Part shown: one piece after another, positions 1 to 46,181 of the stretch | How the letters are laid out: each line of letters starts with the position of its first letter | Numbering within the stretch: position 1 is the first letter of the stretch | Source of the DNA: Desulfovibrio sp. A2 | GTDB taxonomy: Bacteria > Desulfobacterota > Desulfovibrionia > Desulfovibrionales > Desulfovibrionaceae | Length of the DNA stretch: 46,181 bases | NCBI RefSeq assembly: GCF_000226255.1 | Contig: NZ_AGFG01000040.1 | Span: 1-46,181, forward strand | Reading direction: 5' to 3' | Position numbers and translations under genes: made by a program | The notes under the pieces: model-generated | Databases searched by the model: none | Seen by the model: the letters and a program-made list of their open reading frames with translations, nothing else | Told to the model about the DNA's origin: nothing

Positions 1-1
1 A

Positions 2-97
2 TGCGCGCGCCCCGCGCGCCGGGTCATTCACAACAGTTTCCTGGACAACGTGGGCCTTGGCGACGTGGCCGTGTGTTACGGCGTGGTGCCCATTTAG
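2..97 (+). CDS. C-terminal end of an unidentified protein
   Basis: An open frame enters from the left edge and stops at TAG 95-97. About 31 residues are visible, ending in a hydrophobic GDVAVCYGVVPI tail. A strong hairpin with a short T run follows at once, which supports this being a real gene end. I do not recognise the family from so short a piece. Confidence 0.45.
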   Translation, partial: CARPARRVIHNSFLDNVGLGDVAVCYGVVPI

Positions 98-118
98 CGC
101 ATGAACAGTTAAGATGCA

Positions 119-152
119 CCGCGCGGCGGCTTCGCCACCGCCGCGCGGGTTT
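119..152 (+). terminator. rho-independent terminator
   Basis: A perfect 11-bp stem (CCGCGCGGCGG at 119-129, complement at 138-148) with an 8-nt loop is followed by GTTT. It lies between the partial gene at the left edge and the response regulator, so the regulator probably has its own promoter or depends on read-through. Confidence 0.6.
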
Positions 153-190
153 GCGGACCGAGTTTCACCCGAACCCGAAGGAGAGCAGTC

Positions 191-646
191 ATGAAGGGTA
201 TCAAGGTATTGCTGGTGGACGACGAGGAAAATTTCGTCCGCACGCTGGCCGAGCGCATGTCCATGCGCGACGCCGGGGCCACCGTTGCCCTGAACGGTGA
301 AGAAGCCCTGCAGATGGTGTCCTCCGGCGAAGTGCCCGACGTCATGGTCCTCGACCTGCGCATGCCCGGCATCGACGGCATGGAAGTGCTGCGCCGCGTC
401 AAGAAGGCCTACCCGCAGGTGCAGGTCATCGTGCTGACCGGCCACGGCACCGAAAAGGACGAGGAAGAAGCCCGCCGCCTGGGGGCCTTCGAATACCACA
501 AGAAGCCCGTGGACATCGACATCCTGGTGCGCGACATCCGCCGCGCCTTCCGCGAGAGGGTCGAGGATGCCATGGTGGCCGCCACCTTCGCGCAGGCGGG
601 CGACTTCGACAACGCCCGCAAGATCCTCGACGAAGACAAGGAGTAG
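191..646 (+). CDS. single-domain response regulator (CheY-like receiver)
   Basis: This 151-residue protein is a receiver domain with no DNA-binding output domain. The acidic pocket is D10-D11, the phospho-acceptor is D55 in VLDLRMPG, and the switch residues are T83 and K105 (KKP). About 30 residues after the receiver form an Ala-rich helical tail. The ATG follows a good AAGGAG site. The next gene, a receiver-histidine kinase hybrid, starts 30 bases downstream, so the two are probably co-transcribed and part of one phosphorelay. The output target is not visible here. The domain call is firm; the pathway is unknown. Confidence 0.9.
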   Translation: MKGIKVLLVDDEENFVRTLAERMSMRDAGATVALNGEEALQMVSSGEVPDVMVLDLRMPGIDGMEVLRRVKKAYPQVQVIVLTGHGTEKDEEEARRLGAFEYHKKPVDIDILVRDIRRAFRERVEDAMVAATFAQAGDFDNARKILDEDKE

Positions 647-675
647 CGGCGCGGGCTTGCCCGCCCGCGGGTGGC

Positions 676-1851
676 ATGATGCGCGCCCTGCTCGTTGACG
701 ACGAGACGGCATTCGCCGAGCTGCTGGCCGAACGGCTGCGCGCGCGGGGCATTGCCGTGCGCACGGCCTACGACGCCGAATCCGCGCTCGCGCTCCTGGA
801 CGCGGGCGAGGAATTCGACGTGGCCGTGCTGGACGTGTGCCTGCCCGGGGCCAGCGGCATCGACCTTCTGCGCCGCATGAAGGCGCGCCTGCCGCTGGTC
901 GAGGCGCTGATGCTGACCGGTTCGTCCGACGTGCGCAGCGCGGTCGAGGGCATGCGGCACGGGGCGTTCAACTACCTGCTGAAACCCGCCGACATCGACG
1001 ATCTGGTGCGCGAACTGCGCGCCGCCCACGAGCGCAAGCTGCGCCAGGAGGAAAACGCCCGCATGATCGAGGCGGGCAAGCTGGCCTCCATCGGGCGGCT
1101 GGCCGAGGGCGTGGCGCACGAGATCAACAACCCCGTGAACATCATGACCAACGCTGCGGGCTGGATCGAGGACCTGCTGGACGAGCCGGACCTTGCATCC
1201 AGCCCGCACGCGGCGGAAATGCGCCGCTCGGTGGTCCGGATCAAGGCCCAGAGCCGCCGCGTGCGCGAGATAACCCGCAAGCTGCTGTTCTTCGGCAAGG
1301 GGTTGGACCCGCGCCCCGGCCCGGTGCGCGCGGCCGACCTGCTGGGCGAGGCCCTGCGCCTGCTGGCCGACCGGGCCGCCGACCTTGGCGTGACGGTGCG
1401 GCTGGACGCGCCGCCGGACCTGCCCCTGCTGGTGGCCCCGCCCGTGGAACTGCGCCAGGTGTTCGTGCACGTGGCGGAAAACGCGCTGGACGCGGTGGAA
1501 TACGCCCAGCCCCCGGCGACGCAGCGCGAGCTTGCCGTCACCGTGCGGGTGGATCTGCCCCCGCCCGGCGACGCAGCCGCCCCCGTTCCCGGCGACGAAC
1601 TGTGCATCGCCTTCCACGACACCGGGCACGGCATCGCGCCAGAGGTGCTGCCCCACGTGTTCGAGCCCTTCTTCTCCACCCGGCCGGTGGGGCGCGGCAT
1701 GGGCCTTGGCCTGTCCGTGGCCGTGGGCGTCGTCACCGCCCTTGGCGGGTTCATCGACGTGGACAGCCGCCCCGGCGACACCACGGTCACCCTGCGCCTG
1801 CCCCTGCCGGAAACCCCTGCCGAAGCGGCCCCGCCCACCTGCCAGGGCTAG
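676..1851 (+). CDS. receiver-histidine kinase hybrid
   Basis: This 391-residue cytoplasmic protein has an N-terminal receiver (D8-D9, D53, T81, K103), a coiled linker, then a histidine kinase core. The H-box is LAEGVAHEINNPV with H148 as the likely phosphorylated His. The N-box reads HVAENALDAVEYA, and the G boxes are DTGHGIAP and GRGMGLGLSVAVG. It has no membrane segment or PAS domain, so its input is probably phosphorylation of its own receiver. The receiver-first order suggests a relay intermediate that links to the stand-alone regulator just upstream. Two adjacent ATG codons (676, 679) could each be the start. Confidence 0.9.
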   Translation: MMRALLVDDETAFAELLAERLRARGIAVRTAYDAESALALLDAGEEFDVAVLDVCLPGASGIDLLRRMKARLPLVEALMLTGSSDVRSAVEGMRHGAFNYLLKPADIDDLVRELRAAHERKLRQEENARMIEAGKLASIGRLAEGVAHEINNPVNIMTNAAGWIEDLLDEPDLASSPHAAEMRRSVVRIKAQSRRVREITRKLLFFGKGLDPRPGPVRAADLLGEALRLLADRAADLGVTVRLDAPPDLPLLVAPPVELRQVFVHVAENALDAVEYAQPPATQRELAVTVRVDLPPPGDAAAPVPGDELCIAFHDTGHGIAPEVLPHVFEPFFSTRPVGRGMGLGLSVAVGVVTALGGFIDVDSRPGDTTVTLRLPLPETPAEAAPPTCQG

Positions 1852-1872
1852 GATCGCCCGCCCCCCTTCCGC

Positions 1873-1910
1873 AAAAGAAAACCAGCCACGGGGCAATGCC
1901 GCGTGGCTGG
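1873..1910 (-). terminator. terminator for the minus-strand lipoprotein gene
   Basis: CCAGCCACG at 1882-1890 pairs with CGTGGCTGG at 1902-1910. On the minus strand the hairpin is followed by TTTTCTTTT (complement of 1873-1881), the normal layout for a factor-independent terminator of the gene ending at 1939. Confidence 0.75.
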
Positions 1911-1938
1911 TGGTGGTGCGGATTACAATCAGGCGTAT

Positions 1939-2661
1939 CTACTTTCCGTGCAGGCGGTTCCAACCGCGCACCAACGTTGCCGCGCTGGCCTCCACGCCGC
2001 TGCGCGCGGCGTCCCACCGGCCAAAGGCCCGCAAGGGATCCAGCCCGGTGACGGAACACCGCTCCACGAAGCTCAGCAGCCGCGACCCGGTCTCGGAATC
2101 GGTCAGTTCGCCGCCCAGGGTGATGTTGCCCATCAGCGCCGCCTTGCCCGCGTCGTCCAGCCGGGTCAGGTCGATGCGTCCGAATGGCGTGTCGTAGGTC
2201 CCGTTGCTGGGGGCCACCTCGGTGGGCTGCATGCCGAAGATCATCAGCCGCAGCCGGGCCACGCCGGGGCCGGGCTGGTCGGTCACCTCCCACCCGCCGC
2301 GCCGCAGCGCATCCACGAAGATGTCGCGGGTCATGAAGACCATGTTGGCCTTCTCGTCCAGGGACGCGCCCCGGAAGGTTTCGGGATGCTCCTCGCGCAG
2401 CACCACATGCTCCATCTGGAATTTCGTGTACCGCCGCAGCAGTTCCGGCTCACGCGCGTAGAGCATGCCCCCGGTGGTGGGGTGTTCCAGCAGTAGCGGC
2501 GCGCTTTCCGCCGCAGGCGCGGCCTCCTTGGCATCCCCCTGCGCGGGGGGCTGCCTGCACGCGCACCCCGCCAGCAACAACGCAAGCAACAGAACCAGCA
2601 ACAGCAGCGCCGGGCGGGGCCGGGCCACGCTACGGACGGAACGCGGGGGCAATGCGGGCAT
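1939..2661 (-). CDS. predicted lipoprotein, possibly DUF3313-like
   Basis: This 240-residue protein starts with a basic region and a long Leu-rich segment ending in a lipobox LAGC, so it is probably a lipoprotein anchored in a membrane. I chose ATG 2661 because AGGAGG lies just upstream; a longer frame to 2742 lacks that support and would bury the signal sequence. The mature part has no catalytic motif I recognise. Its pattern of a short N-terminal region and a central beta-rich stretch with a conserved FGRIDLTRLDD segment resembles DUF3313-type lipoproteins, but this is a weak assignment. It diverges from the patatin gene and has its own terminator. Confidence 0.75.
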   Translation of the reverse strand: MPALPPRSVRSVARPRPALLLLVLLLALLLAGCACRQPPAQGDAKEAAPAAESAPLLLEHPTTGGMLYAREPELLRRYTKFQMEHVVLREEHPETFRGASLDEKANMVFMTRDIFVDALRRGGWEVTDQPGPGVARLRLMIFGMQPTEVAPSNGTYDTPFGRIDLTRLDDAGKAALMGNITLGGELTDSETGSRLLSFVERCSVTGLDPLRAFGRWDAARSGVEASAATLVRGWNRLHGK

Positions 2662-3060
2662 GGAAACCTCCTGGTGGTGTCGCGAAACGGGGTGGCACGG
2701 CCAAAGGGGCAATCCCGAACGAGGCCCGGAACCATACGACAACGTAGCACCTTTCCGCCGCGCGCGGCAACCGGGCTAGTTTTCGGATGCGACCATGCCG
2801 CGCCGCGCACAATTTCCTTCCCACGGGCGGCGGCATGTGCGAACATCCCTGCATCTCCTTCCGCATCCCCTCCGCGCCGCCGCCACCGCCTCTCGCCGCG
2901 TACCGCAGCCGCCACCTTTCGGCATCCCCCCGCCACGCCGCCACCTTCCGCCACGCCATCGCCCTCCGTCGCCGTTCGCAGCGGGTGCGGGCCATGCCCG
3001 CCGCACCGCACCGGGGTGGCCAGTCGGCCGTCCGCAACCTCCGAACCACCGGGGGCACCC
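2662..3060. other. divergent intergenic region (lipoprotein / patatin)
   Basis: These 399 bases separate two divergent genes and should hold both promoters. The patatin frame stays open through this stretch, but it reads Pro/Arg/Ser-rich with no sign of a folded domain. I found no hairpin terminator, repeat or convincing -35/-10 pair. Confidence 0.4.
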
Positions 3061-4725
3061 ATGGCAGAGCCGTTCCACATCGCGCTCACGTCGGCCGGGG
3101 CCGTATCCGGCGGCCCCTATTCCGCCGGGGTCATCGACTTCATCATCGAGGCGCTGGACGCCTGGTACGCGGCCAAGGCGCGCGGTGACCCTGTGCCCGG
3201 CCACGACGTGCGCATCGACGCCGTGTCCGGCACCTCGGCCGGGGCCGTGGCCGCCGGGCTGTTTCCGGCGGCGGTGATCCGGGGCAGGCGCACCGCGGGC
3301 GGGCATACCCCGTCCCTGCTGCGCCAGGTGTGGGTGGACAGCCTGGACCTGCGGCACGACGACGGCACCTCGCGCGGGTTCCTGGGCCTTTCGGACATGC
3401 AGGATCCCGGCGACGCCATTCCCTCGCTGCTCAATTCCCACCGGCTGGACGCCATCGCGGACGAGGCCTTCGGCTCTCCGTGGGACCCGCGCTTCTCGCC
3501 GCCCCCGTGGCTGTCCGAAACCCTGCGCGTCATCCTGTGCGTCACCAACCTGCCCGGCGTGCCGTACCGCATCACCATGCAGGGGTCCGGCCCGGAATCC
3601 GGGCACGACATGTTCCAGCATGGCGACCACGGCACGTTCCAGTTCTCGCTCGCCCCCCCGGACAAGCCGGGCGTCACCCACGTGGACCCGCACGGCCCCA
3701 CCGGGTGGAACACCCTGGTCACGTGGGCGCTGGCCAGTTCCGCCTTTCCCGTGGGGCTTGCGCCGCGCTTCCTGTACACGGCGCGCGAGGTCTACGAAGC
3801 GCGCATGTGGCCCGGTCTTGATCAGGGCGGACACTGCACGCCGGTGCGCGCCCCCACCCAACTGCCCACCGGCGACACCGTGCGCTTTCCGGCGGTGGAT
3901 GGGGGCATGGCCAACAACGAACCCTTCGAACTGGCCCGGCGCGCCCTGGCGGACGACATCTGCACGCGCCTGCCGCGCACGGGCGAGGCGGCCCATTCCG
4001 CCGTGGTGCTGGTGGATCCCTTTCCCTCACCCTTCGATGCGCAGGCCTATCAACGGCAGTGCCAGCTGCGCCCCGACGTGACGGAGGTGGTGGCTCCCCT
4101 GCTGTCCGCCATGAAGCAGCAATGCCGCTTCAAGCCCGAGGAACTGGCCCTTGCCGCCGACTCGGCAATCTATTCCCGGTATCTCGTGGCCCCCACCGGC
4201 AGCAACGCGCGCGGAACCGTCTACGGCGATAAGGCCCTTGCCGGGGCGGGGCTGGGGGCCTTCGCCGGTTTTCTGTCACTGGCCTTTCGCGAGCACGACT
4301 ACCAGCTGGGCCGACGCAACGCGCAGCAATTCCTGCGCATGCACTTCACCTTGCCCCTCGCGAACGACCTGTTCGCGGCCAGCCGGTCGCTCTATGCGGC
4401 CAAGGGCGCGCTGGGCGGCCATCTGGTGGCCCGCAGCACGGGCGGGGCCAGGGACCATGTGCCCATCATCCCGCTGATGCCCTCCGTGAGCGCCGAGATT
4501 CCCCTGCCCGCGTGGCCCAGGCTGCCCGCCGACGAACTTGCCGCCATCGGCAGGGCCATGCAGCCGCGCCTGAACACCATGGTGGCCCGCCTGGGCCGCA
4601 AGACCTGCTGGCCCTCGCGGCTGTTCATGGCCGCAGCTTGGCCCTTATTGCGCGGCATGGCGCGCCGCAAGATAGTGGAATACATGGACCGCGACCTGCG
4701 GGCACGCGGGCTGGTGACCCCATAG
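3061..4725 (+). CDS. patatin-like phospholipase
   Basis: This 554-residue protein is a patatin-family lipid acyl hydrolase. The glycine-rich oxyanion segment is near residues 12-23 (SAGAVSGGPYSAG), the nucleophile elbow is GTSAG with S59, and the catalytic Asp is D280 in a DGGMANNEP motif, giving the Ser-Asp dyad. The C-terminal half is long and unassigned, with a hydrophobic stretch near residues 400-415. The frame is open upstream to 2674, but the patatin fold begins right after ATG 3061, so I use that start although the ribosome site is weak. It stands alone between a divergent lipoprotein and a terminator. Substrate and secretion are unknown. Confidence 0.87.
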   Translation: MAEPFHIALTSAGAVSGGPYSAGVIDFIIEALDAWYAAKARGDPVPGHDVRIDAVSGTSAGAVAAGLFPAAVIRGRRTAGGHTPSLLRQVWVDSLDLRHDDGTSRGFLGLSDMQDPGDAIPSLLNSHRLDAIADEAFGSPWDPRFSPPPWLSETLRVILCVTNLPGVPYRITMQGSGPESGHDMFQHGDHGTFQFSLAPPDKPGVTHVDPHGPTGWNTLVTWALASSAFPVGLAPRFLYTAREVYEARMWPGLDQGGHCTPVRAPTQLPTGDTVRFPAVDGGMANNEPFELARRALADDICTRLPRTGEAAHSAVVLVDPFPSPFDAQAYQRQCQLRPDVTEVVAPLLSAMKQQCRFKPEELALAADSAIYSRYLVAPTGSNARGTVYGDKALAGAGLGAFAGFLSLAFREHDYQLGRRNAQQFLRMHFTLPLANDLFAASRSLYAAKGALGGHLVARSTGGARDHVPIIPLMPSVSAEIPLPAWPRLPADELAAIGRAMQPRLNTMVARLGRKTCWPSRLFMAAAWPLLRGMARRKIVEYMDRDLRARGLVTP

Positions 4726-4785
4726 GAGAAGGCGGCCCGCCTGCCCCGCGCGCGGCGGCAGGGCGTTGCGCGCCCCGAAAACGGC

Positions 4786-4817
4786 GGAGGCGGACCGGGT
4801 GCCCGGTCCGCCTCCTT
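4786..4817 (+). terminator. hairpin terminator after the patatin gene
   Basis: A perfect 14-bp inverted repeat (GGAGGCGGACCGGG at 4786-4799, complement at 4802-4815) has a 2-nt centre and is followed by TTAT. The T tract is short on this strand; on the other strand the hairpin is followed by GCCGTTTT, so it may act both ways. Confidence 0.6.
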
Positions 4818-4882
4818 ATGCGGGAAGGGGGGAGAGAACGTTTTGTGATGCTGAACCAAGGCCGCTTGTCTAGTGGCCGGCC

Positions 4883-4966
4883 ACCCGCGCCGGACATCGC
4901 CGCACGTCCGGCGCGGGTGTGGTTGCCGGCGGGCAGGGCGGTCCGCCGCCAAACGGGCCGCCCTGC
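4883..4966 (-). other. two tandem hairpins downstream of acs
   Basis: Two inverted repeats lie just past the acs stop: 4933-4941 with 4958-4966 (9 bp) and 4883-4895 with 4906-4918 (13 bp). Neither has a T run on the minus strand. They may protect the 3' end of the acs transcript or help Rho-type termination; the function is inferred from position only. Confidence 0.4.
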
Positions 4967-4976
4967 CTTGCTATGG

Positions 4977-6980
<2,004 letters not shown>

Positions 6981-7154
6981 GGCCGGTGCCTCCCGTTCGT
7001 TTGGCGGTATGCCGGTGTTCCGGTCTTTTCGTGGCGGCCCTGCCCGTTCTTGCGGCGGGGCGTGGCCCACGACCCTTGTCTAGCCCCGTGCAGTGACCAT
7101 GCGAAAGGGCGCGCCACCCCCTTTTCGGTGAACGGTCATCCCGCGCCGGTGAAA

Positions 7155-7183
7155 TTGACTTTTTGCCGGTGGACGGAAAGAAT
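7155..7183 (+). promoter_or_regulatory. possible sigma-70 promoter in the acs/Pat-like divergent region
   Basis: The 419-base divergent region 6981-7399 contains TTGACT (7155-7160) and, 17 bases on, AAGAAT (7178-7183). The -35 is close to consensus and the -10 is weak. It would serve the plus-strand gene starting at 7400, leaving a leader of about 210 bases. I see no other structure in the rest of the region. Confidence 0.3.
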
Positions 7184-7399
7184 GCCCTGAATGGTGCGCC
7201 CCATGAACGGCGCATGACGGCCCGTCACCGGACGGGGACGGCACGCCGGAGCGGCGCGGCGGCATGACCGCACACCGCACGGTCCTGCCCTTTCCGCCCG
7301 CACTGCCGCCGCCAACGCGCACCGCCACGTCGCCGGGCATCCGCCCGGCGCGCCCGCACCTGCCCGCACGCGGCGGCACGACGGAAGGGGGTTCGCACG

Positions 7400-10087
7400 G
7401 TGTCCACGCAATCGTCCCTTGAGCAGATGTTCAAGCCCAATTCCGTGGCCGTCATCGGGGCCACGTCCACGCCGGGCGAGCCGGGCTGCATCATCATGAA
7501 CAACCTGATGTCCGGCACCTTTCTGGGGCCGGTGCTGCCGGTGAACGAAACGGGCGAGGCCGTGGCGGGCATGCCCGGCCACACCGCCATCGACACCCTG
7601 CCGCTGACGCCCGACCTCGCCATCATCTGTTCCCCGCCCGAAACCATTCCCGGCTACATCGAAGAACTGGGCAAGCGCGGCACCCGCGCCGCCGTGATCA
7701 TGAGCCGGGGGTTCTTCCGCTTTGACCGTGAACGGCGCGAAGTGCAGAAGGCCGCCCTGTTGCAGGCAGCGCGGCGCTGGGGCGTGCGGGTGCTGGGGCC
7801 GAACTGCCTGGGGTTCATCACGCCATCGGTGGGGGTGAACGCCAGCCTTGCCCCGCGAGAGGCGCTGCCCGGCAAGGTGGCCTTCCTCTCGCAGTCCGAC
7901 TCGCTGTTCACGTCCGTTCTGGACTGGGCCACGTCCAAGGGCATCGGCTTTTCGCACTTCATCGCCCTGGGCGACCGCTACGACGTGCACTTTCACGACG
8001 TGCTGGACTACCTGAACAGCGACGTGAACACCCGCGCCGTGCTGCTGTACATAGAAACCATCGACAGCGCCCGGCGCTTCATGTCGGCCGCGCGCGCGCT
8101 GGCCCGCAACAAGCCGGTGCTGGTGATAAAGGCGGGCCGGTCGGAAGCGGCGGCCACGGCGGCGGCCGCGCATTCCGGCATGCTGCTGGGCGCGGACGAA
8201 GTGTACGACGCCGCCTTTCGCCGGGCGGGCATGCTGCGGGTGGCCGACATCGACGCCATGTTCGACACGGTGGAAACGCTGGCCCTTGCCAGGCCCCTGA
8301 AGGGCGACCGGCTGGCCATCCTGACCAACGGCGGCAGCCCCGGCTTTCTCGCCACCGACGCCCTGTTGCAGGGGCGCGGCAAGCTGGCCGAACTTTCCGA
8401 CGAGACCTGCCAGGCGCTGGACAACGAGCTGGGGCGCGACTGGTCGTACTGGAACCCGCTGATCGTGCGCAGTTCCGCCGACGGTGCCATGTACGCCAAG
8501 GCGCTACAGATATTGCTGGACGACAGGGGCGTGGACGCCGTGCTGGCGATGCACGTGCCCACCTTTTCCGTGCCCAGCGACGAGGTGGCGGGCGCGGTCA
8601 TAGAAGTGGCCCGGCGCGGGCGCAAGCCGGTGCTGACAAGCTGGCTGGGCATAGACGACGCGGCGGAAGCCCGCCGCAAGTTCGCCGCCGCCGGGGTGCC
8701 CAGCCACTTCACGCCGGACAACGCGGTGCGCGCCTTCCTGAACATGGTGGAGTACCGGCGCAACCAGGACACCCTGATGGAAACGCCGCCCTCGCTGCCA
8801 GAGGCCTTCAACCCCGACGTGACGGCGGCGCGCATGGTGGTGAACGACGCGCTGGAGGCCAAGCGCATGCTGCTGACCCCGGCAGAGGCCCACGCCGTGC
8901 TCACCGCATACGGCATACCCGTGGCCGAGACGCGCCACGTGAAGACCCCGCGCGAGGCCGTGGCCGCCGCCGCCGAGATCGGCTACCCCGTGGCGCTGAA
9001 GGTGGAATCGCCCGACGTGCCGCGCACCTCGCTGGCTGGCGGCGTTGCCCTTAACCTTTCCAGCGACGAAGAAGTGATGGACGCCGCCCTGTCCACCGCC
9101 AACAACGTGTGCGACCAGGTGCCCGGCGCGCGCATGGAAGGCTATGCCGTGCAGCGCATGTGCCGGCTGGCCGGGGCGCACGAACTGGCCGTGGAAACCG
9201 CCACCGACCCGGTGTTCGGCCCCATCATCCGCTTTGGCCAGGGCGGGTCCATGGCAGAGGTGCTTGCCGACCGCCAGACCGCCTTGCCGCCGCTGAACAT
9301 GGGCCTTGCGCAGGAACTGGTGTCGCGCACGCGGGTGTACCGCCTGCTGCGCGGCAGCGGCCACAAGGCCCACGTGAATCTGGACGCCGTGCGCCTGCTG
9401 CTGTGCAAGGTGTCGCAGCTGATCATCGACATCCCCGAAATCTTCGAGCTGGAGATAGACCCGCTGTTCGTGGATGCCGACGGCGTGGTGGCGCTGGATG
9501 CGCACATGCGCATTGCCTGGTCCACCACCACCGGCACGGACCAGCTGGCCATCCGCCCCTACCCGCGCGAGCTTGAGGAATGCGTGACCCTGCGCGACGG
9601 GCGGCACGTGGACCTTTTGCCCATCCGCCCGGAAGACGAGCCGGAGCACTGGGAATTCGTGGAGAGTTTATCGGCTGAAGACAAGCGGTTCCGCTTCTTT
9701 GGCAACGTGGCCAAGCTGCCCCGCGCCGAAATGGTGAAGCTGACCCAAATCGACTACGACCGCGAAATGGCCTTTATCGCCAAGGGACCGGACAACGAAG
9801 GGGTGACGCGCACGCTGGGCGTGGTGCGGGCCATGGTCAGCACCGACAACAGCGAGGCGGAATTTGCCGTGGCCGTGCGGTCTGACCTGAAGCGGCAGGG
9901 CCTGGGCAAACTGCTGATGCAGAAGATCATCCGCTACTGCAAGGCGCGCGGCACCAAGCGCATTGTGGGCGCTGCCCTTGGCGACAACAAGTCCATGGCC
10001 GAACTGGCGCGGTCGGTCGGCTTCATCGTCAGCAAGGACTACGACGAGGATATCTGGCAGTTGGACTTGCCGTTGGAGGAGAAATAA
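7400..10087 (+). CDS. ADP-forming acyl-CoA synthetase-like protein fused to a GNAT acetyltransferase (Pat-like)
   Basis: This 895-residue protein has, in order, a CoA-binding Rossmann domain (near residues 5-130), succinyl-CoA-ligase-type domains (to about 450), an ATP-grasp domain (about 490-700) and a C-terminal GNAT domain (about 735-890, acetyl-CoA loop RQGLGK near residue 832). This is the layout of Pat, the lysine acetyltransferase that silences Acs, and acs lies divergently next door. Unlike Pat enzymes as I know them, the synthetase part keeps a His at residue 258 (AAAHSG), the position of the phospho-His of ADP-forming acetyl-CoA synthetases, so it could also be a synthetase. The start is GTG with GGAAGG upstream. 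Confidence 0.88.
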   Translation: MSTQSSLEQMFKPNSVAVIGATSTPGEPGCIIMNNLMSGTFLGPVLPVNETGEAVAGMPGHTAIDTLPLTPDLAIICSPPETIPGYIEELGKRGTRAAVIMSRGFFRFDRERREVQKAALLQAARRWGVRVLGPNCLGFITPSVGVNASLAPREALPGKVAFLSQSDSLFTSVLDWATSKGIGFSHFIALGDRYDVHFHDVLDYLNSDVNTRAVLLYIETIDSARRFMSAARALARNKPVLVIKAGRSEAAATAAAAHSGMLLGADEVYDAAFRRAGMLRVADIDAMFDTVETLALARPLKGDRLAILTNGGSPGFLATDALLQGRGKLAELSDETCQALDNELGRDWSYWNPLIVRSSADGAMYAKALQILLDDRGVDAVLAMHVPTFSVPSDEVAGAVIEVARRGRKPVLTSWLGIDDAAEARRKFAAAGVPSHFTPDNAVRAFLNMVEYRRNQDTLMETPPSLPEAFNPDVTAARMVVNDALEAKRMLLTPAEAHAVLTAYGIPVAETRHVKTPREAVAAAAEIGYPVALKVESPDVPRTSLAGGVALNLSSDEEVMDAALSTANNVCDQVPGARMEGYAVQRMCRLAGAHELAVETATDPVFGPIIRFGQGGSMAEVLADRQTALPPLNMGLAQELVSRTRVYRLLRGSGHKAHVNLDAVRLLLCKVSQLIIDIPEIFELEIDPLFVDADGVVALDAHMRIAWSTTTGTDQLAIRPYPRELEECVTLRDGRHVDLLPIRPEDEPEHWEFVESLSAEDKRFRFFGNVAKLPRAEMVKLTQIDYDREMAFIAKGPDNEGVTRTLGVVRAMVSTDNSEAEFAVAVRSDLKRQGLGKLLMQKIIRYCKARGTKRIVGAALGDNKSMAELARSVGFIVSKDYDEDIWQLDLPLEEK

Positions 10088-10196
10088 AGTTATTCAACGT
10101 TTGTGCACGCACACACTGAACAGTAATTTTCCTGTAAATTAACATGTTCGCCTCAAATTCTCACTGCAGCCCACACGTTCCTAGCAAGGAGATCCT

Positions 10197-11735
10197 ATGA
10201 GTATTCTAGATTGGATAGAAGTTGGAGAAGTCTCTGCTGAACGTGATGAGCTTCTGTCGAATTATTTTTATGACAACGGCGCGCTTAGGCGGGTAATAGA
10301 TAACAAAACATCGTTTCTTGTACTTGGCCGTAAAGGCGCGGGGAAGACCGCTGTTTTTCGTTATCTTGAGAATAACTATGCTCAATATATTGGCCCTAAT
10401 AACATTCTTGTTTCACTTTCATTTGAAGATTACAATTGGGGTGTCCACTCTTTGTTAAAACGCCCTGAATCCGCTGAATCTCAAACATATAAACAGTCAT
10501 GGAGATTCATAATTCTCGTTGAGGCTATAAAAGCATACATCAAACACCTTGAAACGAATTTTAAGCCTATACCTCCATCCATGAGGAAGGCAAAGAAACT
10601 TCTCACAAAGCTATTTGATGATCCTATTCCTTCAATTTATACAATTGTGAGCAGCAAGCTTTTTTCTCTCTCTGAAATATCACTACCAAGCTGCGGACTC
10701 GATCTAGAAGATGGAGATATATCCTCTATTAATTTAGGTGGCGGAAAAATATCCTTCGATCAAATCAGCAAAGATTCCGGACTACAAGAAACGTTATCAA
10801 GAAATATGGAGAATATAATACGAATTCTTGAAGAAGCCATTCAAGATGCAAGTCCACTTATGTCGAACATATTTGTTGTTTTCGACAAAGTAGATGAGGC
10901 TTGGGATGAAATTTCTTATGAAAAATCGAGCCATGTCATTGCTGGCCTTGTAGGCGCAGCTGACTCCATAACATCACACTACAATGGAGTCATTAGACCA
11001 ATAGTATTCTTGCGAGAGGATATTTTTGAGACACTAAGCATCAATGACGCTAACAAGCTCCGTGAGGACTGCGGCGCACTACTCCACTGGGACAAGGATT
11101 CTCTTTTTAGGCTTGTTCTAAAAAGAATTAACTACTTTGCCTCTCAAAAAGGACTACCTGATATTGAGGACATTGATTCACTGTTCGATAAAAAAGAAAT
11201 GCGCCAAAGGTCTAGGCCTTCAAATTACCTATTAAAACGATCAATGATGCGGCCAAGAGATCTAATTTGTTTCCTTAGACGAATTATTGATACTATGAAA
11301 TCAGAACAGTCTGACCCCTTCTCAAATGAAAAAAACGACTTTCCGCTTCTTTCATCTGAAGCTGTATATGAGGCAGAGTCTGGGTATTCGTCATGGCTGA
11401 AACAAGAGCTATTTGATGAGTGGGGTGCTCAAAGACCCATCATTCGCGATCTCTTTAGGGCACTAGAAAACCACGGGTCGACAAATATAACAAACTTCCA
11501 TCTTTCATCGGAAGTGTCCAAGCTTGGAAAACCATGCGAACGTTCAGACGCAATTGAGCACTTACGGTTCCTCTTTGACAATTCAGTTATAGGATACAAA
11601 TCCGGACAACAGAACTATTGGAAACATAAATGCTTTTATCCATCTATTGGGTTTGTTGATGCTGATGATTATCGCATCCATGACGGTCTCGTTCGCGCCC
11701 TCAGCCTCAAAGAACCAAGGGAGCGCGACGCGTAA
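10197..11735 (+). CDS. AT-rich P-loop ATPase, Sll1717-like
   Basis: This 512-residue protein has a Walker A GRKGAGKT (residues 44-51, K50) and a Walker B-like FVVFDKVDE around D230-D233/E234, followed by a sensor-like RPIVFLREDIFE segment. The C-terminal third, after residue 390, looks like a winged-helix region. The N-terminal AERDELLSNYF segment before the P loop resembles the Sll1717 family of P-loop ATPases, whose role is not established. Sampled lines run 32-55% GC, against well over 60% in the flanking genes, and rare A/T-ending codons are common, so the gene was probably acquired. AAGGAG precedes the ATG. It stands alone, ends at a bidirectional terminator, and could be a defence gene, but that is inference. 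Confidence 0.7.
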   Translation: MSILDWIEVGEVSAERDELLSNYFYDNGALRRVIDNKTSFLVLGRKGAGKTAVFRYLENNYAQYIGPNNILVSLSFEDYNWGVHSLLKRPESAESQTYKQSWRFIILVEAIKAYIKHLETNFKPIPPSMRKAKKLLTKLFDDPIPSIYTIVSSKLFSLSEISLPSCGLDLEDGDISSINLGGGKISFDQISKDSGLQETLSRNMENIIRILEEAIQDASPLMSNIFVVFDKVDEAWDEISYEKSSHVIAGLVGAADSITSHYNGVIRPIVFLREDIFETLSINDANKLREDCGALLHWDKDSLFRLVLKRINYFASQKGLPDIEDIDSLFDKKEMRQRSRPSNYLLKRSMMRPRDLICFLRRIIDTMKSEQSDPFSNEKNDFPLLSSEAVYEAESGYSSWLKQELFDEWGAQRPIIRDLFRALENHGSTNITNFHLSSEVSKLGKPCERSDAIEHLRFLFDNSVIGYKSGQQNYWKHKCFYPSIGFVDADDYRIHDGLVRALSLKEPRERDA

Positions 11736-11817
11736 CCTGCATAGGCGACCACACTGATGATGCATTACATGCGAATCGCTGGCCCTCACTCCCATGTCGT
11801 CCTCCCCTCTTCTCCCA

Positions 11818-11850
11818 AAAGGCCCGCCGGATACGGCGGGCCTTTGTCTT
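11818..11850. terminator. bidirectional terminator between converging genes
   Basis: AAAGGCCCGCC (11818-11828) pairs with GGCGGGCCTTT (11835-11845); TTTGTCTTTT follows on the plus strand and TTTTGGG on the minus strand. It separates the acquired ATPase gene from the converging aldehyde dehydrogenase gene. An 11-C run lies just beyond, near 11865-11875. Confidence 0.8.
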
Positions 11851-11891
11851 TTCTCTCACCCTCGCCCCCCCCCCCACAACCGCCCGCCCCA

Positions 11892-13583
11892 CTACAATAT
11901 GAAGTCGTTCGACAGGAAATTCGACCGCCTGTCCCGGAGGATGCTGGTCAGAAGTTCCTTGTTGGCGTCGCTGCCCTTGGCCGCCACCAGCGTGCGGATG
12001 GAGAAGCAGCGCAGCGCATCGCTGACCGAAAGGGTGCCCTCGGCGGAATCCTTGCGGCCGGTAAAGGGAAAGGTGTCCGGCCCGCGCTGGCACTGGCTGT
12101 TGATGTTCACCCGGCACACCTGGTTGACCATGGGATCGATCAGCCGGGCCACGTCATCCGGGTCGTTGCCGAAAATACTCAGCTGCTGCCCGTACTGCGA
12201 CCCCACCACATAGCGCACCGGCGTTTCTATGTCCGTGAAGGGGATGACGGGGATCACCGGGCCAAACTGCTCCTCGTGGTACACACGCATCTGCGGCGTG
12301 GCCGGGCAGACCACCGTGGGGTGGTACAGGGTTTCGGCGTGGGTGCCGCCGCCGCTGTTGGCAACTCTGCCGCCGTGCGCGGCGGCGTCCCGCACCAGGT
12401 CGTCCAGATAGGCGGACTTGCCGGGCACCGGCAGCGGGGTGATGCGCACCCCCTCGTCCCACGGCATGCCGATGCGCAGCTTGCGAATGCCCTCGTCCAT
12501 GCGGGCCAGAAATTCCTCCAGCCTTTTTTCATGCACGAACAGCATCTTCAGCGCGGTGCAGCGCTGCCCGTTGAACGAGAACGAGCCTTGCAGCGCCTCG
12601 GCCACGGTCAGGTCCATGTCCGCGCAGTCCAGCACTATGCCCGCGTTCTTGGCGTCCAGCCCCAGCACGCAGCGCAGCCGGTGCGGGTGCGGGTGGGCAA
12701 GGCGCAGCGCGTCCGCCGCCGTGCTGGACCCGATGAACGCCAGCACGTTGATGCGGCCCGACGCCATGATGGGCTTCACGATGCGCCGGTCGCCGTGCAG
12801 GATGTTCACCACCCCGGCGGGGAAGGCATCGCGGAAGGCTTCCATCAGCGGCGAATACAGCAGCCGCCCCAGGCGCGGCGTTTTCACGATGACCGGGTTG
12901 CCCATGATCAGCGCGGGCATCAGCGTGCAGAAGGTTTCGTTCAGCGGGTAGTTGTACGGCCCCATGCACAGCACCGGCCCCAGCGGCGCGCGGCGTATCT
13001 GCGCGTAAATGCCCTTCTCGATGACGAAGCGCGACGAGGCGCGGTCCAGATCCTTCAGCGCGTCGATGGTGTCGCGCAGGTACTCCATGGTGCGGTCGAA
13101 TTCGCCGCTGGCGTCCTGCCACGACTTGCAGATTTCCCACATCATGATGCGCACCACCTCGGTGCGCCGCGCCGCCATGCGCCGGGCAAAATCCTCCACG
13201 TGGCGGATGCGCTCGGCCACGCCCATGGTGGGCCATGCGCCCATGCCGTCGGCCCAGGCGCGGTCGGCGGCATCCACGGCGCGCAGGGCGGCGGCCTCGT
13301 CAAGGATGGGGCAGCGGCCCAGCAGGCGCGGGGTGAAGCCGCCCGTGCCACCAGTCCCGTCAATCTCGCCGATGGGCGAGAACACCTGCTGCATCTCGCC
13401 GGGCCATTCCTCCAGCCTGCCGTCGATGAGGCAGGTACGCTGCTCTATGGGCGCAAAGGCGTGGGCGGCTTCCGGCAGGGGCTGCCCGGCCACGGGAAAC
13501 AGGGTGCGCAGGCTTTCGGGGGTGTGAGCGGCGGCCAGATTGGCGGCGGGACCAGCGGTTGAGGCGGTCGGCTGGGACGACAT
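11892..13583 (-). CDS. aldehyde dehydrogenase, NADP-dependent GAPDH (GapN)-like
   Basis: This 563-residue protein has the aldehyde dehydrogenase fold: an N-terminal NAD(P)-binding half (LGPVLCMGPYNYPLNE, VIVKTPR), a GSST turn, and the catalytic Cys C342 in FNGQRCTALK. GapN-type enzymes oxidise glyceraldehyde-3-phosphate to 3-phosphoglycerate, and the overall pattern fits that branch best. The usual ELGGK segment with the general-base Glu reads GLDAK, with G308 where Glu is expected, so the mechanism or substrate may differ. The ATG at 13583 follows AAGGAG; an upstream ATG at 13598 would translate that site itself. It is monocistronic, and the substrate is uncertain. Confidence 0.82.
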   Translation of the reverse strand: MSSQPTASTAGPAANLAAAHTPESLRTLFPVAGQPLPEAAHAFAPIEQRTCLIDGRLEEWPGEMQQVFSPIGEIDGTGGTGGFTPRLLGRCPILDEAAALRAVDAADRAWADGMGAWPTMGVAERIRHVEDFARRMAARRTEVVRIMMWEICKSWQDASGEFDRTMEYLRDTIDALKDLDRASSRFVIEKGIYAQIRRAPLGPVLCMGPYNYPLNETFCTLMPALIMGNPVIVKTPRLGRLLYSPLMEAFRDAFPAGVVNILHGDRRIVKPIMASGRINVLAFIGSSTAADALRLAHPHPHRLRCVLGLDAKNAGIVLDCADMDLTVAEALQGSFSFNGQRCTALKMLFVHEKRLEEFLARMDEGIRKLRIGMPWDEGVRITPLPVPGKSAYLDDLVRDAAAHGGRVANSGGGTHAETLYHPTVVCPATPQMRVYHEEQFGPVIPVIPFTDIETPVRYVVGSQYGQQLSIFGNDPDDVARLIDPMVNQVCRVNINSQCQRGPDTFPFTGRKDSAEGTLSVSDALRCFSIRTLVAAKGSDANKELLTSILRDRRSNFLSNDFIL

Positions 13584-13943
13584 GTAAAACTCCTTCATCC
13601 GGCGGCGGACCGGGCTGCGGGGCGGCGAACGGTGTGGAAGCGGCCATGGAGGCCATGCGCTGCCAACATAGCAGGCTTGCGACCCGATGGCAGCAGGGAA
13701 GGCGGGGCGGGAATGATAATGGCGCGGGGCGACAGGGACGGCGGGCGGTGGAGCGCCGAGCGGGGTGCGGGGTGCGGGGGGGGGGAATGGCAGACAGGCG
13801 GACGGGACGGGGGAAACAGTCCTTCACGCCCGGACAGGCGGCAGCGCTGCGGACAGGAAGGAACCGCGCAGGCGGCAACGCCCACACAGAGGCGCGGACA
13901 GATGTTCGGCCAAGTGTTCGGCCAGTCACGCGGGCGGCGCTCC
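13584..13943. other. intergenic region without a recognised gene
   Basis: These 360 bases between two minus-strand genes are very G-rich on the plus strand, with repeated GGGGTGC words and a 10-G run near 13777-13786. They probably contain the aldehyde dehydrogenase promoter. I see no hairpin terminator for the glycosyltransferase gene and no coding signal. Confidence 0.4.
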
Positions 13944-14786
13944 CTACCCCGCCGCCTCCCACGCGGCGGCCAGTTCGCGCTCTTCCGGGGTCAGCAGTTC
14001 CAGCCAGCGGCGGCGGAATTCCATGTAGTGGTTGATGCGCAAGTCCTTCCACAACGCTGGCCTGGTGTCCCACGGCTTCGGTCCGTGAAAGTGCACGATG
14101 CGCGCCCGCTCCAGCGCGTCGGCCCGGTAGGGCGGGCAGTTCCACGAAGGGTCCAGCTTGGTCATGCGCTTGCCGAAAAAGTAGTTCAGCAGCGACTGGT
14201 CCAGATTGCCGATGCGGTGCAGGTTCTGCACGCAGAAGGCCAGAAAGTTGTGCACGTGGTCGTGCTTGCGCAGCCGGGCAAGGTTGAACACCACCACCCC
14301 GCTGCTGAAGGTCCAGATGGGAAACGGCAGGGGCACCACGTAGCGGCGGCCGCGCCATTCGTAATCCAACTGCTCGTGGGCGTGGTGGAAGGGGGCGGTG
14401 GCCTCGCGGGCCATGGCCATGTACGGCGGGTGGATGTGCTCCGCGCCGTCGGCATCGCCCAGAATGGGCTGATGGAAGTAGACGTCGGAATCGCAGTACA
14501 GCACGTACTCGTCGTCGGCCAGTTCCGGCAGCAGGGCCAGCTCCAGCTTCAGAAACGCGCCGATGCAGCGGTGGAATTCGCGCGGGGCGTTGTGCACGCC
14601 GATGACCGGGGTGTGCCGCACAAGCTGCACGCCCTCCGCCAGCACCCCGTCCATGACCGCCGGGCTGGCCCCCCCGTACACGCACACGCACCGCGCGTCG
14701 GCGTGCAGACGCCGCAGCGAGCGCACGGCGGCACGCATCATCAGCAGGTAGCGGGGGTTGTCGTCGATGCAGAAGACGATCTTCAT
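13944..14786 (-). CDS. glycosyltransferase, GT8-like
   Basis: This 280-residue cytoplasmic enzyme resembles retaining glycosyltransferases of family GT8. It begins with MKIVFCIDDNPRYL, carries a DxD metal/sugar-nucleotide motif at D99-S100-D101 (YCDSDVYF), a GNLDQSLLN segment and a C-terminal HFHGPKPW motif typical of the family. No membrane segment is visible. I start it at ATG 14786, where homology to the fold begins; the frame is open to 15020 but that part is Ala/Arg-rich and overlaps the cheD end. The ribosome site is weak. The sugar and acceptor are unknown; a surface polysaccharide role is a guess. Confidence 0.8.
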   Translation of the reverse strand: MKIVFCIDDNPRYLLMMRAAVRSLRRLHADARCVCVYGGASPAVMDGVLAEGVQLVRHTPVIGVHNAPREFHRCIGAFLKLELALLPELADDEYVLYCDSDVYFHQPILGDADGAEHIHPPYMAMAREATAPFHHAHEQLDYEWRGRRYVVPLPFPIWTFSSGVVVFNLARLRKHDHVHNFLAFCVQNLHRIGNLDQSLLNYFFGKRMTKLDPSWNCPPYRADALERARIVHFHGPKPWDTRPALWKDLRINHYMEFRRRWLELLTPEERELAAAWEAAG

Positions 14787-14904
14787 GCGGCGGAGCGTCC
14801 GGCGTGCGGGTGCATGGGAAAGGGGTTCCTGCCCCGCTCGTAGCCCATTTCCGATGGCAAGGCCAGCGTGCGCGGGCGCGCGGCCAAATGGCGCCCCGGC
14901 GGCA

Positions 14905-15624
14905 TCAGCCGGATTGGCCGCCCCGCTCGCCCGTACCGCCCGATTCGCCGACGCCGAAGGGATCGGTCCACGGGTCCGGCTGGGCGTCATACGACCACGC
15001 AGCCGGTTCGGGTTTGGCACCCCGGCCGTTGCGCCCCGCGCCCCGGCCCTGTTCGGCCAGGCTGCGGCGCAGCAGCTTCACCCACACCTCGCCGGTGCCC
15101 GCGTGGAACAGCAGCTTGCGGCCGCGTTCGCCCATCACGTGCTCGCTGGACAGCACCAGCCCCTTGGTGCGCAGCAGTTCGCGGGCCACCTGCACGTTGC
15201 GGCCGCCCACGTCCACCAGCGAACGCACCTGCGACTTTTCCTCGGTGTTCATGCTGAACGCGCCGCCGAACAGCTTGGTCTCTATCTCGATGACGGGCAC
15301 GCCCTTGCGGGTAAAGTGGGCCAGCACCGCCTCGACGGCGGTATCCACGTACTTGCAGGGATTGCAGTCGTAGTCGCGGCTGCCCTCGGCCGTGGGCAGC
15401 ATGGCGTGAAAGATGCCCGCAAGGCCGCTGGGCCGGTGAAAGAACGTGACGGACACGCACGAGCCGAGCACCGTGGCGATGATGGCCGGACGCCGCGCCA
15501 CGATGCCCTCGCCTATGCGCAGGTGCAGATGGCGCAGCCGTTCCTCCGCCAGTTCTCGCGGCATGACGGCCGGGACGGGGCATGCCCCGCGCCCGTAGAG
15601 TGTGTCGTCCGCGCCCTCGTTCAT
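14905..15624 (-). CDS. cheD: chemoreceptor glutamine deamidase CheD
   Basis: This 239-residue protein deamidates specific Gln residues of methyl-accepting chemotaxis proteins and can interact with CheC. The catalytic Cys is C56 in TVLGSCVSVT and the His is H73 in GIFHAMLP; the FGGAFSM and GGRNV segments also match. Compared with typical CheD it has about 35 extra low-complexity residues at the C terminus. ATG 15624 follows GGGGGAG; an upstream ATG would add only the ribosome-site region. No other chemotaxis gene lies nearby, so it is an orphan copy. It may be co-transcribed with the downstream glycosyltransferase. Confidence 0.92.
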   Translation of the reverse strand: MNEGADDTLYGRGACPVPAVMPRELAEERLRHLHLRIGEGIVARRPAIIATVLGSCVSVTFFHRPSGLAGIFHAMLPTAEGSRDYDCNPCKYVDTAVEAVLAHFTRKGVPVIEIETKLFGGAFSMNTEEKSQVRSLVDVGGRNVQVARELLRTKGLVLSSEHVMGERGRKLLFHAGTGEVWVKLLRRSLAEQGRGAGRNGRGAKPEPAAWSYDAQPDPWTDPFGVGESGGTGERGGQSG

Positions 15625-15695
15625 TTCTCCCCCCTGTGCCGCCACGCGGGCGGCACGCATCCCGATACGTCATGAATGTCCTGGCCCCGTCCGGC

Positions 15696-15720
15696 CCCAA
15701 ACCAAACGCGAGCGCTCGCG
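15696..15720 (-). terminator. possible terminator after the IHF/HU gene
   Basis: A perfect 14-bp palindrome CGCGAGCGCTCGCG (15707-15720) is followed on the minus strand by TTTGGTTTGGGG. A second inverted repeat (15758-15765 with 15771-15778) lies between it and the gene. Either or both may end the transcript. Confidence 0.4.
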
Positions 15721-15822
15721 CGGCCAGCCCCCCGACCGGCAGCGCAACCGCCCGCACGGCGGCGCACGGCGCGCCGCCCCACCATCACACGGAAACGCGA
15801 TAAAGCTCGGCAACCCTGCCCG

Positions 15823-16098
15823 TTACGGGTTCAGGATGTCCTTCAATTCCTTCCCCGCGCGGAACACGGGCAGCCGCTTGGGCGGCACCGCCACGGAATC
15901 GCCCGTCTTGGGGTTGCGGCCCTTGTAGCCCCGGTACCCCTTGATCTTGAACGAACCAAAGCCGCGTATCTCCACGCGGTCGCCTTCCAGCAACGCGTCG
16001 CGCACGCAGTCGAAGAAGGTGTTCACCACCGTGGTGGCGTCCTCAACAGGCAGTTCATGCTCTTCGGCAAGCGCTCGTACCAGTTCGCTCTTGTTCAC
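15823..16098 (-). CDS. integration host factor / HU family DNA-binding protein (beta-type)
   Basis: This 91-residue nucleoid protein has the bacterial DNA-binding signature: RGFGSF (residues 45-50) and the beta-arm GRNPKTGDSVAVPPKRLPVFR with the conserved Pro. It dimerises and bends DNA, and in this setting could assist the sigma-54 promoters in the same window. I use GTG 16098 because GGAGGT lies 4 bases upstream and the family begins with NKSELV; a longer frame to 16209 is unlikely. IHF beta fits slightly better than HU, but the subunit call from sequence alone is not firm. Confidence 0.9.
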   Translation of the reverse strand: MNKSELVRALAEEHELPVEDATTVVNTFFDCVRDALLEGDRVEIRGFGSFKIKGYRGYKGRNPKTGDSVAVPPKRLPVFRAGKELKDILNP

Positions 16099-16415
16099 GT
16101 GGACCTCCGTCGGACATGGCATTCCGGGGCCGTGCGGGGCATGGCGTGTGCTGCGGAGCCGCCGCGCGCGCCCCGGAACCCCGATGCGGCGGCACCATGT
16201 GCGAAACATGATTTCTGCCGGTATGTTGTATGCATGCCCGGCACTCCGCCGCCATGCCTTCCGGCACTGCGAAAAAGGGATGCTCCCCTCGCCGCTGCCT
16301 TTGCCGCAAGGACGTCAGCGCCCTTTTCCCCAATATTCCATCAATATCGTCTCCACCACGGCGTGACAAGGGGGGTAGGCGCATTTCATCGACAAGTGCG
16401 TAACGCCATGCCGCG
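16099..16415 (-). other. upstream region of the IHF/HU gene
   Basis: These 317 bases lie between two minus-strand genes. A weak promoter candidate for the IHF/HU gene reads TTGTCA (complement of 16364-16369), 17 bases, then TATTGA (complement of 16341-16346). A short open frame here lacks family-like sequence. No terminator for the upstream membrane protein gene was seen. Confidence 0.3.
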
Positions 16416-17477
16416 CTACCGCACCACCGGCACCCAGCTCTCTTCCGCGCCGGACCCGCCGGCGCTGCGCCCCTGCACGAAGCGGAAGCCCTCCAACTGC
16501 CCGTCGGCCGAAAGGCGGGCGAACAGCTGAAAGGGCACGCCCTCGCCGCGCAGCATGCGCATGAAGGGCACCGTGGAGGCAAAGCGCAGGTCGCGGTAGG
16601 CCACCACGGGCGCGCCATTCTCCTGCCGGGTTTCCTGGGTCATGAACATGGCGAAGCGGCCGTAGACGCGGAACAGCTCCTCGGCCTCGGAAAGGCGGCG
16701 GTACAGCACCGGGTCTGCCTTTTCGAACAGCTCGAAGGCCAGCGGGGCATCGGGGTTCAGCAACTGGTAGCGGGCCATGCCGTAGCGGCGGCCATCATCG
16801 GTCACCACCTTCCAGTTGAACGGGGCCAGCGCCTCGGGAATCACCGCCACGGACTGCGGGGGCATGGGCTGGGCGGCCAGCCGGGCGGCCACGGTATCGT
16901 GCACGTGGCGCTGCACGGCCAGCGACGCGCCGGGCCACAGCAGCGTCCAGGCAAGGCCCGCCGCCGCGAAGGCGCGCCGGTGCGTCCGGCCCATGGCCGC
17001 CACGATGAACGCCAGCATGGCGATGGTCATCACCGGGTCGATGATGAACACGGCGGGCAGCGCCACCCGGTAGTCCGAAAAGGGCAGGAACACCTGCGTG
17101 CCGTAGGTGGTGATGCAATCCAGAAAGATGTGCAGCAATATCAGCGCATACGCGGCCATGGCGTACCGGGCGTAGCCCCACGTATGCACGCCGCCGCGCG
17201 GGTCGGAACCGGCTTCTGGCGGGCCTTGCGGCGCGCGCCGCAGCAGCGGCAGGAACAGCAGCGCCATCAGCAGGGCCATGACGGCTCCGCCCAGGAAGGA
17301 ATGGGTGATGCCCCGGTGCACGGTAAGGTAGGCCAGCGGCGTGGAGCCGAAGAACACGTCCACGTCGGGCAGCACCGCGCAGACCAGGGCAAAGGGCATG
17401 AACCAGCGGCTGCGCCGGGTTCCGGGCAGGATCATGGCGACAAGCGCGCCGCTGGCGAGATGGGTTATCGGGTCCAT
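16416..17477 (-). CDS. membrane-bound metal-dependent hydrolase, DUF457/YdjM-like
   Basis: This 353-residue inner-membrane protein begins MDPITHLASG and has at least four membrane segments in its first 200 residues. The conserved HRGITHSFLGG motif with D/H residues in the first segments is the mark of the DUF457 (YdjM, LexA-binding inner-membrane) family, whose members are predicted metal-dependent hydrolases. The C-terminal 150 residues are soluble and probably extracytoplasmic. ATG 17477 has GGAGGT upstream; the frame runs on to 17957 but that part is a low-complexity artefact. Substrate is unknown. Confidence 0.82.
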   Translation of the reverse strand: MDPITHLASGALVAMILPGTRRSRWFMPFALVCAVLPDVDVFFGSTPLAYLTVHRGITHSFLGGAVMALLMALLFLPLLRRAPQGPPEAGSDPRGGVHTWGYARYAMAAYALILLHIFLDCITTYGTQVFLPFSDYRVALPAVFIIDPVMTIAMLAFIVAAMGRTHRRAFAAAGLAWTLLWPGASLAVQRHVHDTVAARLAAQPMPPQSVAVIPEALAPFNWKVVTDDGRRYGMARYQLLNPDAPLAFELFEKADPVLYRRLSEAEELFRVYGRFAMFMTQETRQENGAPVVAYRDLRFASTVPFMRMLRGEGVPFQLFARLSADGQLEGFRFVQGRSAGGSGAEESWVPVVR

Positions 17478-17818
17478 GGGGCGACCTCCGTGAGAATCGG
17501 ATGGGATGCGTGCGTGGCGCGCGAGGCGGACGGGACGGAGAGGGGAAAGGGGAAGCGCGGGCGCGGCGGGATGGCAGGTGCACGAACCGGGACGGACGAG
17601 GGTGAACGGGAGCGAACGGGCTCGGGACGCACTACGCCGGGCAGCCGCCCGCAGGGCGGGCCGGAACGCACCGGCGGCAACCGGACAGGGTCTTGCCCCG
17701 GATATATCGTCATCGGGACGGCGGATGGCAAGATAGGGACGCGGGACCGGATGGGACACGGGGGCGCGCGACATGGCGGGCGATGCGGGGGACGGGGGAA
17801 CGCGGGGCGATGGGAGTC

Positions 17819-17855
17819 GATGCGGGAGGATGCGGGAGGATGCGGGAGGATGCGG
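17819..17855. repeat. 10-bp tandem repeat, nearly four units
   Basis: GATGCGGGAG occurs three times in exact tandem from 17819 and a fourth partial unit (GATGCGGAG) ends the array. It is intergenic. Such arrays vary in copy number by slippage and could mark strain differences. Confidence 0.8.
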
Positions 17856-17937
17856 AGAATTGAGGCCGTGGCGGGGCTGCCCTGCCCGTGTCCGCCTGGC
17901 GTTCGCCATCGGGCGCGGCGTCTTTCGGAACGGCGAA

Positions 17938-17966
17938 GCGGACGGGCTGCATGGCAACCCGTCCGC
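17938..17966 (-). terminator. hairpin downstream of the small membrane protein gene
   Basis: GCGGACGGG (17938-17946) pairs with CCCGTCCGC (17958-17966), about 50 bases past the stop of the gene at 18020-18298. There is no T run, so intrinsic termination is only possible. Confidence 0.4.
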
Positions 17967-18019
17967 TCATTGTCGCAATGTGCGCGGTACGCCACGGCGT
18001 CCGCCGCCATGGCTACCCG

Positions 18020-18298
18020 TCAGGATTCGGTGTGTTCGCGGTTGCGGCTGCTTTCCTGCCGCACGAATTCCCGGACCAAGTCGCGCACCTCAAGCAGCAG
18101 GTAGAGCGGTCCGAAAGAGATGACCACCCCCGACAACCCGACGAACAGCAACGAAAAAAACGGAAGGAACGCGAATCCTTCGCCCTTCTTGTCCAGTATT
18201 CCGGCACCCACAGCGAACGCCACCGCCCCGATCAGCCCCAGCACGAAGCCCACGTCGAGCAGTCTCGGAAAGATTCTCATCAGCCAGCGTCTGATCAT
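18020..18298 (-). CDS. small membrane protein of unknown function
   Basis: This 92-residue protein has two predicted membrane segments (about residues 14-33 and 42-66) joined by a short charged turn (DKKGEG), and a charged C-terminal tail (VRDLVREFVRQESSRNREH) that is probably cytoplasmic. ATG 18298 is preceded by GAGGAGG; a longer frame to 18358 adds only the leader. No family was recognised. It stands alone between hairpin-containing intergenic regions. Confidence 0.72.
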   Translation of the reverse strand: MIRRWLMRIFPRLLDVGFVLGLIGAVAFAVGAGILDKKGEGFAFLPFFSLLFVGLSGVVISFGPLYLLLEVRDLVREFVRQESSRNREHTES

Positions 18299-18491
18299 GC
18301 GTGCCTCCTCACGGTTTGGGGGGCACCATAACCGCCCTGCACATACGTGTCGACGCATAGGGCGCGGCGAGCCGTTTCGTGCGGAACACCCGACGCATCC
18401 GAAGAAACATTGAGAACCATTTCAATCAGTAAAGATCGCGCTCATTGCTCTGCCCGGCTTTACGCGCCAGTCGGGCCAGGTGCGAAAGCGC

Positions 18492-19562
18492 TCACGCATG
18501 ATTGCGCAGCTTCAGCTCCACCGGGTGCGGGTTCAGGTAGAACTGACCGGCCAGGTACGGTTCGCCGTACTTGCGCACGTAGTGGTTCAGCAGGGTCACC
18601 GGCACCACCAGCGGCACCTGCGCCTTGCGGTAGCGCTGGATGACCTCCAGCATTTCCAGCTTTTCGTCCGGGGTCAGCACCCGCTTGAAGTAGCCCATGC
18701 AGTGTTGCAGCACGTTGGCGTGCTTGGCCGTGGTGGCGGGCAGGCGCAACCCGTCCATGAGCCCGGTCAGGTAGTCGCGGGCCAGGTCTTCTGGCGCGTG
18801 GGCGGCCGCATGGGCCACCAGCCTGCCCAGCGAACGGTAGTGCTCCACCGAGTGCGACATGAGCAGCAGCTTGTGCCGGGTATGAAAGTCCACCAGCCCG
18901 CCGCGCGTCATCCCGGCCTCTGCCAGGGCGCGCCAGCGGCGCATGACGAACAGCCGCTCGATGAAGTTCTCGCGCAGGCGCGGGTCGTTCAGGCGGCCTT
19001 CCTCTTCCGTGGGCAGCAGGGGAAAGCGGTCCATGAACGCCCGGGCAAAGAGGCCCACGCCCTTTTCCTGCGGCGGGCCAAGGTTGACGCGGCCCGCGCC
19101 TTCCGGAACGTCGCGGGGGGCATGATCCGCGTACACCTTCACCCGCTCCATGCCGCTGGAGGGCGAGGCCCGCTTGAAGATGAACCCGTCCAGCCGCTCG
19201 GCGGCCAGTTGTTCCACCCGGCGCAGGGCAAAGGTGCGCATGCGCTCCGTCCAGTCCTCGTAGCCCTTCACGGTGACCAGCCGGGGGTTGGCCGGGTCGC
19301 CCACCAGCCGCAGCGCCTCGCGCGGGATGGGCATGCCGCATTCCACCTCGGGGCACACGGGCACGAAGTCCATGTACTGGCCCAGGGTGCCGGTAATGTA
19401 CGGGTCGTGCTTGTGCCCGCCGTCGAAGCGGACCTTGTTGCCCAACAGGCATGAACTGATGCCCACCCGCAGCCGGTCGTCGGCCCCGGAGAGGGGAAGC
19501 TGGCCCGCATCGTGCGACAGCCCGGAATGCCCGGCCGGTGTCGGCCGCGAGGATTCTTCCAT
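18492..19562 (-). CDS. DUF523-DUF1722 two-domain protein
   Basis: The 356-residue protein joins an N-terminal DUF523 domain (about residues 30-190) to a C-terminal DUF1722 domain (about 220-345). DUF523 includes the iron-sulfur thiouracil desulfidase TudS. Two of its Cys motifs are here, SSCLLG (C38) and CPEVECG (C70, C75), but the third, usually SPSCG, reads SPSSG with S136. DUF1722 has no settled function; it carries a HYRSLGRLVAHAA segment and a C-terminal LNHYVRKYGEPYLAGQ-type motif. ATG 19562 has GGAGGC upstream. It diverges from the HAD gene across a repeat-containing region. Confidence 0.87.
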   Translation of the reverse strand: MEESSRPTPAGHSGLSHDAGQLPLSGADDRLRVGISSCLLGNKVRFDGGHKHDPYITGTLGQYMDFVPVCPEVECGMPIPREALRLVGDPANPRLVTVKGYEDWTERMRTFALRRVEQLAAERLDGFIFKRASPSSGMERVKVYADHAPRDVPEGAGRVNLGPPQEKGVGLFARAFMDRFPLLPTEEEGRLNDPRLRENFIERLFVMRRWRALAEAGMTRGGLVDFHTRHKLLLMSHSVEHYRSLGRLVAHAAAHAPEDLARDYLTGLMDGLRLPATTAKHANVLQHCMGYFKRVLTPDEKLEMLEVIQRYRKAQVPLVVPVTLLNHYVRKYGEPYLAGQFYLNPHPVELKLRNHA

Positions 19563-19608
19563 TGCGCTTTGCCTCCGCGTGGTTATCCTGAACGGGTTGC
19601 CGCCCGCG

Positions 19609-19660
19609 CCCCATCCGCGCCCCATCCGCTCCCCATCCGGGCCCCATCCGGCCCCATCCG
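19609..19660. repeat. five phased CCCCATCCG repeats
   Basis: CCCCATCCG occurs at 19609, 19620, 19631, 19642 and 19652, at steps of 11, 11, 11 and 10 bases, between the divergent DUF523-DUF1722 and HAD genes. The helical-turn spacing would place all copies on one DNA face. It may be a phased binding array or a slippage repeat. Confidence 0.8.
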
Positions 19661-19743
19661 GGAGCCCGGCGGCTTGCAGAAACGGGGGAACATCATCGCG
19701 CCGCATGTCGGCAGCGAGGCCCCGCAGACACCAAGGATAGCCC

Positions 19744-20412
19744 ATGACACACTCGCGCGGCAATGCCGCCCCCATCATCGACGTCATCTTCTTCGACTTC
19801 AGCGGCGTGCTGGCCGAGGAAGGCTTCATCGAGGGCCTGCGGGCCATCGGCCGGTCCCAGGGCCTGGACCCAGAAGCCACCATGCGCGCGGCCACCGACC
19901 TGTGCTACGCCACCGGCTACGTCAACGGCCGCACCGACGAGGCCACGTGGTGGAACGCGGTGCGCGCGGCCACCGGCATGACCGGCAGCGACCAGACCCT
20001 GCGCGCCGAAATCATGAACCGCTTCACCGTGCGGCCGGACATGCTGCGCGCCGCCGACGCGGTGCGCGCGGCCGGTCTGCGCACGGCCATCCTCAGCGAC
20101 CACACCAACTGGCTGGAGGAAATAGACGCGGCACACGGCGTGTACCGCCACTTCGACCGGGTGTTCAATTCGTTCCGCGAGGGGCTGAACAAGCGCGACC
20201 CCGGCTTTTTCACCCACGCCGCGACCATCATGGGCGTGGCCCCCGCGCGCGCGGCGTTCTTCGACGACAACGCCGGGCACATCGGCCGGGCCACGGCGCT
20301 GGGCATCCACGCCCGGCTGTTCACGGACCGCGCGGCCTTCCGCGCCGACCTGGCCGCGCTGGCCCCGCAGGTGAAGCTGCCGAAAGGCTGGGCAGACGGC
20401 TGGCCGGAATAA
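19744..20412 (+). CDS. HAD-superfamily hydrolase
   Basis: This 222-residue protein has the HAD fold of the beta-phosphoglucomutase/YihX type. Motif I is FFDFSGVLAEEG with nucleophile D18, but the usual second Asp is S20. Motif II is AILSDHTN, the motif III Lys lies in GLNKRDPGFF, and motif IV is AAFFDDNAGH. A helical cap (about residues 25-95) sits between motifs I and II. The D-to-S change occurs in some phosphatases (as G in YihX-like proteins) and may reduce or alter phosphatase activity. The ATG follows AAGGA, and a strong terminator follows at 20501. Substrate is unknown. Confidence 0.82.
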   Translation: MTHSRGNAAPIIDVIFFDFSGVLAEEGFIEGLRAIGRSQGLDPEATMRAATDLCYATGYVNGRTDEATWWNAVRAATGMTGSDQTLRAEIMNRFTVRPDMLRAADAVRAAGLRTAILSDHTNWLEEIDAAHGVYRHFDRVFNSFREGLNKRDPGFFTHAATIMGVAPARAAFFDDNAGHIGRATALGIHARLFTDRAAFRADLAALAPQVKLPKGWADGWPE

Positions 20413-20500
20413 CGCCGCCGACCACACCCGAACGCGCCCGACTCTACCCGACCGTGCCCGACTGTGCCCGACCGCGTTCCGTCACCCGGCCATCATCATT

Positions 20501-20541
20501 CCGCCACGCGCAGGCCCCATGCTGCGCGTGGCGGCCTTTTT
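20501..20541 (+). terminator. rho-independent terminator after the HAD gene
   Basis: A perfect 13-bp stem (CCGCCACGCGCAG at 20501-20513, complement at 20522-20534) with an 8-base loop is followed by CCTTTTT. This is one of the clearest terminators in the window and uncouples the HAD gene from the TVP38-like gene downstream. Confidence 0.88.
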
Positions 20542-20585
20542 CTCCTCGCGAAGGGTCGTCCATCCTCCGGCAGGCAGGCCCGTCC

Positions 20586-21518
20586 GTGCGCACTCCCCGT
20601 CCCATCGCCCCCCCGGCCCACACCCCCCGCGACCCGGCACGGGGCGGGCCTGCCGTCTTGAAGCGGAGCGGCCCTGCCGCTCTGGCGCAACGCCTGCCCC
20701 TGCCCCCCGCCGTGCTGGCCGCCCTGACGCTGGCGATCCTGTTGGCGGCGCTGGCGCTTGCCGGCCACTTTCCGGCCGTGGGGCCCGACCAGGCGCTGGC
20801 CCTGCGCGACCGGCTGCTGGCCCTGCAGGCCCGCCATCCCGTGGCCAGCGTGGCCGTGTACGTGGCGGGCTATGTGCTGATGACCTCGTGTTCCATCCCC
20901 GGCGCGGTATTCCTGACCCTGACCGGCGGGGCGGTGTTCGGATTCGGCGTGGCCCTGGCCGCCGTCAGCGCGGCCAGCACCGCCGGGGCCTGCGTGGCCT
21001 TTCTCTGCGCCCGGCACCTGCTGCGCGATACGGTGCGCCGCCTGTGGCCCCGCCAGCTTGCCCGCATCGACGCGGCCATGGCCGAAGGGCTGCCGGGCGG
21101 CCCCCCGTGCGGCCCCGCCCCGTCCGGACCCGCCTCGTCCGGCCTTGCCTCCCCCGGCGCGCTGTGCCTGCTGGGCCTGCGCTGCGTGGCGGTGATGCCC
21201 TACTGGCTGGTGAACCTGCTGTTCGGGGTAACCGCCATGCGGCTTTCCACCTTCGCCACGGTCTCGCTGTTCGGCATGCTGCCGCTGAACGCCATCTACG
21301 TGCACGCCGGGGCGGAGCTTGGCCGCATCCGCCACCTTGGCGACATCATCTCGTTGCACACCGGACTTGCCCTGTGCCTGCTGGCCGTGGCCCCCCTTGT
21401 GCTGCGTCGGGTACTGCGCCGGGCGGCGCGCATGCAAGAGGCCCGACGGTGCGCCGACCACCGCGCCGCCACCGCCGATGCCGCCGCTGATGCCGCCGCC
21501 CCGGAGCAGCCCGAATAA
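20586..21518 (+). CDS. TVP38/TMEM64 (SNARE-associated) family membrane protein
   Basis: This protein of about 310 residues has four or more membrane segments and the family core: SVAVYVAGYVLMTSCSIPGAVFLTLTG followed by GFGVALAAVSAASTAGACVAFL (written here in two parts) and a C-terminal LRCVAVMPYWLVNLLFG segment. These match the VTT domain of DedA/TVP38 proteins, which in other organisms are linked to lipid scrambling. Its place just upstream of psd and pssA fits a membrane-lipid role. The start is uncertain: I use GTG 20586, in frame just before a basic N terminus. A Pro/Gly-rich insert lies near residues 175-195. Confidence 0.78.
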   Translation: MRTPRPIAPPAHTPRDPARGGPAVLKRSGPAALAQRLPLPPAVLAALTLAILLAALALAGHFPAVGPDQALALRDRLLALQARHPVASVAVYVAGYVLMTSCSIPGAVFLTLTGGAVFGFGVALAAVSAASTAGACVAFLCARHLLRDTVRRLWPRQLARIDAAMAEGLPGGPPCGPAPSGPASSGLASPGALCLLGLRCVAVMPYWLVNLLFGVTAMRLSTFATVSLFGMLPLNAIYVHAGAELGRIRHLGDIISLHTGLALCLLAVAPLVLRRVLRRAARMQEARRCADHRAATADAAADAAAPEQPE

Positions 21519-21707
21519 TTCCCGCACGGGCCGGGCAGTCCGGATCGGGTCCCCCCGCCCCCCCGTTCCCGCCGTCCGCCCGCCTCCAGCCCTCCCCGCC
21601 CCTGCCCGGTTGCCAGCGCGGCGGCTTTTGCCTACACTCCCGCCATATTGCCCGCGCGCGGCCCGCGCCGCGCGCCATGGCCACCACCGCAACCAACGGC
21701 ACCCCAC

Positions 21708-22352
21708 ATGCGCAAAGCCTCCATCGGCATCACCCCCGAAGGCGTCCCGGCCATCGGCCTGTGCGCCCTCGTCACACTTTCCCTCGCCATGCTCGGCTGC
21801 GCCACCGGCAGCTTCGTGTTCATGCTGCTGACCTGGTTCTGCTGCCACTTCTTCCGCGACCCGGAACGGGTCACCCCCACCGCCGATGGCCTGGGCATCA
21901 GCCCCGCAGACGGCAAGGTGGTGCGCGTGCAGACCATGCCCGACCCGTTCACCGGCCAGCCCCGCACCACGGTGTGCATCTTCATGAATGTGTTCAGCGT
22001 GCACGTGAACCGCGCCCCCGTGGCGGGCACCGTGACCGACATCGCCTATCATCCCGGCAAGTTCCTGAACGCCGCGTGGGACAAGGCATCCACCGACAAC
22101 GAGCGCTGCGCCTACCGCATGACCGGCGACGACGGCTCGTCGTGGACCTTCGTGCAGATCGCGGGGCTGATCGCCCGGCGCATCGTGTGCCGCACCGACG
22201 AGGGCGATTCGCTGGCCCGCGGCGAACGGTTCGGCATGATCCGCTTCGGCTCGCGGGTTGACCTTTACCTGCCGGACGACTATTCTCCGGCCGTGAACGT
22301 GGGAGAACAGGTGTTCGCCGGGCAGACCATAGTGGCGCGCCGCAACGCCTGA
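21708..22352 (+). CDS. psd: phosphatidylserine decarboxylase, short form
   Basis: This 214-residue proenzyme decarboxylates phosphatidylserine to phosphatidylethanolamine. Two N-terminal membrane-associated hydrophobic stretches lie in residues 15-46. The body carries FSVHVNRAP (S97-H99) and the conserved [10 protein letters not shown], where self-cleavage between G181 and S182 gives the pyruvoyl group. The short length and FGS cleavage site mark the archaeal/Bacillus-like class, not the longer E. coli LGST class. ATG 21708 gives a family-like N terminus; the ribosome site is weak. pssA follows after 47 bases, so the two steps of PE synthesis are linked. Confidence 0.93.
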
Positions 22353-22399
22353 CCCCCAGTTTCACTTACCGCAAGAAGGCACAGGACAGCCGCAAGGCC

Positions 22400-23149
22400 A
22401 TGGAACAGCCCGCCCGCCCGATCCACAAGGGAGTGTACATCCTCCCGAACCTCTTCACCACGGCAAGCCTCTTTGCAGGCTTCCTGGGGATGTTGTGGGC
22501 CGTTTCCGGGCGGTACGAAGACTGCGCCATGGCCATTCTGTTCAGCGCCCTCATGGACGGCCTGGACGGCAAGGTGGCCCGCCTCACCAACACCGCCAGC
22601 GAATTCGGCGTGCAGTACGATTCGCTGTGTGACCTGGTGGCCTTCGGCGTGGCGCCCGGCTTCATGATGTACCAGTGGCAGCTGCACCAGTACGGTCGCC
22701 TCGGCATCGCCGCCGCCTTCCTGTTCGCGGTGTGCGGGGCGTTGCGCCTTGCCCGGTTCAACATCTCCACCGCCACCACCTCCAAGAAGTTCTTCATCGG
22801 CCTGCCCATTCCGGCGGCCGGTTGCGCCGTGGCCACGCTGGTGCTGTTCAGCCCCTACGTGCCCGACCAGTTCGCGGGCTTTTTCCCGCGCTTCTGCCTT
22901 GCGCTCGCCTTCGTGCTCGCCTTCCTCATGGTGAGCCGCGTGCGGTACGCCTCCTTCAAGGAATACGGGCTCATCAAGGCCCATCCGTTCAGCTCGATGG
23001 TTACCGCCATCCTGCTGTTCGTACTCGTCTCCTCCGAACCCAAGCTCTTGGGTTTCCTGGTGTTCGCGGGCTACCTCATCTCTGGTCCCGTGTACACCTT
23101 CGTCATCATTCCCCGCCGCAATCACAAGCTACTACGCAGCCTATCCTAG
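22400..23149 (+). CDS. pssA: CDP-diacylglycerol-serine O-phosphatidyltransferase
   Basis: This 249-residue integral membrane enzyme joins CDP-diacylglycerol and serine to give phosphatidylserine, the substrate of the Psd encoded just upstream. The CDP-alcohol phosphotransferase signature is complete: D53-x2-D56-G57-x2-A60-R61-x8-G70-x3-D74-x3-D78. About six to eight membrane segments are visible. The start follows a modest AAGAAGG site. It is followed by a 228-base gap and then leuA; the two pathways share serine-free metabolism only loosely, so shared transcription, if any, is probably incidental. Confidence 0.95.
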   Translation: MEQPARPIHKGVYILPNLFTTASLFAGFLGMLWAVSGRYEDCAMAILFSALMDGLDGKVARLTNTASEFGVQYDSLCDLVAFGVAPGFMMYQWQLHQYGRLGIAAAFLFAVCGALRLARFNISTATTSKKFFIGLPIPAAGCAVATLVLFSPYVPDQFAGFFPRFCLALAFVLAFLMVSRVRYASFKEYGLIKAHPFSSMVTAILLFVLVSSEPKLLGFLVFAGYLISGPVYTFVIIPRRNHKLLRSLS

Positions 23150-23377
23150 GGTTGTCGTAGCAGCGCCCCGTACCTCCGTGTCAGGAACGCCCGCCGTTCC
23201 CGGGCGGACGTGTACCCTCCTCTCAGCCAGAGTCCCGTCTCCCGGGCCGGCGCGCAGCTAACGAACAGATGCAGCAATCCGTCAGGCGCACACGCCGCTC
23301 GTGACGACCGCGCATCAGCGCCATGGTCCCGCCCGCAACCACAACGGGCGCGGACCGCAGCCAGAGGAGCACGAATC

Positions 23378-24922
23378 ATGACCATCGAATCCGGTCGCAT
23401 CCGCATTTTCGACACCACCCTGCGCGACGGCGAGCAGTCGCCCGGCGCCACCATGAACCTCAAGGAAAAGATCCGCCTGGCCCGCCAGTTGGAAATCCTT
23501 GGCGTGGACATCATGGAAGCTGGCTTCCCCGCATCCAGCCAGGGCGACTTCGAGGCCGTGCAGGCCATCGCCCGCGCCGTGAAAGGCGTGGAAGTGGCGG
23601 GCCTGTGCCGCGCCATGCCCGCCGACATCGACCGCGCCTGGGACGCCGTGAAGGTGGCCGAGAACCCGCGCATCCACACCTTTCTGGCCACCTCGCCGGT
23701 GCACATGCAGTACAAGCTGCGCAAGGAACCGGACCAGGTGGTGGAAATGGCCGTGGCCGCCGTGCGCCATGCCGCCAGGTACACCAGCAACGTGGAATTC
23801 TCTGCCGAGGACGCCTCGCGCTCCAACCCCGACTTCCTGGTGCGGGTGTTCGAGGCGGTGATCAACGCCGGGGCCACCACCATCAACGTGCCGGATACCG
23901 TGGGCTACGCCCAGCCCGAAGAATTCGGGCGGCTCATCAGGTACGTCATCGAGAACACGCCGAACAGCCACAAGGCCGTGTTCAGCGTGCACTGCCATAA
24001 CGACCTCGGCCTTGGCGTGGCCAACACCCTGGCCGCGCTGAAGGCGGGCGCGCGCCAGGCGGAAGTGACCATCAGCGGCATCGGCGAACGGGCGGGCAAC
24101 GCCTCGCTCGAGGAAATCGTCATGGCCCTGCACACCCGGCGCGACTTCTACCAGTTGGACTGCGGCGTGGTGACCGAGCAGCTCTTTCCCACCTGCCGCC
24201 TGCTGTCCATGATCATCGGCCAGCCCATCCCGCCCAACAAGGCCATCGTGGGCGCCAACGCCTTCGCGCACGAATCGGGCATCCACCAGGACGGCATGCT
24301 CAAGAACCGCGAAACGTACGAGATCATGACGCCGGAATCCATCGGCAAGACCAAGACCGACCTCGTCATCGGCAAGCATTCCGGACGCAACGCCGTGAAG
24401 AACAAGTTGGAAGAGCTTGGCTACCGGCTGGAGGAAGACCAACTGGTCACCGTGTTCGAGGCGGTGAAGAAGCTGGCGGACAAGAAGAAGCAGATTTATG
24501 ACGAGGACATCGAAGCCCTGGTGCTTGAAGAGGTCTACCGCCTGCCCGACCAGTACCGGCTGGTGAACCTTTCGGTGCAGTGCAGCGATACCGGCATGCC
24601 GCCCACGGCCGCCGTGGTCATGGACGTCATGGGCGAGGTGAAGCGCTCCGCCGGGTTCGGCGTGGGGCCCATCGACGCGGTGTTCAACGTCATCGGCGGC
24701 ATCGTGGGGCGCACCCCCACGCTTGAACGCTACTCGGTCACCGCCATCACCGGCGGCACCGACGCCCAGGGCGAGGTTACCGTGCGCCTGCGGCAGAACG
24801 GCAGCAGCGCGGTCGGACGCGGGTCCGACCCCGACATCATACTGGCCAGCGCCCGCGCGTACGTGAACGCGCTGAACCGGCTGGCAAAGAAAGAAGAAGA
24901 GCAAGAGAAGGAGGGCATCTAG
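23378..24922 (+). CDS. leuA: 2-isopropylmalate synthase
   Basis: This 514-residue enzyme condenses acetyl-CoA with 2-ketoisovalerate, the first step of leucine synthesis. The TIM-barrel part begins FDTTLRDGEQSPG and has the metal-binding H205-x-H207 (VHCHNDLGLG); the C-terminal part (after about residue 390) matches the leucine-binding regulatory domain, so feedback inhibition by leucine is likely. ATG 23378 has GAGGAG upstream; the frame is open to 23210 without family-like residues. Its stop abuts the leuC start, and the order leuA-leuC-leuD-leuB forms one operon. I saw no Leu-rich leader peptide or T-box in 23150-23377. Confidence 0.96.
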   Translation: MTIESGRIRIFDTTLRDGEQSPGATMNLKEKIRLARQLEILGVDIMEAGFPASSQGDFEAVQAIARAVKGVEVAGLCRAMPADIDRAWDAVKVAENPRIHTFLATSPVHMQYKLRKEPDQVVEMAVAAVRHAARYTSNVEFSAEDASRSNPDFLVRVFEAVINAGATTINVPDTVGYAQPEEFGRLIRYVIENTPNSHKAVFSVHCHNDLGLGVANTLAALKAGARQAEVTISGIGERAGNASLEEIVMALHTRRDFYQLDCGVVTEQLFPTCRLLSMIIGQPIPPNKAIVGANAFAHESGIHQDGMLKNRETYEIMTPESIGKTKTDLVIGKHSGRNAVKNKLEELGYRLEEDQLVTVFEAVKKLADKKKQIYDEDIEALVLEEVYRLPDQYRLVNLSVQCSDTGMPPTAAVVMDVMGEVKRSAGFGVGPIDAVFNVIGGIVGRTPTLERYSVTAITGGTDAQGEVTVRLRQNGSSAVGRGSDPDIILASARAYVNALNRLAKKEEEQEKEGI

Positions 24923-26179
24923 ATGGCACACACGCTTGCGCAGAAGATCCTGCAGGCGCACACCGACGAGGCGATCACGGCCGCGGGGCGGATCGTCCGC
25001 TGTCGCGTCTCGCTGGCTCTGGCAAACGACATCACCGCTCCGCTCGCCATCAAGTCCTTCCGGGCCATGGGGGCGAAAAAGGTGTTCGATCGCGACAAGG
25101 TGGCGCTGGTCATGGACCACTTCACCCCGCAGAAGGACATCGATTCGGCGCAGCAGGTGAAGCTGACCCGCGAATTCGCCAGGGAAATGGGCATCACCCA
25201 CTACTACGAGGGCGGCGACTGCGGCGTGGAGCACGCCCTGTTGCCTGAACTGGGGCTGGTCGGCCCCGGCGACGTGGTGGTGGGGGCCGACAGCCACACC
25301 TGTACTTACGGAGGCTTAGGCGCTTTTGCGACCGGCCTTGGCTCCACCGACGTGGCCGGGGCCATGGCCCTGGGTGAAACGTGGTTCAAGGTGCCGCCCA
25401 CCATCCGCGCCACCTTTACCGGCGCCCTGCCCAAGTGGGTTGGCGCGAAAGACCTGATCCTGCGCCTCATCGGCGAGATCGGCGTGGACGGCGCGCTGTA
25501 CCGCGCGCTGGAATTCGACGGCGCGGCCATCGAGGCCCTGTCCGTTGAAGGCCGCATGACCATCGCCAACATGGCCATCGAGGCGGGCGGCAAGGTGGGC
25601 CTGTTCGCCGCCGATGCCAAGACCCTGGCCTACACCGCCTCGCGCGGCCGCAAGGACGTGGCCCTGGCCGCCGACCCCGGCGCGACCTACGAACGCGAAC
25701 TGACCTTCGACGTGTCCGGCATGGAGCCCGTGGTTGCCTGCCCGCACCTGCCGGAAAACGTGAAGCCCGTGGGCGAGGTGAAGGGCGTGACCCTGGACCA
25801 GGTGGTCATCGGCTCGTGCACCAACGGCCGCATCAGCGACATGCGCGAGGCGGCGGAAGTGCTGAAGGGCCGCAAGGTGGCCAAGGGCGTGCGCTGCATC
25901 GTGCTGCCCGCCACCCCCGGCGTGTGGAAGGAGGCCCTGAAGGAAGGGCTGATCGAAACCTTCATGGAATCGGGCTGCATCGTGGGCCCGGCCACCTGCG
26001 GGCCGTGCCTTGGCGGGCACATGGGCATCCTGGCCGACGGCGAGCGCGCCATCGCCACCACCAACCGCAACTTCCGCGGGCGCATGGGCAGCCTGGAGTC
26101 CGAGGTGTACCTGGCAAGCCCGGCCGTGGCCGCCGCCTCGGCCGTGGCGGGCGTCATCGCCCACCCCGGCAGCCTGTAG
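24923..26179 (+). CDS. leuC: 3-isopropylmalate dehydratase large subunit
   Basis: This 418-residue subunit, with LeuD, isomerises 2- to 3-isopropylmalate. It is a 4Fe-4S aconitase-family protein; the cluster ligands are C299 (IGSCTNGR), C359 and C362 (TCGPC). Its length is that of the shorter LeuC/HacA type found in archaea and many anaerobes, not the 466-residue E. coli form. It starts directly after the leuA stop with no spacer, which implies translational coupling. leuD follows after 37 bases. Confidence 0.96.
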
Positions 26180-26216
26180 GACCGCTCCACACGCCACTTA
26201 CGGAGGTTTACGCACC

Positions 26217-26708
26217 ATGAGTTACACCGGCACCGCCCACAAGGTGGGCGAGCATATCGATACCGACGCCATCATCCCCGCGCGCTTCCTGGTCACCACC
26301 GACACCAAGAAGCTGGGCGAAAACTGCATGGCTGGCCTTGAGGAAGGCTGGGTGAAGCGGGTGAAGCCCGGCGACGTGATGGTGGCGGGGCGCAACTTCG
26401 GTTGCGGCTCGTCGCGCGAGCACGCGCCCATCGCCATCCTTGGCGCGGGCATGCCCGTGGTCATCGCGCACAGCTTCGCGCGCATCTTCTACCGCAACTC
26501 CTTCAACATGGGGCTGTTGCTGCTGGAAGTGGGCGACGAGGTGGACAAGATCGCCGACGGCGACACCGTGGAGGTGGACGCGGCCAAGGGGCTGATCACC
26601 AACCGCACCACCGGGGCCACCATCACCTGCCCGCCGCTGCCTGCGTCGATGCGGGAGTTGCTGGATAAGGGTGGCCTTGTCCCCTACGTCAAAGAGCGCC
26701 TTTCCTAG
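26217..26708 (+). CDS. leuD: 3-isopropylmalate dehydratase small subunit
   Basis: This 163-residue swivel-domain subunit partners LeuC. The YxxT-type loop and [14 protein letters not shown] motif (substrate binding, near residues 59-72) are clear, and the size matches the short LeuD that goes with a short LeuC. GGAGGT lies 9 bases before the ATG. Downstream, before leuB, lies a structured repeat of family S that may affect how much of the transcript reaches leuB. Confidence 0.95.
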
Positions 26709-26713
26709 CATTC

Positions 26714-26862
26714 GGGCCTTTTGCCCTCCGGCGTCGTCAGATGCGCCTTTCGCTCCGGTCACGTACGATAAAAGTACGCTCCCTCCGCGAAAAACGCCTC
26801 TTCCTCGCCGGAGAGCAAAATCCCTCGAATGCCGGTTTCGCAGGTGCGAGGGGAAAAGGCCC
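26714..26862 (-). repeat. structured element family S, copy inside the leu operon
   Basis: On the minus strand this copy reads CCGGCGAGGAAG at its outer arm, GGGAGCGTAC then GTACGTGACC at the core, and CTGACGACGCCGG closing the stem (core hairpin 26728-26811, 84 bases). A second dyad, 26714-26728 with 26848-26862 (14 of 15 bp), encloses it. The core matches the copies at 40.35 and 45.37 kb, but the arm bases differ with pairing kept. It sits between leuD and leuB; I see no open frame that looks like a gene. Confidence 0.75.
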
Positions 26863-26961
26863 AAATACGGGAGACGCATTCTGACCATTCCGGCGGCGGG
26901 CCGTACACCCCGCCTCCGCACCACCCATAGCGCGCATCGGTCATAGAAAAGGGATATCCAG

Positions 26962-28038
26962 ATGGACATGAAGATCTGCCTGATGCCGGGCGACGGCATC
27001 GGCCCGGAAATCGTGGAACAGGCTGTGAAGGTACTGGACAAGGTGGCCAAAAAGTTCGGCCACACCGTCAGCTACACCAATGCGCTCATCGGCGGCGCGG
27101 CCATCGACGCCACGGGCGGCCCCCTGCCGGACGACACCGTGGCCGCGTGCAAGGCGGCCGACGCCGTACTGCTGGGCGCCGTGGGCGGCCCCAAGTGGGA
27201 CACGCTGCCCACCGCCATCCGCCCGGAAAAGGGGCTGCTGGGCATCCGCAAGGCACTGGGGCTGTTCGCCAACCTGCGCCCGGCCACCCTGCTGCCCGAA
27301 CTGGCCGGGGCCTGCCTGCTGCGCGCCGACATCGCCGCGCAGGGCCTGGACGTGATGGTGGTGCGCGAGCTGACCGGCGGCGTCTACTTCGGCGAGCCGG
27401 TGTGCGAAGAAGAGCTGCGCGACGGCCTGCGCACCAGCTACAACACCATGATCTACAATGAAGAAGAAGTGCGCCGCATCGCCCGCGTGGCCTTCGAGGC
27501 GGCCCGCAAGCGCAGCAAGAAGGTCTGCTCGGTGGACAAGGCCAACGTGCTGGCCGTGTCGCGCCTGTGGCGCGCCGTGGTCATCGAGGTGGCCAAGGAA
27601 TACCCCGACGTGGAGCTGACCCACATGTACGTGGACAACGCGGCCATGCAACTGGTGCGCTGGCCCGCCCAGTTCGACGTCATCGTCACCGAGAACCTGT
27701 TCGGCGACATCCTGTCCGACGAGGCGGCGGTGATCACCGGGTCCATCGGCATGCTGCCCTCGGCCTCGCTGGGCGCCAGCGGCCCCGGCATCTTCGAGCC
27801 CATCCACGGTTCCGCCCCGGACATCGCCGGGCAGAACAAGGCCAACCCCGTGGCCACCATCCTTTCCGTGGCCATGATGCTGCGCTACACCTTCGGCCTG
27901 GAAAAGGAAGCCGTGGCCATCGAGCAGGCCGTCAGCGGCGTGCTGCGCGAAGGGTACCGCACCGGCGACATCATGGAGGAAGGCAAGACCCTGGTTGGCA
28001 CCGTGAGCATGGGGAATCTGGTGGCGGAGCGGGTGTAA
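26962..28038 (+). CDS. leuB: 3-isopropylmalate dehydrogenase
   Basis: This 358-residue NAD-dependent enzyme oxidatively decarboxylates 3-isopropylmalate to 2-ketoisocaproate. The N terminus [11 protein letters not shown], the substrate Arg region with [12 protein letters not shown], the catalytic Lys in DKANVL, the metal-binding [14 protein letters not shown], and the C-terminal [14 protein letters not shown] segment are all present. The ATG follows AAGGGA. It is the last gene of the leu operon, which ends at the hairpin 28073-28124. Confidence 0.96.
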
Positions 28039-28072
28039 TGCCCTGTCGGACGTGCCCTGCATAAGAAGTAAC

Positions 28073-28124
28073 GGCTGGCGTGCCTCGTTGAACACGTTTT
28101 CTACGAAGGCACGCCAGCCCTTTT
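28073..28124 (+). terminator. terminator of the leu operon
   Basis: GGCTGGCGTGCC (28073-28084) pairs perfectly with GGCACGCCAGCC (28108-28119), followed by CTTTT. The right arm and loop (TTCTACGAAGGCACGCCAGCC) are also the opening of repeat family R, which begins here, so terminator and repeat overlap. Confidence 0.82.
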
Positions 28125-28158
28125 GACCACGCGCGATCTCGTTATGCCTCCGGCGGGT
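28098..28158 (+). repeat. family R element, head only (R1)
   Basis: This copy has the opening TTCTACGAAG and then CTCGTTATGCCTCCGGCGGG, but the three hairpins that normally follow are missing; another copy starts 29 bases later. It shares the CACGCCAGCC variant of the head with the copy at 34.66 kb. Confidence 0.75.
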
Positions 28159-28186
28159 GGGGAACGGCGGCGCGTCCTGTTGGACG

Positions 28187-28455
28187 CGGCTTCTACGAAG
28201 GCAGTCGCGCGCTGTTGAACACGCTCGATCTCGTTATGCCTCCGGCGGGCAAGGGGCCATTGAGCGATGGCCCCTTGCATCCCCGCGCTCCAGGGGGGCT
28301 GCGCCTCCCCTGGACCCCCAGCGTATCCTGCGCCGCATTCTGACGCCGGGCAGCTTCCCTGCGGCGCTGGCGCGCCTCGGGCGATCTGCCCGTCTGAATG
28401 CGATGCGCACAAGGCTCCCGATGCCTTGGCGTAGCTACGGTGCCCCTATCTCCCG
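28187..28455 (+). repeat. family R element, full copy (R2)
   Basis: After the head with CTCGTTATGCCTCCGGCGGG come three hairpins: 28250-28277 (11 bp, CAAGGGGCCAT and its complement), 28289-28314 (TCCAGGGG with CCCCTGGA), and a long one from 28335-28340 to 28396-28401 (GCATTC with GAATGC, inner GGGCAG with CTGCCC). A tail CGTAGCTACGGTGCC follows and recurs in inverted form at 28860. R2 faces R4. Confidence 0.8.
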
Positions 28456-28754
28456 CAGCCTTGGCTTCGCTTTCTGAGCCATTCCACCGACCTCGTTGCG
28501 ACGCGTGTCACGTTCCTTTGACCGGCGAGTCACGGCGTTAGATGCCACCCGTGCCGAATTCGTGCAGTAAAGAAAACCTGCCACTGTCGAAAGCATCACT
28601 CGTCTCGTTGAGGCGAGGGCAACCTGTGTGCGACGATACGCGTCCGCTGCCGAAGATCACCGCCGACGCCTGGCGAGGCGGAAGCTTCGGCGGCGGACGC
28701 GTGCCGCAAACAATGTGTGGAAAGGCCACACTCGCTCGGCCAGACCGGCGAGAG
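28456..28754. other. non-coding centre between inverted R elements
   Basis: These roughly 300 bases lie between R2 (plus) and R3/R4 (minus). They contain an 18-bp inverted repeat, 28638-28655 with 28685-28702 (one mismatch, 29-base loop), and a small hairpin TGTGG-AAAGG-CCACA near 28715. Short open frames here show no gene-like sequence. Confidence 0.5.
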
Positions 28755-28852
28755 CCTTGCGCACATGCGCATTCCGCCGGGCAGATCACCCGAAGGCGCC
28801 TTGCGCCGAAGGGAAGCTGCCCGGCACAGGAATGCGGTGCAAGATGAGCAGG
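28755..28852 (-). repeat. family R element, 3' hairpin only (R3)
   Basis: On the minus strand this is the third hairpin of the family alone: GCACCGCATTC ... GCCGGGCAG, GCTTCCC..., CTGCCCGGCGGAATGC, then GCGCAAGGCTC as in R2. It is a partial copy, placed next to the full copy R4 in the same orientation. Confidence 0.7.
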
Positions 28853-29170
28853 GATAGCGGCACCGTAGCTACGTCAGGACGTCGGGAGCGTTGCGCGCAT
28901 TGGCGTTCTCGTCGGCAGATCGCCCGGAGGCGCACACGCGCCGAAGGGAAGCTGACGACGGCAGGAACGCCGCGCATGAAAATCCGGGGTTCCAAGGACT
29001 TCAGCCGTTAGGCGAGCGTGAAACGCGAGTCTTACGGATGAAGATAGCAGAGCTGGCGGAGCCCCTGGAACGCGGGGGTGCAGGGGGCCATCGTTTCATG
29101 GCCCCCTGCCCGCCGGAGGCATAACGAGATCAAGCGTGTTCAACCGCGCGCGACCGCCTTCGTAGAGGCC
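28853..29170 (-). repeat. family R element, full copy with a loop insertion (R4)
   Basis: Read on the minus strand from 29170, the head TCTACGAAGGCGGTCGCGCG and the CTCGTTATGCCTCCGGCGGG tract match R2 closely. Hairpin 1 (29080-29109) is a perfect 12-bp stem GCAGGGGGCCAT. The second hairpin is split by about 55 foreign bases between CCAGGGGCTCCGCC and CCTTGGAACCCC. Hairpin 3 uses GGCGTTC with GAACGCC instead of GCATTC with GAATGC. Confidence 0.78.
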
Positions 29171-29399
29171 GCATCCAACAGTGCTGTGCTCCCCTCCCTT
29201 TCCGCTTCCGCAAAAAATACGACGGGAGCGAGAACGTTCGTCCTCGCCCCCGTCTGGAGACGCCTCTCCATCCCGAAGGACTATGGTGCCCGGAACCGTC
29301 CGGCCAGCGCGGAACCTTGCGCGGCAACGCCTCTCGCGTTTCCGCCGCCCTGCGCATCCGCGCTTCCGCGCTCCGCGCGCCTTCCCGGCCTACGGCCGG

Positions 29400-29891
29400 T
29401 CAGCGCTGTGCGCCAAACCTGCGGTCCCAGTCGAAATCTCGTCGCGTGACCACATCCTCCATGCGGCGGATGCGGCCTTCCAGCCGATCGAACTTCTCCT
29501 TCAGCCTACGCAGCGCCTCGGCCCGCGAGGACACGTAGCTGCCGTAGAAGTCACGCTCGCCCGCGTCGGCCGGTTGCAGCACCGGGCGCGGCTTCATCAC
29601 CAGCCCGGCCAGCACGTACAGCCCCACCACGGGCCAGAACCCGGTGAACACGGCGGCGGCGACGAACAGCGCGCGCACCATGAATACCGACATTCCGAAG
29701 TGTTGCGCAAGCCCTTTACAAACACCCATCAGCTTTCCGTCACGGGCGCGGTACAGGGTGCGGCGACCCGTGCCGGGCCACTCGCGCGCGGCATCCCAGC
29801 CCTCATCGGGGGCTGCTCCGCCCGTTTCGCACCGGCCCTCGCGGCCCGTTCCGCCACGCCCGGAGCAGCAGTGCCACCCCCCCCCGGCCAC
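29400..29891 (-). CDS. pspC: phage shock protein C (PspC domain), 5' end frame-disrupted
   Basis: The PspC domain covers about residues 44-100 of this frame (TLYRARDGKLMGVCKGLAQHFG, then a membrane segment); a C-terminal coiled-coil segment follows. PspC is a membrane sensor that controls PspA/PspF. The open frame begins at GTG 29891. A better start, ATG 29931 with GGGAGG upstream and 2 bases past the pspB stop, is one base out of frame: a run of nine G (complement of 29877-29885) must lose one G to join them. The gene may be phase-variable, or the base may be a sequencing error. Confidence 0.85.
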   Translation of the reverse strand: MAGGGWHCCSGRGGTGREGRCETGGAAPDEGWDAAREWPGTGRRTLYRARDGKLMGVCKGLAQHFGMSVFMVRALFVAAAVFTGFWPVVGLYVLAGLVMKPRPVLQPADAGERDFYGSYVSSRAEALRRLKEKFDRLEGRIRRMEDVVTRRDFDWDRRFGAQR

Positions 29892-29933
29892 GCCCGGAAC
29901 CCCGGTCGAACCTGTCGCCGAATCCGTTCATGG

Positions 29934-30254
29934 TCATTCCCTCCCCGATCCTCGCGGCGTTGCGCGCTCATCGGACCGCCCACGCCCCGCCGTGCCGTCG
30001 GGGTCGAGCAGCAGCGTTTCCAGCGCCTCCACCCGTTCCTCCATGCGGCCCATGGCCCGGTACATCTCCTGGATCATCCGGGCCTCGTCGTCGTGGGCCG
30101 GGGTGGCCCCCTCGCGGGTGCGCAGCAAGCGGTACAGGATGGCCAGCAGCAGCACGGCCACCAGCGCGGGCAGCACCATGAACCAGAACATCATGACCGG
30201 CCCCAATTGCGCCATGACGGCGAATAGTTCCTCGAACATGTACGGCTCATGCAT
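29934..30254 (-). CDS. pspB: phage shock protein B-like membrane protein
   Basis: This 106-residue protein has one N-terminal membrane segment (about residues 16-42) followed by a heptad-rich helix (MIQEMYRAMGRMEERVEALETLLLD), the PspB layout. PspB works with PspC to release PspF from PspA. Sequence identity to classical PspB is modest and the C-terminal tail is longer. The ATG at 30254 follows CAGAGG. It lies between pspA and pspC on one strand, which supports the call. Confidence 0.8.
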   Translation of the reverse strand: MHEPYMFEELFAVMAQLGPVMMFWFMVLPALVAVLLLAILYRLLRTREGATPAHDDEARMIQEMYRAMGRMEERVEALETLLLDPDGTAGRGRSDERATPRGSGRE

Positions 30255-30396
30255 GCGTGGCCTCTGACTGTAGGGCCGCCGTGCGCCGGGGCATGCGCCC
30301 TGGCGCGGGCGGCGGTATGGCGTACGCCCGGTTCCGGCAAGAGCGATGCCGCGCGGGCATCCAGCCTAGCCTCTGCAACCTGCGGGCGCAAGGCGG

Positions 30397-31137
30397 TTAC
30401 TCCGCAGTGCCGGAAACTTCACCGTGGCGCGGGGCGGCATTGCCCTTGCCGGAACCGGCCGCGCGCTCGTCCACACGGGTGCGCAGGGCGGCCAGTTCGC
30501 GCTCCAGTTCCTCGCGCGTTTCCATGTCCGCGAAGGCCGCATCCAGCCCATTGGGGCCGCCACGGCTGCCCGAGGGCATGCGCACGGCATCGGCCTCCGC
30601 CTCCATGTGTTCCACGCGGCGCTCCAGTTCCTCGAACCGGTGCATCACCTCCAGCGAGGCGGCGCGGCGCACGTCCTCGCGGGCCTGGCGGCGCACCCGG
30701 GCGTGCACGTGGCGCTGCACCAGCATGCGCTGCTTCTCGCGCGCGGCTGCCAGCTTTTCGTCCAGCACATCCATGTCGCCCTGCGTGCGGGCCACCAGCG
30801 CGTCGATCTCGTCCAGTTCGCGGCGCAGCGCGTCGGCGCGTTCGTTCTCGCGGCGGCGTTCCAGCAGCGCCTCGCGCGCAAGGTCTTCGCGGCCGGAGGT
30901 CACGGCCAGTTCGGCCCGGCGGTCCCAGCGGTCCACCTGGTCCAGCACGCCGTCCAGTTCGCGGCGCACCCGGCGAGCCTCGGCCATGCTGGCGGCGCAC
31001 CCGGCCTTCAGTTCCACCAGCGTTTCCTCCATTTCGCGGATCATCAGCCGGACCAGCTTTTCCGGGTCCTCGGCCTTGTCCAGCATGGCGCTGATGTTGG
31101 AACTGACGATGTCCTTGAATCGCGAAAAGATACCCAT
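30397..31137 (-). CDS. pspA: phage shock protein A
   Basis: This 246-residue protein of the PspA/IM30 family is nearly all coiled coil after the amphipathic N-terminal helix MGIFSRFKDIVSSN. It binds stressed inner membrane and, when free, inhibits PspF. The EDPEKLVRLMIREMEETLVEL segment is highly typical. ATG 31137 has GGAGGCGATC upstream. It is the first gene of pspA-pspB-pspC, driven by the sigma-54 promoter at 31181-31196, with pspF divergent. The C terminus is longer than in E. coli by about 20 low-complexity residues. Confidence 0.95.
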   Translation of the reverse strand: MGIFSRFKDIVSSNISAMLDKAEDPEKLVRLMIREMEETLVELKAGCAASMAEARRVRRELDGVLDQVDRWDRRAELAVTSGREDLAREALLERRRENERADALRRELDEIDALVARTQGDMDVLDEKLAAAREKQRMLVQRHVHARVRRQAREDVRRAASLEVMHRFEELERRVEHMEAEADAVRMPSGSRGGPNGLDAAFADMETREELERELAALRTRVDERAAGSGKGNAAPRHGEVSGTAE

Positions 31138-31180
31138 GATCGCCTCCTGCGGTGCGTCGTGCATTGGTGCCTGCGGGAAA

Positions 31181-31196
31181 AGCAGCAACCGTGCCA
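31181..31196 (-). promoter_or_regulatory. sigma-54 promoter of the pspABC operon
   Basis: On the minus strand the sequence TGGCACGGTTGCTGCT matches the -24/-12 consensus TGGCACGNNNNTTGCW in all fixed positions but one. The -12 GC lies about 45 bases before the pspA ATG, giving a leader of about 33 bases. PspF, the expected sigma-54 activator, is encoded divergently 115 bases away; activator sites should lie in 31197-31311. Confidence 0.85.
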
Positions 31197-31311
31197 GCCC
31201 GTCCGCAGGAGGCAACCATTAGCAATCACTGGGAATGACCTCAACACACCGGACGGCGCGCACCGCCCGCAAAACGCATTTACACCAATTACTGGCAAAA
31301 ATCACCAAAAT

Positions 31312-32565
<1,254 letters not shown>

Positions 32566-32639
32566 CCGACCGTAACCAGCTGGCACCACACCGCACCTCA
32601 CCGCATCGCGCACACACCGTCAGCACCACGAGGCACGCC

Positions 32640-34607
32640 ATGTCCCATCCCGATACCTCCGCCACCGTGTCCACCCGCAACATCTACCTCGAAACCCTGC
32701 CCATCGCGGAGGCCGTGGACCGCGCCCGCGCCGCGCTGGACCGCACGTCGCTGGTCCACGCCGAAACCGTAGGCTCGCACGAGGCCGCCGGACGGGTGCT
32801 GTCCGAAGCGGTGTACGCGCGCTATTCCTCGCCCACCATGCACAGCGCGGCCATGGACGGCATCGCCGTGCGCGCGGCCGACACCTTTGCCGCGCGCGAG
32901 GGCAGCCCCGTAACCCTGCGCCGGGGCGAAACCTACCACCCGGTCAACACCGGGCACCCCATGCCCGAAGGGTGCGACGCCGTGGTGATGATCGAGCACG
33001 TGGCCCAACTGGACGCGGACACCGTGGAAATCGAGGCCCCGGCCTTTCCGTGGCAGCACGTGCGGCGCATCGGCGAGGACATCGTGGCCACGGAACTGCT
33101 GTTCCCGCGCAACCACCGGCTGGCCGCCTGCGACGTGGGCGCGCTGCTCTCCGGCGGCATCTGGGAAGTGAAGGTTTGGGAACGGGTGCGCATGCGCATC
33201 ATCCCCACCGGCGACGAGGTGCTCGATTTCACCACCCGGCCGGAACCGGGCGCGGGGCAGGTGGTGGAGTCCAACTCGCAGGTGCTGGCGGCCATGGCCC
33301 GCGACATGGGCTGCGCGGTGGAGCGCATCCCCCCGGTGCCGGACAATCCGGAATCCCTGCGCGCGGCGCTGGCCCGCAGCCTGGACGACGGCATGCACGT
33401 CACCGTGCTGTGCGCGGGCTCGTCCGCCGGAAGCAAGGATTTCACCCGGCAGATCATCGAATCGGAAGGCCGGGTGCTGGTGCACGGCATCCAGGCCATG
33501 CCCGGCAAGCCTTCGCTGCTTGGCGAATGTCGCGGGCGGCTGGTGGTGGGTGCGCCCGGCTACCCCGTCAGCGCGGTGGTCTGCTTCGACGAGTTGGTGG
33601 CCCCGCTGGTGGCCTGGATGGGTCGCACCGTGCCCGCCGACCGCCCCTCCGCCGATGTGCACCTGACGCGCAAGGTGCCCTCCAAGCTGGGGGTGGAGGA
33701 ATTCGTGCGCCTGGCCGTGGGCCGCGTGGGCAACCGCCTGGTGGGCACGCCGCTGGGACGCGGCGCGGGCAACATCACCACCCTGTCGCGCGCCCAGGCC
33801 GTGGCCCGGGTGCCCGCCCTGTCCGAGGGCGCGGCCGAGCATGACGTGCTGCGCGCCCGGCTGACCGTGCCCGAGGCGGTGCTGGATTCCATCCTGGTCT
33901 GCGTGGGCAGCCACGACAACACCCTGGACCTGCTTGCCGACGAACTGATGGGCGGCGAGCGGCCGTTCCGGCTCGTCTCCACCCACGTGGGCAGCATGGG
34001 CGGCATCACCGCGCTGCGCGGCGGCTCGTGCCACTTCGCGGGGGCCCACCTGTTCGACCCGGAAACCGGCGACTTCAATTTCCCCTTCCTGGCCAAGTAC
34101 CTGCCCGACATAGAGGTGCGGGTGGTGAACCTGGCCATCCGTCACCAGGGCCTCATCGTGGGCAAGGGCAACCCCAAGCACATCACCGGGGTGGAAGACC
34201 TGGCGCGCGGCGACGTGCGGTTCATCAACCGCCAGCGCGGCGCGGGCACGCGTATCCTGCTCGACTGGCACCTGGGGCAGGCGGGCATCGCCCCCTCGCT
34301 GGTGCAGGGGTACGACAAGGAAGAGCACACCCACATGGCCGTGGCCGTGAACGTGCTGACCGGCGCGGCCGACTGCGGCCTGGGCATCCACGCCGCCGCG
34401 CGGGCGCTGGGGCTCGACTTCGTGCCGCTGGCGCGCGAACGGTACGACCTGGTCATCCCCGCCGTGCACATGGAGGATGCGCGGGTGCAGGCCGTGTTGG
34501 CGCTGCTGCGGGACGAACGGTTCCTGAAGCGCGTCGAGGCCATGGGCGGGTACGAGACGACGCTGTCCGGGCGGGTGATGGAGAAGGGGATGGGGTTGGA
34601 GGGGTAG
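32640..34607 (+). CDS. MoeA-like molybdopterin molybdenumtransferase fused to a PBP-like domain
   Basis: This 655-residue fusion has a MoeA part in residues 1-410 (SAAMDGIAVRA, EGCDAVVMIEHV, IPTGDEV, ESNSQVLAAM, CAGSSAGSKDFT, and VGAPGYPVSAVVCF), which inserts molybdenum or tungsten into molybdopterin. The C-terminal 230 residues resemble a periplasmic-binding/LysR effector domain, with THVGSMGGI, LFDPETG and FINRQRGAGTRILLDWHL. Such fusions occur in other anaerobes; the PBP domain may bind molybdate, tungstate or a cofactor precursor. ATG 32640 gives a good family N terminus. It follows pspF by 74 bases but is probably unrelated in function. Confidence 0.9.
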   Translation: MSHPDTSATVSTRNIYLETLPIAEAVDRARAALDRTSLVHAETVGSHEAAGRVLSEAVYARYSSPTMHSAAMDGIAVRAADTFAAREGSPVTLRRGETYHPVNTGHPMPEGCDAVVMIEHVAQLDADTVEIEAPAFPWQHVRRIGEDIVATELLFPRNHRLAACDVGALLSGGIWEVKVWERVRMRIIPTGDEVLDFTTRPEPGAGQVVESNSQVLAAMARDMGCAVERIPPVPDNPESLRAALARSLDDGMHVTVLCAGSSAGSKDFTRQIIESEGRVLVHGIQAMPGKPSLLGECRGRLVVGAPGYPVSAVVCFDELVAPLVAWMGRTVPADRPSADVHLTRKVPSKLGVEEFVRLAVGRVGNRLVGTPLGRGAGNITTLSRAQAVARVPALSEGAAEHDVLRARLTVPEAVLDSILVCVGSHDNTLDLLADELMGGERPFRLVSTHVGSMGGITALRGGSCHFAGAHLFDPETGDFNFPFLAKYLPDIEVRVVNLAIRHQGLIVGKGNPKHITGVEDLARGDVRFINRQRGAGTRILLDWHLGQAGIAPSLVQGYDKEEHTHMAVAVNVLTGAADCGLGIHAAARALGLDFVPLARERYDLVIPAVHMEDARVQAVLALLRDERFLKRVEAMGGYETTLSGRVMEKGMGLEG

Positions 34608-34661
34608 GCCTGACGCGCCCATGGGTGGAAGTGGAACGGCGTAGTGCCCCACTGGGCACGG

Positions 34662-34893
34662 CTTCTACGAAGACACGCCAGCCTTTCTGACTACGCCCGA
34701 TTTCGTTATGCCTCCGGCGGACAGGGGGTGTTGTAACGAACACCCCCTGTACCCCCGCGTTCCAGGGGCTCCGCCCCTTGGAACCCCGTGTCCTCATGCA
34801 CCGCATTCTTTCGCCGGTCAGCTTCCCTGCGGCGCACAGCGCCTTCGGGCGATCTGTCCTGCGGAATGCGTATGTGCGCGAAGCTCCCGCAGC
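34662..34893 (+). repeat. family R element, full copy (R5)
   Basis: The head CTTCTACGAAGACACGCCAGCC and TTCGTTATGCCTCCGGCGG tract are followed by hairpin 1 (34721-34750, perfect 12 bp, ACAGGGGGTGTT), hairpin 2 (34760-34783, TTCCAGGGGC with CCCCTTGGAA) and hairpin 3 (34802-34808 with 34864-34870). Hairpin 1 arms differ from R2 and R4 but pair fully. It lies after the MoeA-PBP gene, 100 bases from the Abi-like gene. Confidence 0.8.
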
Positions 34894-34995
34894 CAAGTCG
34901 GAGCATGGGTGCCTTTTACCCCCCCCGTTGCGACGCATGAAACTTCATAAACCAATATATCAACACGTTCCCTGCAATACGACATCGCTTCCCGA

Positions 34996-35670
34996 TTACT
35001 CTCCCATGCCTGACACTCCCGCATGAAATGGTCGTGACCCCGCCCCGTACACGACTGAAAATCTGTCTGTCAGCATTGCCACACGAAACAATGCGGGGCT
35101 GATCCAAAGAATCAACTGTAAAACCAAAGCATGCTGATCCTGTAAGTCTCTGAAATGCCAAACCGGTTCATGGTGAAATATCCTGTTCCTTAACATTCTG
35201 ATCCGGTTGAACGCATCGCTCAAAAACTCCCTGGTCCGGCTTCCCCTTTCGACCCCACGAAATGCATCCTTCATTAACACGGGTACGAGGCTCGGACGAT
35301 ACCGCCTATGCAACAGAGCCGTCCAGAAACCGAACTCAAGCTCTGCTACGATTTTTCCGGCACCATACCCCGCCGGAAGACCGATCTTATCCCGTGCCTT
35401 GCCCACCTGTGCCACCTGATACGCATCCAAGAGACCAGGTCTGTCAAACCAGAACTCCGAGCCGTACTTGGTCGCCAATGCCTCATGCATCGTATTGCGC
35501 AAGGCCACTTCAAGATGCTGAAGAGGTGCATAAAACGATGCGCTTAACTCGGTATTCCAAAGATACCTGAGCACTGCGTCAACATCAGTATCACCCGGGT
35601 ATCGACGATATGCCCGCAACCGCTCCTCAGAAAGCACCCCCTCAATGAATAGCGGAAATACCCCTTGCAA
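34996..35670 (-). CDS. Abi-like protein with a HEPN motif
   Basis: This protein of about 224 residues fits the Abi_2/AbiD-F family of abortive-infection proteins. It begins FPLFIEGVLSEERLRAYRR, has LRNTMHEAL, ELEFGFWTALLHRRY and the HEPN ribonuclease-type motif RNRIFHHE (R161, H166). HEPN proteins of this kind usually act as toxins or RNases that stop growth on phage infection; activity here is inferred. No ATG is in place; TTG 35670 has GGAGG 7 bases upstream, and the frame continues open to 35763. Base composition is clearly lower in GC than the neighbours. No antitoxin gene is adjacent. Confidence 0.78.
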   Translation of the reverse strand: MQGVFPLFIEGVLSEERLRAYRRYPGDTDVDAVLRYLWNTELSASFYAPLQHLEVALRNTMHEALATKYGSEFWFDRPGLLDAYQVAQVGKARDKIGLPAGYGAGKIVAELEFGFWTALLHRRYRPSLVPVLMKDAFRGVERGSRTREFLSDAFNRIRMLRNRIFHHEPVWHFRDLQDQHALVLQLILWISPALFRVAMLTDRFSVVYGAGSRPFHAGVSGMGE

Positions 35671-35762
35671 AGATATGCCTCCATGGTTAAGTATAAGGCG
35701 CAACGCTTGGGAGCAACCCCTCTTGGCCCTGTGCCGATGATGTCCCCAAGCTCTTGAAACCA

Positions 35763-35785
35763 AACCCCGCTTCGGCGGGGTTTTT
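35763..35785 (-). terminator. terminator after the EamA gene
   Basis: AAACCCCGC-TTCG-GCGGGGTTTTT forms a tight stem with a TTCG loop at 35763-35785. On the minus strand it ends the EamA gene (its stop is at 35785-35787) and separates it from the Abi-like gene downstream. The T5 run on the plus strand means it could act both ways. Confidence 0.82.
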
Positions 35786-36744
35786 CATTTACCCCGGCGT
35801 TGCAGCAGGTTGCCCGCCACGATGAGCACCAGCCCCGCCAGCGTGGTGGGCAATATCCGCTCGCCCAACAGCAGCGCAATGAACACCAGCGACAGAAACG
35901 GCGAAAAGAAGATCAGGTTGCCGATGCGCGCCGCCGACTCCGTCAGCCGCATGGCCTTCAGCCAGAACACGAAGGCAATGCCCATCTCGAACGCCCCCAC
36001 GTACGCGGCGGCGGCAAGCCCCGGCAGCAACTCCGCCCGGAACGGCAACGTCGAAAAAATGCACGTGGCCGCCAGCACCAGCGGCAGCCCCGCCGCGAAA
36101 TTGCAGAACAGCCCCAGCACCGGCTCCAGCGGGCTGCGCGCATTGCCTATCCAGTACAACGCCCAGATCACCGTGCTCACCAGCGCCAGCGCCACGCCCC
36201 CCACGTTGCCACCGGCCAGCGCGGCCACGTCGCCCCGCGTGGCGATGACCACCACCCCCGCATAGCTCACGGCCACGGCCAGCAACTCGCGCCGGGTCAC
36301 CCTGTGCCCCAGCAGCGGCACGGAAAGCAGCGTCAGGGTGATGGCCCAGGTGTAGTTCACCGGCTGGGCCACCTGCGCGGGCAGCAGGGCATACGCCTTG
36401 AACAGCACGATGTAGTAGACGAAGGGGTTCAGCACGCCCAGCAATCCGGCGCGCAGCAATTCGCGCCGGGGCACGGCGGCCAGTTCGCGGGCAAGGCCCC
36501 GCGCGCCGTGGCAACACAGCAGGATGGCGGCCAGCACCGCCAGCGAAACCCCTGTGGACACCAGCAGCAACTGCAACGGGTCCAACTGGCGCAGGGCCAG
36601 CTTGAAGGCCGTGGCCACCGTGGACCAGATGGCCACCGTGGCGATGCCGTAAAGATATGCCTTGTGCTGGTCGGTACGCGCTCCGGGGGGCATGCCGGAC
36701 GCCGTGGCGTCATCGCCCGCGGAACTGTCGCGAGGGGTGGTCAT
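35785..36744 (-). CDS. EamA/DMT-family transporter (first copy)
   Basis: This 319-residue inner-membrane protein has ten predicted membrane segments in two EamA repeats (about residues 30-155 and 175-315), with a short hydrophilic N terminus. The family exports amino acids, nucleotides or other small metabolites; the substrate here cannot be read. ATG 36744 follows AGGAGG. It is not close in sequence to the second EamA protein at 40.7 kb. Monocistronic, ending at the TTCG terminator. Confidence 0.9.
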   Translation of the reverse strand: MTTPRDSSAGDDATASGMPPGARTDQHKAYLYGIATVAIWSTVATAFKLALRQLDPLQLLLVSTGVSLAVLAAILLCCHGARGLARELAAVPRRELLRAGLLGVLNPFVYYIVLFKAYALLPAQVAQPVNYTWAITLTLLSVPLLGHRVTRRELLAVAVSYAGVVVIATRGDVAALAGGNVGGVALALVSTVIWALYWIGNARSPLEPVLGLFCNFAAGLPLVLAATCIFSTLPFRAELLPGLAAAAYVGAFEMGIAFVFWLKAMRLTESAARIGNLIFFSPFLSLVFIALLLGERILPTTLAGLVLIVAGNLLQRRGK

Positions 36745-36909
36745 GTACGCCTCCTGCCGGATGTACTAGCACCGCCGAGACGGCAACGCCAATGGTTGCG
36801 GCCCCCTGCGCCCGGTGCGGGACCGGATGCAATGGCCCGCACCTTTGCGCAAAGCGGATTCCTGCTGTATGATTTGTGGTAGTACGCACCGCAAGCACCG
36901 GAGATCGCC

Positions 36910-37611
36910 ATGCACCCGCACCACACCCCGTTCGCGCCCCAGGCAGCCGCCCGGCAAGGCCCTGTTCCCGACCGTGGCCCCCGCCCCGGCACGCGCCCCG
37001 CGCCCCGGTCCGCCACGCTGCTGCGCATCGTCCTGCTGGCCGCCCTGCTGGCGCTGCTGCCCGCCTGCGCCACGCCCACGCTGGCGGAGCCGGTACCAGC
37101 CAGCACCCCCTTTCCGGACATCCCCCTGGAAAACGCCGCGTCGCCCGACCAGTTGGCCGCGCTGGGCCTTTCCGGCCAGGGGCCGTGGAAACTTTCGGAC
37201 ATCCGCCCGCCCGGCATGAAGAACGCAGGCAAGGCCCCGCTGGTGCTCATCGAGGTTTTCAGCATGTACTGCCCGCACTGCCAGCGCGAGGCCCCGCACA
37301 TGAACCGCTTCGCCGAACTGCTGGCCGCATCCCCCCTGAAGGACCGCATCGCCGTCATCGGGGTGGGCGCGGGCAACACCCGCATGGAGGTGGACCTGTT
37401 CCGCGAGCGTTACGGGGTGGCCATTCCCCTGTTCGCCGACCCGGACCTGGCCGTGCACGCGCAGGTCGGCGAACCCGGCACGCCGCATTTCTTCCTGGTT
37501 TCGCTGAAGAACCGCGCGGCTCCGGCCACGCTATTCTCGCGCACCGGGCGCATGGCCTCGCCGCAGTCCTTCCTGGACGAGCTTACCGCCATCGCGAAGC
37601 GCGCCAACTGA
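36910..37611 (+). CDS. exported thioredoxin-fold (TlpA-like) lipoprotein
   Basis: This 233-residue protein has an Arg-rich N terminus, a signal segment (about residues 38-52) ending in a lipobox-like LLPAC, and a thioredoxin fold with the CPHC active site (C121, C124). It probably acts in periplasmic thiol redox. The LSDIRPPGMKNAGKAPLVLIEVFSMYCPHC run, cut here at CPHC, is TlpA/ResA-like, and GTPHFFLVS has the cis-Pro. ATG 36910 follows CGGAGA. It begins a three-gene run with a peroxiredoxin and a VOC protein. Confidence 0.82.
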   Translation: MHPHHTPFAPQAAARQGPVPDRGPRPGTRPAPRSATLLRIVLLAALLALLPACATPTLAEPVPASTPFPDIPLENAASPDQLAALGLSGQGPWKLSDIRPPGMKNAGKAPLVLIEVFSMYCPHCQREAPHMNRFAELLAASPLKDRIAVIGVGAGNTRMEVDLFRERYGVAIPLFADPDLAVHAQVGEPGTPHFFLVSLKNRAAPATLFSRTGRMASPQSFLDELTAIAKRAN

Positions 37612-37667
37612 TACCGCCAGACCATCCGCTGCAGCCGAACAAGACGGACCCGCGCGAGGTAGCCGCC

Positions 37668-38537
37668 ATGAACGGAAAAGAATTCACCGCGCCGACAGGC
37701 ACCGGGCCACGCCCGGCCCGAGACCTGGCCATCACTCTGGCCCAGGCTGCCATCCGGATACTGGCCGTCACCCGGATCATCACCGGGACGCTGCCGTGCA
37801 CCCTGCTGTTCGCGGCAGTCCTTCTCGCGCTGCTGGGGGCTGCGCCCTCCGCCTGCCCCGCCGCGGGGCTCCAGGACCTGCTGTACCAGGAAGCCCCCCG
37901 CAAACCCGTGGACAGCGTGCTGAAGGTGGCCGTGGGCGACCCCGCGCCCGACTTCGCCCTGCCCGCGCTGCCCTCCCCGGACACCCCCGCCACAGCGGCC
38001 GCGCAGGGCAGCGGCATGGTCCGCCTGTCCGACTACCGGGGCAAGCGCGCGGTGGTCCTTTCGTTCGTGCCCGCCGCGTTCACGCCGGTCTGCTCCGGAC
38101 AGTGGCCCGGCTACAACATCGCCCGCGAGGAATTCGAACGGCGCGACGCGGTGCTGCTGGGCATCACCACCGACAACCTGCCTTCGCTGTACGCCTGGAC
38201 CCGCGAAATGGTCGAGAACTCACCCGGCGCGGACACCGGGCGTGCCGTGGACAGCGACGGCCCGCAGGCCTCACCGCCCCCCGGCAAGGCGCGGGCGTCC
38301 TCCGCCGCCGCGTCCGGCGGCCCCGCCGGGCTGTGGTTTCCGGTGCTGTCCGATTTCTGGCCGCACGGGGCCGTGGCCGCGTCCTACGGGGTGCTGCGCG
38401 GCGACGGCACGGCGGAGCGTGCCCTGTTCGTCATCGACAGGCAGGGCGTCATCCGGCACATTCACGTTTCGGACATCAACAAGCGCCCCCCGCTGGACAT
38501 CATCCTGCGGGCGCTGGATGCGCTGCCCGCCCCCTAG
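37668..38537 (+). CDS. exported peroxiredoxin (AhpC/TSA family)
   Basis: This 289-residue protein has an N-terminal signal or anchor segment (about residues 45-65) and a peroxiredoxin domain with peroxidatic C142 in PAAFTPVCSGQ (T139 in the expected spot). It probably reduces peroxides in the periplasm, with the CPHC protein just upstream as a possible electron donor. About 40 low-complexity residues (near 185-225, DGPQASPPPGKARASSAAAS) interrupt the usual domain. A resolving Cys is not obvious, suggesting a 1-Cys mechanism. GAGGT precedes the ATG, 56 bases after the previous stop. Confidence 0.85.
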   Translation: MNGKEFTAPTGTGPRPARDLAITLAQAAIRILAVTRIITGTLPCTLLFAAVLLALLGAAPSACPAAGLQDLLYQEAPRKPVDSVLKVAVGDPAPDFALPALPSPDTPATAAAQGSGMVRLSDYRGKRAVVLSFVPAAFTPVCSGQWPGYNIAREEFERRDAVLLGITTDNLPSLYAWTREMVENSPGADTGRAVDSDGPQASPPPGKARASSAAASGGPAGLWFPVLSDFWPHGAVAASYGVLRGDGTAERALFVIDRQGVIRHIHVSDINKRPPLDIILRALDALPAP

Positions 38538-38574
38538 CCGCCCACTCGCCGTTCAACCGCGCCCAGGAGCACCA

Positions 38575-39189
38575 ATGCCCCGCTACACCGGCTTCAACCA
38601 CCTCGCCATGGTCACCGGCGACATGGAGACCACCGTGCGCTTCTGGCGCGACCTGCTCGGCATGCCCATCGTGGCGGGGCTTGGCCACCCCGGCTACCGC
38701 CAGTACTTTTTCGAGGTATCGCCCACCGACATGATCGCCTTCTTCGAGTGGGATGGCGTGACCCCGGTGGAGGAAAAGGACCACGGCGCGCCCGTGCGCG
38801 GGGCCGTGGTGTTCGACCACGTCTCCGTGGGCGTGGCCACGGACGACGACCTGTGGGAACTGAAGGACAGGCTGGAAGCCGCCGGATTCTGGTGTTCCGA
38901 ACTGGTGGACCACGGCTTCATCCATTCGCTGTACAGTTTCGACCCCAATGGCCTCGCCATAGAATTTTCCGCCCCGGTGCCCGGCGTGGACGTGCGCGCC
39001 ACCCCCCGCATGACCGACACCCACCCGGTGCCCGCCGTCATGGAAGGGCCGAACCCCGCGCCCGGACACTGGCCGCCGGTGACCGCCCCCACGCCCGCCG
39101 CCGACCGCAGGGTGTACCCCGGCGAAGGCGACGACTTTCTGCGCATAAAGCGCAACGCCTGGGATACGCCGAAGCCCGGCCGTTCATGA
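38575..39189 (+). CDS. VOC-family protein (glyoxalase/dioxygenase fold)
   Basis: This 204-residue protein has two betaalphabetabetabeta modules of the vicinal-oxygen-chelate family: FNHLAMVTGDMETTVRFWRD in the first and FDHVSVGVATDDDLWELKDRLEAAG in the second, with SFDPNGLAIEFSA carrying the usual metal-binding Glu. The likely metal ligands are H9, H82 and the C-terminal Glu. The reaction (glyoxalase, dioxygenase or other) cannot be told. A Pro-rich tail of about 60 residues follows. AGGAGC precedes the ATG; it closes the three-gene run, which ends at 39303-39343. Confidence 0.82.
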   Translation: MPRYTGFNHLAMVTGDMETTVRFWRDLLGMPIVAGLGHPGYRQYFFEVSPTDMIAFFEWDGVTPVEEKDHGAPVRGAVVFDHVSVGVATDDDLWELKDRLEAAGFWCSELVDHGFIHSLYSFDPNGLAIEFSAPVPGVDVRATPRMTDTHPVPAVMEGPNPAPGHWPPVTAPTPAADRRVYPGEGDDFLRIKRNAWDTPKPGRS

Positions 39190-39302
39190 CGCCCGGCCGG
39201 AGTGCGCAACCGCACGTCCGGCGTCACACAGGATGACCCGCCTTTTTCCGCATGCACATGCACTGCGCGTGCAGCCCGCCTGCGGACGGCGCACAGCCGT
39301 TT

Positions 39303-39343
39303 CACCGCTCCCGGCATGGCCAGGGAGCGGTGTTGCGTTTTTT
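39303..39343 (+). terminator. terminator of the thiol/peroxide operon
   Basis: CACCGCTCCC (39303-39312) pairs perfectly with GGGAGCGGTG (39323-39332); TTGCGTTTTTT follows. A weaker dyad with TGACGCC/GGCGTCA arms lies just after the VOC stop at about 39186-39229. Confidence 0.88.
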
Positions 39344-39419
39344 CGTGCCGCCATGCACCCGCCGGTACATCCTGTTGCATGCAAGAAAATAATGGAATTA
39401 CGCCACACAAGGTGCTAAT

Positions 39420-39439
39420 GCAGTGCGCATGCGCATTGC
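39420..39439. promoter_or_regulatory. near-perfect palindrome upstream of the MucR-like gene
   Basis: GCAGTGCGCATGCGCATTGC is a 20-bp palindrome with a single mismatched pair and a perfect 12-bp TGCGCATGCGCA core. It lies 146 bases before the regulator ATG, within the only sizeable unexplained stretch (39344-39584). It may be an operator; the protein that would bind it is unknown. Confidence 0.45.
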
Positions 39440-39584
39440 GGCCTTGACCGCGCATGATGCACCCCGGCTTCACGGCGGTCCATGCAGCGGCTTGCGCCAC
39501 GCCCCGCATACGGAGTGCGACGATGTCGGCCGCCGTGGCCCCATCGGCCATGTTGCGCCTCCGCCACCACAAAGGAGTACCGAA

Positions 39585-39986
39585 ATGGAAGAATATCTCA
39601 AGCAGGCCCTCGACATCGTGAAGGCGCAGGCCAGCGTTCGCACCATGGCCGAGGAAGAGATCAGCTCCATGGTGCAGAAGCTCGCGCAGGCCATCCGCCA
39701 GATCAGCGAGGGCGGTCCCGCCGATGAGCAGGCCGCGCCCGAAGCGCCCCTGCCCGACGCCGCGAAGGCGCTGAAGGAAAAGTCCATCACCTGCCTGGAA
39801 TGTGGAAAAGCCTTCAAGATCCTGACCCGCAAGCACCTGGCCTCGCACGACCTCACGCCCGACAGCTACCGGGACAAGTACGGCTACCGCAAGGACATGC
39901 CGCTGGTCTGCAAGTCGCTGCAGCGCGAGCGCCGCAAGAAGATGAAGGACATGAAGCTGTGGGAGAAGCGCCGCAAACCGGCGTAG
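39585..39986 (+). CDS. MucR/Ros-family zinc-finger transcriptional regulator
   Basis: This 133-residue protein has the Ros/MucR zinc finger CLECGKAFKILTRKHLASH, with ligands C70, C73, H84 and H88, followed by the typical LTPDSYRDKYGYRKDMPLVC segment and a basic tail. The N-terminal helix is the oligomerisation region. Relatives repress exopolysaccharide, motility or cell-envelope genes by binding AT-rich DNA and often control themselves. AAAGGAG lies 7 bases before ATG 39585; the open frame upstream to 39423 has no family resemblance. Confidence 0.9.
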   Translation: MEEYLKQALDIVKAQASVRTMAEEEISSMVQKLAQAIRQISEGGPADEQAAPEAPLPDAAKALKEKSITCLECGKAFKILTRKHLASHDLTPDSYRDKYGYRKDMPLVCKSLQRERRKKMKDMKLWEKRRKPA

Positions 39987-40061
39987 CGTCTGGCGGGCCT
40001 TGCGCCGCGCCCCCCGGCTTCTTTCGTGCTCGCCGCCTTGTCGGCCGCGCATGACGTTCCC

Positions 40062-40093
40062 GACGCCCCGACGGCACCTGCCGCCGGGGCGTC
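40062..40093 (+). terminator. hairpin after the MucR-like gene
   Basis: GACGCCCCG (40062-40070) pairs with CGGGGCGTC (40085-40093). There is no T run (GCCATT follows), so it may end transcription weakly or protect the 3' end. Confidence 0.45.
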
Positions 40094-40119
40094 GCCATTG
40101 CGACAAACGGTCGCACAGG

Positions 40120-40212
40120 CACGCCGCAGCCAGCGCGCGAAAATCGGGTTTCGCCGCGCACTTCCGGCATCGGCGGCGGGCATGCGCGTGCCTTTCCATG
40201 TCTTCGCCTTTC
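40120..40212 (+). repeat. family S element, tail-only copy
   Basis: This stretch matches the 3' tail of the family S elements: GCCAGCGCGCGAAAATCGGG, TTTCGCCGCGCACTTCCGGC, then GGCATGCGCGTGCCTTTCC and TCTTCGCC. The hairpin core is absent. The full copy begins 68 bases later. Confidence 0.65.
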
Positions 40213-40279
40213 CTCCTGCCTCCCATCGCGACAACGCCTCGCCGACGGCAGCCTCCCGACTGGGGGCCTTTCCTCCGCC

Positions 40280-40512
40280 TACTCCGCGCGGTCTGCCGCG
40301 CGGAGGGCTGGTGCCGGGAAGGCGGGCGAAAATACGGGATTCGTGGACTGGCAAGGAAGCAGAGGGGTTCCCGCAGGGAGCGTACTTGGGTACGTGACCA
40401 AGGGAACCCCACGGCTGGCGCCGCCAGGGGGGCGAATGGCGGGTTTCGCCACGCATTTCCGGCATCGGAGACAGGCATGCGCGGGCCTTTCCGCGTCTTC
40501 GCCTCCCTCCCT
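40280..40512 (+). repeat. family S element, full copy A
   Basis: After a GC hairpin (CCGCGCGG/CCGCGCGG near 40284-40302) the 80-base core 40348-40427 runs from CTGGCAAGGAAG through GGGAGCGTAC-TTGG-GTACGTGACC to GCGCCGCCAG. Arms AGGGGTTCCC and GGGAACCCC pair. The GGGTTTCGCC tail follows. The 723-base gap 39987-40709 that holds it has no gene. Confidence 0.78.
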
Positions 40513-40709
40513 GTCCGGCCCTGCTCCCTCCCCCGTCCGGGAGAAGCGCCGCCCCAACCCGCGCCAGTGGACACGCGGTTGCCGCGCGGCTAGTGTGCCC
40601 CCACCGGCCGTTCCGCGCCGCAACGCAGCGCCGCCGCCCGGTCCGTTTCGCCCGTCCGGCCACCCGGCCCGGCGGGCGCGCCCCGCACACCTCGTCCCCA
40701 GAAACGCAC

Positions 40710-41642
40710 ATGCCCGCACCCCGCATCCCCACCGCATCCCCGGCCACGCTGGCCCTGCTGCTGGCCATGCTGCTGTGGAGCAGTTCGTTCATCGCCATGA
40801 AGGTGGCCCTGGAAGGGTACGACCCCATGGTGGTGGTTTTCGGGCGCATGGGCATTTCATCGGCGGTGTTCCTGGCCCTGTGGCGCAATTTCCGCCACGT
40901 GCGCTACCGCAAGGGCGACTGGAAGCGCCTTGGCGCCATGGCGCTGTGCGAACCCTGCCTGTACTTCGTGTTCGAGGCGTACGCCCTGCGCCATACCTCC
41001 GCCTCGCAGGCGGGCATGATCGTATCGGTGATGCCGCTGTGCGTGGCCGTGGCCGCGTGGTTCGTGCTGGGCGAACGTCTGGCCCGCAGGGTGTGGTACG
41101 GCTTCGGCCTGGCCATCGCCGGGGTGGTCTGGCTGAGCCTGGGCGGGGCCAGCAGCGAGAACGCCCCCAACCCGCTGCTGGGCAACGTGCTGGAACTATG
41201 CGCCATGGTCAGCGCCACCGGGTACGTCATCAACGCCAAGAAGCTGTCCGCCACCTATCCCCCGTTGTTCATCACCGCCGTGCAGTCACTGGCGGGCAGC
41301 GCGTTCTTTCTACCGCTGCTGTTCCTGCCCACCACGCACCTGCCGGACGCCTTTCCGCTCCTGCCCACGCTGTCCGTGGTGTACCTTGGCACGTGCATCT
41401 CGCTGGGGGCGTACGGGCTGTACAATTTCGGCGTCAGCCGCCTGCCCGCCGGGCAGGCCTCGGCGTTCATCAACCTGATTCCGGTGATCACCCTGCTCAT
41501 GGGCCGGGTGCTGCTGGGCGACGAACTGGCCCCGCAGCAGTACGCGGCATCCGCCCTGGTGCTGGTGGGCGTGCTGCTGTCGCAGGGCAAGGGCGCGACC
41601 CGGCGGGGCGACGCCGCGCCGGAACCCGACGCGGGGCGCTAG
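40710..41642 (+). CDS. EamA/DMT-family transporter (second copy)
   Basis: This 310-residue inner-membrane protein has ten predicted membrane segments in two EamA repeats, beginning LALLLAMLLWSSSFIAMKVAL, with FGRMGISSAVFLALW and a C-terminal FINLIPVITLLMG segment typical of the family. The substrate is unknown. ATG 40710 opens the first membrane segment directly; the ribosome site is poor (CCAGAAACGC). It lies just after the family S element and ends at a bidirectional terminator. Confidence 0.9.
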   Translation: MPAPRIPTASPATLALLLAMLLWSSSFIAMKVALEGYDPMVVVFGRMGISSAVFLALWRNFRHVRYRKGDWKRLGAMALCEPCLYFVFEAYALRHTSASQAGMIVSVMPLCVAVAAWFVLGERLARRVWYGFGLAIAGVVWLSLGGASSENAPNPLLGNVLELCAMVSATGYVINAKKLSATYPPLFITAVQSLAGSAFFLPLLFLPTTHLPDAFPLLPTLSVVYLGTCISLGAYGLYNFGVSRLPAGQASAFINLIPVITLLMGRVLLGDELAPQQYAASALVLVGVLLSQGKGATRRGDAAPEPDAGR

Positions 41643-41669
41643 CGCGCACTCCCCCCCCCTGCCGCAACG

Positions 41670-41700
41670 AAAAGGCCGCCCCCCGAAGGGAGCGGCCTTT
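41670..41700. terminator. bidirectional terminator between EamA and flgE
   Basis: AAAAGGCCGC (41670-41679) pairs with GCGGCCTTT (41692-41700) with a 12-base loop. On the minus strand TTTTCGTT follows, which fits an intrinsic terminator for flgE; the plus strand has a shorter T run. Confidence 0.78.
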
Positions 41701-41723
41701 CGCCTGCCAATGCCGTTCGACCG

Positions 41724-43229
41724 CTACGAGCGCTTCAGTTCCAGCGCCTTCTGGATCATGGAGTCGGCCGTCATGATCGACTTGGAGTTGGTCTGGAAGC
41801 CGCGCTGGTAGATGATCATGTTCACGAACTCGCGCTCCATGGACACGTTGGACTGCTCCAGCGTCTTGGCGGCCACGGTGCCGAAGTTCTCGGTGTCGGG
41901 CAGGCCCTCTTCCGCCGCGCCGGAATCCTTGGTGGCCGAGAAGTGGTTCATGCCCTCGCGGCGCAGGCCGTCCTCGCTGGTGAAGCGGTACAGGGTGATG
42001 CGGTACAGTTCGTCGTTCTGGCCGTTGCTGTAGCGCCCGATGACCGTGCCGTCCGAACTGATGTCCAGACTGGCCAGAAACCCTTCCGCATAGCCATTCT
42101 GCTTCGAGCGCAGCTCGGACGAACTGCCCCCGTAGGCCGTGGTGCTGGCCGAGGCCAGGGTGACCCCGCCCATGCCCATCAGGTTGGCCGCGTTGGACCC
42201 CACCGCCGCCGGGCTGCCCGCGCCCGCCGTCCACGCGCCGGTGGACGAGGACAGGCCGAGGTCCAGGCTGACGGTCTGCGCACCGCCCCCCCCGGCGAAG
42301 GTGGCCAAGAACTGGGGCAGGCCGTCCGCTCCGAACGAGGCCGGAGCCCAGTTGCTGAGGTTGGTGGCGTCCGTGCCGGTGGGCGTGTAGGCGGACATGT
42401 TCACCAGTTGCCCGGCGGAATTGAAGGTAAGCGTGCCGGACATCAGCAGCCCCGCGCCGGACGTGCCCGCCAGGGCCGATCCGTCCTGCGCCGGATTCAT
42501 GGCCACCACGAACTCGAAATACTTGTTGCCGCCGCTTTGCCCCGCGCCGTCGAAATACACGTTCACGTCGTGGGCGTTGCCCGATGCGTCGTAGATCTTG
42601 ATGGTCTGCTTGTAGTTGTAGGCGGAGTCGCCCAGCGGCGTGTCCGACGTGCCGTTCCACTTGGAAAGCAGCGAGAAGTACGGGTTGGCCGCGTCGGACG
42701 ACTTGTCGCCCGAGCCCAGGTTGTTCAGGGCCGTGATGGACGTGGTGGCCTTGGGCGGCATGACGTTGCGCCCGTTGGCCCCCGGCGGCAGGCTGATGGG
42801 CCCGGTCGCGCCCTCCACGCCGTTGGTGATGGCCCGCCCGGTGAGCACGTAGCCGTTGGGGTCCACCAGGTTGCCGTCCTTGTCGAACCGGAAGTTGCCC
42901 GCCCGCGTGTAGTGGACGTCGCTGCCCAGGGTGACCTGAAAGAACCCCTTGCCGTTGATGGACAGGTCGGTGATGTCGGTGCCCGACTCATACGGCCCCT
43001 GCCCATACGCGGTGCGGATGGTGGTCAGGTTCGAGCCAAGGCCCACCTGGCTGATGGACGTGGTGGCGGAGTTGCCCGTGCCCGCGTACTGGCTGAGCAG
43101 ATCCTCGAACAGCGCCTGCTGTTGCTTGAACCCGACAGTATTGACGTTGGCGAGGTTGTTGCTCACCGCCTGCATGCCCTGCGACAGGGTTTTCATGCCG
43201 GAGGCGCCGGAATAGAGGGCGCGTAACAT
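41724..43229 (-). CDS. flgE: flagellar hook protein FlgE
   Basis: This 501-residue protein builds the flagellar hook. The N terminus SGASGMKTLSQGMQAVSNNL with ANVNTVGFKQQ is the rod/hook/filament signature, and the C-terminal EREFVNMIIYQRGFQTNSKS with MTADSMIQKALELK is the matching end; the Gly/Ser/Ala-rich centre is the variable surface domain. ATG 43229 has GAGGAG upstream. A sigma-54 promoter lies about 110 bases upstream, as is common for hook genes. No other flagellar gene is visible in the window. Confidence 0.95.
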   Translation of the reverse strand: MLRALYSGASGMKTLSQGMQAVSNNLANVNTVGFKQQQALFEDLLSQYAGTGNSATTSISQVGLGSNLTTIRTAYGQGPYESGTDITDLSINGKGFFQVTLGSDVHYTRAGNFRFDKDGNLVDPNGYVLTGRAITNGVEGATGPISLPPGANGRNVMPPKATTSITALNNLGSGDKSSDAANPYFSLLSKWNGTSDTPLGDSAYNYKQTIKIYDASGNAHDVNVYFDGAGQSGGNKYFEFVVAMNPAQDGSALAGTSGAGLLMSGTLTFNSAGQLVNMSAYTPTGTDATNLSNWAPASFGADGLPQFLATFAGGGGAQTVSLDLGLSSSTGAWTAGAGSPAAVGSNAANLMGMGGVTLASASTTAYGGSSSELRSKQNGYAEGFLASLDISSDGTVIGRYSNGQNDELYRITLYRFTSEDGLRREGMNHFSATKDSGAAEEGLPDTENFGTVAAKTLEQSNVSMEREFVNMIIYQRGFQTNSKSIMTADSMIQKALELKRS

Positions 43230-43339
43230 GCGTGTCTCCTCGGGCGTGGAATGCCCCGGTCCGTGCCGCGTTTCGCCTGCCTTCCCGGCGGAAGGCGGGC
43301 ACGCGGGACCAGGGAAGATTCTTCCCTGAGGGGTCGCAA

Positions 43340-43355
43340 AGCACGAGCCGTGCCA
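43340..43355 (-). promoter_or_regulatory. sigma-54 promoter of flgE
   Basis: On the minus strand TGGCACGGCTCGTGCT matches the -24/-12 consensus in all fixed positions but one. The predicted start of transcription is about 100 bases before the flgE ATG. The activator would be a flagellar sigma-54 regulator not encoded in this window. Confidence 0.8.
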
Positions 43356-43494
43356 GTGTTGGGCAATATTTCGCAACATTGCGGAATGTAAAGGCGGCGG
43401 CGCATGAAAAGGGCGCGGGGCGGCAGGAACTGCCCCTGCGTGCGCGCCCTGCCGCTTTCCCCACCGGGCGGTTCGGACACCCGCCATAACGGCA

Positions 43495-43520
43495 GCGGGG
43501 CCATGTTTCCATGGCCCCGC
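43495..43520 (-). other. strong hairpin after the Met-rich gene
   Basis: A perfect 11-bp inverted repeat, GCGGGGCCATG (43495-43505) with its complement at 43510-43520, lies 43 bases past the stop of the minus-strand gene. The A7 run (plus strand) sits on the gene side, so this is not a standard intrinsic terminator. Confidence 0.45.
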
Positions 43521-43562
43521 CCGAAAAAAACCGCCAGCACAGGGACCGGCGCGGCTCCGCCG

Positions 43563-43952
43563 CTATTTCTTCGGAGCCCCCGCGGCCTCCATGTCCATCA
43601 TCTTCTTGCCGTCCATCATCATGGTATGGCCTTCCATCATCATCTTCTTGCCCTGCATCATCTTGTCATGCCCTTCCATCATCTTCTTCCTGCCGGGGGT
43701 CATGGGGGCGTCCTTGTCCATCATCCCCTTGCCCTGCTGCATCATCATCTCGCCCTTGGACATGTCCTTCATGTGCATCATGGTGTCGGCGCCCTCCATC
43801 ATCATCTTCGGCCCCTCGCCGGCAGGCTTGGCGTCGTGGGCGGCATGGTCGGCCGGGGCGGACGCCGCCTCGGCCGCGAGACACACGGATGGCAGGCCCA
43901 GAGCCAGAACGAGCGCCGCGGACAGCGCCATCTTCGCGAATACGTTGCGCAT
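43563..43952 (-). CDS. exported Met-rich low-complexity protein
   Basis: This 129-residue protein has a clear signal peptide (residues 1-27, SVCLAAEA) and then an acidic/basic, Met-dominated body: 26 of residues 50-121 are Met, mostly as MM or MMM pairs spaced by G, K, D or E about every seven residues (GKKMMMEGHTMMMDGKKMMD). His residues are scattered among them. Met-rich exported proteins often bind Cu(I) or Ag(I); that role is inferred. ATG 43952 follows AAGGAGG. It lies between flgE and folD and seems to be a single gene. Confidence 0.75.
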   Translation of the reverse strand: MRNVFAKMALSAALVLALGLPSVCLAAEAASAPADHAAHDAKPAGEGPKMMMEGADTMMHMKDMSKGEMMMQQGKGMMDKDAPMTPGRKKMMEGHDKMMQGKKMMMEGHTMMMDGKKMMDMEAAGAPKK

Positions 43953-44055
43953 GGAAAACCCTCCTTGTGGTGGTTCAAACCCCGCCGTCACGCGCGTTCG
44001 CGGCACGGCGCTTACAGGATACGCCGCATGCGGCGCCGTGCATAGCGCCGCCCAC

Positions 44056-44095
44056 AAATAATAAAAGCGCCGCACGGGCATTCCCCGCGCGGCGC
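44056..44095 (-). terminator. terminator of folD
   Basis: GCGCCGC (44067-44073) pairs with GCGGCGC (44089-44095) and, on the minus strand, TTTTATTATTT follows (complement of 44056-44066). The stem lies 30 bases after the folD stop. Confidence 0.78.
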
Positions 44096-44124
44096 GCATG
44101 CAAACGGAATATTCCGGACCCGGG

Positions 44125-44988
44125 TTACGCCGCAGCGGTGCGGGCCTTCCACGAGATCACGGTGTTGATGAGCAACTGGGCGATGGTCATGGGCCCCACG
44201 CCACCTGGCACCGGCGTCATGGCCGAGGCGATGCAGCTGATGTCGTCGTACTTGCAGTCGCCCACCAGCCCTTCTTCGGTGCGGTGAATGCCCACGTCCA
44301 CCACCACCGCGCCGGGCTTGACCATGTCCGAGGTTATCAGGCAGGGCCGCCCCGCCGCCACGAACAGAAAGTCCGCCTGGCGGCATTCCTCGGCAAGATT
44401 CGGCGTGCCGGAATGGCACACCGTCACCGTGGCGTTGGCGTACTTGCCGGGCGCGCCCAGCATCAGCGCCAGCGGCTTGCCCACGATGTTGCTGCGCCCC
44501 ACCACCACGGCCTTCTTGCCCGAAGGCGAAAGGTCGTACCGCTCCAGCAGGGTCATCACCCCCGCCGGAGTGCACGGGCGAAAGCCCGGCAGGCCCAGCG
44601 CCAGCCGCCCCATGTTCTCGGGGTGAAAGCCGTCCACGTCCTTTTTCGGGCTGATGCGCTCCAGACAACGCTGGCTGTTCAGCCCCTTGGGCAGCGGCAG
44701 TTGCAGCAGGATGCCGTCGATGTCCTCGCGCCCGTTCAGGTCGTCGATGAGCGCTTCCAGCGCCTCCTGCGTGGTGTCCGCAGGCAGGCGAAACGCCTCG
44801 GACCGGATGCCCGCCTCGGCGCAGCCGCGCTCCTTGTTGCGCACGTACACCTGCGAGGCCCCGTCGTCGCCCACCAGAATCACCGCAAGGCCCGGCGCGC
44901 GGCCCGCCGCCGCAAGACCCGCCGCCACCTCTTCCTTCAGCTCCGCGCGAATGGCCGCAGCCGTCGCCTTGCCGTCGAGCAGCACCAT
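44125..44988 (-). CDS. folD: bifunctional methylenetetrahydrofolate dehydrogenase/cyclohydrolase FolD
   Basis: This 287-residue enzyme interconverts 5,10-methylene-, methenyl- and 10-formyl-THF. The catalytic segment [17 protein letters not shown] (conserved Tyr, Lys) and [11 protein letters not shown] are clear, as are the DVDGFHP loop, the PCTPAGV motif and the NADP-binding [14 protein letters not shown]. Length and motifs match FolD. ATG 44988 has GGAGGT upstream; the frame continues open to 45180 in low-complexity sequence. A set of three hairpins lies upstream at 45125-45189. It supplies one-carbon units and also fits acetate/formate metabolism of sulfate reducers. Confidence 0.95.
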
Positions 44989-45124
44989 GTCTCCACCTCC
45001 CGAAATCCGGCGCGCGTGCGCGCCGCCTGTCTGATTCCGCTGCCCGGCACTGTTGTGCGTCCCGGTCGCATCCGCCATTATCGCCGTCCTGTCCCTTTGC
45101 AGGAGAACGGGCGGCTTTTTGAGT

Positions 45125-45189
45125 CGGGGCTCTGCCCCGTGCCCCGCCGGGGGAGCACGCTCCCCCGGTCCCCCTTTCAAGGGGATGGG
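45125..45189 (-). other. three adjacent GC hairpins upstream of folD
   Basis: CGGGGC/GCCCCG (45125-45130 with 45134-45139), CCGGGGGAG/CTCCCCCGG (45147-45155 with 45160-45168, perfect 9 bp) and a small third stem (near 45171-45189) follow one another. They resemble hairpins 1 and 2 of family R but lack its CGTTATGCCTCCGGCGG tract. Confidence 0.5.
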
Positions 45190-45305
45190 CTAACGCTGAA
45201 ATTTCCTGCCGGGCCCCCAGGGTCACCAATGCTCCGGCCACTCTGCAATCGGCGCTTTTCCTGCCCCCGACTTTCTATCATCTTCCGGACTGCCTTTCTT
45301 CCTTA

Positions 45306-45512
45306 TACTCCGCGCGGTCTTCCGCGCGGACGGCTGGTGCCGGGAAGACGGGTGAAACTACGAAATTCGGGGGCTGGCAAGGAAGCAGAGGAATTCCCGA
45401 AGGGAGCGTACTTTCGTACGTGACCGAGGGAAATCCTCTGCTGACGCCGCCAGCGCACGAATAGCGGGTTTCGCCGCGTATTCCCGGCATTGGGGAACAG
45501 GCACGCCACCTC
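45306..45512 (+). repeat. family S element, full copy B
   Basis: A GC hairpin (CTCCGCGCGG...CCGCGCGGA) is followed by the 80-base core 45374-45453, from CTGGCAAGGAAG through GGGAGCGTAC-TTTC-GTACGTGACC to GACGCCGCCAG, with arms CAGAGGAATTCCC and GGGAAATCCTCTG, then the GGGTTTCGCC tail and CGGCATTGGGGAACAGGC. It has the same length and layout as copy A. Confidence 0.78.
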
Positions 45513-45532
45513 TTCCCTGTCCCCCGCCCGAA

Positions 45533-45566
45533 AGCAAAAGGGAGGGAGCCTCGCAGACCCCCTCCC
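45533..45566 (-). terminator. terminator of eno
   Basis: GGGAGGG (45540-45546) pairs with CCCTCCC (45560-45566); on the minus strand TTTTGCTTT follows (complement of 45531-45539). It lies 21 bases after the eno stop. Confidence 0.75.
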
Positions 45567-45586
45567 CGTCATCGCGCAAGCGTGCG

Positions 45587-46181
45587 CTAGTCCTCGCCTT
45601 CTTCCTCGAAGCCGAAGTGCGCGCTCATCATGGGCCCGAAGTAGATGCCCGTGTCGTCCAGGTCTTCCTCGATGCGCAGCAGCTGGTTGTACTTGGCCAG
45701 CCGGTCGCTGCGGCACAGGGAGCCGGTCTTGATCTGCCCGGCGTTCAGGCCCACGGCGAGGTCGGAGATGAAATGGTCCTCGGTCTCGCCCGAACGGTGC
45801 GAAATCACCGTGGTGTACGCGGCCTGCTTGGCCATCTCGATGGTGTCCAAAGTCTCGGTCAGCGTGCCAATCTGGTTCAACTTGATGAGGATGGAGTTGG
45901 CCACGCCCTCGTCGATGCCCTCGGCCAGGATGTCCGGGTTGGTCACGAAGATGTCGTCGCCCACCAGCTGAATGGTGTCGCCCAGCTTGTAGGTCAGTTC
46001 GCGCCAGCCGTCCCAGTCGGACTCGGCCAGGCCGTCCTCGATGGAGATCAGCGGGTAGCGCGTGGTGAATTCGCCCAGCCATTCCACCATCTCGGAATTG
46101 GACAGGTTCTTGCCCTCGCCCGCCAGCACGTACTTGCCGTCCTTGTGAAACTCGGACGCGGCGGCGTCGATGGCCAGCGCG
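45587..46181 (-). CDS. eno: enolase, C-terminal part
   Basis: The right edge cuts the gene; about 198 C-terminal residues are visible of a usual 430. They include the metal-binding and catalytic motifs [44 protein letters not shown] with the catalytic Lys, [18 protein letters not shown], and [19 protein letters not shown]. Enolase interconverts 2-phosphoglycerate and phosphoenolpyruvate in the cytoplasm. The sequence is intact in the part seen and ends in EEEGED. Confidence 0.96.

Follow-up and report, generated by a model that had tools for sequence, protein, structure and literature searches.

What kind of element accounts for the hairpin-forming repeats that lie between the genes of Desulfovibrio sp. 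A2, and what keeps their hairpins paired? We analysed the whole 46,181-nucleotide stretch of contig NZ_AGFG01000040.1 (here, the window). A first-pass annotation had described a family of five copies, R1 to R5, with shared motifs and three hairpins. The motifs that it quoted are each present at four positions (one mismatch allowed): TTCTACGAAG at 28099, 28191, 29158 (minus strand) and 34663, and TTATGCCTCCGGCGG at 28142, 28234, 29110 (minus strand) and 34706. The three differing hairpin 1 stems pair as it had said, and hairpin 3 uses GCATTC/GAATGC in R2, R3 and R5 and GCGTTC/GAACGC in R4. The count of five did not hold, as R1 to R4 are parts of one inverted element and R5 is a separate half.

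Architecture of the element

The region 28073–29182 is one complete composite element, with two inverted arms flanking an asymmetric core; its right arm is made up of the minus-strand parts R3 and R4. The region 34641–34880 (R5) is a lone half element. The pattern exceeds chance: the 120 nt segments 28177–28296 and 29062–29181 are 90% complementary, and the R5 fold has a z-score of −5.35, with none of 200 shuffles being equally stable. The module order of the family is AB(1-5)-H-M4(1-3)-M6-core-M7-M4′(1-3)-H′-AB′(1-4), with the number of modules varying between elements. Complete elements span 0.65–1.7 kb, and there are no gene calls within the listed element extents. Two-arm elements make up 21 of 42 module groups (43 sources). 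The relative order of M6 and M7 is constant in all 15 elements that have both, three of them with one extra copy.

The left arm of the complete element (plus strand) starts with two AB units. The first, formerly R1, lies at 28073–28156 (HMM match 28085–28156; direct repeat D1 from 28077; start set by eye) and the second, the start of R2, at 28169–28248 (HMM match 28177–28248; D1 copy 28169–28249). These are followed by the H module, identified by HMM, with hairpin 1 at 28250–28277 (an 11-bp stem, CAAGGGGCCAT / ATGGCCCCTTG, with covariation over 24 copies) and hairpin 2 at 28290–28313 (CCAGGGG / CCCCTGG). The M4 hairpin, which is hairpin 3, lies at 28326–28411 and has a conserved internal loop, AGCTTCC / GATCT; it scores 88.5 bits with the M4 covariance model, this copy being in the seed. 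The core at 28412–28630 (plus strand) contains a degenerate M6 that was read by eye; an HMM search for M6 gave no match there, and the middle of the core has no match among other element centres. The M7 hairpin at 28631–28704 (plus strand; HMM; AGATCACC / GGAAGCT) is a diverged, opposite-strand relative of M4, and the M4 covariance model also matches this region (28629–28709, minus strand, E 9e-7).

The right arm is on the minus strand. It has one M4 hairpin at 28758–28844 (R3; 106.5 bits, in the seed) and a second at 28892–28979 (part of R4; 95 bits, in the seed), the latter carrying the GCGTTC/GAACGC allele. A small nested insertion in hairpin 2 (28998–29053, plus strand; limits by eye) contains GCGAGTCTTACGGATG, and beyond it are the H module at 29052–29107 (HMM; hairpin 1 stem GCAGGGGGCCAT / ATGGCCCCCTGC) and one AB unit at 29110–29182 (HMM). 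R5, on the plus strand, consists of an AB unit at 34641–34720 (HMM match 34652–34720; D1 copy from 34641), an H module at 34722–34786 (hairpin 1 ACAGGGGGTGTT / AACACCCCCTGT and hairpin 2; HMM and fold) and an M4 hairpin at 34794–34880 (95.5 bits, in the seed). Its likeness to relatives extends past the M4 hairpin, to about 34939.

Covariation in the hairpins

Covariation in the element hairpins is strong. In M4, 23 of 29 pairs change on both sides, a value reached by none of 500 shuffles (106 sequences, a set that includes M7 and reverse-strand matches). The covariation check that the first-pass annotation had proposed was made here by anchored counting together with a covariance model; MAFFT had misaligned the variable M4 stems. 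No clear covarying stem was found in the AB front. The earlier proposal of selection on a folded form stands in so far as covariation points to selection on a fold or to its mechanistic upkeep. In M4, G-U and A-C cells are equal in number (44:43), which speaks against a constraint acting simply on one RNA strand; M4 therefore bears no sign of a single functional RNA strand.

The stems change as whole alleles, with one-sided cells nearly absent (0 of 252 in hairpin 1 over 24 copies; 3 of 667 in the M4 seed set). This pattern, the equality of G-U and A-C cells in M4 and the apparent circulation of arm sequences among loci (see below) are also consistent with selfish or neutral palindromes whose complementarity is kept by template-switch (quasipalindrome) correction and block gene conversion rather than by selection on the fold. 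The internal loop AGCTTCC / GATCT argues against this, as it is asymmetric, stays unpaired and hardly varies among the copies, and is also found in M7 and in other genera, whereas correction should have made it into perfect pairs. The element places common to several species also count against upkeep by correction and conversion, and we consider this explanation possible, if on the unlikely side.

Position relative to gene ends

Both elements of the window lie behind genes, as had been noted earlier. A leuB-type gene (26962–28038, plus strand; Pfam Iso_dh 8e-142) ends 48 nt upstream of the HMM-defined start of the complete element, and a moeA-type gene (32640–34607, plus strand; Pfam MoeA_N, PBP_like) ends 45 nt upstream of the HMM-defined start of R5. 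Of the 19 arms that face an inward-pointing gene, 12 start 13–52 nt past its stop codon with no run of five T. Gene limits were taken from a purpose-built codon model, with Pfam supporting 26 of the 30 neighbours tested. For 4 of the 19 arms a T-run separates the arm from the gene, so termination is not the role everywhere. Codirectional neighbours flank 6 of 14 junctions, and there one arm is thus not behind a gene end. Independent half elements each serving a convergent gene were rejected as a general rule, because two-arm elements also occur between codirectional genes and the core is asymmetric.

A search for intrinsic terminators (GC-rich hairpin plus T run) gave 2 and 1 sites, compared with 1.7 and 1.6 in shuffles. 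Of these three terminator-like sites, one (28731–28715, minus strand) falls within the full element, in the stretch from M7 to M4′, and none is in AB, H, M4 or R5. The scanned regions contain no sigma-70-like promoter. Rfam covariance models gave no match at gathering score in the whole window and, at E≤1 over 27950–35000, a single match below the cut-off and outside the elements (29398–29426); no tRNA or tmRNA was found in the window.

These results bear on whether the element is a structured RNA gene or a cis-regulatory RNA, with hairpins acting within a transcript. Such a role would fit the strong covariation, the stability of the R5 fold, the location in would-be 3′ UTRs and the excess of G-U over A-C in M7 (32:10, with 17 of the 32 G-U at one pair). 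It fits poorly with M4, where there is no such excess in either arm (27:24 left; 13:18 right), with the lack of a sigma-70-like promoter in the scanned regions and of an Rfam match to the elements, and with the variable number of modules. Overall, we judge an RNA role improbable.

Distribution and shared places

The composite element is present in all eight genomes of this sulfate-reducing genus that were examined, while two of 141 other genomes of the family gave short weak matches only. A search with a covariance model of hairpin M4, of the kind suggested by the first-pass annotation, found relatives in two further genera. In its own genome, R5 has 75 matches at E≤10, a count that takes in weak matches and R5 itself, and 52 of these are at E≤1e-3; the single-contig genome G038 has about 17 places (40 of 107 candidates scored). 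The element is associated with assembly breaks in its own genome. A blastn search of 28077–29200 against phage and plasmid collections gave no match, near records possibly having been left out of them. No description was found in the titles and abstract starts of the open-access literature searched; subscription journals lie largely outside it, so the element may already be in print.

Places behind the same genes are common to different species. Outside the window, 14 of 17 G000 loci (12 junctions) have in a relative a syntenic counterpart that is occupied, the relatives' loci having mostly been chosen for carrying the element. These shared places, and a search for Y1 transposases, weigh against the earlier suggestion that the element is at present moved by a transposase encoded elsewhere. 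The own genome (83 contigs, 99.98% complete) has no match to PF01797, a model that found a match in 5 of 14 control genomes, and on this ground a RAYT in this genome was rejected. Two of seven relatives gave a Y1_Tnp match, in open frames of 74–75 aa, one with an internal stop.

In favour of a mobile element of the non-autonomous sort (MITE or REPIN-like), the element is dispersed, multicopy and inverted, and one junction exists in occupied and nearly empty versions. Against this, the nearly empty site, in G038, apparently holds relic element ends (seen by eye; the HMMs find none there), the places are common to several species and the own genome lacks a match to Y1, the family searched for. 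We hold mobility of this kind to be very unlikely. No clean empty site, from which a target duplication might be read, was found.

Arm exchange and inversion

For 44 of 70 halves, the nearest relative is a half at a different locus. Judged by their sequences, arms thus appear to circulate among loci; the likeness of arms at the same locus is not above the prediction of strictly local descent. Ten loci were compared for the orientation of the core, and at six of them it occurs both ways round. On a larger scale, the psp-moeA segment is inverted in G000, G085 and G100 relative to G038, G066, G112 and G124. An element in G100 (L093) joins flanks from two different G000 loci, unless the contig is misassembled. 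G085 has the G000 gene order, yet no element was detected at either junction, and the inversion is therefore without a direct tie to the elements.

Comparison with known repeat families

The best-known composite extragenic repeats are those that a RAYT transposase accounts for. BIMEs are variable in unit number, REPINs are inverted pairs, and MITEs have terminal inverted repeats, target-site duplications and a cognate transposase. Inverted arms are present in the family here, and the transposase search covered Y1. In a wide sense the family is BIME-like, resembling in kind the mosaic repeats of E. coli: its palindromic modules, of different types and in both orientations, form a mosaic outside genes, between and behind them. 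The BIMEs of enterobacteria likewise lie outside genes, between and behind them, and are mosaics whose palindromic units alternate in orientation (PMC2817692). The family differs in its modules, which measure 65–95 nt, hold several hairpins and are arranged around the asymmetric core in one fixed order; in that none of its units was recognised as a GTAG-type REP; and in having places common across the genus. REPs and REPINs are short extragenic palindromes with mostly vertical inheritance (PMC8049555); the family shares with them the extragenic palindromes in inverted pairs and, probably, the mostly vertical inheritance. A REP is a palindrome of 20–40 bp, one end of which bears a GTAG or CGTC tag (PMC3733652), whereas the family spans 0.65–1.7 kb and its own genome is without a Y1 transposase match. 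GTAG stands near the unit start in 11 of 131 AB units (GTAG alone counted, AB units only), so this tag does not mark the AB units.

Two further repeats resemble parts of the element. The hairpin repeat GCCTCCGGCGG-NCANGGGG, found in four other genomes of the family among 297 phylum genomes sampled, has the same block as the AB end and hairpin 1 start. In the loci read it apparently follows genes, whose ends were taken by reading only, but is without an AB front, M4 or mirror arm there. The composite repeats of genus g40 (plus one g27 genome) have an M4-like hairpin, AGATCRCC / GG(A/G)AGCT, in 12 of 12 loci, read as being followed by an H-like hairpin; they differ from the element in their single orientation in the loci read and in that another repeat lies upstream of them (in L163, of 356-bp units). 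Three of these loci are downstream of 5S rRNA. A known RNA family was rejected for them, as only rRNA and chance-level matches were found.

Interpretation

Taking together the architecture, the covariation, the places shared between species and the cores in both orientations, we favour with moderate confidence a new BIME-like family that would be old and vertically inherited, serving as an operon-end structure and a recombination substrate. At operon ends, the hairpins may close transcripts or insulate neighbour genes. The inverted arms would be substrates for recombination that flips the cores and that probably inverted the psp-moeA segment between two copies in the ancestry of the window. 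A bolder and rather doubtful version is that RAYT-independent, vertically inherited long DNA palindromes mark operon ends, where a putative protein would recognise the AGATCR / GGAAGCT loop in extruded hairpins and shield or close convergent transcription units, while the arms would drive flips, programmed or tolerated, of the core and of whole gene blocks.

Compared with composite repeats explained by a RAYT transposase, this element is larger and more ordered and is maintained at common places across a genus; its own genome yielded no such enzyme. It combines very clean compensatory changes with cores in both orientations. Two questions can be put to a natural test in this family: whether selection or template-switch correction keeps the palindromes complementary, and whether mosaics of this sort insulate the ends of operons.

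A composite element with inverted arms

The motifs and stems quoted in the first-pass annotation, which listed five interspersed copies (R1–R5), are present at 28.0–29.2 kb and 34.6–34.9 kb. Profile searches for repeated blocks in the window and 42 fetched loci gave a different grouping of these copies: R1 to R4 form a single composite element with inverted arms at 28073–29182, and R5 (34641–34880) is a half element. The repeated modules are AB (∼73 nt), H (∼65 nt, two hairpins) and M4 (∼85 nt), with M6, M7 and the core, M8, profiled later. Their order is AB(1–5)-H-M4(1–3)-M6-core-M7-M4′(1–3)-H′-AB′(1–4), where primes denote the right inverted arm. Both arms and the centre were found in 21 of the 42 module groups, with lengths of 652–1698 nt; several of the other 21 are truncated by contig ends. 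The relative order of M6 and M7 was constant in all 15 elements where both were detected, with one additional module copy in loci L061, L067 and L149. M6 of the window's own element is too degenerate to give an HMM match. Our own gene finder called no genes within any listed element extent.

The M4 model matches M7 on the opposite strand, and the two modules therefore look like one hairpin family. In a predicted fold as single-stranded DNA, the full element mostly closes as one long hairpin.

A small nested insertion at 28998–29053 carries GCGAGTCTTACGGATG; such an insertion is placed within or close to hairpin 2 in several elements, and was also seen in L053, L054, L056, L141, L142 and L147. 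The GCGAGTCTTACGGATG string occurs in 27 of 153 loci, many being overlapping fetches.

Paired changes in the stems

The paired stem changes claimed from the first copies were borne out, with double-change cells in M4 and in hairpin 1 of H exceeding those in shuffles, which ignore relatedness, so that the figures are not probabilities. For 23 seed copies of M4, 95.4% of 667 cells were paired and 71 had changes on both sides, where shuffles gave 27.9 (0/500 as high); the pairs with a double change (9) were not above the shuffles (202/500), and the further pair types (13) were below them (500/500 at least as high). With 106 model-aligned M4 sequences, a set that includes M7 and reverse-strand matches and leans towards the model, double changes were seen at 23 of the 29 pairs and no shuffle in 500 was as high on all five measures. 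Hairpin 1 had 99.2% of 252 cells paired and 46 double-change cells (0/500 shuffles as high), its pairs (5; 233/500) and types (8; 494/500) not being above the shuffles. Slid controls gave far lower paired cells and covariation scores in all three tests (M4 seed, M4 106 and hairpin 1). An anchored count, made without a model, found 614 Watson–Crick cells out of 702 in 117 sequences, and none of 200 shuffles gave more than 481; overlapping fetches were deduplicated by sequence only, so some copies were perhaps counted twice.

An RNA helix tolerates G-U pairs and not A-C. In 82 strong M4 copies, G-U filled 44 cells and A-C 43 (G-U:A-C of 27:24 in the left arm, 13:18 in the right and 4:1 unassigned), and M4 is thus without a strand signature. 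In the anchored count, A-C exceeded G-U in both the inner (26 vs 14) and the outer stem (27 vs 21). M7 in plus orientation gave 32:10, with 17 from a single pair. Hairpins on both strands (as a cruciform or in replication single strands), or block exchange, fit better. The unpaired loop AGCTTCC / GATCT of M4 is nearly invariant, which speaks against template-switch correction as the full explanation.

Distribution in the family

R5 gave 75 matches in its own genome at E ≤ 10 (R5 itself counted) and 52 at E ≤ 1e-3. Contigs C18, C20, C50, C51, C52 and C53 of this genome (G000) end within or beside elements, and the repeats are probably the cause of these assembly breaks.

The element was found in all eight genus genomes examined. 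Among 149 family genomes, with at most five candidates scored per genome, R5 matches at E ≤ 1e-5 occurred in 10: the eight of the genus and two others, whose matches were short (E 3e-6 to 9e-6). Named matches were in Nitratidesulfovibrio liaohensis (L129) and a Desulfovibrio MAG (L128). The single-contig genome G038 has about 17 places, from 40 of 107 candidates scored. GCCTCCGGCGG with a hairpin beginning (C or G)CA(A/G)GGGG is found on its own at L150 in the source genome and at L151 and L152 in another genus of the family.

With a covariance model of M4, matches at E ≤ 0.01 were obtained in 12 of the 149 family genomes: the eight of the genus, three from genus g40 and one from g27; the last four had E values of 2e-4 to 0.0096, with about one genome expected by chance. 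The best E values in a follow-up search were 7.5e-5 (G068) and 3.9e-4 (G040), and matches at E ≤ 0.1 numbered nine in G040, four in G068 and one each in G137 and G026. The loop motif was present in 12 of 12 fetched g40/g27 loci and, in those inspected by eye, an H-like hairpin follows the M4-like one.

The M4-like hairpin in g40 comes after other repeats (L163:1–1237). L163 has a tandem repeat of a 356-bp unit (3.5 copies, 95% matches), pieces similar to L163:1–1237 occur in L162, L164 and L166–L173, and a 5S rRNA gene lies upstream in L166 (g27), L169 and L170.

Shared places and apparent circulation of sequences

Outside the window, 14 of the 17 loci in G000 have flanks that align with an element-bearing locus of a relative; these are 12 junctions (two pairs being opposite sides of one junction each), and as the relatives' loci were mostly fetched for carrying the element, 14/17 does not measure occupancy. 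For L057, L062 and L068, no syntenic counterpart turned up in the set compared. The leuB–moeA gap of G038 gave no module match by HMMs; two short opposed pieces there resemble AB ends by eye, and we read them as a relic of the element. At the psp–eamA junction, a different repeat follows the half element in L137:2980–3760 (G124) and L135 (G112), with about three and two copies, respectively, starting near CCCGTGCGCGGCCTTGGGCGCACGGGG (by eye).

The nearest relative of 70 half elements (H+M4) was at another locus in 44 cases, at the same locus of another genome in 26, and never on the opposite arm of its own element. Identities of halves averaged 0.758 for the same locus in another genome, 0.716 for two arms of one element, 0.737 within the same genome and 0.740 for the rest. 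On these counts and identities, places are kept but sequences seem to circulate.

Measured against the flanks, the core has been found either way round at six of ten loci compared across genomes and in a single orientation at four. Several of the comparisons involve two genomes, that for locus F uses M6 only, and of the three rows for locus X two represent one place in G066. The psp–moeA block between the window copies is inverted in G000, G085 and G100 relative to G038, G066, G112 and G124; G136 showed leuB alone in this comparison. An element in G100 (L093) joins the left flanks of two different element loci of G000, those of trkA and the amidohydrolase; this is either one more rearrangement with its breakpoint at an element or a misassembly of the contig. 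Recombination between inverted arms would produce the core flips, the psp–moeA inversion and the L093 junction. Because no element was detected today at either psp–moeA junction of G085, we only infer a recombination role.

Position relative to genes

Pfam identified the neighbouring genes as dnaB, rpoC, smpB, ffh (SRP54), a his-biosynthesis gene, a class II tRNA synthetase and others, with no match for 4 of 30 neighbours tested. Where both neighbours were called on one contig (14 junctions), seven were convergent, six codirectional and one possibly divergent (L062, a call that rests on an unchecked 57-aa ORF). Nineteen arms in the window and 15 loci face an inward-pointing gene, half elements being counted at their outer ends: 12 begin 13–52 nt past the stop codon without a run of five T, four have a T-run between gene and arm, and the last three lie 74, 116 and 141 nt from the gene, again with no T-run. 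Eight arms facing a gene that points away lie 59–343 nt distant. We infer an operon-end role for the elements.

Past R5, a 255-aa minus-strand ORF at 34996–35763 was not called by the codon model, and may be foreign or decayed.

Likeness to known systems

Two partial matches to Y1 transposases were seen in relatives (L174 in G100 and L175 in G066), with open frames of 74–75 aa, one containing a stop.

Set against the definitions of REPs and REPINs (PMC3733652, PMC8049555), the element departs from them on the transposase: no match to the REP/REPIN (Y1) enzyme was found in its own genome. The GTAG tag was present in only 11 of 131 AB units. The closest kind is the BIME (PMC2817692). No published description was found in a literature search that covered few subscription journals. 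The element is real and well-formed; its order, size and shared places are unusual.
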